Shown piece by piece: positions 1 through 64,000 of a stretch of 64,000 nucleotides of DNA; positions within the stretch are counted from its first letter, which is position 1; every line of letters begins with the position of its first letter. The notes below the pieces were generated by a model. That model had not been told where the DNA came from. It was given only the letters and a program-made list of their open reading frames with translations, and did not search any database. A program made the position numbers and the translations under genes. The stretch covers positions 1-64,000 of the forward strand of contig CAIQWB010000135.1 of the NCBI GenBank assembly GCA_903875465.1, read 5' to 3'. The stretch is from an uncultured Verrucomicrobia subdivision 3 bacterium (GTDB taxonomy: Bacteria; Verrucomicrobiota; Verrucomicrobiia; Limisphaerales; UBA11358).

Positions 1-24
1 GCCACTGGATTTAAAAATGAACCC

Positions 25-56
25 GCCCGCCGGCGCATCCGCGCCGGCGGGCTTTT
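25..56 (+). terminator. Rho-independent terminator
   Basis: Perfect 12-bp stem gcccgccggcgc / gcgccggcgggc, loop atcc, followed by tttt. Confidence 0.8.
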
Positions 57-77
57 CTATTTTCTATTGAAACTGCA

Positions 78-851
78 TTAAATGCTCATCGCATCGTAAC
101 CACCATCCACCACCATCTCCGTCCCGGTGATGAAACTGCCCGCGTCCGACGCCAGTAACAAAGCCGCCCCGATCAACTCCCGGGCCTCACCAAACCGCTT
201 CATGGGCGTTTTGGCCATGATGGCGGCGATCCGTTCGGGATTGAGTACCTTGCGGTTTTGTTCCGCCGGGAAAAAGCCCGGCACCAGAATGTTCACCCGC
301 ACGCCTTGCGTGGCCCATTCGCGCGCCAGATTTTTGGAAAGATTATGCACCGCCGCCTTGGATGCCGAGTAGGTAAACACCCGGGACAACGGTTTCAAAC
401 CGGAAGCCGAGCCCAAATTGATAATGCTGCCCGAGCCCTTCGCCACCATGTGCCTGCCAAACACCTGGCAGCCCAGCACCACGCCCTTCAAATTCACCGT
501 GATGATTTTGTCGAACTCCGCCTCGGTGATGTCAAAAAACGGCGTGGGCGAATTCACCCCGGCGCCATTCACCAGAATATCCACCGGCCCAAATTGGGCA
601 ACGACCTCGGCGAGCAACGCCTCGAGCCCCGCCTTGGAGGTGGCTTCGCAGGGGAAAAACGCCGCCTTGCCGCCGTCCGCGGCGATCCGGTCCAGCCGCA
701 CCTGGGCCTTGGCCGCATCCCGCCCCACTATCGCCACGGTCGCGCCCGCGGCCGCGAAGCCTTCCGCCATCGCCCCGCATAATTCGCCCGTGCCGCCAAT
801 AACCACCGCCACTTTGCCGGTGAGTGAAAACAGTTCTGCTGGTTTTTTCAT
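78..851 (-). CDS. SDR-family oxidoreductase (sugar-acid dehydrogenase / D-mannonate oxidoreductase-like)
   Basis: [22 protein letters not shown] Rossmann motif, NGAG, YSASK catalytic motif, C-terminal [13 protein letters not shown]. Confidence 0.85.
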
Positions 852-878
852 AGGAATAAATGGAAATAATGCCTGCGT

Positions 879-2153
879 TTAATCCGCAAACCGGCCACGA
901 AAGGCCCACAGGCCCAGCGCCGGGTTGGAAATATAAAATATTTGTTCGCCATCCGGCAGTGTGTTCCAGCCGTCCTTGAGCCGGGCCGGATTGTAACGCT
1001 GCGTCATCGTTTTCAGATCGGCATACCGGAAGTTGACACTTTCAATTTCCGCCTGCGTCAGGTGGCCCGGACAGTAGGTGACATTGAAGCGCCCCTCGGT
1101 GGAGCCGTGTATCAAGTGGGCCGCCGCGCTCAGGTTGTTGCGCAACTCCGCGTTCGCCTGCGTGGCCGCCAGCGTTTCCGGCGTGCCCCGGTAGCCGTAC
1201 TTGCGAATCAGCCGGTCGATCTCGTGGTCCTCGCCAAATTCCTTGAGCCCCGGGGCGAGCACGATGAGTTCGCCCCCATCGGCCATCGCCATCCGCGTGC
1301 GGTAAATGCTCTTGTTGCCCAGCCAGGTGCTTTTGAATTCCGCGGGGTCCAGGTACACCACCACTTTTTTAAGCGGCGCCTCCAGCATTTCAAAGTTCAC
1401 TTCCAGCGACAACTGGGCCGCCCGGTCAAAACCCGTGACATCATCACTGACATACAAACCACGCACTGCCAGTTTGCCATCCGCCGCCCGGCCCACCACC
1501 GTGTGGACATAAACAATCGGCAGGTGCCGGGTGAAATGTTCCGAGGCGTAATTCAAAATGCGCCGGACGGGCGTGTTGGACCGCCCCATCATCCGCTCCA
1601 TGCCGTACGCCGCGCCCACAAAATGGCTCTTGTTGATGCCTTCCTGGCCGCCCGTGCCCACAAAAATGTTTTTGTTATAATTGGCCATCCCAATGACCTC
1701 GTGCGGCACCACCTGCCCGATGGACAGAATCAAATCATGGCCGCCCGTCCAGATCAAATCCGCCAGTTGCGCCGGCCAGGGAAAATCCACCGCCCCCCCG
1801 GACACCTCTTTGACAAAGGCCGCCGGCACCTCGCCCACCGTGGTCACACCGGTCCGCCAGTTATGCACCCGGAACAAATCATGCGGCACGCCGGGAAACA
1901 TTTCATCCAGTTGGGGCGGCGTCATCGCCGTGTGGGTCCCGAGGGCGGGCAAAATGTCCGTGAGGGCTGGACCGTAAAAATCATAGGCCAGCCGGGTTAA
2001 CTGCCCGGCCTGGGAATGGAAGCGGGTGAAATCCGGCGGCACCACGAGCACACGCCGCCGCGGCCCGAGACGTTTCAGGGCCGTGAACAAACATTCCCGT
2101 AAATCGTCGGATGACAGCCGGTCGCTGGTGGAACCACGTTCAAAATAAAGCAT
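879..2153 (-). CDS. LarA-like (DUF2088) nickel-pincer-dependent racemase/epimerase family protein
   Basis: MLYFERGS..DDLRECLFTALKRLGPRRRVLVVPPDFTRFHS and GQVVPHEVIGMANYNKNIFVGTGGQEGINKSHFVGA are typical of the lactate racemase family; start set at internal ATG 2153. Confidence 0.75.
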   Translation of the reverse strand: MLYFERGSTSDRLSSDDLRECLFTALKRLGPRRRVLVVPPDFTRFHSQAGQLTRLAYDFYGPALTDILPALGTHTAMTPPQLDEMFPGVPHDLFRVHNWRTGVTTVGEVPAAFVKEVSGGAVDFPWPAQLADLIWTGGHDLILSIGQVVPHEVIGMANYNKNIFVGTGGQEGINKSHFVGAAYGMERMMGRSNTPVRRILNYASEHFTRHLPIVYVHTVVGRAADGKLAVRGLYVSDDVTGFDRAAQLSLEVNFEMLEAPLKKVVVYLDPAEFKSTWLGNKSIYRTRMAMADGGELIVLAPGLKEFGEDHEIDRLIRKYGYRGTPETLAATQANAELRNNLSAAAHLIHGSTEGRFNVTYCPGHLTQAEIESVNFRYADLKTMTQRYNPARLKDGWNTLPDGEQIFYISNPALGLWAFRGRFAD

Positions 2154-2407
2154 AATGAAACAAGCGGATGACCAAATCAGCATCCCGCAGCCGGGCAAAA
2201 TTGTAAAGATTTTTTGCCCGGAACTAGTTTTCCCGGCGGCCCCGTCCCCGCTCCCAGTGCAGAAATTTCAAATCTCCGGGCCTAGACCCGATGGTTATTT
2301 TTACAGACATTTCCCCCGCAATTTTTCATAGTAAGACCCATGCTATCGGCCCCTTCCCCTCCCCCATCAGGGTGGGGCGGAAGTGCCGGTATAACTTAAA
2401 TATTAAA

Positions 2408-3490
2408 ATGAGCACTGGTTTGAACATTCCCAAAGAAGGAGCGCTGGACTTTCTATCCCTCGGCGCCTTGGTCCATCGCCTGGATCCGGGCATTATCCCC
2501 TTTCGCAAGGCCACGCATTGCGACATCCACGTGAGTGGCGGCGAATTCAACGTCTCCGCCAACCTGGCCGATTGTTTCCGCCTGCGAACCGGCATTGCCT
2601 CCGCCATGGTGGATTATCCCATCGGCGACTTGATCGCCGAACGCGTGCGGGCCATGGGCGTTCGGCCCATTTACAAAAATTTCAAACACGACGGCGTGCA
2701 CGGCCCCAACATGGCCACGGTCTACAGTGACCGTGGCCAGGGCGTCCGCGCCCCCGTGGTGTTTTACAACCGTTGCAACGAAGCCGCCGCCCAGCTCAAG
2801 CCGGGTGATTTCAATTGGCCGGAAATTTTCAGCCAGGGCGTGCGCTGGTTCCACAGCGGCGGCATCTTTGCCGCCCTGTCCACCACCACCGCCGAAGTCA
2901 TCATCGAAGCCATGCAAGCCGCCAAGGCCGCCGGTGCCATCACCTCGTTTGACCTTAATTACCGCGCCAAGCTCTGGAACATCGTTGGCGGTCACGACCG
3001 CGCAGTGGCCGTGCTCGATAAAATCGTCAAGAACGTGGATGTACTGGTGGGTAACGAAGAAGATTTGCAACTGGGCCTGGGCATCCCCGGACCCGAAGTG
3101 GCCGCCAAATCCAAGCTGGATTCGAGCGCCTTCATCAGCATGATGAACAACGTCACCAAGAAGCATCCGCAGATTAAAATTGTGGCCACCACCTTGCGGG
3201 AAGTGCATTCCACCAACCGCCATAGTTGGGGTGCCGTCGCCTGGGTCAATGGCCAGACCGTCTCCTCCCCCACCTGCGAATTGGATGTTATTGATCGCGT
3301 GGGTGGCGGTGATGGTTATGCCGCCGGCTTCTTCTACGGCCTGCTGAATGGGGAATCCGCCCAGGAAGCCGTGAACCTCGGCTGGGCCCACGGCGCCTTG
3401 CTCACCACCTTCCCGGGCGACACCACCATGGCCACCGTCGAACAGGTCCGTTCGCTGGCCAAAGGCGGCTCCGCCCGTATCCAACGCTAA
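2408..3490 (+). CDS. PfkB-family sugar kinase (2-dehydro-3-deoxygluconate kinase-like)
   Basis: SFDLNYRAKLW, DVLVGNEEDL and DRVGGGDGYAAGFFYGLL PfkB signatures; start chosen at MSTGLNIP. Confidence 0.85.
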   Translation: MSTGLNIPKEGALDFLSLGALVHRLDPGIIPFRKATHCDIHVSGGEFNVSANLADCFRLRTGIASAMVDYPIGDLIAERVRAMGVRPIYKNFKHDGVHGPNMATVYSDRGQGVRAPVVFYNRCNEAAAQLKPGDFNWPEIFSQGVRWFHSGGIFAALSTTTAEVIIEAMQAAKAAGAITSFDLNYRAKLWNIVGGHDRAVAVLDKIVKNVDVLVGNEEDLQLGLGIPGPEVAAKSKLDSSAFISMMNNVTKKHPQIKIVATTLREVHSTNRHSWGAVAWVNGQTVSSPTCELDVIDRVGGGDGYAAGFFYGLLNGESAQEAVNLGWAHGALLTTFPGDTTMATVEQVRSLAKGGSARIQR

Positions 3491-3509
3491 ATCATCCTAA
3501 AAACACCAA

Positions 3510-3539
3510 ACGGCGCGGAGTCTTCCGCGCCGTTTTTTT
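3510..3539 (+). terminator. Rho-independent terminator after the PfkB gene
   Basis: 10-bp stem acggcgcgga/tccgcgccgt, loop gtct, T-run. Confidence 0.85.
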
Positions 3540-3731
3540 ATTTCGGAGTTCGGGTGAAATGCCTCTCAAAATCAGCGTATTTCAAGCAAACCCTGCCCAC
3601 CCATTTTAGCCTTGGATCTTGAAATTTCTCTGGATGGTGAAGTTTGCAGTTTGCAGTTTTCCCAAACAAGCAACTTCACCACCGCTCGGGCCACCAAACC
3701 AGGTTGCCGGCCGTTCCCCACCTGGAACCCA

Positions 3732-4829
3732 TCAGCGCTGCACCCGCGCCCCCGCCCCCTTCATTAACTTTTCCACCTCGCCCTTGTCCGCCATCGACGT
3801 GTCCCCGGGAGTGGTCATCGCCAGAGCCCCGTGCGCCGCCCCATATTCCACCGATTTTTGCGCATCCCCCGTCGTCAGCATGCCGTAAATGAAGCCCGAG
3901 GCAAAACTGTCGCCCCCGCCCACCCGGTCCAGGATTTCCAAGTCGGGATACGGACGGCTTTCATAAAACTGGCCCCCGTGCCAGGCGATCGCCGCCCAAT
4001 CATTAATGGTGGCCGTTTTGGCCGCCCGCAACGTCGTGGCCGTGGCTTGAAAATTGGGAAATTCCTTCACCACCGCTTCCATCATCTGCTTGAAGGCCGT
4101 CACATCAATGTGCAGCAGGTTTTCGTCCGCGCCCTCCACCTTGAAACCCAGGCACGCCGTGAAATCCTCCTCGTTGCCAATCATCACATCCACGTAGCGG
4201 GCAATTTCCCGGTTGACCGCCTGGGCGCGCTGCTGGCCGCCGATGGATTTCCACAGCGACGGGCGGTAATTCAAATCATAACTGACCACCGTGCCGTATT
4301 CCTTCGCTTTTTTGACCGCCTCAATCACCAGTTGCGGCGTCGTATCGCTCAGCGCCGCAAAAATACCCCCGGTATGCAACCAGCGCACCCCCAGCTTCCC
4401 GAAAATATGGTCCCAATCAAAATCTCCCGCCTTTAACTGGCTGGCGGCGGTATTCCCCCGGTCGGACACCCCCACGGCTCCCCGCACCCCGAAACCCCGT
4501 TCCGTAAAATTCAAACCATTGCGCGTAACTCGGCCAACCCCATCAAAGGGCAGCCATTTGATAAATTGGGGGTCCACCCCGCCCTGCAAAATGCAATCCT
4601 CCAGCAACCGGCCCACGTCATTATCCGCAAACGCCGTGGCAATGGCCGTTTTCAGCCCAAAACACCGCCGCAGACCGCGCGCCACATTGTACTCCCCGCC
4701 CCCCTCCCAAACCTTGAATTGCCGGGTGGTGCGCACCCGCCCCTCGCCCGGATCCAGCCGGAGCATTACCTCGCCCAAGGACAGCAGATCAAATGCACAC
4801 GCCGCTTTGTCTCGTAATGGAATTGCCAT
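3732..4829 (-). CDS. PfkB-family sugar kinase (2-dehydro-3-deoxygluconate kinase-like), paralog of the 2408 gene
   Basis: YDLNYRPSLWKSIGG, DVMIGNEEDF, DRVGGGDSFASGFIYGML; C-term GDTSMADKGEVEKLMKGAGARVQR parallels the upstream paralog. Confidence 0.85.
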   Translation of the reverse strand: MAIPLRDKAACAFDLLSLGEVMLRLDPGEGRVRTTRQFKVWEGGGEYNVARGLRRCFGLKTAIATAFADNDVGRLLEDCILQGGVDPQFIKWLPFDGVGRVTRNGLNFTERGFGVRGAVGVSDRGNTAASQLKAGDFDWDHIFGKLGVRWLHTGGIFAALSDTTPQLVIEAVKKAKEYGTVVSYDLNYRPSLWKSIGGQQRAQAVNREIARYVDVMIGNEEDFTACLGFKVEGADENLLHIDVTAFKQMMEAVVKEFPNFQATATTLRAAKTATINDWAAIAWHGGQFYESRPYPDLEILDRVGGGDSFASGFIYGMLTTGDAQKSVEYGAAHGALAMTTPGDTSMADKGEVEKLMKGAGARVQR

Positions 4830-4955
4830 AAGTTTGTCGGGGGAAAACGTTAGCCTTCACCCGGGAAAATAATGCAAACATTGCCTCAAAAAAGCCAGCC
4901 CTTTCCCGACCGCCCACCGGCCTCATGAACGGCCGTTCCCCGTGGGCGGCCCGCC

Positions 4956-4996
4956 AAAAAAAACACACCGCCGCTCAAACTTGAGCGGCGGCGTTG
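4956..4996 (-). terminator. Rho-independent terminator
   Basis: Stem ccgccgctcaa/ttgagcggcgg with an A-run on the + strand (U-run on the minus transcript), downstream of the 5022-5357 gene. Confidence 0.75.
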
Positions 4997-5021
4997 TCTT
5001 TAACCGGGTTGGCGGTCGGGC

Positions 5022-5357
5022 TTAACTAACCCCCAACTCAGACTGGGCCATATTATGCAACCGGGCCTGCGCCTGGCGGGAAAGCCCGGTGAACAGCATG
5101 GAAACGTTAAAACCCGTGTGTTTATTGCCATTGCAGGCAATCACCACACCGGCACAATTCACCTTGCTGCCATCTTGCGGGGACTGGAGGATGATCGTCA
5201 TCTCCGACCAAGTATGGAAAGGTGATGGACTGCGAAACTCGATGCCGCTCTTATGAATGACCACCTTTTCGGCGGACAGTTCCAAACGCGTTTGTTTGGC
5301 TTCAAGCGTTACCGGTTGTTCAAAACTGCTGGTTCCTTCAAATTTTCTTGCGCACAT
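5022..5357 (-). CDS. PilZ-domain-like protein
   Basis: Short protein with PilZ-like pattern (SPFHTWSEMTIILQSP..GSKVNCAGVVIACNGNKHTGFNVSMLFTGLS). Confidence 0.5.
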   Translation of the reverse strand: MCARKFEGTSSFEQPVTLEAKQTRLELSAEKVVIHKSGIEFRSPSPFHTWSEMTIILQSPQDGSKVNCAGVVIACNGNKHTGFNVSMLFTGLSRQAQARLHNMAQSELGVS

Positions 5358-5518
5358 AACGTTGCATCACCGTAACACGCGAGGCGCAATCGTCAAATTT
5401 TCATTTGTACCCCGTTTGGGTGGCAAACCAGGGTAAAATCCCGGTTTTTTTGGCAGAACCGTCCCTTTTTTCGCCCAAATCGCCACAAAACTGCCCATAA
5501 ACCCAGCCAGCGTGCGTC

Positions 5519-6886
5519 TCAAACTTGCGGTTCCCAACCAGGTTCATACTGGCGGCCCCACAACTTCATCGCCTCCTCATCCTCCAAAATGTGTCCGTTG
5601 GCCGGATCGCAATGCAATTCCCGGCCCATCCGCCAGGCAATGTTACCCAAATGCAATAAACCCACGCTTTTGTGGCCTTCCTCGGCCGGACAGTTTGCCG
5701 GCACACGGGTGCGGACGGCCTCGATAAAATTCGCGAAATGCAGCCGGTCCAGCCCAAGGCCCGTGGCGCTGACCGTATTGGTCGGATCCACCGATTCGTT
5801 ACCGTTGGCCTGCTTGATGATCGTGCGCTTGCTGTCGTAAATGGTATAGGCATTGCCATCCAGTAAAGCCGTGCCTTTCGTACCGTAAACCAGCACGCCG
5901 CGCTCCAATTTTTCAATCGGAAATCCATTGCAACTGCGCCCCTCCCAGCTCATGGTTTTGCCCTCGGCAAAATCCCAGCCAATGGTCTGGGTATCCGGCG
6001 TTTCCCAATCATCCTGAAACTGATAGCGGCCGCCGTTGGAAGTCACCTTGGTCGCCCAATTCACCCCCAACGCCCACCGGCAAATATCCACCTCGTGCGC
6101 CCCATTATTGAGGGCCTCGCCCGTGCCCCAATGCCAGCGCCAATGCCAGTTGTAGTGAATGAGATTATCCACCAATTCACGCCGCGGGGCCGGCCCCTGC
6201 CACAGATCATAATCCAGCCAGTCCGGCACCGGCGCAGGTTTGCCCTGGCCAATGCTGGCCCGATTGTTCGTGTACCAGGCCCGGCCAAAATAGGTGGTCC
6301 CAATAATCCCGTTGTGGATTTCCGGAATGATCGCGCGCAAATGGGGGAAGGAACGGCGTTGCGCCCCCATTTGCAGCACGCGCTGGTATTTATGCACGGC
6401 TTGCACCAGCAGTTCCCCCTCGCGCGGATTGTGGCTGCACGGTTTCTCCACATACACATGTTTGCCCGCCGCCAGGGCCAAAATGGCCATGGGCGTGTGC
6501 CAATGGTCCGGCGTGGCAATCGTCACCGCATCCACCCTGGGATCCGCCAGCGCCTGGCGGAAATCGCCCAGCGCCTGGGGCACGGAGGTCTGGTGCTTGG
6601 CCACCGCCTTCACGCCTTTGCTAACCGCCCGCTTATCCACATCGCAAATATGGGTGATTTCCACCCCGGGTAATTGGGCGAGGCAGTCAATATGTGCCAA
6701 CCCCCGGCTATTGGTGCCGCAGACCGCCACCCGGACCGGGCCGTCCGCCCCAATGGCCCGGGCCGGGGTGGCACCGACTTGCGCCCCGGCACGATTCAGG
6801 GCGGCCAGATAGCCGGCCAGCCCCAAGCCGACGCCCGCCGAACCGGCCTGTTTCAAAAAATGACGACGGTCAATGGGGGTATTCAT
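5519..6886 (-). CDS. Gfo/Idh/MocA-family oxidoreductase with Tat-type signal
   Basis: MNTPIDRRHFLKQAG twin-Arg leader, VAVCGTNSRGLAHIDC Rossmann motif, HVYVEKPCSHN; start at ATG 6886. Confidence 0.9.
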   Translation of the reverse strand: MNTPIDRRHFLKQAGSAGVGLGLAGYLAALNRAGAQVGATPARAIGADGPVRVAVCGTNSRGLAHIDCLAQLPGVEITHICDVDKRAVSKGVKAVAKHQTSVPQALGDFRQALADPRVDAVTIATPDHWHTPMAILALAAGKHVYVEKPCSHNPREGELLVQAVHKYQRVLQMGAQRRSFPHLRAIIPEIHNGIIGTTYFGRAWYTNNRASIGQGKPAPVPDWLDYDLWQGPAPRRELVDNLIHYNWHWRWHWGTGEALNNGAHEVDICRWALGVNWATKVTSNGGRYQFQDDWETPDTQTIGWDFAEGKTMSWEGRSCNGFPIEKLERGVLVYGTKGTALLDGNAYTIYDSKRTIIKQANGNESVDPTNTVSATGLGLDRLHFANFIEAVRTRVPANCPAEEGHKSVGLLHLGNIAWRMGRELHCDPANGHILEDEEAMKLWGRQYEPGWEPQV

Positions 6887-7147
6887 AGTGGATGGGGTAA
6901 TGGACGTTCCCCGCAACCCTCAGGTTGCAAAGGTTTTGGTTGTGGGGTTGACGCAATGTGCCTGCCGGGTGATTTGCCGGCAAGCAGAACCCGCTGAATC
7001 GGGTCTGGATTGCCTGAGGAAGCCACCAGCACGTCCGGGGAAAGACTTGAATGCCCGGGGTCTTGCTGGTTCACTGGCGGGGTAACGGGCGAACCCCATT
7101 CCCATGTAGGCAAAATGGCCGGCCCGACATCACCATAAGGAACAAAC

Positions 7148-7654
7148 ATGCCTGATACCAAAACGGTCGATACCATCGTAATCCTCAAGCCAGATTCTTT
7201 CTGGCGGGGACTGAAGCCCCAAGTGGAGGCCCGAATCAAGACCCTGGGTTTGACCTTGATGGCGGAAGTCACCCTGGCTGGGACCGACAATTTGTCGAAA
7301 GCGAAGTGGCAGGAATTCTATTTTCCCTCCATCGGGAGCAAGCCGTCCGTGCTGGACGGCACCTCCCGGTATATGGCCTTTGGGCCCGTGCACGTAATGC
7401 ACCTAAAAGGCGAATCCGCTATCGTTAAAGTTCGCCGTTTGGTCGGAGCCACCCGGCCCTGGCAGGCCGAACCCGGCACGATTCGCGGCGATTTCTGGCC
7501 CGGGGCGGACTTGGCGAATGCCCCCTACCAGCTGAAACTCCAGCCGCCGGGTAGCGATCCCTTGCTCTTCAACCTCATCCACGCCTCGGATTCCGAGGCC
7601 AGTTTTGCCCGGGAAATCTTGTTCTTCCCGCTGCTAACCGCCGCGCCCCAGTAA
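7148..7654 (+). CDS. Divergent nucleoside diphosphate kinase-like protein
   Basis: TIVILKPDSFWRG, RRLVGATRPWQAEPGTIRGDF, NLIHASDS match NDK signatures, with about 25 non-canonical residues before the GATRP segment. Confidence 0.75.
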   Translation: MPDTKTVDTIVILKPDSFWRGLKPQVEARIKTLGLTLMAEVTLAGTDNLSKAKWQEFYFPSIGSKPSVLDGTSRYMAFGPVHVMHLKGESAIVKVRRLVGATRPWQAEPGTIRGDFWPGADLANAPYQLKLQPPGSDPLLFNLIHASDSEASFAREILFFPLLTAAPQ

Positions 7655-7744
7655 GCCGCTGGTTACCGCCCGCCGGCGGGGGCCATCCCGCAGGCTGGGC
7701 GATAATAATATCAACTATTGAGCATCGCCCCCCAGTGACGGAGC

Positions 7745-7760
7745 GCGGGCTTTAGCCCGC
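7745..7760. repeat. Palindromic REP-like motif gcgggctttagcccgc
   Basis: 6-bp perfect arms around ttta in an intergenic region. Confidence 0.5.
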
Positions 7761-7867
7761 CTCAACGTCCGGCCACGGATGGCTCGCCAGACCGCCTGCC
7801 CAGGTTGCCTTTCCCCCCGTGTGCCCCCAAAGAGTCGATTGTTGTATCGGGTGATCCCCCCCTGTTT

Positions 7868-7907
7868 TAACTCTGCGTTCTTTGCGTTCTTTGCGGTAAA
7901 AACCTTT
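7868..7907. repeat. Dispersed intergenic repeat of ctctgcgttctttgcgttctttgcgg type
   Basis: Internal ~12-bp reiteration (tctttgcgt)n in non-coding DNA; same style as gcgcagaggtgccgagggcgcagag copies at 39.1 and 40.6 kb. Confidence 0.45.
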
Positions 7908-7967
7908 TCTCGCGGGCCCGGCCCGCGTGCCATCGCCGCTGGGCCCCACCAACCCCCAGCCCGGGCG

Positions 7968-9527
7968 TCAGGGCGTCACAAAATGGACCAGCGCCGGCTG
8001 CAGTTTCTGCAAGTCCGGCAGATTAATATACATCATGTGGCCAGCGTCGAACTGCAGGTAGGTGATGTTGGTGCGATAAGTCGCATCCAGTTGCATGTGG
8101 TCGACCACATAATGAATGTTGTCAATCGGACACGCGAGGTCGCACCGCCCGCCCAGCACGAGCACTTTCATGTAGGGATTCTGGTTCATCGTGTTGGCCA
8201 GTTGATTGGCTGAGCTCGGAAAGCTGTCATGCGCCTCGAAGCGCCAGGGCCGCACGTTGCCAATGGTGGCGTAAGGCAGATCGTCCTCAAATTTCAATTC
8301 GTTGCGCACATAGGCATTGATGGCCGCCGAAAACGGCCCCGCCACCGCCGCATCCGACGGATCGAAATCCGGCGTCGGGGATGCCGGATCGCCATCGCGC
8401 CCGGTAATCCGCGCGTCATAACGCCCCATAATGAGTCCTTCATCGTGCAGCAATTGTTTGCGAAAAATGCTCGGGTCAATCCGCAGGTTGTTGTCCGTGA
8501 TGACCTGGGGCTTCAGACCGGTCAACCGCACGAGTTCATCCGTGATTTTCTTACGCTCTTCCGGGGCCAGCGAATCACCCTTGACCAAGGCCGTGGCGTA
8601 TTCATTCCGGGCAAAGTCGCGCGTTTCCGCGAGCGCCTTCTCCAAATTACCCTGCAAATCCGCCGGCAGTTTCTTGTGGAAATGCGCGATGGCCGTGTAA
8701 GCCGGCAGATAAACCATGTACGGCACATCGTTGCCGGGCGGGTTTTCCAGCATGGCAAAATCCAGCACCCCCGAGACCAGGATCAACCCATTCAGATACA
8801 TCCCGCAACTCTCCCGCAAATGATCGGCCAGGCCGGCCGCGCGATACACGCCATAGCTCTCCCCGATGACGTATTTGGGCGCCAGCCAGCGGTCATGCCG
8901 CGTCGTCCACAAACGGATGAATTCCCCCACGGAATCCAAGTCGCCCTTTTCCCCAAAAAATTGCTCCGCCTTCTCGTCCTTCGCCGGACGGCTGAAACCG
9001 GTGGCCACCGGGTCAATGAACACCAGGTCGCTCGCCCCCAGCAGTGAATAATTGTTGTCCACCAAACCGAAGGGCGGCGGCGGCAGGGTGCCATCAGGAT
9101 TCATCCGCACCCGGCGCGGCCCCAATGCACCCAAATGCAGCCAAACCGAGGACGAACCTGGCCCGCCGTTGAACGAGAAAGTGACCGGCCGGGTGGCCGT
9201 GTTGGTTTGGTCGAGCCGGGTGTAGGCGATGTAAAATACCGAGGCTCGGGGGGTGCCATCCTCTTTCAAGAGCGGCAGCATGCCCGTTTCGGCGACATAT
9301 TTCACCGCTTCGCCGGCAATCGTGACCGTGTTGGTGGTAAACACGGGTTTGTGCGTCGCATCAGGAATGCTCGCCACCTCATTCTTGGCGTCCTCACCCT
9401 TCTCCCCTTTGGGCGCGTCGCCTTTGGCCCCGTGCAGGTGCGCGGGCGCATTGGTCGCCGGCGCCTCGTCCGCCGCAAGCAAATTCGTGGCCACGGCGAT
9501 TAACAAAATCGATAATGCTTTTTTCAT
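7968..9527 (-). CDS. Peptidase S10 (serine carboxypeptidase-like), secreted
   Basis: Signal peptide MKKALSILLIAVATNLLAADEAPA; FSFNGGPGSSSVWLHLG; YVIGESYGVYRAAGLA catalytic GESYG; C-term VLGGRCDLACP..FDAGHMMY. Confidence 0.9.
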   Translation of the reverse strand: MKKALSILLIAVATNLLAADEAPATNAPAHLHGAKGDAPKGEKGEDAKNEVASIPDATHKPVFTTNTVTIAGEAVKYVAETGMLPLLKEDGTPRASVFYIAYTRLDQTNTATRPVTFSFNGGPGSSSVWLHLGALGPRRVRMNPDGTLPPPPFGLVDNNYSLLGASDLVFIDPVATGFSRPAKDEKAEQFFGEKGDLDSVGEFIRLWTTRHDRWLAPKYVIGESYGVYRAAGLADHLRESCGMYLNGLILVSGVLDFAMLENPPGNDVPYMVYLPAYTAIAHFHKKLPADLQGNLEKALAETRDFARNEYATALVKGDSLAPEERKKITDELVRLTGLKPQVITDNNLRIDPSIFRKQLLHDEGLIMGRYDARITGRDGDPASPTPDFDPSDAAVAGPFSAAINAYVRNELKFEDDLPYATIGNVRPWRFEAHDSFPSSANQLANTMNQNPYMKVLVLGGRCDLACPIDNIHYVVDHMQLDATYRTNITYLQFDAGHMMYINLPDLQKLQPALVHFVTP

Positions 9528-9884
9528 TTTTTCCTTAATCGAACTAAAAAATATTCCTACCCCTGTTTAACCGCAGCTTAGCCCGTTCGAACGCAAATGC
9601 CACCAAAAAACACCCCATTTTGCGTTCTTCAGACTATTTTATGGCCTAACCCACCATTCCGGCTCCCCGTTTGCAGCTCCGCCCCGACCCCGCAGACCCA
9701 CCCAAAGTCGCTGTTAAATAGCAATCATTACTATATTTTATCCAGTCTATAATTAAAGTGAATCTACCCCGTTTCCCCCACCCCAAACGCTCGCCACTCG
9801 GGTTCCCAATCCTTCAATTTCGGCCCATTTAATGATCTTTTACGTTATTTCTTAATTTTCGCAAAAAGGTTTGCCTGGCCTCAC

Positions 9885-11126
9885 CTATTCGTCCGCCGGG
9901 CCCGGATATTGTTTGGGGGCCCCATATTTTAAGCCGATATTCTGCTCGTATTCGCCGAGCTTTTTGGTGGGGGCATCATCCTGCCGCGCCTTGAACTCCA
10001 AATTCAAATGGGCAATGCGGGACCGGGCGCTGTCCGCCACCGGCAGGTTGGGAAAAGTGTCCACGATTTTCTGCAAGGTTTGGCGCACCGTTTCCACCTC
10101 CGCACCGTGCCGGATTTGCAAATTGGCCAGAACCGTCAGCCAGTGGGCCACCCGTTTGGGGGGCTGGTCAGGCAGGTTGATCATCTGCGCGAGTTCGCCC
10201 ACCGCCAGATCCAGCCGGTGAAAGTGGTCCGCATAAATGACGGCCAGTTTTTCCCGAATATCCGTGTCATGAGGATGCTGGTCCAGATGCTTGACGTATT
10301 CCCCCGCCAGCTTGCCCGGATTTTCGGCCTCCGGCACCAAAAACTCGGTGGAGCTCATCAGCCCCACATTATCCACGCCATGCGGCACGGCCATGGCCTG
10401 ACGGTCGTATTTGCCCAGGAGAATCTTTTCCGCCCCTCCCAGATGGCCGATGCGCTGGCCCGCAGCCACGGCCATATCGCTATTGGGAAACCGGGCGATA
10501 ATACCCTCCAGCACCGTGCGGGCGGAATCTGGGTCCTGAGCGAGTTGCAGGTGCCAGTCGGCGAGTTGCGTGAGGGCGGCGGCGATTTGTTTGGGCGGGG
10601 CTTTGGGCGCCGCGCAAAAGCGGTTAATGGTCATTTCCGCAGAAGGAATGTCCTTCATGTCCTCCGCCTGAATGCGGGCCAGCATGGAAATACCTTCGTA
10701 ATCGTTCGGAAATTTGGCCAGCTGCTCGCGAATGGCCAGGGTGGCCTCCAGGTATTTGCCCCGCTGCCGCTTGGCCATGGCCGTGGAGTAAAGTGGTTTG
10801 GCGTCCTGCGGTTCGTTGCCACCGTCAAACAGGCCGGTGATGGGTCTGGTGATAATTTCGCTGATGGCAGGGGTCCAGAGCACGGACATGACAATGCCGA
10901 TGAAAACAATGATAAAGGGAGCGAGCCAGCCGACCTGACCACCCACCACCAGCTTGGCCGCAAAGCAAAATCCCCCGACGGCCACGATGTAGGTAATGAT
11001 CCATTTACCAATCAAGGCCTTGGGATCATCGCTCGTCTTCAAGGCGCGAAGGGAAAACCAAATGAGGGCAAATAGGCCCACGAGCGCCAGGGCGCTATCC
11101 AGCAGATATGCCAGTTTGTTGGTCAT
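9885..11126 (-). CDS. Membrane-anchored tetratricopeptide-repeat protein
   Basis: Three hydrophobic segments at the N-terminus, then TPR-like helical repeats (MAKRQRGKYLEATLAIREQLAKFPNDYEGISMLARIQAED); start at MTNKLAYL. Confidence 0.7.
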   Translation of the reverse strand: MTNKLAYLLDSALALVGLFALIWFSLRALKTSDDPKALIGKWIITYIVAVGGFCFAAKLVVGGQVGWLAPFIIVFIGIVMSVLWTPAISEIITRPITGLFDGGNEPQDAKPLYSTAMAKRQRGKYLEATLAIREQLAKFPNDYEGISMLARIQAEDMKDIPSAEMTINRFCAAPKAPPKQIAAALTQLADWHLQLAQDPDSARTVLEGIIARFPNSDMAVAAGQRIGHLGGAEKILLGKYDRQAMAVPHGVDNVGLMSSTEFLVPEAENPGKLAGEYVKHLDQHPHDTDIREKLAVIYADHFHRLDLAVGELAQMINLPDQPPKRVAHWLTVLANLQIRHGAEVETVRQTLQKIVDTFPNLPVADSARSRIAHLNLEFKARQDDAPTKKLGEYEQNIGLKYGAPKQYPGPADE

Positions 11127-11177
11127 GCCAGGGTTAAAGCTCTTCCTCTTGCTGACGATGCGCAAGGAAAAAGGCGG

Positions 11178-11612
11178 CTAGCGGTAACGATATGGCCTGG
11201 CCATGGGAAAGGTGTTCGGCAGATGCCTGATTTCAACCACTTGCTCGCCTTGCATGATGACTTCGACAATATCAAAACGGATTTTCACCGGGGGATTGCG
11301 AATGGCTTGCAAATAATCCAGCGCCGTCTGGCTGAGCAAACGGCGTTTGCGGGCATCAACGAAGGCGGCGGGGCGGGTCCAGCCGCCGGGGGCACGGGTT
11401 TTCACTTCCACGAATGCCAGGCAATCACCCTCCTGAAACACGAGGTCGATTTCACCGCGCTTAGACCGGTAATTTCGCACGAGAAATTTCCAGCCCAACT
11501 TGCGCAAGTAGGCCTCGGCCGCCCGCTCACCAGCGGCACCCCGCAGCAAGTGCGCCGGTTGATTCGGCGGCCCCGTAAACCAGGCTTTGATGTGTGCGAA
11601 AAGATTCAACAC
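11178..11612 (-). CDS. YraN-family (UPF0102) endonuclease-like protein
   Basis: GAAGERAAEAYLRKLGWKFLVRNYRSKRGEIDLVFQEGDCLAFVEVKTR. Confidence 0.9.
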   Translation of the reverse strand: MLNLFAHIKAWFTGPPNQPAHLLRGAAGERAAEAYLRKLGWKFLVRNYRSKRGEIDLVFQEGDCLAFVEVKTRAPGGWTRPAAFVDARKRRLLSQTALDYLQAIRNPPVKIRFDIVEVIMQGEQVVEIRHLPNTFPMARPYRYR

Positions 11613-11677
11613 CGCCGATTGAACCTAAATTTCAAAGCGTGACAATCCAAATCCAAGGCGATGGCCCATCACACAGT

Positions 11678-13141
11678 TCAACCCAACCGCGCTTTCCACC
11701 CGGCCAGCTGGTTCGCAACCTCCTTTGTGCCCGGGGCACCCGTGATATTGCGCTTGGCCATGGCGGTTTCAAGGTCGAACACGGCGAGGGCTTCGGGGGC
11801 AAAGGTTTTGTCGATGGATTGCAGCTCGGCCAGGGTAAGCTGGTTCAGCGGCTTTCCGCTCTTTTCGGAAAGCCCAACGACCGCCCCCACGACGTGGTGG
11901 GCCTGCCGGAAAGGCATGCCTTTGAGAACGAGGTAATCGGCCAGGTCGGTGGCCAGCAACGAGGGGTCGCTGGCAGCGGCAGCACAGACGGCGGCGTTGA
12001 TTTTAGTGTGTTCCAGCATGGCCGCCATGAGGCGGGTCGAGGCGCGGACGGTGTCGGCGGTGTCAAACAGGCGTTCCTTGTCCTCCTGCAAATCCCGGTT
12101 ATAGGTCATGGGCAGGCCTTTGAGCAGGGTGAGCAGGGAAATGAGGTTGCCGAAGACACGGCCGGTTTTGCCCCGCACAAGTTCGGCGATGTCCGGGTTT
12201 TTCTTCTGCGGCATCAAGGAGGAGCCAGTGGTGTAGGCATCGGCGATCTTGATGAAGTTAAACTCGGCACCCGCCCACAGAATCATATCCTCGGCCAGGC
12301 GGGAGAGGTGAACTGCCAGGAGCGCGGCGGCGGCGGCGAATTCGACGACGAAATCACGATCGCTGACGGCATCCATGGAGTTTTGGGTGATGCGCGGCTG
12401 GCCCGTGGCGTCCACAAAACCGAGCTGGCGGGCGACGAATTCGCGATCCAGAGGCAGCGTGGACCCGGCGATGGCACCGCTGCCGAGGGGGCAGACATTG
12501 AGGCGAGCCTGGCCATCGGCCAGCCGGCCGGTGTCTCGCTGCAACATTTCGACATAGGCGAGGAGATGATGCGCGAGGTAGACGGGCTGGGCGCGCTGAA
12601 GATGGGTGAAGCCGGGGATGATGACCTCAGCATTAGCAGCCCCGAGGTTGACGAGGGCGCGCTGGAGGCCGGCGATGTCGGACCGCAAGGCGGTGATTTC
12701 ATCACGCAACCAAAGGCGGACATCGAGGGCCACCTGATCGTTGCGGGAGCGGGCGGTGTGGAGTTTGGCCCCGGCGGGGATCCGGCGGGTAAGCTCGGCC
12801 TCAATGTTCATATGAACATCTTCCAGCTCGGGTTTCCAGGTAAAATTGCCGGTCTCAATATCCTGCTGGATATCAGCGAGGCCACGGGCGATGGCGGATT
12901 CTTCAACCTTGCTGAGCACACCGATCTGACGGAGCATGGCGGCATGGGCCAGCGAACCTTGGATGTCGTGCCGCCAAAGGCGCCAGTCGAAGGAGATGGA
13001 TTCAGTAAATTGGGCGACGTCGGCACCGGGACCACTGGAGAAGCGGCCGCTGCGGGAGACCGGAGCGGATTGGGGCGACGGTTTGGTCGTTTTCGATTTG
13101 GTGCCTTTCGACAGGCGCACGGATGATTTCGGCATGGGCAT
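11678..13141 (-). CDS. argH: Argininosuccinate lyase
   Basis: HTARSRNDQVALDVRLWLRD, GFTHLQRAQPV, TGSSLMPQKKNPDIAELVRGKTGR signature. Confidence 0.95.
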   Translation of the reverse strand: MPMPKSSVRLSKGTKSKTTKPSPQSAPVSRSGRFSSGPGADVAQFTESISFDWRLWRHDIQGSLAHAAMLRQIGVLSKVEESAIARGLADIQQDIETGNFTWKPELEDVHMNIEAELTRRIPAGAKLHTARSRNDQVALDVRLWLRDEITALRSDIAGLQRALVNLGAANAEVIIPGFTHLQRAQPVYLAHHLLAYVEMLQRDTGRLADGQARLNVCPLGSGAIAGSTLPLDREFVARQLGFVDATGQPRITQNSMDAVSDRDFVVEFAAAAALLAVHLSRLAEDMILWAGAEFNFIKIADAYTTGSSLMPQKKNPDIAELVRGKTGRVFGNLISLLTLLKGLPMTYNRDLQEDKERLFDTADTVRASTRLMAAMLEHTKINAAVCAAAASDPSLLATDLADYLVLKGMPFRQAHHVVGAVVGLSEKSGKPLNQLTLAELQSIDKTFAPEALAVFDLETAMAKRNITGAPGTKEVANQLAGWKARLG

Positions 13142-13177
13142 AGGCTTTGGAATTATCTAAGGAAATTCAATACCAAA

Positions 13178-16100
13178 CTAAACTTCCACCGTACGACTGA
13201 CGGCGAGGAAGTGGAGCCAGCGGCGGGCGACGGGCAGGTTATAAATTTTGGCAAGGGCGGCCGCGTAGAGTTTGACTTGCGGGGCGTACCGGGTGGTTTT
13301 GGAGGCTATTTCGCCGGGGGCTAGGGCGTCGGTTTTAAAGTCCACAAGCCAGATGGCTTTCGGGAGCAGGACAATGAGGTCGGCGACGCCTTGAATGACC
13401 ACAAATTCACCGGCCAGTTCGAGCGCCTTATCCGGGTCGGTCGGCAAATTTAAGAGTTCGGCCAGTTCGGCCGGGGTAAATCGCGCGGTAAAGGGTAATT
13501 CGCGGCGCACGTCGGGAGATTGCTCGCGAATTTCAGCGCCCACCCCGGAGAGCCAAAAGGCGGCGATAGCCGGCAGGTCGAGGGCGGCGCGTTCGTCGGG
13601 GGATAATACTCGTTCGGAAGCTAGGCGATGGGCCTCAGTATGCAGATTGGCCAGGGAATTGGTCAGGTCCAGGTCAACGTGCTGGAGAAATTTATGATGG
13701 GCGGTGCCAATTTCGGCGGCGGTCAGGCGGGACCAGCCCCGGCCCAGTTGCCGGCGCTCAAGGTTATCCCAAGCGGCTTCCGAGAAAAGCGGCTGGGCCT
13801 CGTCCTCCAGCAAATCATCCACCTGCCGGCGCAGGGCGGTGACGGAGGTTTTGGCCTTTTCCCTGGTGGCGGCAGCAAATGGATAATGCCAGGTCAGGCT
13901 CGTTTGGAGGCGCTGGAAGGTGGCGGCATCCAGCGGAGGGAGCATGGGTTGAACCGGCAACAGGCTGGCGGTGGTCTGGACCGCCAGTTCAGCTTCCTCC
14001 ACCAAGCGCCAGCGCAAGTGCGGCAGGTCGCCGGCGGCACCGGGGATGCCACTGTTTTGCTGGGCGAACCAGAGGCCGATCCAGTCGGCATAACTGATGG
14101 CGGCGAGAATGCGCTGGGCGGTGATGGGTTCAGTTTGAACCCAACAGTCAGCCCATTTTTTCTCGGTGACGCTGCCGGTCAAAATCAGGGTGTCGCGGGC
14201 GCGGGTGAGGGCGACGTATAAAAGGCGCAATTCCTCGCCGGCAGCCTCCCGGCGCTGGGCTTGCTGGGCCAGCCAGTGGGGGAGGCTGGGATAGCTGCGG
14301 CCGGTCTGCGGCGGTTTGACGCGCGGACAGAGGCCGTAAGTTTCATCGAAAATAATTTCTGCACGGCGGTCTTGGGTATTGAAGGCCTTGGACAGATCGG
14401 CGAGGGCCACCACAGGAAATTCCAACCCCTTGCTTTGGTGAATGCTCATGAGCCGAACAGCATTTTCCGCCAGAACCAAGGCCACCTCGGGTTCCACCTC
14501 GGCGGCCTGCTGGACCTCAATGAATTTTAAAAAGCGGGACAATCCCTGTTGCTGGAACTGGTCGAATTGTTCCGCCAGTGAGAGCAACCGCCGGACATTG
14601 GCCTGGCGCTGGGCACCACGCGGACGGCTGCCGAGCCACTCCTGATAATGGGTATCCAACAGCACCGTTTCGAGGCAGGGAACGAGCGGGGCCTGACGCG
14701 CGAGCCGGCGCCACCGTTCGTAGCGCTCCAAGAAGGTCGCGATCTTCTGGCGCATTTCCGCCGGCAGTGATTCGCCCGCCTGATGACTCCGGTTCAGGGC
14801 AGTCCAAAAATGCTCCCGGGAGACGGCCAGCCGCATTTGGGCCAGCTCATCCAATGACAACCCAACCAATGGGGAGCGCAGCACGGCAATGGTAGGGACG
14901 TCCTGCAGCGGATTGTCGAGCAATTGGAGCACGCTCAACAAATCGCTAATCTCCGCGCTCTGATAAAAGCCGCCGCGCTCGACGACCAGGGGGATGCCGG
15001 CGCGATCAAATTCCCGCGCGTAAATCTCCGCCTTGCTGCCCGGGGCTCGCAAGAGCACGGCCATGTCGCGCCATGTCACAGGGCGAAATTTGTTGGCGGC
15101 CCCATCGTAAATTTCATGGCCCTCGGCACGCAAAGCTACCAGCCGGCGGGCGAGGAGACGGGCCTCTTTCTCGGCATTATCCAGGTCGGCAAAGGTCTCC
15201 GCACCTGCCTCGGCCGCAGGTTCTTCCAGCGGGCCGGCTTCATCGCGCCCGGGTTTACGCAGAAGCAACAGCTCAGCGCGCGGGGGCGCAGTGGGCAAAG
15301 TGGAAAATTCGGGGCGGGTGGCAGGGGAACCGAACTGCAAACGGGCCTCGGCATCGTAATTCACGCCGCCAAATTCCTCCCGCATGAGCGGTTCGAAGAC
15401 TTGGTTCACCCAAGTCAGGAGACCTTCGCGACTGCGGAAGTTTTCGGAGAGCGCGAGCGTTTGCCCGCTGCCGGCGCGCCAGTCGCGGGCGTAGGCGCGG
15501 AAAATTTTGGGATCGGCGAGTCGGAAGCGATAGATGCTCTGCTTGACGTCACCCACCAGGAAGCGATTGGCAGCTTCCCCGGTGCGGCTCAGGGCGGAGA
15601 TGATTTTATCCTGCGCGGCGTTGATGTCCTGGTACTCGTCCACGAAGACAAACTTGAGGCGTTCCTGCCAGCGCAGGGCGATGGGGGTGGGCTGGTCAGC
15701 AGTAAAATCCCAGAGCAGGGTGAGGGCGAATTGTTCGAGGTCGTGAAAGTCCACCACGCCATCTTCTAATTTGCGCCGGGAGAACTGGTGCGAAAACGCA
15801 CGGGCGAGTTCCAGCAGGGTGACCAGGTGGTGCCGGGTCCAATCCCAATCCTCAAGCAGGGGATCCTTGCCCTCGGGACAGCGGCCGAGGGAGCCGAAAA
15901 ATTCGGCATCCTCGAACAAGGATTTTAACGGTTTGGACAGAATGGTTTTTTGTTTGGGCGGCCAGATTTCGGACGCGGCCTGGATGGCGGTGAGCGTTTC
16001 TGCGGCCTGGATGCGCGTGAAGGGTGGGAAGAGCCGACGCAGAAGGTCGAGGAGTTCGGCGGCTTTGACGTTGATGGCGCGCAGTTGTTCCAGGCGGGGC

Positions 16101-16780
16101 AGCCATCCGGCACGCCACTCCGCAATGGCCGTCAGCAACCAACCGGTCCAGAGCACGGGTTCGGGCGGGGCGAAGCTGGCGATCTGGCGGGTCAGCCAGC
16201 CTTCGGCATCCGGACGGGTCTGCGCGTAATTGTGCAGCCGCAAAACGAGTTGGCGGATTTTTTCATCGCGTCCGCCGCCATGGATTTGGATCAGACTTTG
16301 GACGGCCAGGTCAAATGGGGATTCGCCGCCATAATGGCCTTGCAGAATTTCTTCCAGGGTTTCCTCCGCGCGGAGGCGGGCCTCCCCGGTTTCGAGCACG
16401 GCGAGGTCGGGGTCCAGGCCCAGTTCGTGAAAATGCTCGCGCACGAGTTTAAGGCAAAAACTGTGCAGGGTGCCGATGTGCGCGGTGTCGAAGAGGGCGA
16501 GTTGTTCGCGGCTGTGCAGATCGTCAGGCTGGGTCTGGGCGAGGTCATCGAGTGCGCGGCGGAGACGCTGGCGCATTTCGGCGGCAGCGGCCTCGGTGAA
16601 GGTGACAACGAGCAATTCGTCGAGTGCCGCGCCATCATCACGGAGACAGGCGAGAATCCTCTGGATAAGGGTGTGAGTTTTACCCGTGCCGGCGCCGGCC
16701 ATGACGAGCACATTGCCACGCGCAGCCACGGCCGCCGCCTGGGAGGGCGTCAGACCGGAAGGGGTGGGAGGCGGAGTCAT
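13178..16780 (-). CDS. addA: AddA-like UvrD-family helicase/nuclease
   Basis: LTPSQAAAVAARGNVLVMAGAGTGKTHTLIQRI Walker A, FVDEYQDINAAQ, SIHQSKGLEFPVVALADL, RLLYVALTRARDTL, C-terminal nuclease WLVDFKTDAL. Confidence 0.85.
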   Translation of the reverse strand: MTPPPTPSGLTPSQAAAVAARGNVLVMAGAGTGKTHTLIQRILACLRDDGAALDELLVVTFTEAAAAEMRQRLRRALDDLAQTQPDDLHSREQLALFDTAHIGTLHSFCLKLVREHFHELGLDPDLAVLETGEARLRAEETLEEILQGHYGGESPFDLAVQSLIQIHGGGRDEKIRQLVLRLHNYAQTRPDAEGWLTRQIASFAPPEPVLWTGWLLTAIAEWRAGWLPRLEQLRAINVKAAELLDLLRRLFPPFTRIQAAETLTAIQAASEIWPPKQKTILSKPLKSLFEDAEFFGSLGRCPEGKDPLLEDWDWTRHHLVTLLELARAFSHQFSRRKLEDGVVDFHDLEQFALTLLWDFTADQPTPIALRWQERLKFVFVDEYQDINAAQDKIISALSRTGEAANRFLVGDVKQSIYRFRLADPKIFRAYARDWRAGSGQTLALSENFRSREGLLTWVNQVFEPLMREEFGGVNYDAEARLQFGSPATRPEFSTLPTAPPRAELLLLRKPGRDEAGPLEEPAAEAGAETFADLDNAEKEARLLARRLVALRAEGHEIYDGAANKFRPVTWRDMAVLLRAPGSKAEIYAREFDRAGIPLVVERGGFYQSAEISDLLSVLQLLDNPLQDVPTIAVLRSPLVGLSLDELAQMRLAVSREHFWTALNRSHQAGESLPAEMRQKIATFLERYERWRRLARQAPLVPCLETVLLDTHYQEWLGSRPRGAQRQANVRRLLSLAEQFDQFQQQGLSRFLKFIEVQQAAEVEPEVALVLAENAVRLMSIHQSKGLEFPVVALADLSKAFNTQDRRAEIIFDETYGLCPRVKPPQTGRSYPSLPHWLAQQAQRREAAGEELRLLYVALTRARDTLILTGSVTEKKWADCWVQTEPITAQRILAAISYADWIGLWFAQQNSGIPGAAGDLPHLRWRLVEEAELAVQTTASLLPVQPMLPPLDAATFQRLQTSLTWHYPFAAATREKAKTSVTALRRQVDDLLEDEAQPLFSEAAWDNLERRQLGRGWSRLTAAEIGTAHHKFLQHVDLDLTNSLANLHTEAHRLASERVLSPDERAALDLPAIAAFWLSGVGAEIREQSPDVRRELPFTARFTPAELAELLNLPTDPDKALELAGEFVVIQGVADLIVLLPKAIWLVDFKTDALAPGEIASKTTRYAPQVKLYAAALAKIYNLPVARRWLHFLAVSRTVEV

Positions 16781-16837
16781 GCGACGGCGGGAAGCGTAGC
16801 AGGACCACCGCAGGCGGAAACTGCAAAAATTAAACTT

Positions 16838-17182
16838 CTAGGAATACGGACAATGCCGGCAGCCGGAGCTACAACAGTAACCGCGGCGTAAATGGTGGGC
16901 GGCGGTGAAGACCATCAGGCCATGCTCGAAATAAAAATCGCCAGGCTGGATTTTGGGCGGTCTTGGGTGGGTGCGATGCCAGGTGGTGATGCAGTTCTGA
17001 CAGAGGCACACTTGGTTGTGCTGGTCAGGCGGAATTTGTGCCAGCAGGGCATCGGGGATTTCCACTTGGGCACACCAACAGGGGCCTTTGTAAGCGGCGG
17101 CGGTACAGAGCTGGCATTCGTTGGGCTGGTGGCACAACGGGCACTGGGAGGGTTCCACGGTAGCGTTGGCGGGGGGCGTCAC
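16838..17182 (-). CDS. Cysteine-rich CWC + DUF5522-like fusion protein
   Basis: [38 protein letters not shown] then [33 protein letters not shown]. Confidence 0.75.
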
Positions 17183-17925
17183 GGCACGGTCAGGATTTCC
17201 GGCCGCAACCGGCCGAGAGACTGTCCGGAAAGGCGTGGGTCAAAGGAACCAGGCACGGGTTTTTCCAGTTCCACATGGCCATCTGCCCGGGTGCCACCGG
17301 CCAACTGATTGTGCCGAAAATGGGCGTTGGGATAGGTGGAATTGGTGTCCACGTAATAAAACTCCTCGAACATCGGATGCGTGCGCGAGGCGGGGGCCTG
17401 GAAGTCATTGATCTCGGCGGCATCGGCGAAGGTCACGGTATCGGCCGGGTGCATCAGGCTGCTAGCGGCCACGGGCTTTTGCGTGGGTCCGGCAAAGAGG
17501 TAGGTGTTGCAACCATAGCTGAATACCACATTGGTCGCCTTGAGCTTAAACATCGGCGAGGCGTAATTCAACGCTGGGCATAACCGCAGGTTGCCGCCGC
17601 GCAAATAGGAATAAAGCACCCCGCTCGTCAAATCGAACGAGCGCTGCCCCTCCGCGCCGGAACCCAGCCAGCCAAACCACCATTGCTGGCCGGTGGCGTC
17701 CACCAATCCACATTTGCGAAAGGCCAGCCCAGCATTGTCCCCGAGATATAGTTCGTTGGCGAGCCCCAGTTGCCGCAGGTTGGTCGCGCAATCGGCGCGT
17801 TGGGCGGAGGCTTTGGCCCGCACCAGGGCGGGGAGGAGCATGGCGGCCAGAATGGCGATGATGGCCGTGACCACGAGAAGTTCGATGAGCGTGAAGGCTG
17901 ACCGCCTGACGCCGGAAACTGCCAT
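17179..17925 (-). CDS. Pseudopilin-like protein with type II prepilin N-terminal cleavage/methylation motif (H-X9-DG/DUF1559-like family)
   Basis: [46 protein letters not shown]; start assigned at MAVSGVRR. Confidence 0.85.
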
Positions 17926-18056
17926 TGTCAAACTCCAAACTGCAGAGAAGCTGCAGCCCTTCAGATTTAAGAGCGATGACGGAGCGGATGCCTCGCGGGT
18001 TGTGACCGCGCCCGTCAACAGCTCGCCTGCATCGGGTTGATGGCTATGACGCGATT

Positions 18057-19007
18057 TCATGGGCGCTGGGCGCTGATGCGGTAGCAGGAGTTGGTCGACG
18101 GCGGGGTGTGATCGAGCAGCAACAGGTTGGTGCTGGTGCCGGCGGTCGCGGGAGTCACGGACTTCCAGGTGCGCAAATCGGTGGAGCGTTCCAAGGTGTA
18201 GGACCAATTGGTGCGGGTTTTTACAGAAACCGCCCAGACGCCGTTGGTAAAATAACCACTCAAATCTTGCACCGGCGGCGGGGGGAGGGTGAGGGTAAAA
18301 TAGGTGAGCGTGCCCTTCGCCAGAATGTCATCACCAAAGCCATCGTCCTGATAGCTGCTGATGGCGAGCGTATCCAACCGGAAATCGGTGATCGGCTGGC
18401 CGGGCTCAGTGTAGATGTTCGCGAACGTACTATAGGGCAGCCCGTCGGCCAATACTTGTCCGGCAATACTGGGGCTGCCGGCAGCGTGGGTCAGGGTTAT
18501 CTCGTAGGTGACGCCGGGGTGGAGGGTAAGGTTGTCGTAGGCAAAATAGAAGTCGTTGCTGGCATCGATCAGCGTGGCGTCCATGGAATCACCAAAGCCG
18601 GTGTCCGGAAAATAATCGAATTCGAAGAGATCGGGCGAATTCACGCCGGAGCGGGAATAGGTGGAGTTGGTGACTTCCGACCATTGGCAGAGACCGACCG
18701 CCAGCTCCGAACCATAATTGAAGGCCACGGCATTGCTCACTTGCAATTCGAAACTCACTGTGAAGGCGTCCTCCAATGCCAGGGTGGTGCCAAGCGGATG
18801 GGCGAAATAGCTGTTGGTCTGGGTGGAATCCCAGGTGACTTCCACATTCTGGTTGGTGGCGTTCCAATGGAACAGGTTGGTATCCCCAAAGACGTGCCAG
18901 CCATTGGTCAGGGGATCACGGCTAAAATCCTCAGTAAAGGTGGCGGCAGGGGACAAAGAAACGACAAACACGCCGGCCAAAGCCAGCAACACACAGACAA
19001 TCTTCAT
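18057..19007 (-). CDS. Secreted protein, LamG/concanavalin-like beta-rich, unknown function
   Basis: Signal peptide [72 protein letters not shown]-term [29 protein letters not shown]. Confidence 0.8.
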
Positions 19008-19216
19008 TTAGGACTGATCTTTCAATTGGTCCGCCGGAAAACAATTCTGGCTGACGGGTTGGGTTGAGAGACCAGTGCGAAGCTGGGGGGAGTTTAAAAT
19101 GAAAACACCCCCAGACTCCGGCAAAACGGGGAATGAAGACATTCGACGAGCCCGGCCGAAAACAGATCGGCAGGCTGGCCTCATCCTTCTCTTTGCGGAG
19201 AAGTGCCCCGAAAACG

Positions 19217-19375
19217 TTCGGAGCCGACGAGCGCAATCAAACCGGTATCCTGACTCCGGCTTCAGACCTCCTCCCGCCTTCCCGCTGTGAAGCAGTGGCA
19301 ATGGGATTCGTAGCCGATACAGTGGCGCAACCGTCCCGGATTCTCACCGGGTTCCCTGACATTTGACCGCATATG
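19217..19375 (-). promoter_or_regulatory. Cobalamin (B12) riboswitch
   Basis: Reverse complement reads gtcagggaacccggtgagaatccgggacggttgcgccactgtatcgg...attgccactgcttcacagcgggaaggcgg...gaagccggagtcaggataccgg, with all conserved blocks (GGUGaAAuCCGGGAC, GCxACUGU, GCCACUG, GGGAAGG, B12 box) in order. Confidence 0.92.
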
Positions 19376-19510
19376 CAAACGGACTTGTGTCCGTCCTTTC
19401 AAAGAGCAGGGAAGGTTTTACACCCGTGGCATATTTTCACAAGCAAAAAATGTAAACTGTTCCGCACTTGCGCCAAACGGAGGTTCGGAACATAATCAGA
19501 CTCACAATTT

Positions 19511-20506
19511 ATGAGTAAAGCACCTATTCGTGTGGCGATCACCGGCGCGGCCGGCCAGATCGGTTATTCACTCCTGTTTCGCATCGCCTCGGGCGCCATG
19601 TTCGGACCGGACCAACCCGTCATTCTGCACCTCATTGAAATTCCCGATGAAAAAGCGCTCGCGGCCCTCGGCGGCGTGTGCATGGAATTGGATGACTGCG
19701 CCTTCCCGCTGCTCAAGGGCATCGTCCCCACGGCCAGCCTGGAGGAAGGTTTCAAGGGCGTCAATTGGGCCTTGCTCGTGGGTGCTGTGCCGCGCAAGCA
19801 AGGGATGGAACGCAAGGATTTGCTGGGCATCAATGGGAAGATTTTCACCGGCCAGGGCCAGGCCATCGCGAAGAACGCCGCCAGCGACGTGCGCGTGCTC
19901 GTGGTGGGGAATCCCTGCAACACGAATTCGCTCATCGCCATGAACAACGCCAAGGGCGTGCCCGGCGACCAGTTTTTCGCCATGACCATGCTGGACGAGA
20001 ACCGCGCCAAAACCCAGCTCGCCAAGAAGGCGGCGGTGGATATCACGGCCATCAGCAATCTCGCCATCTGGGGCAATCACAGCGCCACGATGTATCCTGA
20101 TTTCTTCAATACCAAGATCAATGGCCGCCTGGTGCCCGAGGTCATCGGCCATCGCGAATGGCTGGAGAAGGATTTCATCACCACGGTACAGCAGCGCGGC
20201 GCGGCCATCATCAAGGCGCGCGGCGTGAGCAGTGCCGCCAGCGCGGCCAACGCCGTGGTGGACACGGTCCGCAACCTCACAACCCCTACCAAGCCGGGCG
20301 ACTGGTTCAGCGTGGCGGTCAACAGCCCCGGTGCGTACGGCATTGAAAAAGGCCTGATCTTTAGCTATCCGATCCGCACGGACGGCAAGAAATGGGAAAT
20401 CGTGGAAGGCCTGCCGTTGAATGAATTCAGCAAGGCCAAGATCGCCGCAACCGAGGCCGAACTGAAGGAAGAAAAAGCGATGGTGGCAGATTTGCTGGCG
20501 AAGTAA
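19511..20506 (+). CDS. mdh: Malate dehydrogenase
   Basis: [68 protein letters not shown]. Confidence 0.95.
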
Positions 20507-20536
20507 GTTTCGGCGGTAACGCCTGATTAATTAGTC

Positions 20537-20575
20537 CGCCGCCGAGCCACTGGTTCGGCGGCGGTATTCTTTTAA
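20537..20575 (+). terminator. Rho-independent terminator after mdh
   Basis: Stem ccgccgccga/tcggcggcgg followed by attctttt. Confidence 0.7.
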
Positions 20576-20600
20576 GCCGGCCACAGGAATTGATCAGAAC

Positions 20601-20996
20601 ATGAAGTGGAAACCGAAAATTGGCACGGTGGGCGAATTGGCCTTTAAGACGGAGGCCAGGCACGCCGTGGAGTTTGCCGGCAACGGCATGCCCGCGGTGC
20701 TGTCCACGCCCAACCTGATTGGCTTCGTTGAGCGCACCGCCCGCGATACGATGTCGGGCTTCCTCGATGCCAACGAGCGTTCCGTTGGCATCGAAATTGA
20801 AATCCGGCATCTGGCCCCCACGCTGGTGGGCGGTACGGTGCATTGCACCGCCCGGATCATTCAGGTGGATGAGCGCAAGGTGAGTTTTCAGGTCGAGGCC
20901 CGCGACGCCCACGAAGTCATTGCGCGCGGCCTGCACCAGCGCGCGGTGATTCGCACGGAGAGTTTTACCCGCCGGGTGCAGGCCAAAGCGGGTTGA
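20601..20996 (+). CDS. Hotdog-fold thioesterase (FlK-like)
   Basis: AVLSTPNLIGFVERTARD..LDANERSVGIEIEIRHLAPTLVGGTVHCTARI. Confidence 0.75.
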   Translation: MKWKPKIGTVGELAFKTEARHAVEFAGNGMPAVLSTPNLIGFVERTARDTMSGFLDANERSVGIEIEIRHLAPTLVGGTVHCTARIIQVDERKVSFQVEARDAHEVIARGLHQRAVIRTESFTRRVQAKAG

Positions 20997-21084
20997 GCCG
21001 GGACGGCGGGAGCTTTAAGTTCTAACGTCCTGTGGATTTTGGCTGGCGGAGGGTCGGGGCATTCTTTAGGCTGCGCGCATACTA

Positions 21085-22140
21085 ATGCCGGCATTGCTTA
21101 CACTTGCAACTGAAGACTTGCAACATGTGCTGACCCACACCGGTGCAATGTGGGAATCCGCGCGGGGTCAGTCTTTCTTTATCACCGGGGGCACGGGGTT
21201 TTTTGGCCTGTGGCTGTTGGAAAGTTTTGCCCATGCCAATGACCAATTGCAGTTGGGGATGCGGGCTACCATCCTCACCCGGGATCCGGCGCGCCTGGCC
21301 ATTACCATTCCCCATTTATTCGCCCGGCAGGATTTGAGGTGGCTGGCGGGAGATGTCCGATCATTTCGCTTTCCGCCAGGAAATTTTACCCACGTCGTTC
21401 ATGCTGCCACGGCGGCCAGCGCGCAGCTGAATGAAACGAACCCCCGGGAAATGCTGGATGTGATCGTGGCCGGCACCCACCGGGTGCTGGATTTTGCCGA
21501 CCAGGCCGGGACCAGCAAATTGCTGCTCACTAGCTCCGGGGCGATATACGGCCGCCAACCCGCAGACTTGATCCGGGTGCCGGAGGATTATGCCGGCGCC
21601 CCGGATCCGTTGCTACCGGGTTCGGCCTATGGGCTGGGCAAGCGCGTGGCTGAGCATCTTTGCGCGGTGCGGTGCCCGCAGTTTGGTTGCGAAGCCAAAA
21701 TTGCCCGGGGGTTTGCCTTTGTGGGCCCCCATCTGCCCTTGGACGCACATTTTGCCATCGGGAATTTCATCCGCGATGCCTTGCAAGGGAGATCCATTCG
21801 GGTGAACGGTGACGGCACACCCCGGCGCAGCTATCTTTACGCGGCAGACCTGGCCATCTGGTTGTGGACGATCCTGTTCCAAGGCACCTCCAACCGGGCT
21901 TATAACGTGGGATCGGCGGACGACGTGAGCATTGCCGAGCTGGCCGAAACGGTTCGTCAGACTTTGGGTGGTCCAGGCCCGGTGGAAATTTCCTCGTCCG
22001 CCGTGCCCGGCCGGGCGGTGTCGCGCTATATTCCCTCTTTGGAGCGGGCCGCCGTGGATTTGGGCTTGCAGGCAAGGGTGCCACTGACCGAAGCTATCCG
22101 CCGCACCGCCCAATGGCATCAAACCCCATTTGCGGTTTAG
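21085..22140 (+). CDS. NAD-dependent epimerase/dehydratase (extended SDR)
   Basis: FFITGGTGFFGLWLLESF; LLTSSGAIYGRQ; SAYGLGKRVAEHL; SYLYAADLAIWLW. Confidence 0.9.
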   Translation: MPALLTLATEDLQHVLTHTGAMWESARGQSFFITGGTGFFGLWLLESFAHANDQLQLGMRATILTRDPARLAITIPHLFARQDLRWLAGDVRSFRFPPGNFTHVVHAATAASAQLNETNPREMLDVIVAGTHRVLDFADQAGTSKLLLTSSGAIYGRQPADLIRVPEDYAGAPDPLLPGSAYGLGKRVAEHLCAVRCPQFGCEAKIARGFAFVGPHLPLDAHFAIGNFIRDALQGRSIRVNGDGTPRRSYLYAADLAIWLWTILFQGTSNRAYNVGSADDVSIAELAETVRQTLGGPGPVEISSSAVPGRAVSRYIPSLERAAVDLGLQARVPLTEAIRRTAQWHQTPFAV

Positions 22141-22155
22141 GTTCGCTTGTTAATT

Positions 22156-23961
22156 ATGATTCGGGTTGCTGATTATATCGCCCAAACTCTGGTTCGCCAC
22201 GGTGTCCGCCATGTTTTCCTGGTCACCGGCGGCGGGGCCATGCATTTGAATGACGCTTTGGGGCGTTGTCCCGGACTCGAACTGGTCTGCTGCCACCACG
22301 AGCAGGCTTGCGCCATGGCCGCCGAAGGTTATTTTCGCACGTCCCATCGACTGGCGGCGGTCAATGTCACCACCGGTCCCGGGGCGACGAATGCCATTAC
22401 CGGGGTATACGGCGCCTACGTGGATTCCATGGCCATGGTGGTGGTTTCTGGTCAGTCCAAGTGGGAAACCCTGGTGCGCAGCACCCCCCTTCCCTTGCGG
22501 CAGTTGGGCGATCAGGAGGTGGATATTATCAGGATGGTGGCGGGCATCACCAAATACAGTGTGTTGGTGAAGGATCCGCTAAGCATAAGGTACCACTTGG
22601 AAAGGGCCTTGCATTTGGCCTTGAACGGCCGGCCCGGGCCCGTCTGGCTGGATGTGCCCATCAATGTCCAGGCCACCAAAGTGAATCCGGCGGCCTTGAC
22701 CGCCTATGATCCAGCCGAGGACGCGCCGGCTTATTCGACGGCTGATTTGGGCGCCGCCGTGCAAGCGATCATCGCACGTTTGCAAACGGCCGAACGACCG
22801 GTGATTTACGCAGGGACGGGCATCCGGCTGGCGGGTCAATATGAACTCTTTCTGGAACTGGCAGGACGGCTGGGCGTTCCAGTGGCGACGGCCTGGAATT
22901 CCAATGATTTATTAATGGACGACCATCCCGCCTATGCCGGGCGGCCCGGATCACTGGGCAATCGCGCGGGTAATTTTACCGTGCAGAACGCAGATTTCCT
23001 ACTGATCTTGGGCAGCCGCCTGAACATCCGGCAGGTGAGCTATAATTGGGAAAACTTTGCGCCCCGGGCGTTCAAGGCCATGGTGGATGTGGATGCGGCC
23101 GAGCTCCAAAAACCAACCCTGAGTATTGACCTGCCCGTGCATGTGGATTTGCGCGACTTCCTCCCCGCCCTGGCGGAGGCCACCACCAACTGGCAGCCCC
23201 GCCACACCGGCTGGCTGGTTTGGTGTCGCGAGCGGTTGACCCGTTATCCGGTGGTTCTGCCCGAATATTGGGCGATCGCCGACAAGGTTAATCCCTACTG
23301 TTTTATGGACCGCCTGTTCAAACGGCTGGCGGAAAACGAACTGGTCGCCTGTGGGGATGGCACCGCCTGTGTGACTGCATTTCAGGCGGCGACCATCAAG
23401 CCCGGGCAGCGCCTGTTCCACAATTCTGGTTGCGCTTCGATGGGTTATGATTTACCGGCCGCCATTGGCGTGGCCATGGCGTTTCCAGGCCGCCGGGTCA
23501 TTTGTCTGGCGGGCGATGGCAGCATCATGATGAATTTGCAGGAACTACAAACGATTGTGGGCCGCCAGTTGCCCGTGAAAATTTTCATCCTGAATAACAT
23601 GGGCTATCATTCCATCCGCCAGACCCAGCAGAACTTTTTTGCCGATAATATCGTCGGCTGCGGCACGGACTCCGGGCTGAGTTTTCCCGACTTTGGCCGG
23701 CTGGCCCTGGCCTTTGGGCTGCCTTTCCAGCGCTGTCATCGTCACGCCGAACTGGATGCCACCATTGCGGAAACCCTGGCCAGCCCGGGCGCGGCGGTTT
23801 GCGAGATCATGCTCGATTTGGCACAAGTCTTTTCCCCCAAGCTCACTTCCCGCAAACTGGAGGATGGTCGCATGGTGTCCTCTCCCTTGGAGGACATGGC
23901 GCCGTTCCTCAGCCGGGAGGAATTGCAAGCGAACATGGTGACGCCAATTTCAGTCTCGTAA
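22156..23961 (+). CDS. Thiamine-pyrophosphate-dependent enzyme (acetolactate synthase-like) of surface-polysaccharide type
   Basis: DYIAQTLVRHGVRHVFLVTGGGAMHLNDAL; CCHHEQACAMAAEGY; C-terminal TPP motif GDGSIMMNLQELQTIVGRQLPVKIFILNN; start at ATG 22156 (TTG 22147 possible). Confidence 0.88.
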   Translation: MIRVADYIAQTLVRHGVRHVFLVTGGGAMHLNDALGRCPGLELVCCHHEQACAMAAEGYFRTSHRLAAVNVTTGPGATNAITGVYGAYVDSMAMVVVSGQSKWETLVRSTPLPLRQLGDQEVDIIRMVAGITKYSVLVKDPLSIRYHLERALHLALNGRPGPVWLDVPINVQATKVNPAALTAYDPAEDAPAYSTADLGAAVQAIIARLQTAERPVIYAGTGIRLAGQYELFLELAGRLGVPVATAWNSNDLLMDDHPAYAGRPGSLGNRAGNFTVQNADFLLILGSRLNIRQVSYNWENFAPRAFKAMVDVDAAELQKPTLSIDLPVHVDLRDFLPALAEATTNWQPRHTGWLVWCRERLTRYPVVLPEYWAIADKVNPYCFMDRLFKRLAENELVACGDGTACVTAFQAATIKPGQRLFHNSGCASMGYDLPAAIGVAMAFPGRRVICLAGDGSIMMNLQELQTIVGRQLPVKIFILNNMGYHSIRQTQQNFFADNIVGCGTDSGLSFPDFGRLALAFGLPFQRCHRHAELDATIAETLASPGAAVCEIMLDLAQVFSPKLTSRKLEDGRMVSSPLEDMAPFLSREELQANMVTPISVS

Positions 23962-23965
23962 ACAC

Positions 23966-24637
23966 ATGCCCGCACGCACTGTATTAATCACCGGAGGCAG
24001 TCGGGGGATTGGCGCGGCCATTGCAGCTCTGCTCGTCGCCCGGGGTGACCAGGTGGTGACGCCATCGCGCGCGAGCCTGGATTTGGCCAACCCTGATTCC
24101 ATTGAACAATTTCTGGCCGGGAATCGCGAGTTGCCCGTGGACATCTTGATCAACAATGCGGGCATCAACCTCCTCAACAACCTGGCGGAAATCCCTCCGG
24201 GTGACTGGCAGTCGATGTTGCAAACCAATTTGAACGCCGCGCTGCGGCTCACGCAAGCCTATGTGCCGGGCATGCGGACGCGCAAATGGGGTCGAATTCT
24301 CAATCTTAGCACCATTTTTAGCCTGGTGACGAAGGAGCGCCGGGCGGCCTACTCCATAACCAAGGCGGCCTTGAACGCGCTCACGCGCAGCACAGCGGTC
24401 GAATACGGCCCGGACGGAGTTCTGGCCAATGCCCTGGCGCCCGGATACGTGGATACCGCGCTCACGCGGCAAAATAATTCCCCGTCCGCCATCCAGGCCA
24501 TCGCTGCCAACATTCCCCTGCGGCGACTCGCCCGAACCGAGGAACTGGCCCAGGTGGCCGCCTTCCTGGTCTCGGAGAACAACACCTATCTGACAGGACA
24601 AACCATTGTGGTGGACGGCGGGTTTACCTGCCAATAA
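23966..24637 (+). CDS. SDR-family oxidoreductase
   Basis: VLITGGSRGIGAAIAALL; NNAGINL; YSITKAALNALTRSTAVEY; GQTIVVDGGFTCQ. Confidence 0.9.
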   Translation: MPARTVLITGGSRGIGAAIAALLVARGDQVVTPSRASLDLANPDSIEQFLAGNRELPVDILINNAGINLLNNLAEIPPGDWQSMLQTNLNAALRLTQAYVPGMRTRKWGRILNLSTIFSLVTKERRAAYSITKAALNALTRSTAVEYGPDGVLANALAPGYVDTALTRQNNSPSAIQAIAANIPLRRLARTEELAQVAAFLVSENNTYLTGQTIVVDGGFTCQ

Positions 24638-24649
24638 TGCTTTTATCTC

Positions 24650-25720
24650 ATGCTCACTATTAAAAGTCGGGACCGTAATTATACGGTGCAAGTGTGCGCG
24701 GACCTGCCAGCGGCCTTGCAGTCCGTGTCCCGTCCCGAGCGCGCCTTGTACCTGGTTGACCGAGCTATGATCCAGCTTTACGGACCGGCTCTAGCTGGCA
24801 TTGCCGAGCAGTGCGTCGTGCTGGAGGCCAAGGAGGAACAAAAGTCGTTTGAACAATTCACCCCGGTGTTTCTGGAATTGCTCCAGCGCGGCTTGAAGCG
24901 GGACGGAGTGCTGGTGGTGATCGGGGGCGGGGTGCTGCAGGACATCGGTTGTTTTATTGCCTCCGTTCTGTTCCGCGGCCTGTATTGGGAACTGGTGCCC
25001 ACCACCCTGCTGGCCCAGGCGGACAGTTGCATTGGCAGCAAAAGCTCAATCAATATCGGTCCTTACAAAAATCAGATTGGCACTTTTTACCCGCCGGGAC
25101 GCGTACTGCTCACCAGTTCCATCCTGCGCACCCTGCCGGGGGATGAAATCCGCTCTGGCCTGGGCGAAGTAATTAAGTTGCAACTGCTGCACGGACCAGA
25201 CGGCTTTGACGAACTGATGGCGGATTTGGCAGCTATGAACGCCGAAAACCAGCCTGCCCTACTCACCAAGTGGGTGCTGCGTTCCCTGGCGGTCAAACAG
25301 CCCTATATTGAAGCCGATGAATTTGACCGGGGTATCCGCAACCTCCTAAATTACGGGCACACCTTCGGCCACGCGTACGAATCCGCCACGCATTTTGGCA
25401 TTCCGCACGGCATCGCGGTCATTCTGGGCATGCTGACGGCGACGCATCTTTCCGTCCGGTTGGGGCTCGCCACTCCGGAACATTTTGCAGACTTAAAAAA
25501 ACGCCTGGCCCCCTGGCATCAGCCGTATGGCGCGACCCTCCAACAAGCCGATCTGGCTGCCATTTTCACGGCCATTCGCCACGACAAAAAAAATACGGGC
25601 GATGCGGTCAACTGCATCCTCACCGCCGGCCCGGGCCGCATGGAAAAACGCCGGGTGGATTTCCAGCACGAATTAATGCCGTCAGTCACCGCTTTCATCC
25701 AGCAGGAACTGGCCCAATGA
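24650..25720 (+). CDS. 3-dehydroquinate synthase-like sugar-phosphate cyclase
   Basis: VVIGGGVLQDIGCFIASVLFRGLYWELVPTTLLAQADSCIGSKSSINIGPYKNQIGTFYPP; RNLLNYGHTFGHAYESATHFGIPHG. Confidence 0.85.
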   Translation: MLTIKSRDRNYTVQVCADLPAALQSVSRPERALYLVDRAMIQLYGPALAGIAEQCVVLEAKEEQKSFEQFTPVFLELLQRGLKRDGVLVVIGGGVLQDIGCFIASVLFRGLYWELVPTTLLAQADSCIGSKSSINIGPYKNQIGTFYPPGRVLLTSSILRTLPGDEIRSGLGEVIKLQLLHGPDGFDELMADLAAMNAENQPALLTKWVLRSLAVKQPYIEADEFDRGIRNLLNYGHTFGHAYESATHFGIPHGIAVILGMLTATHLSVRLGLATPEHFADLKKRLAPWHQPYGATLQQADLAAIFTAIRHDKKNTGDAVNCILTAGPGRMEKRRVDFQHELMPSVTAFIQQELAQ

Positions 25721-25780
25721 AAACCGTCCCCCACCCCCAACTTTAGGTCGCCAATCTTTGATCACCCCCAACCACCGCCC

Positions 25781-26869
25781 ATGAAACGGGATATTTTCGA
25801 AAATCTCTTTGTCCTTGAAATGACCAACAACCACCAGGGCAGCCTGGAACGCGCGCTCGCGATCGTTCACGAGCACAGCCGGGTGGTGCGGTTCAACAAT
25901 GTCCGGGCCGCCATCAAACTGCAAATCCGGGATGTGGACGCCTTCATCCATAAGGATTTTCGCGGGCGCACCGATGTCCGTTATATCAAGCGGGTGCTGG
26001 ACACCCGCCTCACCAAGGCGGATTACACCATCCTGGTGGAGGCCATCAAGAAAAGTGGGTGCATTCCGATGGCCACCCCATTTGACGAAAAATCCGTGGA
26101 TTTGTGCGTGGAGTTCAATCTGCCCATCATCAAGATTGCCAGCGCCGACAGCAATGACTGGATGCTGATCGAGCGCATCGCCGCCACCCGCAAACCCTGC
26201 ATCATTTCCTTCGGCGGGACGCCGCTCAAGGACATGGACGACGTGGTGACCTTTTTCGAGAACCGCAATATCCCGCTTGCCATAAATCATTGCATTGCCG
26301 CCTATCCCCATGAGGACTCCGAATGCGAACTGGACCAGATCGATTTTTTCAAGAATCGCTATCCAGGTCACACCATCGGTTGGTCCAGCCATGAGTGCCG
26401 GGACTGGGCCACCTCCATGCACATCGCCTACGCCAAGGGGGCCCGCACCTTTGAACGGCATATTGACATTAACAATGACGGTTTTAAAGTGGCCGATTAT
26501 TCTTCGCTGCCCAGCCAGGTCGATCAATGGTTCAAGGCGTTTCATAAAGCTGTGGAATTCTGTGGCACGGCCAGCACCGAGCGGAAAAACCCGCTGGTCA
26601 AGGAAACCGCCTATCTGGATAGTTACATTCGTGGCATTTATGCCCGGCGCGATCTGGCACCCGGTCAGACCTTGAGCGAAGAGGATATTTATCTGGCCAT
26701 TCCCCTACAAAAAGGCCAGTTATCCTGCCGGGAACTCATGCTGGGCCGCTTTGGTCATAAAATGACCCAAGCCTGCCCCAAAGATGCACCGTTACTCATC
26801 GACCTGGTAGATTCCCCGTATTCCCAAAACGAGTCTTTGAAACAATTGATCTACCAGCGCGGTTTATGA
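25781..26869 (+). CDS. NeuB-family nonulosonate (sialic-acid-like) synthase with SAF domain
   Basis: [59 protein letters not shown]-terminal SAF-like [27 protein letters not shown]. Confidence 0.85.
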
Positions 26870-27804
26870 AGTTTTCGCCCATCGCGGACCATGTCGCGCG
26901 ACCGAAGTGGTCGGTCATGATCCCGACCTACAACTGCGCCGAAACCTTGCGCCAGACGCTCCAGAGCGTGCTGGTTCAAGATCCTGGTCCAGCAGTGATG
27001 CAGATCGAAGTGGTGGATAATTGCTCCACCATAGACCGCCCGGAGGATCTCGTGCAGGAACTGGGGCGGGGCCGGGTCTTATTCCATCGCAACCCTGAAA
27101 ACATTGGACCGACGCGCAATTTCAATATGTGCATCGAGCGCAGCCAGGGAGCGCTGGTGCACATCCTGCATGGCGATGATTTTGTCCGTCCCGGTTTTTA
27201 TGAACGGCTGGGGGCGCTCGCTGATTTGCATCCTGCGGTTGCCCTTTATGCATGTCGGGCTTCCTTCGTGGATTTTAGCGGCACCGTCACCGGCGTTTCC
27301 CGCCAACTCCCCGGCTTGGAGTCGGCCAGCCGGGACAGCTCCCCTTTTTATTATGCCACCCCCCTGCAATATGTAGGGGTGGCGATTCGCCGGAGTTTTT
27401 ATGAAAAACACGGTGGCTTTGATACCAGCTTCACGTTCTGTCCGGACTGTGAAATGTGGGATCGGGCCGTATCCTTGGGCGGCGGGATTATGCTGCCCGA
27501 GCCCCTGGCGTGCTACCGCATGTACGGCCAAATGAACGGCAGCAACATGGTCCGCACCGCTGAACATTTTAAAGAGCTGGATCGGCTCGCCAGCCTTTAT
27601 GCCCAGCGACATCCGGACTTTTCATGGGCCCGGCATCGGAAGCGTGTTGCCCGGGAGGCTTGGTCCCAAGCGGAGCGGTACCGCAAGTCGGGGGACACCG
27701 ATGGTTATGCCGCGAATCTGCATTATTTTAAAAACTACGGAACCCTGCTGCAGAAAACGCGGCTGATGACCAAACGGTTCTTTAAAAATCTGGCTGGCAG
27801 CTGA
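26866..27804 (+). CDS. Glycosyltransferase family 2
   Basis: [68 protein letters not shown]; overlaps the NeuB-like gene by 4 nt. Confidence 0.88.
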
Positions 27805-27828
27805 ATTCCCCGGCCAATCAGCCCGGCT

Positions 27829-28794
27829 TCACGCCAAAGGCTTCAACGATTGCCACGCATACCCGGCGGCCCGCAACCCCCGGCGCAGGGCATTCACCGC
27901 CTCCGCCTGTTTGCCGAGCGGGAACAAAGCCAGGAAAACCACGCCATTGAGGAGAAATTGAAAGGGTGCGGCGATCACGCGGCCCAGACGCAGCCCCAGG
28001 CGACGGCCAGGGCCATGGGCAAATTTCAGCCGCTTGAGCGCCGAAGCCGCCCCGGCGGCAAAAGCAGAGCTGCAATACCAAGACAGGTTTACCCGGCTGG
28101 CATGGATCGTGTGCTGAATACCAGCCCCGGGCAGCCACCAAATTTCCAAGCCGGCATCCTGCAATCGCAAAGTGAAATCCGCCCCTTCGTGGGCGCCCAC
28201 ATTGGTGCCGTTATGCCCCAACCGGGCGTCAAACCCTCCATGCTGGATGGCAATTTCCCGGTCATACGCACTGTTGCATTCCCAAGGGCTGGCCTGCCGG
28301 TTGAAACAAAAGGGCTGGTCCCCCAAATCATATTTGTTTTCCTTGGGGCTTAACCACCGGGGCGGCGGCTGCTCATACCGGGGAAATACCGCGCCCCCAA
28401 CAACGGCAATTTTCGGCGACGGCGGAGCGCGAAAAAATTTTTGGTAGGCGGCCAGCCAGCCTGGTTCCACTGTGGCATCATCATCCAGAAAAACGACCTG
28501 CTGGCCGCGGGCGTTGCGCAGCGCCGTATTGCGTGCGGTGCTCAGGCCGGTTTTAGCCTCGTAAACATAGCGGACATTCGCGCAGGTGGCGCCTAGTTTC
28601 TTCACCAGTCCAGCGGTGTTATCCGTGGACACATTATCCACCACGAGCAACTCCGTATCGTCCTGAATTTGCGCCAGCACACTGAGTATGGCTGGTTCCA
28701 AAAAGGCCGCCCGGTTGCGCGTACAGATGGCCACGGTAATCAGCGGCCCCCTGTCCGCGCCGGGGATGGCCGCCTGGTTTGGACGGTGTGTCAT
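27829..28794 (-). CDS. Glycosyltransferase family 2
   Basis: ITVAICTRNRAAFLEPAILSVLAQIQDDTELLVVDNVSTD; LSTARNTALRNARGQQVVFLDDDA. Confidence 0.9.
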   Translation of the reverse strand: MTHRPNQAAIPGADRGPLITVAICTRNRAAFLEPAILSVLAQIQDDTELLVVDNVSTDNTAGLVKKLGATCANVRYVYEAKTGLSTARNTALRNARGQQVVFLDDDATVEPGWLAAYQKFFRAPPSPKIAVVGGAVFPRYEQPPPRWLSPKENKYDLGDQPFCFNRQASPWECNSAYDREIAIQHGGFDARLGHNGTNVGAHEGADFTLRLQDAGLEIWWLPGAGIQHTIHASRVNLSWYCSSAFAAGAASALKRLKFAHGPGRRLGLRLGRVIAAPFQFLLNGVVFLALFPLGKQAEAVNALRRGLRAAGYAWQSLKPLA

Positions 28795-28917
28795 GGGCGG
28801 CCAGTGTAAATTTTAAAGGATAAAAAACAATGGTTTTTCGCCCGGCCACGGGCCAAGCCGCTTCCGTTTGAAAATGTTGCTTGTCCATGGCCCTATAAGA
28901 TGAGTTAGACTGGAGTT

Positions 28918-29718
28918 GTGACCATTGGTCAAGCGTTACAACCGTTACCCATTTCTGTCTGTCTTATTGCCGGCAATGAAGCCGCGCGCCTGCCGCGCGC
29001 GCTCGCCAGCGTGGCGGGCTGGACTTCGGAGGTGATTGTGGTGGTGAACGACGACGTGCGCGATGGTACCGATGCCATCGCCCATGCCGCAGGGGTCAGG
29101 GTGTTTCCAGAAGCCTGGAAAGGGCACATCGCGCAAAAAAATTCCGCTGCTGAAAAAGCCACCCAGCCTTGGATTCTGGGATTGGACGCCGATGAAGCTG
29201 TTTCCCCGGAATTACGAGCCGAAATTGCCCAATGGTTTGCCACACCCGAAAAGCTGGCCTCCTTCGAGGCCTTCCAATTTCCCCGTTGCACCTATTATTG
29301 CGGCCGGTGGATTCGTCATGGCGACTGGTATCCCGACCGAAAAACCCGCCTCTGGCGGCGCGGCCAGGCCAAGTGGGGCGGCATTGATCCGCATGATGCG
29401 GTGATCGTGTCTGGCCGCGTCGGCACCCTAAAAAACGATCTGCACCATTACAGCAACGAATCGATCAACCGCCAGATCCAGAAGCTGGTGCCCTTTAGCG
29501 ACGATTTCGTCCGCCATCGCCTGGCCACCGGCCGTTCCGGCAGTTGGCTGGAATTGGTAGTCCGCCCGCCCTGGCGGTTTTTTCGCGCATATGTATTGCG
29601 GCTGGGGTTTTTGGATGGCTGGCCAGGTTATTACATTGCCTGGTTAAATGCGTTCTCCGCACTAACCCGCTACGTAAAATTGCGCGAGGCGAAATTATCC
29701 GAGCGGTCCGAGCCATGA
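28918..29718 (+). CDS. Glycosyltransferase family 2 (WaaE/KdtX-like)
   Basis: ISVCLIAGNEAARLPRALASVAGWTSEVIVVVND; WILGLDADEAVSPELRAEI; GTG start. Confidence 0.88.
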   Translation: MTIGQALQPLPISVCLIAGNEAARLPRALASVAGWTSEVIVVVNDDVRDGTDAIAHAAGVRVFPEAWKGHIAQKNSAAEKATQPWILGLDADEAVSPELRAEIAQWFATPEKLASFEAFQFPRCTYYCGRWIRHGDWYPDRKTRLWRRGQAKWGGIDPHDAVIVSGRVGTLKNDLHHYSNESINRQIQKLVPFSDDFVRHRLATGRSGSWLELVVRPPWRFFRAYVLRLGFLDGWPGYYIAWLNAFSALTRYVKLREAKLSERSEP

Positions 29719-30512
29719 AAACCGCCCCCTCGCTGGCTCTCATCATTAATACCTTCAACCAGCCGGATTATCTGGCGCGGGTCCTGGCCGCCGTGAGCCA
29801 CCAGGCATCCCCACCGGCGGAAGTATTGCTCGCCGATGATGGTTCCGGACCTGAAACCAAGGAAGTCTTTGCCCGGTGGGCGGCTGGACAAACCTTGCCC
29901 GCACAGCATATCTGGCAGCCGAACAAAGGCTTTCGACGGTCGCGCATCCTGAATCAGGCGATTGCCGCCACCCTGAGTGATTACGTGGTTTTTTTGGACG
30001 GCGACACCCTGCCGCATCCGCAATTTGTCGCGGATCATCAGGCGCTAGCACTGTATGGGGCATTTGTGCAGGGGCATCGCGCCCTGGTTGGCCAGCAGGC
30101 CGCCGCGTGGTTTGGCCGGCAGAGCCTCGCGGCGGACCGCCGCCGGGCCTGGCGGGAAGGACAGTTGCAGGGCTGGAAAAATGCCTGGCGCTGGCCCCTA
30201 CCATGGCTGGTTTATCAAAAGGGCCTGCGCGGCATCCGTGGTTGCAATCTGGCCATCTGGCGGGCCGATTTGGTTCGCGTGAACGGATATAACGAAGATT
30301 TCACCGGCTGGGGGCGGGAAGACTCCGAACTAGCCGTACGCCTGCTGAATAGTGGCGTGCGTCGCCGGGATTTGCGGGGTCGAGCCTTATGTTATCATTT
30401 ATGGCATCCGCCCGCCAGTCGCGCGCAATTGACCGGCAACAATCTGCTTTTGGAGCAGGCCCTTAAAACTGCCGCCCAACGTTGTGAGCTCGGTTTGAAC
30501 CAGTATTTGTGA
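29715..30512 (+). CDS. Glycosyltransferase family 2
   Basis: LALIINTFNQPDYLARVLAAVSHQ..VLLADDGSG; C-term GYNEDFTGWGREDSELAVRLLNSG; ATGA overlap with previous gene. Confidence 0.9.
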   Translation: MKTAPSLALIINTFNQPDYLARVLAAVSHQASPPAEVLLADDGSGPETKEVFARWAAGQTLPAQHIWQPNKGFRRSRILNQAIAATLSDYVVFLDGDTLPHPQFVADHQALALYGAFVQGHRALVGQQAAAWFGRQSLAADRRRAWREGQLQGWKNAWRWPLPWLVYQKGLRGIRGCNLAIWRADLVRVNGYNEDFTGWGREDSELAVRLLNSGVRRRDLRGRALCYHLWHPPASRAQLTGNNLLLEQALKTAAQRCELGLNQYL

Positions 30513-30529
30513 TACCTACCCGCCCGCTC

Positions 30530-31519
30530 ATGAACGAGCATATCTTAGTCATACGACTCAAAGCCATGGGCGACGTCGTGCTAACCCTGCCGGCGGTGAA
30601 CCGATTGCGCGCGCACCATCCCACCGCAAAAATCACGTTCCTCACCTCCCGGGAAAACGCCCCCATTCTGCGCGGGTTTCGGGCGGTGGATGAAATCCTC
30701 GCCCTGGATCGCAAATTGTTGAGCACGGGCAACCCCGTGAGAATCGCCCGGGAATTGCTGCCCCTGCTACGCCGCCTGCGAACCGCAAAATATGGCCTGG
30801 CCGTGGATTTCCAAGGCTACGGTGAAACCGAATGGCTCGCCTGGTGGAGCGGGGCTCCTGAGCGCCGCGGCATTGTCTACCAGGCCGGGCGCGGCGGTTT
30901 GTACACACTAACCTCCACCCGCAATTATCAGGCCCACCCCGCCCACTGGAACCTGGATCTGCTCGCCGGCATGCCCGGCCCGGCCGGCGAACTGCGCAAT
31001 GATTACCATTTGCCCGAAGAGGCCCGGCACACAGCAGAAGCATTCCTAGCGTCACACGGACTAAATCCCCGCCACCCCATCCTCTTCATCCAGCCATTTA
31101 CCAGTCACCGACCCAAAAATTGGCCGCTGCCGAATTATCTGGCGGTGGCACGAGACTGGCAAAGCCGCGGCGTTCAAATTGTTTTTGGCGGGGGTCCGGC
31201 CGACCGTACGGAATTAGAGCCGGCATCCGCCGCTGGTTTCGTGGTGGCGGCCGGCGCACCCCTGCTGGTTTCTGCTGGATTGATGGAACTGTCCTCCCTG
31301 GTACTGGGTGCCGATACTGGTTTATTGCACCTGGCGGTGGCGATGAATCGTCGGGTAATGATGTTAATGCATGACAACCATCCCGGCACGTATCATCCCT
31401 TCCAGAACCCGGAATGGGCGGTCACACCGCCGGCCGGGCAAACAGTGGCCGATATCCCAACCGACCGCGTAATGTCCTCCCTGGTCGCGGCTTTTGCCGA
31501 GGTGGAGGTGTGCCCTTAA
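30530..31519 (+). CDS. Heptosyltransferase-like glycosyltransferase family 9
   Basis: ILVIRLKAMGDVVLTLPAVNRLRAHHPTAKITFLTS; LGADTGLLHLAVAMNRRVMMLMHDNHPGTYHPF. Confidence 0.85.
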   Translation: MNEHILVIRLKAMGDVVLTLPAVNRLRAHHPTAKITFLTSRENAPILRGFRAVDEILALDRKLLSTGNPVRIARELLPLLRRLRTAKYGLAVDFQGYGETEWLAWWSGAPERRGIVYQAGRGGLYTLTSTRNYQAHPAHWNLDLLAGMPGPAGELRNDYHLPEEARHTAEAFLASHGLNPRHPILFIQPFTSHRPKNWPLPNYLAVARDWQSRGVQIVFGGGPADRTELEPASAAGFVVAAGAPLLVSAGLMELSSLVLGADTGLLHLAVAMNRRVMMLMHDNHPGTYHPFQNPEWAVTPPAGQTVADIPTDRVMSSLVAAFAEVEVCP

Positions 31520-31520
31520 T

Positions 31521-32396
31521 TTATCGCACTGCCACGTAATGCTTTTTGCTAAAGCGCCAGCCAAACCATTGTTCCAACTTCAACATGCGCCGGTGTTTCT
31601 TTTCCCGCCTGGTAAGCCGGTAATTCGGATCTGCCTGGAAAATGCCGGTGCAAGGGGGCAGCCAGGCTTGCACCGCTTGAGGATGGGTGCCCGTGAACAG
31701 TTTTAAAGTGCCTGGATCTATTTGTGAATAATCCATTTTGGGCACGGTGTCGGCATCCCAAAACCGGTGTGTGGCGCTCGTTTTAAGATTCATCTGCGCC
31801 TCGCTCCGCACCCAGCCATAATGATAAATCGTCGCGCCAGTATGCGCCGCGCGCGGATAGCGCCCCCGCTTGTGCGTATCCAGCACTACGAAGAAAAGGC
31901 CCTCCGGGCCCCAGGCCGGAATCGTGTTACGCAGGATGCGCACTTCAGTCCGGTACCAACGGGGCGACCAGGCGTAGGTGTTCGCGTTGCCGTAAAAGTG
32001 CAGATAGTCAAACGCCAGCGCCTCCACGCGCGAATCCGGCAGATGCGTTTCCATGGCCGCGCGGATTTTCACCAACTCGCTTTCGTGAACCACCTCATCC
32101 GCTTCCAGGTAGAAAGCCCAATCACCGGTGCAATTGAAGAGGGCGATGGATTTTTGCTGGCCGTAAACAAAGCCTTTCACGCTGTAATCCGTCTGAATGC
32201 GTTCATTCCATTGCGTGGGTATAATCCGAATTTTGGGATCACCAATCGCCCGCAGCATGGGCTCCGTGGCATCGTCACAGGGCCCGAGCGCAATGATGAA
32301 TTCATCCACCAGCGGCAGCACCGATCGAATGGATTCCACGAAGGGATAGCCCAGCTTCTGGGCATTGCGCAAAAAGGTGCAACCGCTGACTTTCAT
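31521..32396 (-). CDS. Glycosyltransferase family 2-like
   Basis: MKVSGCTFLRNAQKLGYPFVESIRSVLPLVDEFIIALGPCDDAT; GDWAFYLEADEVVHE. Confidence 0.82.
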   Translation of the reverse strand: MKVSGCTFLRNAQKLGYPFVESIRSVLPLVDEFIIALGPCDDATEPMLRAIGDPKIRIIPTQWNERIQTDYSVKGFVYGQQKSIALFNCTGDWAFYLEADEVVHESELVKIRAAMETHLPDSRVEALAFDYLHFYGNANTYAWSPRWYRTEVRILRNTIPAWGPEGLFFVVLDTHKRGRYPRAAHTGATIYHYGWVRSEAQMNLKTSATHRFWDADTVPKMDYSQIDPGTLKLFTGTHPQAVQAWLPPCTGIFQADPNYRLTRREKKHRRMLKLEQWFGWRFSKKHYVAVR

Positions 32397-32479
32397 GGGC
32401 GGCAGGATACAATTGATAATGGAAAATTACCAATGGATAAAGGGGATGACGCCGGACAAGTCCGTTTAATTTTTGTGCA

Positions 32480-34135
32480 TTAAGGCTTGGTGGCCAGCAC
32501 AAATTTTTTGCCGTGCTGCTGGATTATCTCGGGCAGTCGGTGGGATTTGATGCCCTCCCATAATTCATGCGGTGGTGGAAACAAGGGCAAGCAAGCCACC
32601 GTCTGGAGCTGCCAATCAGCCTCCGGAGGCAGTTGCACCAGCAGGGTTTTGGCGGCCAGCACAAAATGGTAATTCGTTGTCCCGGCCGTGCCAAACCCGT
32701 CCACCTGCGCGACGAACCAGTCCGGGCCGAGCACCGTGCGCAGGCGGCTGGCCAGTTGACGCTCGCCGACCACCAGTACGGATTGGGGACTTTTGGCTGG
32801 CTGCCGTTGGAGAGTGGCGGCGATTTGTTGCGCGGTTTCCCGCCAGTAAAGCGGGGTGCTGAGCGCAAAAAAGATCAGCCAAACCAACAGCATGGACAAC
32901 CCCACAGCGACCATCGCCACGCGAGCCTGCTGGCGCAATCCCAGATAGCCTAAGAGACCCAGCAAACCCAAAATCCCGCCAAACAGCAGCACCGGACTAA
33001 ACGGGGCGGACGACCACTGGGCCACAAAGAACCAACCCGCCAACGCCAACATTCCAAGGATTACGAGCAGGAACATTAGTATCCGGCGAAAAGAGCAGCC
33101 ACAACGCACCGTTGCCACGGATGGCAGCCAATCCCCCAGCAGAATCGCGATCAGCGGCGCCGCGGGCAGCAAGTAACGGGGTGAGACATTATCCCCCATG
33201 GGAAAACCAAACACCAACAGCGCCGTCCAGCCCAGCAAAAATGCCTGCGCCCGCCGCGGCAAGAGCGTGGGCATGCGAAACCGGTTGCGGATGAGCAACT
33301 CCAGCGCGGGCAGACTCCACGGCAGGAAATTTGCCACCAATACCAGCGCGTATTCGCCCATGCGAATGACCGGGTCCCACCAATGGCCGTGCAGGTTGCT
33401 GGTCACCTGGTCATCAAAAAAAGTATCCAGCGAACTGTTCCCGTAACGCGCCCAAATATAAGCAAACCACCCCGTCGCCAGCCCTAACGAAACCAACAGG
33501 CTGGGCCAGTGGAGCAGGCGCTTGAAGGAGCCCGGCCCGCGCTGCGTCCAGAGGGTGAATCCCCACGCAAACCCCACCATTCCGACCCCCAGCAACCCCT
33601 TGCTCAACACCGCGCCCGCCGCGCCGCCATAGGCCATCCAAAAAACCGCCGGGGTGACTTCCTCGAGGATGAGCAAACGGATGAAGCCACTCGCACTGAG
33701 GGTGATGAAAAAGGTGAGCAGGGCATCCGGCATGGCCCGGATGGCGCACAGAAAAAACTGCACATGGGCCAGCAAGACCACCACCGCCAGCATGGCGCGA
33801 TCCAGCTTACCCGTCAACCGCCTGGCCAGCGACCAGGTCAGCCACAGGGTGCCGGCACACGCCAGCAAAAAGGGCAGGCGCGCGCTGAGAATATGCACCC
33901 CCAGCAGGGAGTAACTAGCGCCCACCGCCCAATAGGCCAGCGGCGGCTTTTCAAAGCGGGGGGTGCCGTCGGCGTGTTTGGGAATCAACCAGTCACCGTC
34001 CCGCACCATGTTAAAACCGCCGTCGAAATAATGGCGTTCGTCCGGATAAAACAAGGTGAAGGTGGCCGCCATCGGCAGGGCGGCCAGCACAAACAACAGG
34101 ATCAGGGTAACAAGGGTAACCGGTGGTCTCATCAA
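32480..34135 (-). CDS. ArnT-like lipid-linked glycosyltransferase (GT39/GT83), multi-pass membrane
   Basis: FTLFYPDERHYFDGGFNMVRDGDWLIPKHADGTPRFEKPPLAYW; many hydrophobic helices. Confidence 0.88.
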   Translation of the reverse strand: MMRPPVTLVTLILLFVLAALPMAATFTLFYPDERHYFDGGFNMVRDGDWLIPKHADGTPRFEKPPLAYWAVGASYSLLGVHILSARLPFLLACAGTLWLTWSLARRLTGKLDRAMLAVVVLLAHVQFFLCAIRAMPDALLTFFITLSASGFIRLLILEEVTPAVFWMAYGGAAGAVLSKGLLGVGMVGFAWGFTLWTQRGPGSFKRLLHWPSLLVSLGLATGWFAYIWARYGNSSLDTFFDDQVTSNLHGHWWDPVIRMGEYALVLVANFLPWSLPALELLIRNRFRMPTLLPRRAQAFLLGWTALLVFGFPMGDNVSPRYLLPAAPLIAILLGDWLPSVATVRCGCSFRRILMFLLVILGMLALAGWFFVAQWSSAPFSPVLLFGGILGLLGLLGYLGLRQQARVAMVAVGLSMLLVWLIFFALSTPLYWRETAQQIAATLQRQPAKSPQSVLVVGERQLASRLRTVLGPDWFVAQVDGFGTAGTTNYHFVLAAKTLLVQLPPEADWQLQTVACLPLFPPPHELWEGIKSHRLPEIIQQHGKKFVLATKP

Positions 34136-34428
34136 TCGCCCAGGAGCTTCCGCAATTGATCGCGCGCCGCTTCCGCCCGTTTATTCACCTCGGCCTTGGG
34201 CACCCAGTTGCGCCGGATGAAGTCAAAATACTCGCAAAAATTTCCCGCGTCCTTGTCCAGCACCGGCTCGGCCCGGCGCTCGCGGCATTGTTGAGCCACC
34301 CGGGGATCGTAGCTCACACAATTCAGACACACGCGCAAATCCGCGCGGCACTTCATGCACGTCTCCCCGCGCCCGGGCAAACCGCTAATCGTCCACGGCT
34401 CCCCGCATTGATGACAATGTCTGGTCAT
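34132..34428 (-). CDS. Small zinc-ribbon-like protein of unknown function
   Basis: MTRHCHQCGEPW..GETCMKCRADLRVCLNCVSYDP; ATGA-type overlap with the ArnT-like gene. Confidence 0.7.
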   Translation of the reverse strand: MTRHCHQCGEPWTISGLPGRGETCMKCRADLRVCLNCVSYDPRVAQQCRERRAEPVLDKDAGNFCEYFDFIRRNWVPKAEVNKRAEAARDQLRKLLGD

Positions 34429-34731
34429 AAACCTATATTAATTGCCGCCCGGAGGTTTTCAATGGAATTACTTTTCAGCTCCCCGAAGTCATGCAGTTTT
34501 ATTTCTGCCATCGGCTCACCGTTGCCAAGCCAGCGACATGGGCGGCGCACCAAAAAGCATGCCCGATTCTATCAGGTCCGCTCCTCATCCGCCACCAAGC
34601 GCAGCCACGCTACGTGCAACAGCGCCTCGCCAGATCCTTAATTCAAATGGGGGGGAAGCGTTGGGAGCCTGCCCGCCGCCCGCCGGATAGTTCCTCGACA
34701 ATCGCCCAAAGGGGCGTAGGTTAATATAATT

Positions 34732-35814
34732 ATGAAGGGCGAGGTCGTTTACTTATATGCCTTTGACGTGGCGAATGAAATTGCCACCTCGCGCGTACAG
34801 GAAATCCTGTCTGAAAAGCCGTTTCCGTTTGAAATCCGCATGGACCGGACCCTGCCCAAGGACATGCCGCTGTACAAGCCACTTGCCATTGAGCCGCATA
34901 CCCTGCCCGCCAAATTGGGTGGCCGGGAGGTCAGTTTTCTCATTCGCGTTTATGATGTGGGCGTGGTGACCGTCATGATGCGGCGAGAGGTCGAAGCCCC
35001 CGCCCTGGGCGATTTGATACCGTTTCACAATCCGCGCCTGGATGATGACGAAACGCTCGATTCCGTGGCTTTAAAGCTTTGCGCCCAAGTCTGTTCCAGT
35101 CTGACGGAGCTCATGGTTGGCCAATCCGAATGTCCGCCCCCGCCCGAGGCATACACCGTGTTTTGCCTCACGGAAATCGCCGGGGTCAGTGACGCCAATC
35201 TCTGGCTGGCCGAAAATCGCCGGGCGGTGGCTGGCCTGCTCAGCGAAACCAGCGCCAGCCATTTGAGCGAATCCCAAATTACCGAGGTGCTGCGCATTCA
35301 GCGTTCTTTCGAAAACACCGACCTGGCCATCATTGACTGGGATGCCGCGCTGGTCGTGGATTTGGGCGGCTACACCGATGACGTGCTATACGCCCTCGAA
35401 CTGGCCAACCTCCAATTGGAGGAATTTCGCGTGATGGACCGCCGGCTGGACGCCTACTTGGACCGGGCCTACGCCGATCTGGACCGCCGGGCGATGCCCA
35501 TGTTTGGGGCGGCCACCAAAACCCTCCGGCATTTGCGGCGATTCCGCGTGGATGTGGCCAAGCTAACGGACGAGGTGACCCACATCACCAAATTTTTCGG
35601 CGATTGGTACCTGGCGCGGGTTTACCTGGGGGCGCGGGACCGCTTTTATCTCGACCAATGGCGGGCCAGTGTCGAACAGCGCCTCGCCCAGCTCGACAAA
35701 CTCTACAGCGTCGTCCATGCGGAGGTGAATGAACAGCGCATGCTGTGGCTGGAAATCATCATCGTGATTTTCTTCGCGTTTGACCTGCTCATTCTGTTGG
35801 TGCTAAAGCGCTGA
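34732..35814 (+). CDS. RMD1/YagE family (DUF155) protein
   Basis: VVYLYAFDVANEIAT N-term and helical C-term with TM segment LWLEIIIVIFFAFDLLILLVLKR. Confidence 0.75.
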   Translation: MKGEVVYLYAFDVANEIATSRVQEILSEKPFPFEIRMDRTLPKDMPLYKPLAIEPHTLPAKLGGREVSFLIRVYDVGVVTVMMRREVEAPALGDLIPFHNPRLDDDETLDSVALKLCAQVCSSLTELMVGQSECPPPPEAYTVFCLTEIAGVSDANLWLAENRRAVAGLLSETSASHLSESQITEVLRIQRSFENTDLAIIDWDAALVVDLGGYTDDVLYALELANLQLEEFRVMDRRLDAYLDRAYADLDRRAMPMFGAATKTLRHLRRFRVDVAKLTDEVTHITKFFGDWYLARVYLGARDRFYLDQWRASVEQRLAQLDKLYSVVHAEVNEQRMLWLEIIIVIFFAFDLLILLVLKR

Positions 35815-35834
35815 TCGGCCGCTTCGGCCCACCT

Positions 35835-36590
35835 TCAATAGGCAATGGCGAAATTAGTGCGGGAGGCATCCGTGACCGCCCAGAGATTAATAGGGGAGGT
35901 GGAAAGTGGGGCCTTCAAAAACCGCACACTGCCGTCACAAAAGGCGTAATTGGACCCCAGATCGTGCCGTTCCTGCTCCACCCGGGCCACATCATTGCCA
36001 AAGCCCTCGGTGGCCTCCTCCAGAAAATCCATGTAATAATCCATGGCAGCCGTTTGCTTTTCCCCAAAGATGATTGTGTCGGAGGAATGCACAATGGCGC
36101 TGTCCTTCATACCCCGGTTCAGATTGCCGGCCATGTAATCGGCCATCTCCTCATCGTCCAGGGTGGCCGCAAAATAATCATTGAAGGCATTGATCAGGTA
36201 ACTGCGCGGGGCCGCATCCGCCACGCGGAAGGAATTGGTGTCGGTCTGGATGAGTTGGCCGTTTTTCCCGTCCGAGAGGCACACCAGCACTTTCACATTT
36301 TTGCCATAATTGGGATACAACCGGTCCGGCCAGCGGGCGCCGCCGCTGCGCGGCGGATATTGGTTCTGATTTTCATCCACGTACAGGCGCACGGCCAACC
36401 CCAGCTGGCGCAAATTATTGCCGCAGGCAATCCGGCGGCCGGCTTCCTTGGCCTTGCTCAGGCCGGGCAGCAGCATGGCTGCGAGAATCGCGATGATGGC
36501 GATGACCACCAGGAGTTCAATGAGGGTGAAGGCGGGCGTTCGCCGGTAATTACAAGTATTTTTCTGGCTCTGGGATTTTTTCATAACCAT
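35835..36590 (-). CDS. Pseudopilin-like protein (H-X9-DG family) with prepilin N-terminal motif
   Basis: [47 protein letters not shown]-term [14 protein letters not shown]. Confidence 0.88.
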
Positions 36591-36653
36591 TCGCTGCTGG
36601 TGTGCGTCTAATCCGACAATCATCCGGGTCGCGGGCCCGCTCCATTCAATTTT

Positions 36654-37109
36654 ATGTCTAAAAACAACTGGTTGCTCGTAATCGTCCTGGTGGCACTCAC
36701 GACGGTGTACGCCGTCTGGTTTACCGACTGGTTCCGGCCCAAGACCATCCAAATTTTTCATGCCTGCCGCAAAGTGCGCGTACTGGCGAATCAGCGCACC
36801 AAAAACGCGCCCGTCACCCTGCCGGTGATGTTTGGCCTGGGCGCCCGTTACCAGCTTAAGGAACTAAAGGTTTGGCCGCTGGATGCATGGCAGAGCAACC
36901 ACAACGCCCTGCCGGTCTGGCACCTGATCTCCGCCACCAATTCCGCCCCGGTGAAGGAATTCATGTACGGCCGGAACATCCCCGGGATGAAACCGGCCAT
37001 TCCGGGCACGCATGCCGAGCCGCTGGAACCGAATGTCACTTATCACCTGTTTCTGCAAGCCGGCTCCTACAAGGGGGAGCACAACTTTGAGGCCAAGCCG
37101 GTGGACTAG
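36654..37109 (+). CDS. Hypothetical membrane-anchored protein
   Basis: N-terminal [22 protein letters not shown] bounded by divergent and convergent real genes. Confidence 0.6.
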
Positions 37110-38089
37110 GCCGGTTTAACCGCCGGTCCAGCCAGATGGCAGGCCACGTGGTGTTGCGGGGCCACTTCCCGCAGGACCGGGACTTCCGCACGGCAGCGGG
37201 CCTCCGCCACCGGACACCGGGGATGAAATGGACATCCCGATGGCGGATGAATCGGCGAGGGCACGTCGCCGGGCAAAATGATCCGCTGCCGCTTGCTGTC
37301 CGGGTCCACTTCGGGCACGGCCGAAATGAGGGCCTGCGTGTAGGGATGCTGCGGCGACCGGATGATCGCCCGGGCATCGGCCAGTTCCACCACTTTGCCC
37401 AAGTACATCACCATGACCCGCTGGCTGATGTGCTCCACCACCGCCAGATCATGGGCGATGAACAAATAGGCAATCCCGTGCTCCCGCTGCAAATCCTGCA
37501 ACAAATTGATGATCTGGGCCTGCACGGACACATCCAGGGCGCTGACCGGTTCATCGCAAATAATTAATTGCGGTTTCACGGCCAGGGCGCGGGCAATGCC
37601 AATGCGCTGCCGCTGGCCACCACTAAATTCATGCGGATAGCGCTGGATGTATTTGGCATCCAGCCCCACATCCGTGAGCAATTCCTCGATCCGCTGGCGG
37701 CGTTCCGCTTTACCCGTGGTCAGTTTATGAATATCCAGCGCTTCGCCGACGATGTCCTCCACCGTCATACGCGGATTCAAGGAACCATAAGGGTCCTGAA
37801 AAATAATCTGCAACTGCCGGCGGCGTTCGCGCAATTCCCGCGAGCCCAACCGGGCCAAATCCGCCCCGCCAAAACGCACGCTGCCGGCCGTAGGGTCGAC
37901 CAACCGAACGATGGCCCGGCCCAAGGTGCTCTTGCCGCAACCGCTCTCACCCACCAAGCCGAGCGTCTCCCCGGGGGCGATGGTGAAGCTCACGCCATCC
38001 ACGGCCTTGACGGATTCGGACGCCCCGCCCCACCAGCCGGTTTTCAGCGGGAAATGTACTTTTAAGTTTTCGACTTCCAACAAAGCCAT
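37106..38089 (-). CDS. dppF: Oligopeptide/dipeptide ABC transporter ATP-binding protein (DppF/OppF-like)
   Basis: [20 protein letters not shown] Walker A; ABC signature [16 protein letters not shown]-term [15 protein letters not shown]; start at [11 protein letters not shown]. Confidence 0.93.
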
Positions 38090-38388
38090 TTCATTGTCTC
38101 CTATACGTGGGTGATTGCCGAATCTTGCACGGCATTTAAACAAATTTTTACCGGCGATTGGGTTGGCGCAAAACCACCTGGCGTTGCCGCCATAAGCAGG
38201 CCAGCCAGACTAGCGAATGAGCCACTAGGGGTAGCGATGCCAGTGCCGGCCAGCGCGCCCGAGCGGGTCACATGACCGCCAGTGGCAGCACCGGATCCGA
38301 CCTGAAATGGGATGACCGCAACCTTCACGCGGAGAAATTAGGTGCAATCGCCCATGGCGTCAATGTGACAAAGAAGGTTGTTTGGTAA

Positions 38389-38476
38389 ATCCAAGGTCCA
38401 AAGTCCAAGGTCGAAAAACGGGCAAAGGTACGATTAGGCACGATTAGGTACGATTAGGCACGATTCGAGGCGATTC
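38389..38476. repeat. Short tandem repeats: tccaaggtccaaagtccaaggtc and ~10-bp (g)tacgattagg units
   Basis: ggtacgattaggcacgattaggtacgattaggcacgattcgaggcgattcag read directly from the sequence. Confidence 0.8.
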
Positions 38477-38830
38477 AGCCGGGTTTAGCAACCAATCCCG
38501 GGTCAGGGGACCCGGCCTCCAGGTTCAGAGGGAGTTGGCTTGAAGGTCCACCCGCAATGGGTGGGGCGAAGGCGCAGGTGCGCGCAGGATTTCCCACCGG
38601 GCGGGAGGTTGGATTATCTTTTTATTTTTTTTGAGCCGGATTAACCTGGATTAACGCGGATCTAGCCGGACAAGTTTCAGAGAGGCTGTGGGCTTTAGGA
38701 TGTGGGCAGAAATTTTTAAACGTCCGCCAGGCGGGCGGACTATGGCAAAGAACCGGCCTTCGGATGGCATAAGCCATTGGCACCCGGACGAGTGGGTCCA
38801 AACTGAGCTGGCAATTTAACATCAGATGAT

Positions 38831-39030
38831 GAGTTGTCAAATGGGAATGGGGACAGGATGGGGCTGAACGGGCGCACTACGGCATCCGTTTGCTGGAACG
38901 TCTCGCTGAAGATCTGGCCAACCTGGGCATCCAGGGTCGGGACACCCGCTCGCTGCGGGACTTCCGCCGTTTGTATTAAATCTACCCACAGATTCGGGGG
39001 ACGGTGGCCCGCGAATTGGAACAACTCAGT
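38831..39030 (+). pseudogene. Decayed N-terminal fragment of a DUF1016/YhcG-type (PDDEXK-family) protein
   Basis: Frame reads QDGAERAHYGIRLLERLAEDLANLGIQGRDTRSLRDFRRLY*IYPQIRGTVARELEQLS: DUF1016-N-like pattern interrupted by a stop and not continued. Confidence 0.6.
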
Positions 39031-39083
39031 CTGGCGCCGTGCCGGGGTCAGGGTCGGGGGGCAGGTGCGGGTGGATTGGATCA

Positions 39084-39207
39084 GCAGAAGGTTTCGCGCA
39101 GAGGTGCCGAGGGCGCAGAGAAAAGCACAAGGTGGCGGGCGGCTGATGCCACCGAGATTTCCGGTGAGCGCGGCAATTATATGGCAATACCTTTGGCCGA
39201 CACCTAT
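39084..39207. repeat. Left diverged direct repeat flanking the DUF4143 ATPase gene
   Basis: aaggtttcgcgcagaggtgccgagggcgcagagaaaagcac...gagatttccggtgagcgcggcaatta...ccgacacct aligns with 40577-40701. Confidence 0.75.
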
Positions 39208-39280
39208 GGGCCACCAGCATCGACTGGCCCGATTCAACTTCTACCTTGCAAATCTGGCGGTAGATGCCAGTTTTACAAGG

Positions 39281-40453
39281 ATGTTAAGCCGCCATATTCA
39301 CCAAGAGCTGGTCGAGGCCATTACGAACAATCCCGCCGTGGGGTTGCTGGGGCCCCGGCAGGTTGGTAAAACCACGCTGGCACTGGCGATTGGGGCGACC
39401 CGGCCATCGCTTTACCTCGACTTGGAATCGCCGGCGGACCGGGCAAAATTGTCGGACCCGGAAAGTTACCTGCCCGAGCATGAAAACGAGCTGGTGATTC
39501 TCGATGAGGTCCACCGGTTACCGGAATTATTTCAGATTTTACGAGGATTAATTGACCGGGGGCGCCGCCGGGGCAAATCGGGCGGCCAGTTTTTACTCTT
39601 GGGCTCGGCTTCCGTTGACCTGCTGAAGCAGTCCGGTGAAAGCCTGGCCGGGCGCATTTCCTATTTGGAACTGGCACCGTTTGCCCCGGTTGAAGTCGGC
39701 GGTGACCAAGCGGCTCAGCTTTGGGTGCGCGGGGGATTTCCCGCAAGTTTTCTGGCCACTAGTGACCGGCTTAGCCGCGGCTGGCGGGAGGATTTCATCC
39801 GGACCTACCTGGAGCGCGACATCTCACAATTTGGCTCCCGCATACCCGCCGAAACCTTGCGGCGATTTTGGACGATGCTGGCCCACAACCAGGCAACGCT
39901 GTTGAACGCGGCCAAGCTCGCGCAAGGTTTGGGAGTGGACGCCAAAGCGGTGGCCCGTTATCTCGACCTGCTGGTCGATTTGCTGCTCGTACGGCGTTTG
40001 CCCGCGTGGCATCAGAATGCGGGCAAGCGGCTGGTGAAAGCCCCGAAAGTGTGGGTGCGGGACAGCGGGCTGGCCCATGCCTTGCTGGGCATTGGGAACC
40101 AAGAGCAACTGCTGGGGCATCCCGTGGCGGGGCCAAGCTGGGAAAGTTTTGTCAGTGAATCCTTGATCGGGCTGGCCCCGCGCGGCACGGAGGCGAGTTT
40201 TTATCGAACTTCCGCCGGGGCGGAAATTGACCTCCTCCTCGCCCTGCCCGGGGGGAAATTATGGGCGATGGAAATCAAGCGCAGTTCCGCGCCCAAGGTG
40301 GAACGGGGATTTCATATTGCCTGCGACGATCTGAAGCCGGACAAACGCTGGGTGGTTTATCCGGGTGATGACCGTTATCCGCTGGATGCCGATACCGAAG
40401 TGATCGGGTTATATGCTTTGGGGCGGCTGTTGCAGGCGGGGGAAGTGGCGTAA
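39281..40453 (+). CDS. AAA ATPase with C-terminal DUF4143-like domain
   Basis: NPAVGLLGPRQVGKTTLALAIG Walker A, LVILDEVHRLPELFQILRGLID, C-term TSAGAEIDLLLALPGGKLWAMEIKRSSAPK; start at MLSRHIHQ. Confidence 0.88.
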   Translation: MLSRHIHQELVEAITNNPAVGLLGPRQVGKTTLALAIGATRPSLYLDLESPADRAKLSDPESYLPEHENELVILDEVHRLPELFQILRGLIDRGRRRGKSGGQFLLLGSASVDLLKQSGESLAGRISYLELAPFAPVEVGGDQAAQLWVRGGFPASFLATSDRLSRGWREDFIRTYLERDISQFGSRIPAETLRRFWTMLAHNQATLLNAAKLAQGLGVDAKAVARYLDLLVDLLLVRRLPAWHQNAGKRLVKAPKVWVRDSGLAHALLGIGNQEQLLGHPVAGPSWESFVSESLIGLAPRGTEASFYRTSAGAEIDLLLALPGGKLWAMEIKRSSAPKVERGFHIACDDLKPDKRWVVYPGDDRYPLDADTEVIGLYALGRLLQAGEVA

Positions 40454-40576
40454 CAACATGGGAACGCGTTTTCAAATGGATACGGTTACCGAGCAAGATG
40501 GCGAAATTGTTCGAATGTATTGCCAGGGGAATCCGTGATGGGAGTATTGGTATGGTTGCGGGTGCCCGTCAGATAA

Positions 40577-40701
40577 GCGGAAGGTTTCGCGCAGAGTCGC
40601 CGAGGGCGCAGACAAAAGCACCCTGTGGCAGGCGATCGAGGGCACCAGGATTTCCGGCGAGCGCGGGAATTTTATTACAATACCATTCACCGACACCTTT
40701 T
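40577..40701. repeat. Right diverged direct repeat flanking the DUF4143 ATPase gene
   Basis: aaggtttcgcgcagagtcgccgagggcgcagacaaaagcac...aggatttccggcgagcgcgggaatttt...ccgacacct aligns with 39084-39207. Confidence 0.75.
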
Positions 40702-40874
40702 CGGATAATGCCCCCCAGGCAATCGCGGCTTTCCGGTCGTGCCTGGTTGTTCGGTCCTGAAAACCGGTGTTCGGAAGGGGGGAACTCAATGCGGGCTAAC
40801 ATCAGCAAACACTGCGCGGCCTCTAATTCCAATAGTATCCAACACAAACTCTACAACCCCTTAATCGGCGCCTC

Positions 40875-42359
40875 CTATTTTGTCTCGGAAGCTTCAAGAT
40901 TTAAGAAATTTGAAAAACCCATTTTAAGAAGCAAATCTCGGCATTCTTCCGCAAGCCGTTTTGATGAGGAACTTGCTAATCCCTGAGAAATTAGAGGGGC
41001 GATGTCCTTAAACTGGATTGACCAACGAAGTTCATCACTCGGCTTTTTAAGAAGTGCGCATAGCAGTTGCAACATTGCATCCAAACGAACTGGCATAGCC
41101 CCAAATTCACAAATTGTTTTTAATAGCCGGTATGAGTTGGGAGCTTTTTTTAACCGCTCAATCGCTTGCTTGGAGTGGGTAAACCGCCATTCAAACGGGA
41201 AACATTCGCAGCCTAGCCAATCAGTGGACTCGGAAAGTTCAGCCGCATATTCAGAAATTAGCGCTTCGTCCTTTTGGAGATTTTTTTTAATCGTTTCAAA
41301 TCGCCGCTCCCACAAGTGCATAACGCGAGCAATAATTTTTCCATCCAGCCCCTCATCAGGCGGCTTATCAAAAAGCGTTGCAATTTGGCCTATGACATGC
41401 GCACAGGTTTTTTTAGAAGCGCATGAAAAGAATTTATCCATCGCGGCTTCAGCATCTTTTACGGGAATTGATTCACTCCAATAATAGCAAGCTATATGGA
41501 TTCCAAGCCTTGATCCGAATTCCCGACGGGCATTTTTTGTGTCATTATCTACTTCTTTTTGCAATTCTCCCAATATACTAATCGCCGTATCCAGCAGTTG
41601 CGGAAATGTTTGTATGATTACATTCCACGGATGGTCGTATATGAAATAGGCAATTACGGCCGCCGACCGATGCTCATTTCGGCCGGTCGGAAATAAGAGA
41701 TCGGGTGCCCCTTTTAGCTTACCTCCAAAAAGGTGTGTCAGAAAACGCAATTTAGACCCTAAAAGGGCGAAAATTGCCGGAGACTCTTTAGGGTGCTGAA
41801 CCCGAGCGCGAATCAACTCAAATATCCATGGATCAATTTCTCTACCCGCATTTTTCTGACGCAAGGCAAAATTGAGCAGGGCTTCGATCATCTGCCCGCG
41901 AATGGAATTGATCGCAGTTGTGATCCAATCACCAAATGGATTACTATTTTCAGCCAACCGTGTGTCTTCCGCTTCAATCAAATTGCGTAGTAACTCGGGA
42001 AGCTCCTGGGAATAGGCGTCTGGCAAAGAGTAAGTGGATTTTAAGGAATCGCCCAAAAATCTAACCGTGGTATCCAACGACCACCCCTTCGCGACGATCC
42101 ATTTTGCGATTCCCATCCAATTCGCCCAATCGTTTTCTGATGGTTGAGTAACGGCTGGCTGGGTGCTATCAGCACCGGCTTTTAGGCGTCCCGTGGCGTT
42201 TTCGAGAACCTTGTTGAGTATATCAGGGCGGTGAATGTTCTCCCACCACCTAGTTTCAGGATTAAATCGGCTCGGATGCTTTTGAAGCAATTCAACAAAT
42301 TTTGCTGCAACTCCGTAAATATCTTGGTGGGCTGCTTTCAGCGGAGAATTAAAATTCAT
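40875..42359 (-). CDS. Large alpha-helical protein of unknown function (second gene of ATGA-coupled pair)
   Basis: 494 aa from MNFNSPLKAAHQDIYG; ATG overlaps the stop of the upstream gene (aaaATGAat); helical-repeat-like composition; NSIRGQMIEALLNFALRQ...PAIFALLGSKLRFLTHLFG...LLFP. Confidence 0.75.
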   Translation of the reverse strand: MNFNSPLKAAHQDIYGVAAKFVELLQKHPSRFNPETRWWENIHRPDILNKVLENATGRLKAGADSTQPAVTQPSENDWANWMGIAKWIVAKGWSLDTTVRFLGDSLKSTYSLPDAYSQELPELLRNLIEAEDTRLAENSNPFGDWITTAINSIRGQMIEALLNFALRQKNAGREIDPWIFELIRARVQHPKESPAIFALLGSKLRFLTHLFGGKLKGAPDLLFPTGRNEHRSAAVIAYFIYDHPWNVIIQTFPQLLDTAISILGELQKEVDNDTKNARREFGSRLGIHIACYYWSESIPVKDAEAAMDKFFSCASKKTCAHVIGQIATLFDKPPDEGLDGKIIARVMHLWERRFETIKKNLQKDEALISEYAAELSESTDWLGCECFPFEWRFTHSKQAIERLKKAPNSYRLLKTICEFGAMPVRLDAMLQLLCALLKKPSDELRWSIQFKDIAPLISQGLASSSSKRLAEECRDLLLKMGFSNFLNLEASETK

Positions 42360-44365
42360 TTTGGTTCCCATGTATTTAAGAACTCCCACAAGTCTTTATC
42401 GCTCATTGATTCGAGGTTGTCAGCTTCGGGAGGTGCGACGCTTTCGACCGCCCCGCCGACCACACCCCCAGAAACAAAAGGCCGATAGCTTTGAAGATTA
42501 ATCTTGCTGCCATCCTGAACTAAGGCTTTGAAATTTAAAGCTTGTTCGCCTCGGAGCAATGGCTCAATCGGCCATAATTGCTTTCGGCAAAAAGCATCTT
42601 TGAAATCCTCTATGATGGTGCCGTTCCTATCAACTGGGCCTGGGAGGACGGCCGCCACAAATTGCTCAACCTCTTTGGGCGAGAGGAAAGCATCACCATA
42701 TTGTTTTACATGCGCATGCAGAAGCTGCGCAAATTCGTAATCGTGACACCCACGACCGTAATCTATTTCGTTCAAGTAGGGGATTCGTTGAAGCACTTCG
42801 CTTCGGGCAAATTCAAGCGTAACGGATGGAAAATCTGCATAAAGCTGCCAGCGAACGCGGCGGAAAAGTTGGCATGAGTTTGACCGCAACAGGCGGTCGA
42901 GTTCATCTATGTCAACTGAATTGCCATTTTTGAAGATTTGTTCTGCCGCCAAATAGAGGCGCAGCGCCAAAATTCCCTCGACCCCCCTATGAAGCGCCGG
43001 GGGGCTTTTAAAATCCTCCTGCCAATAAGAAAACGGCGCATCCTCCGTAAGCTCAGTCGCTGAATATCGGCTTCGTTCCTGGGCAGCCCATTTGCAAAGA
43101 GCCTGAAACGTCAACTTGGCAACGTCCATTGGGCTTTGAACCGTCAATCGCCCTAAAAATTTTTCATCAACCTGACTTGTTAACCAGGCGTTTGAATCAA
43201 CTGAGTATTCCGAAAATGACAATTCGACCGCGCAATTCATGTATCCGTCGAGAATGGAAAAAATCTCAGGATGAACATCCAACTCAATCCACGATGAAAG
43301 AAGCTCGACTATCCAAAGCCACCCGGTGCGAGTTGGATTTTCCCCCAATTGGTTAATGAGCGGCCCAAGTTGTCTTATACAATCACATGAACGAATTTTT
43401 GCCATACATTGGAGAACTTGGTCTCCAATGGTTGAGTTATTCGGCAGTTTCAATTTTATTAATATGCTCGTGACCTCCTGGGGGAAAGCATCTGCCAGAT
43501 GCGTTAGCGACAATAAAGGCGGGTGATGTCGGTACACGATCTGACCATTTTCAGTTTTTTCAGCCTCGGGCAAATTGTCGAAAAAGGATTCTTGATCCAG
43601 CAAAGGAAGCCACTGGCTATTCGTCAATTTCTCAAAGAAGAATGTATAATTTGCGGTTTTATGTGAGATTAAATCGTTAACTCTTGCCAGAGTTCCAACG
43701 CTTGGCGGTGACTGCATTAGTTCAATCAATTCCTTTTGTTGAGCGGCGGTGCATGGTGTCAGATAGTTTAAAAGCAGAGTCTCAAAAAGTTCCAGTTGTC
43801 TTAAAAACTTCTCTTCGGCTGGTGTTGAATTGTGGTGGGCAACGTTTTGAAAAAAGCTCACCAAATCCTGAAATTCTGTGTCGCGCTCTTTTCGCCAGTC
43901 TTTGGACATGAAATCAGCTTGGGGATCAGTAGCTGTTAAGGCACGGCCGAATCGTTTGGTGCGAGGGGGTTCTTTGCAAAGGTTTTCAAAATTGCATAAG
44001 ATTTTTCCAAGCGGTTCAGATATGGTTTCTCCGCTCCATCCGCTTTTGTAAGAGACTTGCCTAATATTCAGAAATTGCGGGGCAAATTGTTTTAAAGTAC
44101 TAACTGGATTTTTAGATTCAGGAATATTTGAAATGATTTTCGGGATTCTGTCGCAAAGCTCACGAATTAAATGAGCGGCCTGAGCGACCTTATCGCTTGA
44201 TCTCGAATTTAGAATCTGGATGGCTCCTTCGTACCATTCATGTAGCTTCGCCCGATCTGTCGAGAGGCTTTTTAGCAATTCAAATACGTCGCTTTGCCGC
44301 CGGCCAAGGGCCAGCGGCAATGTTGTATCCCCTATTCCGAGATTCGCTTCTTTATTTTCTTCCAC
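42356..44365 (-). CDS. Large alpha-helical protein of unknown function (first gene of ATGA-coupled pair)
   Basis: 669 aa uninterrupted ORF in AT-richer DNA; begins MEENKEANLGIGDTTLPLALGRRQSDVFELLKSLSTDRAKLHEWYEGAIQILNSRSSDKVAQAAHLIRELCDRIPK; ends ESMSDKDLWEFLNTWEPK. Confidence 0.75.
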   Translation of the reverse strand: MEENKEANLGIGDTTLPLALGRRQSDVFELLKSLSTDRAKLHEWYEGAIQILNSRSSDKVAQAAHLIRELCDRIPKIISNIPESKNPVSTLKQFAPQFLNIRQVSYKSGWSGETISEPLGKILCNFENLCKEPPRTKRFGRALTATDPQADFMSKDWRKERDTEFQDLVSFFQNVAHHNSTPAEEKFLRQLELFETLLLNYLTPCTAAQQKELIELMQSPPSVGTLARVNDLISHKTANYTFFFEKLTNSQWLPLLDQESFFDNLPEAEKTENGQIVYRHHPPLLSLTHLADAFPQEVTSILIKLKLPNNSTIGDQVLQCMAKIRSCDCIRQLGPLINQLGENPTRTGWLWIVELLSSWIELDVHPEIFSILDGYMNCAVELSFSEYSVDSNAWLTSQVDEKFLGRLTVQSPMDVAKLTFQALCKWAAQERSRYSATELTEDAPFSYWQEDFKSPPALHRGVEGILALRLYLAAEQIFKNGNSVDIDELDRLLRSNSCQLFRRVRWQLYADFPSVTLEFARSEVLQRIPYLNEIDYGRGCHDYEFAQLLHAHVKQYGDAFLSPKEVEQFVAAVLPGPVDRNGTIIEDFKDAFCRKQLWPIEPLLRGEQALNFKALVQDGSKINLQSYRPFVSGGVVGGAVESVAPPEADNLESMSDKDLWEFLNTWEPK

Positions 44366-44456
44366 AAGAATTCAATGATCCGAATTTTCCACAACTCAGG
44401 ACTTTACGAGAATATGGCCAAGTGGTCAAACCATGATGAAATGATATAACGATTAC

Positions 44457-44645
44457 ATGGCTTCATTGCGGCTTCCCCGCGTCAAACGCTCGCCGGAAAT
44501 TCCGGCCTTAATCTTGACCGAACGCGACCGAGAGATTCTTCGCCATGTTTATCGTCATCGTTTTTACGTACGGATCATCTGGCCGCATTCCCCCAAATGG
44601 CCCCTCGCACTTCGGAAAGTCTGGTTGAAGGCGGAAATAGTTTAG
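44457..44645 (+). pseudogene. N-terminal remnant resembling a replication-relaxation-type (wHTH) protein
   Basis: MASLRLPRVKRSPEIPALILTERDREILRHVYRHRF then loss of the family pattern and a stop. Confidence 0.4.
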
Positions 44646-44717
44646 CTCCGATTGCGGCGTTATAACTGTGGCGCGGTTGTATCTCAACAACGCAAGTTTG
44701 GGCGCGGCTTGCCTGTG

Positions 44718-45282
44718 AAGGGGTCAGTCCTTGAAAAATGACAATAATTCATTTTCCCTCCTCTGCCGGTAGTTCAGCCAGGCTTTTTTTGAGTTGCCCC
44801 AAACGTCGTCCGGGCTGTCGCCGCAGGCGGCTGACCGCTTGCGTGACCCGCGTATAGTGCCCCCTCCCCAAGCGGGTGGCCACCCAGCGGAGGGATACCG
44901 TCGTCCGCTCCCGCAGCCACCAGGCCAGCGCCACTTTCTCCGGGGCGTCCTTCTGCCATCGCGCACAGGTGCCTTGCAACCATTTCATGCCCGCCACCAG
45001 ATTGCCTTCGGGTGTTTCCAGCAGAAGGTGATAATGATTGCCCATCAGCACGCACGCATGAATCCGCCAGCCGGTTTTGACCTGGGCCTCGGCCAGCGTG
45101 GCCAGCCACACCCGCCGGTCCCGGTCATCCCGGAAAATCGGCTGCCCCTGATTCCCCCGCGCCATGACATGATACACCGCGCCGGCATATTCAATCCGCA
45201 AGGGTCGGGCCATATCCCATCCTTAAACCCGCCGAAAGCCACTGTCAACCGCCAATTGTCACTTTTCTAGGACTGACCCTTT
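44718..45282. mobile_element. REP-type transposase element with terminal inverted repeats
   Basis: Left end aaggggtcagtccttgaaaaatgacaa (44718-44744); right end reverse-complements to aaagggtcagtcctagaaaagtgacaa (45256-45282); they flank the Y1-type transposase ORF. Confidence 0.75.
44749..45213 (-). CDS. REP-associated tyrosine (Y1) transposase, apparently internally deleted
   Basis: MARPLRIEYAGAVYHVMARGNQGQPIFRDDRDR, HUH motif GNHYHLLLET, C-term LAWWLRERTTVSLRWVATRLGRGHYTRVTQAVSRL; the segment between the two halves that normally carries the catalytic Tyr is not evident. Confidence 0.8.
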   Translation of the reverse strand: MARPLRIEYAGAVYHVMARGNQGQPIFRDDRDRRVWLATLAEAQVKTGWRIHACVLMGNHYHLLLETPEGNLVAGMKWLQGTCARWQKDAPEKVALAWWLRERTTVSLRWVATRLGRGHYTRVTQAVSRLRRQPGRRLGQLKKSLAELPAEEGK

Positions 45283-45480
45283 CAAGCTGCAAAAACAACG
45301 GCGTTTTCGGGTAATGTGCGGGTCGTGATTGATGGCGCGTTGTCCGATTACGACATACTCTCCATTACTTGCCTGAGCCCGGTTGAGCCAATTGTGATTG
45401 CCCGGTCAATTTCACCGTTGCTTTCCCCTCACTGTTAACCGGGGCGAAGCCGAACGCACCCAACTGGTCGCGAACCGGGT

Positions 45481-46437
45481 TCACTTCCAATACGGGCACC
45501 GCACCCACCGGCCCGGCTCCACTTCGAGCAATTCCGGCAGGCTGGCGGAGCATTCGGGCCGGGCAATCGGGCACCGGGGCGCAAAACGGCAGCCGGGCGG
45601 AAAATTGCCGATGCGCGGCACATTGCCGGGGATGGCGGAAAGGCGGTCCTGGCTGCCGCGGAGTTTGGGCACGGAATTCATCAGGGCCCGGGTGTACGGA
45701 TGCAACGGCCGGCGCAGCAATTCCCGCGCGGGGGCCAGTTCCACGATCTGCCCGGCGTACATCACCGCCACGCGGTCGGCCAGGTCGCCCACAATGCCGA
45801 GGTTGTGGGTGATGAGCAAAATCGCCATGCCGAGCCGCTGCTTGAGGTCGCGCAGCAAATCCAGAATCTGCGCCTGGATCGTCACATCCAGCGCCGTGGT
45901 GGGTTCATCGGCCACCAGCAATTGCGGTTCGCTGGCCAGGGCCATGGCAATCATCACGCGCTGCTGCATGCCGCCGGACATTTCAAAGGGGTAATTGCGC
46001 AAGCGCTGTTCCGGGGCGGGAATGCCGACGAGCTTGAGCAGGCGAATCACCTCGGCATCGGTCGCGCGGCCGGGCTGGTGCAATTTGAGTGATTCCTGGA
46101 TCTGGTTGCCGACGCGGAACACGGGATTCAAGGAGGCGCCGGGTTCTTGAAAAATGTAACTCACCACTTTGCCGCGGATGGCGCGCAGTTCCGCGGTGGA
46201 CATCCGGAGGACGTCCTGCCCATTGAGCCAGATTTCCCCGCCGGCATACCGGGCCGGGGGCGTGGGCACGAGACGGGCAATGGACTGGGCGGTGACACTC
46301 TTGCCACAGCCGCTTTCCCCGACCAGGCAGACCGTTTCACCCGCCGCCAGGGTTAACGACAAATCATCGACTGCCCGGGCGGCAGCGGCACCGGCACCGA
46401 AGTCCAGTTTCAGGTTTTTAATTTCCAGCAGAGCCAT
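45481..46437 (-). CDS. dppD: Oligopeptide/dipeptide ABC transporter ATP-binding protein (DppD/OppD-like)
   Basis: [68 protein letters not shown]. Confidence 0.93.
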
Positions 46438-46610
46438 GGAGCGTAAAATTCACCTTAAATTCACTTTAAATTAACCCTAATCGGCCTCAAGGGTTACCGC
46501 ATGCCCGCCGCCTTGGAAAGCCTGAATCCCCGTCCGGTGCCGAAAAAGTTTCCTTTGTGCCGGGCGACCACCTTGCTTAAAGTATCGCAATTGGAATCCA
46601 GTAACACACT

Positions 46611-48878
46611 ATGAGTCACAAATGGAAATTTTTTCGGGCGGGCGGTTTTGACCAGGTCAAGCTGGAAACCGGCGCGGATCTGGCCAATCTGGACCAGCTG
46701 GACCAAAAGTTGTGGGTGGCCCTGGCCTGCCCCACGACCGGCCTGGAGTTTGACAGCCGCACCCTGCAATTCATCGACACAGACAAGGACGGGCGGGTCC
46801 GCGCCAGCGAGATCATCGCGGCCGCCAAATGGGCCACGGGACTGCTGAAAAATCCGGATGACCTGGTACGGCCGGGGACGGCGCTGCCACTGGCCGCGAT
46901 TAATGACGCCACGCTGGAGGGCCGGCAAATTCTGGCCTCGGCCCGGCAAACCCTGATTCATCTGGGCCGCGCGAATGATCCCACGATCGCGCTGGAGGAC
47001 ACGACGGACACGGCGAAAATCTTTGCCGCCACGAACTTTAATGGCGATGGCATCATTCCGGTGGACGCGGGCGCGGACGACGCCACCAAGGCGGTGATCA
47101 CCGAGGTGATCGTCCTCCTGGGTGCGGTGCCGGACCGGAGCGGGAAGCCGGGGATCAACCAGGCCAAAGTGGACGCTTTTTTCGCCGCCGCCCAGGCGTA
47201 TGCGGACTGGTGGCGGGTGGCGGAGGTGGACCCGCTGATTCTGCCTTTGGGCGAGGCGACGACGACGGCGGTGGCGGCCTGGCGGGCGGTGAAGGCCAAG
47301 GTGGATGATTACTTTTCCCGCTGCCGCCTGGCCGCGTTTGATCCCCGGTCCCTGACGGCAGTGAACCGGCCGGAGGCGGATTATTTACTGCTGTGCCAGA
47401 AGGATCTCTCGGCCAGTGCGGCCGAAGTGGCCGGTTTCCCGATCTCGCAAGTGGCGGCGGGCAAGCCATTGTCGCTGGTGGAAGCGGCGAATCCCGCCTG
47501 GGCCGGCGCCCTGGCGACGTTCCAGAACACGGTGGTCAAGCCCTGGCTGGGCGAGGTGACCACCCTCACGGAAGCCGACTGGGCCGCCCTGAACGCGCGG
47601 TTCGCGGCGTATGAAGCGTGGTATGCGGCCAAGACGGGTGCGCTGGTGGAACCCCTGGGCCTGCCGCGCGTACGGGCCATCCTGGCCAGCCCGGCCCAAG
47701 CCACGTTGACGGCCCTCATCCAGCAAGATCAATCCCTGGAGACCGAATCCATCACGATTGCCTCGGTGGAGAAACTGGTCCGTTATTATTTGCACCTGCA
47801 CAAATTGTGCGTGAATTTCGTTAATTTTACGAATTTCTACCGGCGCACGGAACCGGCCATCTTCCAAGCGGGCACCCTGTTCCTGGACCAGCGGAGTTGC
47901 GACTTGTGCCTGACGGTGGATGATGCGACGAAGCATTCGGTGATGGCCGGGCTGGCGGGGGCTTACCTGGCATATTGTGATTGTGTGCGCAAAAGCACGG
48001 GCGAAAAGCAGAGCATTGTGGCGGTGTTTTCGCAGGGGGATGACGATAATTTGATGATTGGCCGGAATGGCATTTTCTACGACCGCAAAGGCCGGGACTT
48101 CGATGCCACCATCACGAAAATTATTACCAATCCGATCAGTCTGCGTCAGGCGTTTTGGTCGCCCTACAAAAAACTGGTGCGGTTGATCGAAGAACAAGTG
48201 GCGAAGCGCGCGGCGGACGCGGATGCGGATGTGAACAGCACGCTGGCGACCACGGCGGCAGCCCCGACGGCGGCTCCGGCGAAAATGAAATTTGATCCGA
48301 GCGTGATCGCCCTGATCAGCGTGGCGCTGGGCAGTTTGTCGGCGGCGTTTGCCTCGGTGCTGCTCTTCATGGGCAAGTTTGATCCCTGGCAAATTCCGCT
48401 GGTTTTGGGCGGCATCATGCTGATCATCTCGACGCCGTCATTGATCCTGGCCTACATGAAATTACGGAAGCGCAATCTGGGTCCGATGCTGGATGCAAAT
48501 GGCTGGGCGGTGAACGCGAAGGCGAAGATTAACGTACCGCTGGGGACCAGTTTGACGGGCATCGCGAAACTGCCGCCGGATTCCGTGGTGGATGTGGCGG
48601 GCGACACGTTTGCGCAGCATTCCGCCCGGTGGCCGAAATTTCTCTTCACGGCATTTATCCTGGCGTGGCTCTATGCGTTCGTGGATGAAACCGGGGTGCT
48701 CTGGAGCCTCTCAAGCGGGGCTTATGGCCAAAAATCGGCCGCCCAACGGCAAAAGGATGAGGATGCCAAGACCAAGGCGGAAACCGCCGCCGCGAACGCG
48801 ACGGCGGCCGCAGCCAAAGCCGCTGCCGGGAGTGGCACGACGGCCACGGCCACCACCAATGCACCGGCGGCGAAATGA
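46611..48878 (+). CDS. Large EF-hand-like protein with C-terminal transmembrane segments, unknown function
   Basis: EF-hand-like loops FIDTDKDGRVRASEI and NFNGDGIIPV; TM segments VIALISVALGSLSAAFASVLLFMG and IPLVLGGIMLIISTPSLILAY; Ala-rich C-term. Confidence 0.8.
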   Translation: MSHKWKFFRAGGFDQVKLETGADLANLDQLDQKLWVALACPTTGLEFDSRTLQFIDTDKDGRVRASEIIAAAKWATGLLKNPDDLVRPGTALPLAAINDATLEGRQILASARQTLIHLGRANDPTIALEDTTDTAKIFAATNFNGDGIIPVDAGADDATKAVITEVIVLLGAVPDRSGKPGINQAKVDAFFAAAQAYADWWRVAEVDPLILPLGEATTTAVAAWRAVKAKVDDYFSRCRLAAFDPRSLTAVNRPEADYLLLCQKDLSASAAEVAGFPISQVAAGKPLSLVEAANPAWAGALATFQNTVVKPWLGEVTTLTEADWAALNARFAAYEAWYAAKTGALVEPLGLPRVRAILASPAQATLTALIQQDQSLETESITIASVEKLVRYYLHLHKLCVNFVNFTNFYRRTEPAIFQAGTLFLDQRSCDLCLTVDDATKHSVMAGLAGAYLAYCDCVRKSTGEKQSIVAVFSQGDDDNLMIGRNGIFYDRKGRDFDATITKIITNPISLRQAFWSPYKKLVRLIEEQVAKRAADADADVNSTLATTAAAPTAAPAKMKFDPSVIALISVALGSLSAAFASVLLFMGKFDPWQIPLVLGGIMLIISTPSLILAYMKLRKRNLGPMLDANGWAVNAKAKINVPLGTSLTGIAKLPPDSVVDVAGDTFAQHSARWPKFLFTAFILAWLYAFVDETGVLWSLSSGAYGQKSAAQRQKDEDAKTKAETAAANATAAAAKAAAGSGTTATATTNAPAAK

Positions 48879-48893
48879 TGACCGGCCTGACGC

Positions 48894-49547
48894 ATGCCCC
48901 GCGAAACTAACTCGGCCCGCTCGGCCCGCATGGCCCGCATTCTCGCGGCCCTGCCGGTGATTCATCCGGAGGCCCACTGCGAGCTGAACCACCGGAACCC
49001 GCTGGAACTGCTGATTGCCACGATTCTCTCCGCGCAATGCACGGACAAGCGGGTGAATCTGGTGACGGCGGAATTATTTAAAACCCACCGGACGGCGGCC
49101 GACTTTGCGAACGCGCCGCTGGCGGAGCTGGAGGCGGCGGTGAAGACCACGGGTTTTTACCGGAACAAGGCGAAGAACATTCAGGCCTGTTGCCAGCAAT
49201 TGATCGAGAAACATGGGGGCGAGGTGCCCCGCACGATGGACGAGCTGACCGCCCTGGCCGGGGCGGGTCGAAAAACGGCCAATGTGGTGCTGGGCAATGC
49301 CTTCGGGATCAATGTGGGCGTGGTGGTGGATACGCATGTGGGCCGGCTGGCGCAACGGCTGGGGTTGACCCGGGAAACGAGCCCGGAAAAAATCGAAGCG
49401 GACTTGATAAAACTGGTACCCCAGCCGCAATGGACGATCTTCAGCCACTGGTTGATCTGGCATGGCCGGCGGCGGTGCGCGGCGCGCAAACCGGATTGCC
49501 TTAACTGCGAATTGCAAACCGATTGTCCGCGCGTGGGGGTCGCATGA
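48894..49547 (+). CDS. nth: Endonuclease III
   Basis: NPLELLIATILSAQCTDKRVN; LAGAGRKTANVVLGNAFG; VDTHVGRLAQRLGL; C-x6-C-x2-C-x5-C type 4Fe-4S loop CAARKPDCLNCELQTDC. Confidence 0.93.
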   Translation: MPRETNSARSARMARILAALPVIHPEAHCELNHRNPLELLIATILSAQCTDKRVNLVTAELFKTHRTAADFANAPLAELEAAVKTTGFYRNKAKNIQACCQQLIEKHGGEVPRTMDELTALAGAGRKTANVVLGNAFGINVGVVVDTHVGRLAQRLGLTRETSPEKIEADLIKLVPQPQWTIFSHWLIWHGRRRCAARKPDCLNCELQTDCPRVGVA

Positions 49548-50227
49548 ATACCTGGCATTTATTAAACGATGGGAACCAAACTGCCGCCCATAACATGGCG
49601 GTGGATGAAGCCCTGCTGGAGACCATGCCCCGGTGGCAGTTCCCGGTGCTGCGGTTTTACGGCTGGACCGAGCCGGCGGCAACGTTCGGCTATTTTCAAA
49701 AATACGCGGAGGTCAGCTCCCGGACCCGCCTGCGCCCCTTGATTCGCCGGCCCACCGGTGGCGGGATCGTGCCCCACGAGGCGGACTGGACTTACAGCCT
49801 CGCCTTTCCCGCTGGTCACGAATGGCACGGCCTGGCGGCGGTGACCAGCTATCACCGCGTGCATGCCTGGATTCAAGCGGCCTTTGCCCAGTTGAATATC
49901 GTTACCGAACTGGCCCCGTGCTGCCTGCCCACGTCGCCGGGGGCCTGCTTTGCCGGATATGAAAAGTCGGACGTGCTCTGGGAGGGCCGCAAGATCGCCG
50001 GGGCGGCGCAGCGGCGCAACCGGCTGGGCTTGCTGATTCAAGGATCGGTGCAGCCCCCGCCGGTTCCGGTGGCCCGCGCGGATTGGGAACAGGCCATGCT
50101 CCAGGCCGCCCGGGCGGCGTGGCCGGTTAGTTGGGCGCCATTAGCCCCGGATCCGGCATTTGCCGCCGGCGTGGCGGAGTTGGAGCGGGATAAGTACATG
50201 CAGGCAAACTATAATCAAAAGCGGTAG
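49544..50227 (+). CDS. Lipoate-protein ligase A family protein
   Basis: NMAVDEALLETMP; LRFYGWTEPAATFGYFQKY; IRRPTGGGIVPHEADWTYSL; ATGA overlap with nth. Confidence 0.85.
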   Translation: MNTWHLLNDGNQTAAHNMAVDEALLETMPRWQFPVLRFYGWTEPAATFGYFQKYAEVSSRTRLRPLIRRPTGGGIVPHEADWTYSLAFPAGHEWHGLAAVTSYHRVHAWIQAAFAQLNIVTELAPCCLPTSPGACFAGYEKSDVLWEGRKIAGAAQRRNRLGLLIQGSVQPPPVPVARADWEQAMLQAARAAWPVSWAPLAPDPAFAAGVAELERDKYMQANYNQKR

Positions 50228-50287
50228 CGGACCGGTCCCAGGGGGCCCAACCCCGGGCGGTTGCGGGGCTTCCGGGCATGGGGTACT

Positions 50288-50467
50288 ATGGCGACGATGA
50301 CAGACGTGACGATGATTTTGCAGGCCATTGGGCGTGGCGATGAGCGCAGCCTGACTGCCGGCGCCTGGGCCAATGATTCGGCTCTGGCCGCGCAAATGGT
50401 GGGCACGCAATGGCAGGTGAGTGTGCCCAAAACGGGCGGCGCCCGGTGCTTCCGCCTGATTCGCTAA
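50288..50467 (+). pseudogene. Possible chimeric remnant: ECF-type sigma factor N-terminus joined to a secreted-protein-like C-terminus
   Basis: MATMTDVTMILQAIGRGDER matches the start style of ECF-type sigma factors; ends GTQWQVSVPKTGGARCFRLIR. Confidence 0.35.
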
Positions 50468-50492
50468 GCGATCCAGCCAACCAAATTAAGCG

Positions 50493-50528
50493 CAACCGCC
50501 GCGTGGGCCACCACGCGGCGGTTTGTTT
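50493..50528 (+). terminator. Rho-independent terminator
   Basis: aaccgccgcgtgg/ccacgcggcggtt stem followed by tgttttt. Confidence 0.8.
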
Positions 50529-50675
50529 TTGACGGGCAATCGACCGCACAAAAATGCGATGGCAACGGGTCATTAATAGTCCATATTGCCTAATGTCATT
50601 CCATTTCCCGACACTTGGCAAAGCCGGCAGCGGCACTGCCCCGCCGGGCGGGAATATGATTAACCGACAATTATT

Positions 50676-53600
50676 TTGCTTTTTGCCCTTGTGAAATTCG
50701 CCCTGCCTGCCGCCTCCGGTCATCGCCTCGTGCCCCTGCTATTTTTACTCGCCCTGTGGCTGGTGGCCAGTTTTCAACCGGCCCGGGGCGAGGCCATGTT
50801 GGAATTATTCCAGCAAACCTGGCCCCAGGTGACGCAGAAAATCCCGGAAATTGCCGAGGCTGGGTATGACAGTCTGTGGCTGCCCAACCCGGCCAAGGGC
50901 AACAGCGGGGCTTACTCCACGGGTTACGATGTGTTCGATCCCTTCGATCTGGGCAGCACGAACCAACAGGGCACCGTGGCCACCCGGTATGGCACCCAGT
51001 CTCAACTGATTCAAATGGTGCAAATGGCCCACCGGTTTGGCATCCGCGTTTATTTTGACAATGTGATGAATCACCGGGCCAGCACGGTGCCGGGATACCC
51101 GGGATCGGGCACAGCCACGAATTATTATCCCGGCCTGATTCCGCAGGATTTCCATTTGCAAACGGTCACGGGCGGGTACCAAAACTGGCCGTCGGTGAGC
51201 GATTATTGCAATGTGCAAAATGTGGAAAACCAGCCGCTGCTGGGCTTGTGCGATCTGGCCCAGGAACCGGGCACGCTCAACTGGAATTTCGGGGCGAATG
51301 TCGGCAACACCATTACCAAGCCGGTGTTTGTGCGGTTTCCGGGCCGGCCGGATTTGTACCAGGACACCAATGGCCCGCTGCTTGGCATTGGGTGGGGTGG
51401 CGCGGGCTGGCGGCCATTTGATGGTCATGGCCAGCCGGTCGCCGAGGATGTGTCCACGTATCTCTGCCGCGCGGTGGCGTGGACGCTGTACACCACGAAG
51501 TGCGACGGGTTCCGGCTGGATGCCGTGAAGCATGTGCCGGTGAGTTTTTTTGGCGGGGAAACCGGCCAGACAGATGACCCTTACTTTGCGGGTTACACGG
51601 GGGCCATTCAGGCGATGTACGATTATGCACATGGTTATGGCAGCAACGTGACGACGAATGGCTACTTGGAGAAGGATGGGAATCGCAACAGTCTTTTCAA
51701 CACCGAGGCGGCGCGCAATGACGCCATGATTTTCGGGGAATACGTTCCGTCCGCACTGGCGAACAACAATTTCAATGACTTCCTGAATTCCGGGCTGCGA
51801 TTGCTGAACTTTGCCTTATACAATCAAATGAATGCCGTTTTCAGCGGCACCTCGCTGGCCGGCATGGATGGACGGGATTACGCACCCCCGGGATCCAATT
51901 GCGATGGCAGCGGCAACTTCAGCATGGCGCAGGCGGTGAACCTGCCGCAAACCCAGGATGGCGACACGTGCTGTCCCGCAAACCAGGGCATGGAAGACGC
52001 CTACTTTTTCCTGCACGAAGGACTGCCGATGGTTTATTCCGATGGCTTCAACCATAACAGCGGCGGGGGCACCCCCATTGTGTCTGATGCCAATTTCCTG
52101 GGCGAATTCGGTGACAACACCATGCCGGATACCATGTATCTCCACCACCAACTCTCACGCGGCGGCACCTGGTCCCGTTGGAGCGACCAAAATATCGTGG
52201 CGTTTGAGCGTTATGATTATCGGGAGGGCAACGGGGCGCAGCCACAAACGCAGGCGGTGGCCTTGTTCGCCCTGAACACCAAGACCAGTTACCCGGGCGA
52301 CATCGCGTTCGATGACGGGGTTGGCCAGGCTTACGACGGTTATTACGGCGGGCAGTCCATCTCCAATTCCCGGGGCGTTGGCTTGGCGGTCGGGTTTGCA
52401 CCGGGATCGGTGCTGGTGCAACTGGCCAGTTCCTCCCCCACTGGCGGACGGGCCTACCAAAAATTATTGGTGCATGCCGCGACCTCCAGCCTCAGTGCAG
52501 CGCAGGCCTCCGTAAACAATGCCGATCCGACCCAGCGCCTGATTTATACCGGCGGCCAGACCATTCCCAGTGGCGGCGGGGCGATTGAACTTAACCTGCC
52601 CAGCAATGCCTGGGTGATGTATGGTTACCAATGGCCGGAGGCCAGCCGCGCGAATGTTGCCACCAACGCGATTGTGCTCCGGCAGGGGGGCCATGAAGCC
52701 CCGCGCCTGACCGTTTACCGGACGGACGGCCCCAACGGCGACCCGGGTTTCAACCCCGTTTATCCCTTCAAAATGGCGGGCCGGGTCGATGCATATGGGA
52801 ATGTCCTGGGCGGGGTGAATGTCTCCAATCTGACCTATGCCCTGGACATTCCCGTGGTGACAAACGCGAATTTCGACATTCTGGTGAACAGCGATGCCTC
52901 GGCCGTCAACACGCTGGTGAAGCTGGATGGCGGCACCGATTTGAACAGCCAGATGGGCCTGGGCCCCACGAATATGAGCAGCGGGCTGGCCCCCACCAAT
53001 TTCCCCGACTTCCGCGACAACAAGCCGGGCTATGCCAGCGATGTTTTCCTGGGATATGAACAGACTGTGTTTCAATTTCGCAATGGGCCGGAAAAATTTG
53101 CCGCCCGGAATACATTAAGCAACAACGTGGTTTCCCTGGGTGCGGAAACCTATCTCTACGTGGTGGGCGGAACCAGCACGGTGGTGCCGGGAACCGGTTA
53201 TGGCGCGGGCATCACGAATGCCACGGCAGCCTGGGTGTATCATGATCCCGGGGCGACCAATACCGCCCTGGCGCCCAACAACAGCAGCACCCAGCGCGTG
53301 CCCCTGAGTCCGGCGGCGGGTCAGACCGTCGATGTGTATATGAAAGTGGGCTACCAGTTTCAGGCGAACACCGGGTGTATTTATTACACCACGGATGGCT
53401 CCCAACCCGCCGGGGCTTTTGGGGTGGGCAAGGGAACCACCCAGGTGGTGCCCGCCTATTTTGTGAATCACGACAGTGCGCAGACCACTATTGACTGGTG
53501 GAAGAGCACCCTCCCGGCGCAGCCAGCCGGCACCTCGGTGCGCTACCTGGCGGCGTTTTTCAACAATGCCATTGGCCCCATTTCCGATGCCGAACGTTCA

Positions 53601-54728
53601 GGCTCCAAGTGGTACGGACTCAACCGAGCCGCCATCACCAACTTCAATCCCACCACAGCCACCGTGTGGTTGCACAACGATTTGAACGTGAACAACACCG
53701 TCACCGGCCTGCCCTCGGGCTTTCACATCCTCCGGGCGCGCACCTTCCTGCCGCGCACCAACCAGGCCAGTGTTTACAACACGTTCGCCCAGACATTTTA
53801 TTACGATGGCGCCCTGCCCACCGGGGCGATGGCGTTTCCCGCCAATGGCAGCAGCCTGACCACCCGCAGTTACACGGTGGTGATCCGTGCGGACAGCAAC
53901 GTCACCGGGGTGGACTTTAACCTGCAGGACAGCAATACCGCGAACGACGACCTGGTCACCGGCCAGCCCAATGGCAATGGCAACACTACGAATGGCTCCC
54001 CCGTCTTTGTGGCGGCCACCGCGATGACGCCGGATCCCACCTTGAGCGCGACCTACCCTAATTATCCGCAAGAATTCCGGTTCACCTACACGAACATACC
54101 CAGCAGCGGCACGGCCACGATCTTCGTGCGGCTGAAGGAATTTGCCACGAGTGTTTATACGAACCGCTCGACCTGGTTGACCACGACGGTCAACACCCTG
54201 GCCCCGGTGCAGGTGGTGGAGATTTCCAGCCCGGCCACCAATGGCGTGATCCTGCCCTACAGCACCAACAGCACCTATCTGCTCGCGGCGTGCTTCAGCA
54301 CCTCGCTCACCGGCAGCACCAACAATTTCAACATCCTGATCAACGGTGTGCTGCAACCCCAGACCGCGTACATCCTGCGCCCCAGCGGCCCCTGCACGGG
54401 CATGAAGGCGATCTACTACAACTGGAGTAATCCGCCGCTGGGCACCAACGTCATTCAGATTAGTTACACCAATAATTCACCGGTGCTGAGCGACACCCGC
54501 AGCGTGATCGTCGCCCCGCCCTTGCGCATGGCCAGCCTGGCCGGCAACAATCAATTGGTCGTCTGGGCCAGCGCGCCGGGGGTGAATTATCAAGTTCTGG
54601 CCACGACCAACCTGGCGCAACCGTTCCAACCCATCAGCACGGTGATCCCGGCTTCGGGGGCCTCAACGTTCTTCTACGACCCCAACCCCGCCCCGGCGAA
54701 GTTTTATGAAATCGAAATGCTGCCCTGA
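50676..54728 (+). CDS. Large secreted GH13-like alpha-amylase family protein with C-terminal accessory domains
   Basis: Signal-like LVPLLFLLALWLVASFQPARG; RVYFDNVMNH (region I), CDGFRLDAVKHV (region II), MIFGEYVPS (region III-like); long Ig/beta-rich C-terminal half. Confidence 0.85.
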   Translation: MLFALVKFALPAASGHRLVPLLFLLALWLVASFQPARGEAMLELFQQTWPQVTQKIPEIAEAGYDSLWLPNPAKGNSGAYSTGYDVFDPFDLGSTNQQGTVATRYGTQSQLIQMVQMAHRFGIRVYFDNVMNHRASTVPGYPGSGTATNYYPGLIPQDFHLQTVTGGYQNWPSVSDYCNVQNVENQPLLGLCDLAQEPGTLNWNFGANVGNTITKPVFVRFPGRPDLYQDTNGPLLGIGWGGAGWRPFDGHGQPVAEDVSTYLCRAVAWTLYTTKCDGFRLDAVKHVPVSFFGGETGQTDDPYFAGYTGAIQAMYDYAHGYGSNVTTNGYLEKDGNRNSLFNTEAARNDAMIFGEYVPSALANNNFNDFLNSGLRLLNFALYNQMNAVFSGTSLAGMDGRDYAPPGSNCDGSGNFSMAQAVNLPQTQDGDTCCPANQGMEDAYFFLHEGLPMVYSDGFNHNSGGGTPIVSDANFLGEFGDNTMPDTMYLHHQLSRGGTWSRWSDQNIVAFERYDYREGNGAQPQTQAVALFALNTKTSYPGDIAFDDGVGQAYDGYYGGQSISNSRGVGLAVGFAPGSVLVQLASSSPTGGRAYQKLLVHAATSSLSAAQASVNNADPTQRLIYTGGQTIPSGGGAIELNLPSNAWVMYGYQWPEASRANVATNAIVLRQGGHEAPRLTVYRTDGPNGDPGFNPVYPFKMAGRVDAYGNVLGGVNVSNLTYALDIPVVTNANFDILVNSDASAVNTLVKLDGGTDLNSQMGLGPTNMSSGLAPTNFPDFRDNKPGYASDVFLGYEQTVFQFRNGPEKFAARNTLSNNVVSLGAETYLYVVGGTSTVVPGTGYGAGITNATAAWVYHDPGATNTALAPNNSSTQRVPLSPAAGQTVDVYMKVGYQFQANTGCIYYTTDGSQPAGAFGVGKGTTQVVPAYFVNHDSAQTTIDWWKSTLPAQPAGTSVRYLAAFFNNAIGPISDAERSGSKWYGLNRAAITNFNPTTATVWLHNDLNVNNTVTGLPSGFHILRARTFLPRTNQASVYNTFAQTFYYDGALPTGAMAFPANGSSLTTRSYTVVIRADSNVTGVDFNLQDSNTANDDLVTGQPNGNGNTTNGSPVFVAATAMTPDPTLSATYPNYPQEFRFTYTNIPSSGTATIFVRLKEFATSVYTNRSTWLTTTVNTLAPVQVVEISSPATNGVILPYSTNSTYLLAACFSTSLTGSTNNFNILINGVLQPQTAYILRPSGPCTGMKAIYYNWSNPPLGTNVIQISYTNNSPVLSDTRSVIVAPPLRMASLAGNNQLVVWASAPGVNYQVLATTNLAQPFQPISTVIPASGASTFFYDPNPAPAKFYEIEMLP

Positions 54729-54877
54729 GAAGCGAATGGAGAAGGCCGCATGAGGAACGATGAAATTTTAGAATCGCCGGCAACAGCCTGCTTTTTCAGG
54801 ATTCATCCCGCGCCTCGCATAAATATGCGATAGCCAAGCCGGGTGCGATGCGCTATAACCAGCATAAACCCAAAATC

Positions 54878-55816
54878 ATGAACACCTCCATCAAACAGAC
54901 CACCTTGTTTTCAGCGGCTGCCGGGCGGCGCCGCTTGCTCAAAAACGTCTTCACGGCCGCCGGCCTGGCCGGGGCTGCCACGCTGGCAGTCCAGGCCCAA
55001 ATTACGGTCGACGGCACCCGGGACGCCGCTTATGGCGCGCCTTTGGCCACCCAAACGGTGAACACCGGTTTTGGTGACAGCACCGCCGGTGACGGCACTT
55101 CGGCCAACGGTTCCGAACTGGACGCCGGTTACGGCAAGATTGCCAATGGCAATCTGTACATCTTCCTGGCGGGAAACTTCCAAAACAATGGCAATCACGT
55201 CAATGTGTTCATTGCCGATGGCCGGGCCGGGCAAAGCACGCTGGCCGTGCCCGCCACCGGCACCTTGAAAGCCATGAATGGCTCGGTATTCAGCTCGGGC
55301 TTTCAAGCGACCTACGCGCTGGATCTCAATGACTATTCGGGCACCCTTTATGCTGAGGAATATGGCCTGACAGGCACGGCCTCGGGCGGGTATGTCGGTT
55401 CCGTCGGCCTCACGGGTGGCATCGGCTTCGGCACCCCGGGTCCCAATGGCATCACTTACGGTTTAAACAACCTGAACGCTGCGGGAGTGAATGGCAACAC
55501 CGGCACCGCAGCCGACCCGGCGGCGGCGAATGCGGTGGGCACCGGTTTGGAATTGAGCATTCCCCTCAGCCTGCTGGGCGATCCCACCGGCCCCATCGAG
55601 GTTCTGGCCGCGATTAACGGTGGCGGCGATACCTACCTTTCCAATCAGTTACTGCCCGGTTTGCCCGTCAGTTCGGGAAACCTCGGAGCCGCCACCTTCA
55701 ACTTCGGGTCCACACCCGGCCAATATTTCACCGTGCCTACCCCGGAACCCAGCACCCTGGCGCTGGGCACCCTGGCTGGCCTGGCCGGGCTCGTTGCCTT
55801 CCGCCGCCGGAAATAG
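54878..55816 (+). CDS. PEP-CTERM sorted secreted protein
   Basis: N-terminal hydrophobic leader; C-term VPTPEPSTLALGTLAGLAGLVAFRRRK. Confidence 0.88.
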   Translation: MNTSIKQTTLFSAAAGRRRLLKNVFTAAGLAGAATLAVQAQITVDGTRDAAYGAPLATQTVNTGFGDSTAGDGTSANGSELDAGYGKIANGNLYIFLAGNFQNNGNHVNVFIADGRAGQSTLAVPATGTLKAMNGSVFSSGFQATYALDLNDYSGTLYAEEYGLTGTASGGYVGSVGLTGGIGFGTPGPNGITYGLNNLNAAGVNGNTGTAADPAAANAVGTGLELSIPLSLLGDPTGPIEVLAAINGGGDTYLSNQLLPGLPVSSGNLGAATFNFGSTPGQYFTVPTPEPSTLALGTLAGLAGLVAFRRRK

Positions 55817-55856
55817 AACCGCTGCGGATTTGTTTTTCAACCATTCATTGTTTCCG

Positions 55857-55894
55857 AAGGTGCCCCCTGTTTTAGAAGGGGGCACCTTTTTTTT
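55857..55894 (+). terminator. Rho-independent terminator
   Basis: ggtgccccct/agggggcacc stem plus long T-run. Confidence 0.88.
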
Positions 55895-55989
55895 CACCAG
55901 CCAAACCTGACTGGCTGGCAGGTGAGCCCCACAAGGCCCTTGATTTCAAATCCTTTCCCGGGCAGTTTGGCCCCATCACATTCCTTTTT

Positions 55990-57105
55990 ATGCCATCGCT
56001 TAACTCTCGCGTTTTGACGCGGCTCATCCTCCTTATCATCGCCGGACTGGCTTCGCCCCGGTTTCCGGCCGCCGCCCAAACGCCTGGCACGGCCCCGGCG
56101 ACCGTTGCCCACCAGGCCTTGCCCCCACTCCCGGAGCCACAAAATGTGCCGCATCCGGGCCCCACAAACGATTTCCCCTATGTGCCCCAGGCCATTTTAC
56201 CCGGCGGGGTAGTGCTCCCGTTGTATGCGCCCGACTCGCCCCTATTGAACCAAGCCCGTGTTCGGGAAGCCGAAATCTATTCCCTGAACCGCGGCGTGCC
56301 GGGACGGATTGATTACATCGTCAACATCCACAACCCGTCCATTGAAATTCATCCGGCGGAACCGTGGCATAACACCGGCACGGCCATCATTCTAGCGGCG
56401 GGCGGTGGTCATCAGACCCTCAACGTGGGCCCGGAAGCCGTCACCCCGGCGGCTTTTTTTGCCAATTACGGCATCACGTCCGTCATCCTCCGCAATCGCT
56501 TGCGCAAGGATGGCTACAGCGTCCCCAAGGATGCGGTCAACGATGCCTTGCAAGCCATTCGCCTCGTGCGGGCGCACGCAGCGAACTGGCATATTGACCC
56601 CAACAAAATCGGCATAATGGGGTTTTCCGCCGGGGCCGAACTCGCCGCCGCCGCCGGGCTGCAATATCAGACCTTTGACACCCAAAACACCCAGCCCGGC
56701 GATCCGCTGACCGGCGTGACCGCGCGTCCCGATTTCGTGGGTTTGGTTTATCCCGGACCCACCCCCTTCAGCCTCAACACCAACGGCCCGACCGTGATTC
56801 CTCCGGACATGCCGCCTTCGTTCCTCGTTTGCGCCAGCTCGGGCGACCGGGTGCATGCCGCTTGGGCCGACGCCTATTTTGGGGGGATGCTCAAGCAAAG
56901 CGTGCCCAACCTGGAAATGCATATGTACGGTCGCGGCGGGCATGGCGGCGGCTTCAGCGACCGCAACGACACCCCGTTCGGCACCTGGCAGTTTCGCTTC
57001 ATCGACTGGTTTCGCGATCTGGGCTTTTTAAACAAACCGGGCGTGGAAACCCAGGCGGCGAAAGACGTGCAGGCTTATGTAAGCCAGCAAGCCAAATTTA
57101 AATAA
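55990..57105 (+). CDS. Secreted alpha/beta hydrolase (acetylesterase/BD-FAE-like)
   Basis: TAIILAAGGGHQTL; IGIMGFSAGAELAAAAG nucleophile elbow; signal peptide. Confidence 0.85.
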   Translation: MPSLNSRVLTRLILLIIAGLASPRFPAAAQTPGTAPATVAHQALPPLPEPQNVPHPGPTNDFPYVPQAILPGGVVLPLYAPDSPLLNQARVREAEIYSLNRGVPGRIDYIVNIHNPSIEIHPAEPWHNTGTAIILAAGGGHQTLNVGPEAVTPAAFFANYGITSVILRNRLRKDGYSVPKDAVNDALQAIRLVRAHAANWHIDPNKIGIMGFSAGAELAAAAGLQYQTFDTQNTQPGDPLTGVTARPDFVGLVYPGPTPFSLNTNGPTVIPPDMPPSFLVCASSGDRVHAAWADAYFGGMLKQSVPNLEMHMYGRGGHGGGFSDRNDTPFGTWQFRFIDWFRDLGFLNKPGVETQAAKDVQAYVSQQAKFK

Positions 57106-57350
57106 CCGCACCCCGCTGCGCGAAACCAGCCAGGAAGTGCGGAAGGCGGGGCCTGGCAACGCGCGCAACGGCGGGGTTAACCAACCTCAATACGACCTTG
57201 ATTCTGGCCAAGCCTCAGGACAGCATAGAGCAGTAAAAAAGTATCAATCCAAACGGCTGCGGCCACTGATGCATCGCCCGTCCGCTGGCCGGCCCAGCCG
57301 CTTAAACGTGCCCGTTTTGCCAACAACTACGGGTGGCAGAATCACGTCCA

Positions 57351-58625
57351 ATGTTATGCAAGGCCACCAAGCCTAGAACCCGCCCCATCTTGAAATTTAC
57401 CCGCTACCAACAGTTTGTGGTCGCCCTGCTGGCCTTCCTGCAATTCACGGTCATTCTCGACTTCATGATTCTCTCGCCGTTGGGAGCCATCCTGTTGCCC
57501 GAGCTGAATATCGCCACCGCCCAATTTGGCCTGCTGGTTTCGGTGTACGCCTTGAGTGCGGGCGCTTCGGGATTGCTGACGGCCGGGTTCGCGGACAAAT
57601 TTGACCGCAAGCGGCTCCTGCTCTTTTTCTACGCCGGGTTTATCCTGGGCACCGCGCTTTGCGGGCTGGCCACGAGCTATCATGGGCTGCTGGCGGCGCG
57701 CGTTGTCACTGGCATTTTCGGCGGCGTCATTGGGTCCATCAGCCTGGCCATCGCCGCCGACCTGTTCCCCTTGGAAATGCGGGGCCGGGTGATGGGTGTG
57801 GTGCAAACCGCCTTTGCCGCCAGTCAGGTGCTGGGGCTGCCGATTGGCCTCTGGCTCGCCAATCATTGGGGCTGGCATGCGCCCTTTTTCATGATCGCCG
57901 GCCTCGGCGCGGCGGTGGGTTTCATCATCGCCTGGGGCCTGCGCCCGATTGATGCCCACTTGAAGATCAAAAATGACCGCAGCGCCTGGCAGCATCTGTT
58001 TAAAACCGTTTCCAAACCGGTCTACCTGCGCGGCTTCGCCGCCACCATTCTCCTGGCCACTGGTGGTTTTATGTTGATGCCCTTTGGCTCCGCCTACACG
58101 GTCAATAATCTGGGCATTCCCCTCATCCACCTCCCGCTGATTTATTTGGTGACCGGCATTTGCACCATCATCACCGGTCCGCTGGTGGGTCGCTGGAGCG
58201 ACCGGATCGGCAAATATCCCATCTTTTTTGGCGGCACCGTGCTGGGCATGATCATGGTGACGATTTATTGCCATCTGGGCCTGACGCCGCTGTGGTTGGT
58301 CATGCTCGTGAATGTGCTGCTGTTCATCGGCATCTCCGGCCGGATGATTGCCACCTCGGCCCTCATCTCCGCCGTGCCCGACCTGAACGATCGCGGGGCC
58401 TTCATGTCGGTGAATTCCGCGCTGCAACAATTCTCCGGTGGCATCGCCTCCGCCCTCGCCGGCTTGATTGTGGTGCAAACTCCGGGCGGGCGGCTTGACC
58501 ACTACGGCCTCCTCGGCGGGGTGGTTGTGGCCGCCATGCTCATCACCCTGGTCCTGATGTATTCGGTCCACCAAATCGTGCAGGCCAAAACGAAGACCGC
58601 ACCGGTGCCGCCCCAACCTGCCTGA
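57351..58625 (+). CDS. Major facilitator superfamily transporter
   Basis: 12-TM pattern; FADKFDRKRLLLFFYAGFILGTALCGLA; GRWSDRIGKYPIFFGG. Confidence 0.9.
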   Translation: MLCKATKPRTRPILKFTRYQQFVVALLAFLQFTVILDFMILSPLGAILLPELNIATAQFGLLVSVYALSAGASGLLTAGFADKFDRKRLLLFFYAGFILGTALCGLATSYHGLLAARVVTGIFGGVIGSISLAIAADLFPLEMRGRVMGVVQTAFAASQVLGLPIGLWLANHWGWHAPFFMIAGLGAAVGFIIAWGLRPIDAHLKIKNDRSAWQHLFKTVSKPVYLRGFAATILLATGGFMLMPFGSAYTVNNLGIPLIHLPLIYLVTGICTIITGPLVGRWSDRIGKYPIFFGGTVLGMIMVTIYCHLGLTPLWLVMLVNVLLFIGISGRMIATSALISAVPDLNDRGAFMSVNSALQQFSGGIASALAGLIVVQTPGGRLDHYGLLGGVVVAAMLITLVLMYSVHQIVQAKTKTAPVPPQPA

Positions 58626-58627
58626 CC

Positions 58628-58963
58628 TCAGGAATCCCCCTCCTGCAGCCCCGTTTTCCAGACCACATCGCACTTCTGGCAATAAAACAGAAAATCCCGT
58701 TTCCGCGCCGGGTCCTTATGGCGCGGCAACCGGGCCTGGCATTGCGGACACTGATAACGCCCCAGCACCCGATGGTGCAAGACCGCCAGACTGGTAATCA
58801 TGGCGACAAGAATGACGCAAAACAGGACCACCCCGAGCCGCTCATGCTTCTCCATGCAAGCGCCGAGGACAATCATTCCCAAAAACGAGGATCCCAGAAA
58901 GATGCCCATCAGCGGCGCCAAAAAGCGCTCAGCGAAAGTCGGGTCGTCTTTTTCAATGGCCAT
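58628..58963 (-). CDS. Small membrane protein with zinc-ribbon-like C-terminus
   Basis: Two TM segments; YQCPQCQARLPRHKDPARKRDFLFYCQKCDVVW. Confidence 0.65.
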   Translation of the reverse strand: MAIEKDDPTFAERFLAPLMGIFLGSSFLGMIVLGACMEKHERLGVVLFCVILVAMITSLAVLHHRVLGRYQCPQCQARLPRHKDPARKRDFLFYCQKCDVVWKTGLQEGDS

Positions 58964-59100
58964 GGCACACCTAAGATCCCAACTCAGAAATGCAACTCAC
59001 GACGCGGCAGGCAATCGCCCCAGGCGGGTCATCCCCGGAAAGCATCATCCCAGTTTTAGGCCCTGGCCAGCGAATATCCGGGGTACCCGGCATTGAAGGG

Positions 59101-61770
59101 TTAGCGCCCATGCTGGTAAAGCAGTTCACGGAGCCGGGCATTGAATTCCCTAGCCTGCTGCAATTGCTCCAGCGAGTGGTGCAGCCGGTAGCGCCAGTAG
59201 TAACTGGCGATGGCGGGCACATTGATGCGCTCGGCATCCACCTGGGCCCGGCGCAACTGGCCATCCATGCCCAGCAAATCCTGCAATTGGAAAATGCTCC
59301 ACATGGCCGGGGAAGCCAGATGCTGCCGGACCACCGCCGCCACGATTTCCGGGGTGGCCTCCGCCGGGGCGGGGCCGGGCAGGCCCAGTTCGCGCTGGTA
59401 AAACACCTGGGTTAGCGCGGGCTCTTCGGTCCACCAACCACGAATGGTGCTCATGTCGTGCGTGGAGGGGGTGACCACGCTCAGGTAGGGGGCGTCCGCC
59501 GGACGCGAGAATTGCTGCGCCGGATTTTTGGGCATGCGCTGAATTTCCAGGCTAAGCAAGCCCAGATCACGCATCACCTGTGGCACGCACCCGGGCACCA
59601 TGCCCAAATCCTCGCCGCAAATCAGCATGTCGGTGCCCCGTTTGAGGGCGGGCAACTTTTGCAACGCTTCGCGCTTCCAGAAGTCATCCTGGCGCCGGTA
59701 GAAATAATCCAGGTACAACGCGCGCAAACGCGCCTGCGTATCGGGGGCGAGACGGTGAAAGGACCGGGTGGTTTCCATGCCGAACCGGAAGTGGAGCTGG
59801 CCCTCCGCTTCGAGCAGAATCACATTACTGATGAGATCAAACAAACCGAGGCGCAGACGGTCGTTCAGCGGATTGACAGGTTGCCCGGCAAAATAGGCTT
59901 CCACTTGCCGCTGTGTGGAAAATTCTGGTCGCAAGGCAAAGAAGTCGCCGCCGGTGTGATGCAAAAAGGTCTCCCGGACCAGTGCTGCGTCCCCGCTGAA
60001 GATCTCCTCGAGCACGGCGCCGTTGATGAATGGCTGGGTAAAGCGTTTGCGATCCAAAAAAATGCCGTGGTGGGCAAACTCCGCCGGCTCCACGGGGAGG
60101 GCCGGCACAAAGTGGCCAAGAATGCCCTCCACGGCGTGCGCCGGGCTGCTCCAGATCCGGAAAAAGCCCAGAATATGATCAATCCGGAAGGCATCGAAAT
60201 AATGGCCCATTTGGGCAAACCGCTGCCGCCACCAGGCAAAGCCATCGGCGGCCATGCGGGGCCAATTGTAGGTGGGGAAGCCCCAATTCTGACCCTTGGC
60301 GGCAAAGGGATCGGGCGGCGCGCCCGCCTGCATGTCCATATGATACAATTCGGGCTGCTGCCAGGCATCCGCCCCGTGCCGGTAGACGCCAATGGCGATG
60401 TCCCCCTTCACCACCAACCCCGCTGCGTGAATGTGCGCGGTGGCATCCTGTAATTGGCGGTGCAAATGGTATTGCAGGAAGTAGTGAAACTCGATTTCGG
60501 CATGGCCCTCCGCCAGGGCGGCAATCGCGGCGGCGTTATACGTTTGATGCTCCGGCCAGCGACTGAAATCGGGCGTGCCATGTTTATCCCGCAAAAAGCA
60601 AAACGCGGCATAGGGCACGAGCCAGGCCTGGTTCTCCGCAAAAAAGCTCCGGTAGGCCGCCGCGCGCAAGGTGGCCGCGCGTTGGGCGGGATAAAGCTTT
60701 TTCAGGAAGCCCAGCTTGGCCGCCATGACCGCCTCGTAATCCACCTCCGGCAGCGCATTGAGGCGTTGCCGTTCCGCTTCAAGGGCTTGGAGCAACGGCC
60801 GTTGCCTGGCAGTTACCACATCCGCCAGATTGATATACTGGGGATGCAGCGCGAAAGCGGAGATGGCGGCATACGGATAGGAATCCTTCCAGGAATGGGT
60901 GGCGCTGGTATCATTGACGGGGAGGAGCTGGATGAGCTTGAGCCCCACGATGCGGCCCCAGTCGGCGAGCGCTTTCAAATCGGCAAATTCGCCCACACCA
61001 AAACTGTTGGCGGTGCGCAAACTAAAGACCGGCACGGCCACGCCTGCCCCACGCCACGCTGGCAGCGGCAGCAAGGCAAAGCCATCGTTCACCACAGTAT
61101 ATTTACCGGGTGCCGGGGCATCCCAAAAACGGCGGTTGGCACCATCCTCAAAGCGCACAAAAACATTCTGCGCAACATCAAAAACCCCGTACTTGTAAAC
61201 AATCGGGAACGGGTGGCCGTGCAAATCCAGCGACACGACAAACTCTTCACTCGCGGGCAAGCGCTCCAGCAATCGGGGGGCGGCGGTGTGCCAATGGCCG
61301 AGCAGCGCACCCTCGCCCAAGAGGCAGAGGGTCTGACCGGGGGCAAGCAGGGGGGCTTTGACGCGAAAGGTATGCGTGGGGTGCAGGGGAGCGGACGATT
61401 TCGCTGCCACCGGCGGGACGACCGCAAGGACTTGCCGGAATGGCTGGGTGGAAAAAACATTTTCGACGGCTCCGACGGGGTTCCAAGTGTCCAACACCAA
61501 CAGGTTATCACCGGGAAATTCGCCCGGCACAAGGGTGCGGTTGCGCCCCCAATCGGTGGTTTGCGTGCCGTCGGCCTGGCGGAGGGCATAGGCGTAATTT
61601 AACTCCACGCGGGTATCCGTTTCGGTCAGGGGGAGGGTAACCTCCCAGCCTTCGTGGTCCACGTAGCGCAACGGCACGGGATCGGCCGGCAGGGGATGAC
61701 GGCCCGCCAGCCAGAGGGACTGGCCGGGTTGCGTGTGGAATCTAAGCCGAAATGTCAGGGTCATGGCCAT
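59101..61770 (-). CDS. malQ: 4-alpha-glucanotransferase with N-terminal CBM20-like domains
   Basis: VPVFSLRTANSFGVGEFADLKALADWGRIVGLKLIQLLPVNDT; FDAFRIDHILGFFRIW; LICGEDLGMVPGCVPQVM; start at MAMTLTFRLRF. Confidence 0.92.
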   Translation of the reverse strand: MAMTLTFRLRFHTQPGQSLWLAGRHPLPADPVPLRYVDHEGWEVTLPLTETDTRVELNYAYALRQADGTQTTDWGRNRTLVPGEFPGDNLLVLDTWNPVGAVENVFSTQPFRQVLAVVPPVAAKSSAPLHPTHTFRVKAPLLAPGQTLCLLGEGALLGHWHTAAPRLLERLPASEEFVVSLDLHGHPFPIVYKYGVFDVAQNVFVRFEDGANRRFWDAPAPGKYTVVNDGFALLPLPAWRGAGVAVPVFSLRTANSFGVGEFADLKALADWGRIVGLKLIQLLPVNDTSATHSWKDSYPYAAISAFALHPQYINLADVVTARQRPLLQALEAERQRLNALPEVDYEAVMAAKLGFLKKLYPAQRAATLRAAAYRSFFAENQAWLVPYAAFCFLRDKHGTPDFSRWPEHQTYNAAAIAALAEGHAEIEFHYFLQYHLHRQLQDATAHIHAAGLVVKGDIAIGVYRHGADAWQQPELYHMDMQAGAPPDPFAAKGQNWGFPTYNWPRMAADGFAWWRQRFAQMGHYFDAFRIDHILGFFRIWSSPAHAVEGILGHFVPALPVEPAEFAHHGIFLDRKRFTQPFINGAVLEEIFSGDAALVRETFLHHTGGDFFALRPEFSTQRQVEAYFAGQPVNPLNDRLRLGLFDLISNVILLEAEGQLHFRFGMETTRSFHRLAPDTQARLRALYLDYFYRRQDDFWKREALQKLPALKRGTDMLICGEDLGMVPGCVPQVMRDLGLLSLEIQRMPKNPAQQFSRPADAPYLSVVTPSTHDMSTIRGWWTEEPALTQVFYQRELGLPGPAPAEATPEIVAAVVRQHLASPAMWSIFQLQDLLGMDGQLRRAQVDAERINVPAIASYYWRYRLHHSLEQLQQAREFNARLRELLYQHGR

Positions 61771-61933
61771 ATGAATAACAGTCCCAGGGAAACTTGCAAA
61801 CCCGCACGAAAATGCGGGTGCCCCGCCGGGCAAAGAATGACGACTTTGTCATTTGCCCTGCCGTCCAAATTCAGTTAGCTGGTAGGGCAGGCAAACGCCC
61901 GCACCCAGGCGGGTTTTGGCCAGGCAGCAAACC

Positions 61934-62608
61934 ATGCATATCCTCGTCGTCGAAGACGAACCGAAAACCGCCGCTTTTATCCGGAAGGCCCTGCAAGCCG
62001 AGGGCTTCACGGTGGCGGTGTGTCCGGATGGGGACGCGGGGCTGGCGGCCGGCCAGGCGGCTGCGTTTGACGCCCTGATACTGGACATCATGCTGCCCGG
62101 GCGCGATGGGCTGAGCGTGCTCCGCCGGTTGCGCGAACTGGGCCAGCGCACCCCGGTGCTGTTGTTGTCCGCCCGGGGCGGGGTGAACGAACGGGTGGCG
62201 GGTTTGAATGCCGGGGCGGATGATTACCTGCCCAAACCCTTCGAGCTGGCCGAACTAGTGGCCCGGGTGCGCGCCCTCATGCGGCGGAGTGGGGAGCACA
62301 AACCCACCGTGCTGCGGGTGGCGGACTTGCAACTGGACACCCTCACCCGCCAGGCCCGGCGCGGGGGGCAGGAAATCCAACTCACGGCCCGCGAATACCG
62401 CCTGCTGGAATTTTTGATGCGCTCGGCGGGGCGGCTCTGCGGCCGGATGACGCTCATTGAGAAGGTCTGGGACTATGATTTCGACCCGGGCACCAATTTA
62501 GTGGAAGTTTACATTCGGCGGCTCCGCGAAAAAATCGATGCCGACTTTGAACCCAAGCTCTTGCAGACCGTGCGGGGGGCGGGATATCTTCTCCAGCAGC
62601 CGCCATGA
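61934..62608 (+). CDS. OmpR-family response regulator (heavy-metal CusR/CopR-like)
   Basis: MHILVVEDEPKTAAFIRKALQAEGF; LILDIMLPGRDGLSVLRRLR; winged-helix C-term TNLVEVYIRRLREKID. Confidence 0.92.
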   Translation: MHILVVEDEPKTAAFIRKALQAEGFTVAVCPDGDAGLAAGQAAAFDALILDIMLPGRDGLSVLRRLRELGQRTPVLLLSARGGVNERVAGLNAGADDYLPKPFELAELVARVRALMRRSGEHKPTVLRVADLQLDTLTRQARRGGQEIQLTAREYRLLEFLMRSAGRLCGRMTLIEKVWDYDFDPGTNLVEVYIRRLREKIDADFEPKLLQTVRGAGYLLQQPP

Positions 62609-63669
62609 AGATCCGTACTCGCTTGACACTTTGGTACGCCGGAATTTTGATATTGTCCCTGCTGGTGATCGGGCTGGGAACTTACCATGAAATTTCCGAG
62701 CAAATGCACCGCCATCACCGCCCGGAGGGGGATGGTCATGCCTTGGATGAGGCCGGCGAAATGGTGCTGTTCGTGGGCCTGCCGGCGGTGATTCTGGGGT
62801 TGGTGGGCGGGTGGTGGCTCACCCGGCGGGCGCTGGCTCCGGTGGCCCGGCTCACGGCGGCGGTGGAAAATATACACGAGCACAACCTGCGCACCCCCCT
62901 GCCCCGCAGCGGCTCGGGCGATGAACTGGACCGTCTGACGGAGGTATTTAATGCCATGACCGCCCGGCTGGATGATTCGTTTATCCGCATCCGGGAATTC
63001 ACCCTGCACGCCTCGCATGAACTGAAAACCCCGCTGACGATCTTGTGTGGCGAAACGGAAACCGCTTTGCGGGACGAGTCGCTCTCCCCCAGCGAACACG
63101 AACGCGCGGCCAGCCAGTTGGACGAACTCCGGCGGTTAACCCGGATTGTGGATGGCCTGACGCTGCTGGCCAAGGCGGATGCCGGGCTAATCACCCTGGC
63201 GCAGGAACCCGTGCGCTGGGATGAATTGGTGCGGGATAATTTTGCCGATGCCCTGATTCTGGCGGAACCGCAAGGCATTCAGGTGGAGCTGAGCGCCCGG
63301 GAAACCGTCACGGTGCTGGGGGACCGGCACCGGTTGCGCCAATTGTTATTAAACCTGACCGACAATGCCGTGAAATACAACCGGCCCCAGGGGCAGATTC
63401 TCATGGTGCTGCGCCGGGTGGGTGACATGGCGGAATTGGTCATCTCCAACACTGGCAAAGGGATTCCCCCCGAATTCTTACCCCGGGTATTTGACCGGTT
63501 TTTCCGCGGGGATGCGGCGCATGGCAGCGCGGTGGAAGGTTGCGGCCTGGGCCTGAGCATCGCCAAATGGATTGTCACCGCCCATCACGGGACCATTAAG
63601 ATTGAATCTCCGGATGCGGAGTTGACCACGGTCCGGGTCCGCCTTCACATTCACACTCCATCTGCATGA
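62605..63669 (+). CDS. HAMP-containing sensor histidine kinase
   Basis: Two TM segments, HAMP, FTLHASHELKTPLTILCGETE H-box, LLNLTDNAVKYN N-box, GCGLGLSIAKWIV G-box; ATGA overlap with regulator. Confidence 0.93.
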   Translation: MKIRTRLTLWYAGILILSLLVIGLGTYHEISEQMHRHHRPEGDGHALDEAGEMVLFVGLPAVILGLVGGWWLTRRALAPVARLTAAVENIHEHNLRTPLPRSGSGDELDRLTEVFNAMTARLDDSFIRIREFTLHASHELKTPLTILCGETETALRDESLSPSEHERAASQLDELRRLTRIVDGLTLLAKADAGLITLAQEPVRWDELVRDNFADALILAEPQGIQVELSARETVTVLGDRHRLRQLLLNLTDNAVKYNRPQGQILMVLRRVGDMAELVISNTGKGIPPEFLPRVFDRFFRGDAAHGSAVEGCGLGLSIAKWIVTAHHGTIKIESPDAELTTVRVRLHIHTPSA

Positions 63670-64000
63670 AACGCTGGTTGATCATTTTAAGTCTGGCTGG
63701 AATCACCGGTTGCGCCCGGTTCGAGAAGCATCCCCTGGTGCCGGTCCAAACGGCGGCGCAGTTGGACACGCGCGGGCTGGAGGCCCCCGGCCTGCGGCAG
63801 TTCATGGCGGGCCATTTGGGGCACCCCCTGCCGGAATGGCCCCTGCCGGAATGGGATTTGACCAGCCTGACGCTGGCGGCCTTTTATTATCATCCGAGCC
63901 TGGCGGTGGCCCGCGCCCAATGGGCGGTCACCCAGGCGGACATTAGGACCGCCGCCGGCCGGCCGAATCCCTCGGTCACGGTGACCCCGGGCTATGACAG
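63666..64000 (+). CDS. TolC/CusC-type outer-membrane efflux lipoprotein (N-terminal part, truncated by window end)
   Basis: MKRWLIILSLAGITGCARFEKHPLVPVQTAAQLDTRGL lipobox; LTLAAFYYHPSLAVARAQWAVTQADIRTAAGRPNPSVTVTPGYD typical of the family. Confidence 0.85.
   Translation, partial: MKRWLIILSLAGITGCARFEKHPLVPVQTAAQLDTRGLEAPGLRQFMAGHLGHPLPEWPLPEWDLTSLTLAAFYYHPSLAVARAQWAVTQADIRTAAGRPNPSVTVTPGYD

Follow-up and report, generated by a model that had tools for sequence, protein, structure and literature searches.

The two adjacent minus-strand reading frames A and B of the window (that is, the whole analysed stretch of 64,000 nucleotides) are, judging from their homologues, two halves of one ancestral protein of about 1160 aa that belongs to the DSR1 (defense-associated sirtuin 1) sensor family. 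In the reading that we regard as probable, this is an anti-phage protein in which a DSR1-type sensor carries an all-helical effector module in the place of SIR2, activated by a phage product, and which is split in the window. The features concerned are the following, with positions given in the window.

42356..44365, minus strand: ORF A, 669 aa with a GTG start; N-terminal module and first half of the helical sensor; aligns over its full length with the front portion of single proteins from G010, Luteolibacter (L015) and G297
40875..42359, minus strand: ORF B, 494 aa from its ATG (504 aa if counted from an upstream GTG); C-terminal half of the sensor solenoid, HEAT/ARM-type, at PADLOC Dsr1 positions 852-1109
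42356..42359, minus strand: ATGA overlap, 4 nt shared by the stop of A and the start of B, in a variable-length linker between the two solenoid halves
43619..44365, minus strand: uncharacterised N-terminal module, predicted all-helical, about residues 1-249 of A, in a slot held by SIR2, PIN_12 or a STAND NTPase in relatives
42356..43618, minus strand: first half of the sensor solenoid, residues 250-669 of A, with profile matches and 57% identity to G010

Two reading frames from one ancestral chain

Neither frame contains an internal stop (0 in A, 0 in B), and their GC content is 0.459 (A) and 0.448 (B), the mean of 1-kb windows being 0.596 outside the island (s.d. 0.022, minimum 0.533) versus 0.462 inside. 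The AT-rich island at A/B is thus beyond chance, since it lies about 6 s.d. from the surrounding 1-kb windows, and all relatives measured also show a lower GC than their own neighbourhood. Coordinates, stop-free frames and base composition all agree with the first-pass annotation, which had described two intact ORFs (669 and 494 aa) with an ATGA overlap in AT-richer DNA. It had also seen no evident Walker or nuclease motif, and indeed no family of either kind passes its curated cut-off in A or B (Pfam, PADLOC, NCBIfam), nor does any curated family of Pfam or NCBIfam cover A or B.

In G010, a genome of the same genus, the C-terminal part of A and the whole of B form one open frame with 57% identity over both halves (the N-terminal part of that protein sits on a separate contig), and in Luteolibacter one protein of 1164 aa (L015:1757-5251) aligns with A and B end to end. 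The A/B junction is crossed unbroken in 18 of 18 homologues, including the haloarchaeal and Streptomyces ones; G297, G022, G500 and the members with other N-termini are all continuous at that place. The linker at the junction varies among relatives in both length and sequence and, compared with G010, no residue has been lost there, the frames of A and B lying one base apart. Since A and B match single proteins and all 18 homologues run unbroken, the split falls inside one ancestral protein, and the pair thus derives from the fission or break of one ancestral gene. The single-chain relatives rule out A and B as two interacting genes that are independent by descent, and the two-component design proposed earlier gives way to one protein that is continuous across the junction.

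The split itself may be a functional fission, decay or an assembly error, between which one genome alone cannot distinguish. It is quite conceivable, falling a little short of an even chance, that a recent shift of frame disrupted a working gene, the window copy being dead or an assembly artefact and its ATGA overlap a coincidence: the split inside the sensor is seen in the window genome alone (0 of 18 homologues share it), the frame of B continues that of A by a one-base step, and the family seems often to decay, the G297 orthologue being interrupted by a transposase-like ORF (L028:1845-3059, ISL3-like by eye) and G023 retaining only a 70-residue match. Nevertheless, the 1163 codons hold no further stop or frameshift, the break lies in the variable linker and not within a conserved helix, and the amino-acid change relative to G010 is low and alike, with a pN of 0.28 in one half and 0.27 in the other and pS close to saturation, though these values average over the time before the split. 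That A and B form a genuine two-chain system, a fission of the sensor kept at a fixed ratio by ATGA-coupled re-initiation, appears rather unlikely, even though the overlap sits exactly at the linker and short-overlap gene pairs are normal in the family (e.g., 4 nt between the SIR2 gene and the sensor in G571, and the N-module and sensor of G500 and G022), since natural gene boundaries fall between effector and sensor, never inside the sensor, and no second genome shows the same split. In G022 and G500 (L012:7405-10945 and L060:6254-9815), the separate N-module ORF and the sensor ORF share about 30 nt, with the same relative frame in both genomes, which would represent either a conserved overlapping-gene arrangement or a frameshift.

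A helical sensor akin to that of DSR1

The sensor is a HEAT/ARM-like solenoid of about 900 aa, homologous to the C-terminal region of DSR1. The PADLOC Dsr1 model matches B with E=3e-11 (residues 98-366 of B against positions 852-1109 of 1227 in the profile), and relatives with 3e-44 (G022), 3e-9 (G010) and about 1e-21 (G538 and G572). Most members match this profile, although the G673 sensor and the protein of Luteolibacter do not when taken on their own, and beyond Dsr1 no PADLOC model gave a detectable match to the sensor sequence. Profiles built from the relatives recover further members in Verrucomicrobiota genomes, and a bona fide Dsr1 of the phylum (G418, 1410 bits) is recovered with the family profile. 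The AlphaFold2 model of B (mean pLDDT 88.7) comprises 27 helices and no strands, and its best Foldseek matches are HEAT/ARM solenoids, such as the PP2A scaffold and importins. The first-pass view of both proteins as all-helical solenoids therefore stands for B, while residues 1-256 of A are modelled as all-helical only at low confidence (pLDDT 69.8, with core segments above 90). The Dsr1 profile and the relatives in restriction-modification (RM) operons place the family where that annotation had suspected it, among sensor-type defence proteins. A housekeeping identity of A and B was considered and rejected, and an N-terminal NTPase is not a constant feature of the relatives.

With DSR1 (PADLOC Dsr1, PDLC04166) the window protein shares the homologous helical C-terminal sensor, spanning profile positions of about 300-1217 across relatives, and a similar total length (about 1160-1230 aa). 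Unlike DSR1, which has an N-terminal SIR2 NADase and acts against phages by depleting NAD+, it has no SIR2 but an unrelated all-helical module at its N-terminus (even with E allowed up to 10, searches of Pfam, PADLOC and NCBIfam show no SIR2 in A, and true SIR2 relatives score clearly), it is encoded in two ORFs, most of the relatives with the window-type (N-type) module being single, and its relatives are often found in RM operons. DSR2 follows the same plan of an N-terminal enzyme and a HEAT-type helical sensor (PMC11263360), but the window protein lacks SIR2 and PDB sequence searches with its sensor found no match to any PDB chain. Regarding AVAST/Avs and other STAND defence proteins, the kinship to their C-terminal regions that had been proposed from the sequence is supported by haloarchaeal plasmid proteins, in which an AAA_16 STAND-like NTPase precedes the same solenoid (G500 sensor against a Halobiforma AAA_16 protein, tblastn E=1e-19). 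However, the Walker A/B NTPase occurs only in these haloarchaeal homologues, and neither the window protein nor its Verrucomicrobiota relatives have one. The reading as a truncated STAND protein was rejected. The suggestion of a sensor missing its NTPase did not hold either: close relatives never have one, and the N-terminal 245 aa or so of A form a module in the SIR2/PIN slot.

Exchangeable N-terminal modules

What precedes the sensor differs among the members of the family. SIR2_2 is encoded as a separate gene before the sensor in G141 and G114, a separate SIR2-like gene is recognised by motif in G571 and G673, and SIR2_2 is fused to the sensor in G418, the full-length Dsr1 match. PIN_12 is fused to the sensor in G100 and G119, whose PIN_12-solenoid proteins of type I RM operons resemble the window protein in their sensor and its relatives in their RM-operon placement, but carry a PIN_12 nuclease domain where the window has its N-terminal module. 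On haloarchaeal plasmids the fused partner is the AAA_16 STAND-like NTPase; the proteins of about 1390 aa with AAA_16 and the same sensor type are encoded at L090:4889-9064, L091:4907-8998 and L094:4832-9022, and Haloferax mediterranei pHM100 encodes a relative of 1483 aa whose match to nSTAND5 is weak. Finally, the N-type module is fused in G010, Luteolibacter, G297, G538, G572 and G574 (the last at L059:7557-11132), and forms a separate ORF of 216-222 aa in G500 and G022. Profile comparison with hhalign links the three N-type subgroups (E=2e-18 and 1.6e-6), the direct relation between the window group and the G022 group being weak.

The maximum-likelihood phylogeny of the sensor mixes N-type with SIR2 members: either type requires at least four changes on well-supported branches, and the AU test rejects both the N-type members as one clade (p 1.3e-7) and the SIR2 members as one clade (p 1.6e-41, or 9e-5 without the long branches G673 and G418). 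The sensor of the SIR2-bearing G114 even nests within the window's own five-member clade, with 100/100 support; the long branches of G673, G418 and Streptomyces leave some placements unsure. The tree indicates that N-terminal modules have repeatedly been exchanged on the same sensor. In a literature search that covered few subscription journals, no paper on non-SIR2 effectors joined to a DSR1 sensor was found.

The N-terminal module of the window

The module of the window protein occupies the effector slot and is a candidate effector, uncharacterised and without a recognised family. A nuclease-like activity might be guessed, given that PIN_12 occupies this slot in some relatives. The more specific reading as an RNase, of the HEPN type or the pPIWI-associated-nuclease type, is possible but somewhat doubtful. 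It would fit an all-helical module in which R68 and H177 are invariant in 9 of 9 aligned N-type sequences, and RM operons have been described that contain HEPN domains (PMC3710099). A stretch of the module resembles pP_pnuc_1 (PF18165, a predicted pPIWI-associating nuclease) over 32-35 residues, with 14.8-18.1 bits and E values of 0.002-0.02, although this is below the Pfam gathering cut-off of 26.3 bits and the rest of that domain finds no match. Likewise, the N-terminus of G538 weakly matches PADLOC Csx1 (E=1.5e-4), in a stretch taken as the HEPN part. Against an RNase, the N-type alignment shows no conserved arginine 4-6 residues before H177, as the canonical HEPN Rx4-6H motif would have it, and Foldseek with the low-confidence N-terminal model found no significant fold match in the PDB or BFVD, HEPN folds of the PDB included. 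That the module serves as an adaptor instead of an effector, recruiting the adjacent RM complex or another partner, seems improbable: its embedding in RM operons with HsdS/HsdM and an all-helical build with no recognised catalytic fold would suit such a role, but the slot is the same as that of SIR2 and PIN_12, both enzymes, and the module also occurs where RM neighbours are lacking (the window, G022).

Genomic neighbourhoods

RM genes adjoin the sensor gene at 8 of 15 chromosomal loci, or 9 of 15 with the Mrr-type nuclease of G572, any enrichment being judged by eye:

Luteolibacter (L015): HsdS, and an HsdM-like fragment by eye
G538 and G574: HsdM, HsdS and HsdR
G119: HsdM and others
G100: RM neighbours by resemblance
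G010: MmeI-type IIG enzyme 93 nt upstream
G500: IIG enzyme and ATPase adjacent
G571: DrmMI/IIG-type methylase adjacent
G572: Mrr-type nuclease nearby

PADLOC/Pfam confirmed HsdS/HsdM/HsdR or type IIG enzymes at L015, G538, G574, G010, G500, G571 and G119, and those of G100 were assigned by resemblance. In the type I RM operon of G538, the gene for a PD-Lambda-3_B family protein (E=4e-78) separates the sensor gene from hsdR (L058:5072-5875). At the other six of the 15 loci, the window included, no RM gene or nuclease was found adjacent: none was seen beside G022, G114, G141 or G673, and the neighbours of G297 were not annotated further. In the window no RM gene adjoins A/B, the N6_Mtase genes of its genome being on other contigs.

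The window gene is an orphan that came in with an AT-rich island, inserted between dppD and dppF. Its surroundings contain the following features.

38370..45480 (left edge approximate): inserted island of about 7 kb, between dppD and dppF
44749..45213, minus strand: Y1 (IS200-like/REP-type) transposase ORF on the upstream side of the island (PF01797, E=2.2e-6, 28.2 bits, above cut-off)
38834..40453, plus strand: AAA_14 + DUF4143 ATPase gene in the same island, PADLOC candidate PDC-S01, co-located with A/B

The genes dppF and dppD (oligopeptide-transporter ATPases, window:37106-46437), which the island separates, are adjacent in G021, G022, G025 and G027, 1.15 kb apart in G012 and 7.3 kb apart in the window. 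The gap may be an insertion hot spot, because in G012 it is filled by other small genes. Two copies of a 127-bp dispersed repeat (39079-39205 and 40572-40698, 81% identical) lie around the AAA_14/DUF4143 gene, and a similar gene appears by eye within the type I RM operon of G119 (L030:2832-4001). Beside the island, a 755-aa ORF (window:46611-48878) has no Pfam match.

Beyond chromosomes, peptide patterns drawn from A, from B and from the Luteolibacter protein recovered no relatives in viral contigs; the diverse alignments of the relatives offer no stretch conserved enough for a pattern scan of these contigs. Plasmids gave no match for A or the Luteolibacter protein, and searches with other members reached only the distant haloarchaeal and Streptomyces sensors, plus unrelated stand-alone PIN proteins.

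Proposed mechanism and implications

In DSR2, binding of a phage tail tube protein to the helical region turns on the SIR2 domain (PMC11263360, PMC10973363). By analogy, the solenoid of the window family most likely recognises a phage product and, once bound, would switch on the N-terminal all-helical module, which in turn might act as a toxic enzyme that halts phage growth. HEPN proteins in RM operons have already been proposed as a second line of defence (PMC3710099), and the RM-operon placement of the relatives suggests a similar role against phages that escape or inhibit restriction. As for the window, the two halves could still associate, with their translation coupled through the ATGA, or else the copy has recently been disabled or was mis-assembled; it may be inactive, because it is split and has no RM neighbour.

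A wider proposal, held tentatively and with slightly less credence than its denial, is that the helical region of DSR1 would be a general phage sensor that has been joined on several occasions to one effector or another, among them SIR2, PIN_12, a STAND NTPase and the new all-helical enzyme class of the window, and that is wired into RM operons as a fail-safe, the window module representing a new effector class. The split of the window gene is also a caution, in that coupled adjacent ORFs may encode two parts of a single protein. SIR2 is what DSR1 has been known for, and here its sensor appears without SIR2, frequently within RM operons and in phylogenetically mixed combinations with no fewer than three further N-terminal modules. 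Should the sensor prove to be the conserved part, swaps of modules between relatives would make it testable what the sensor detects and how its signal reaches unrelated effectors.
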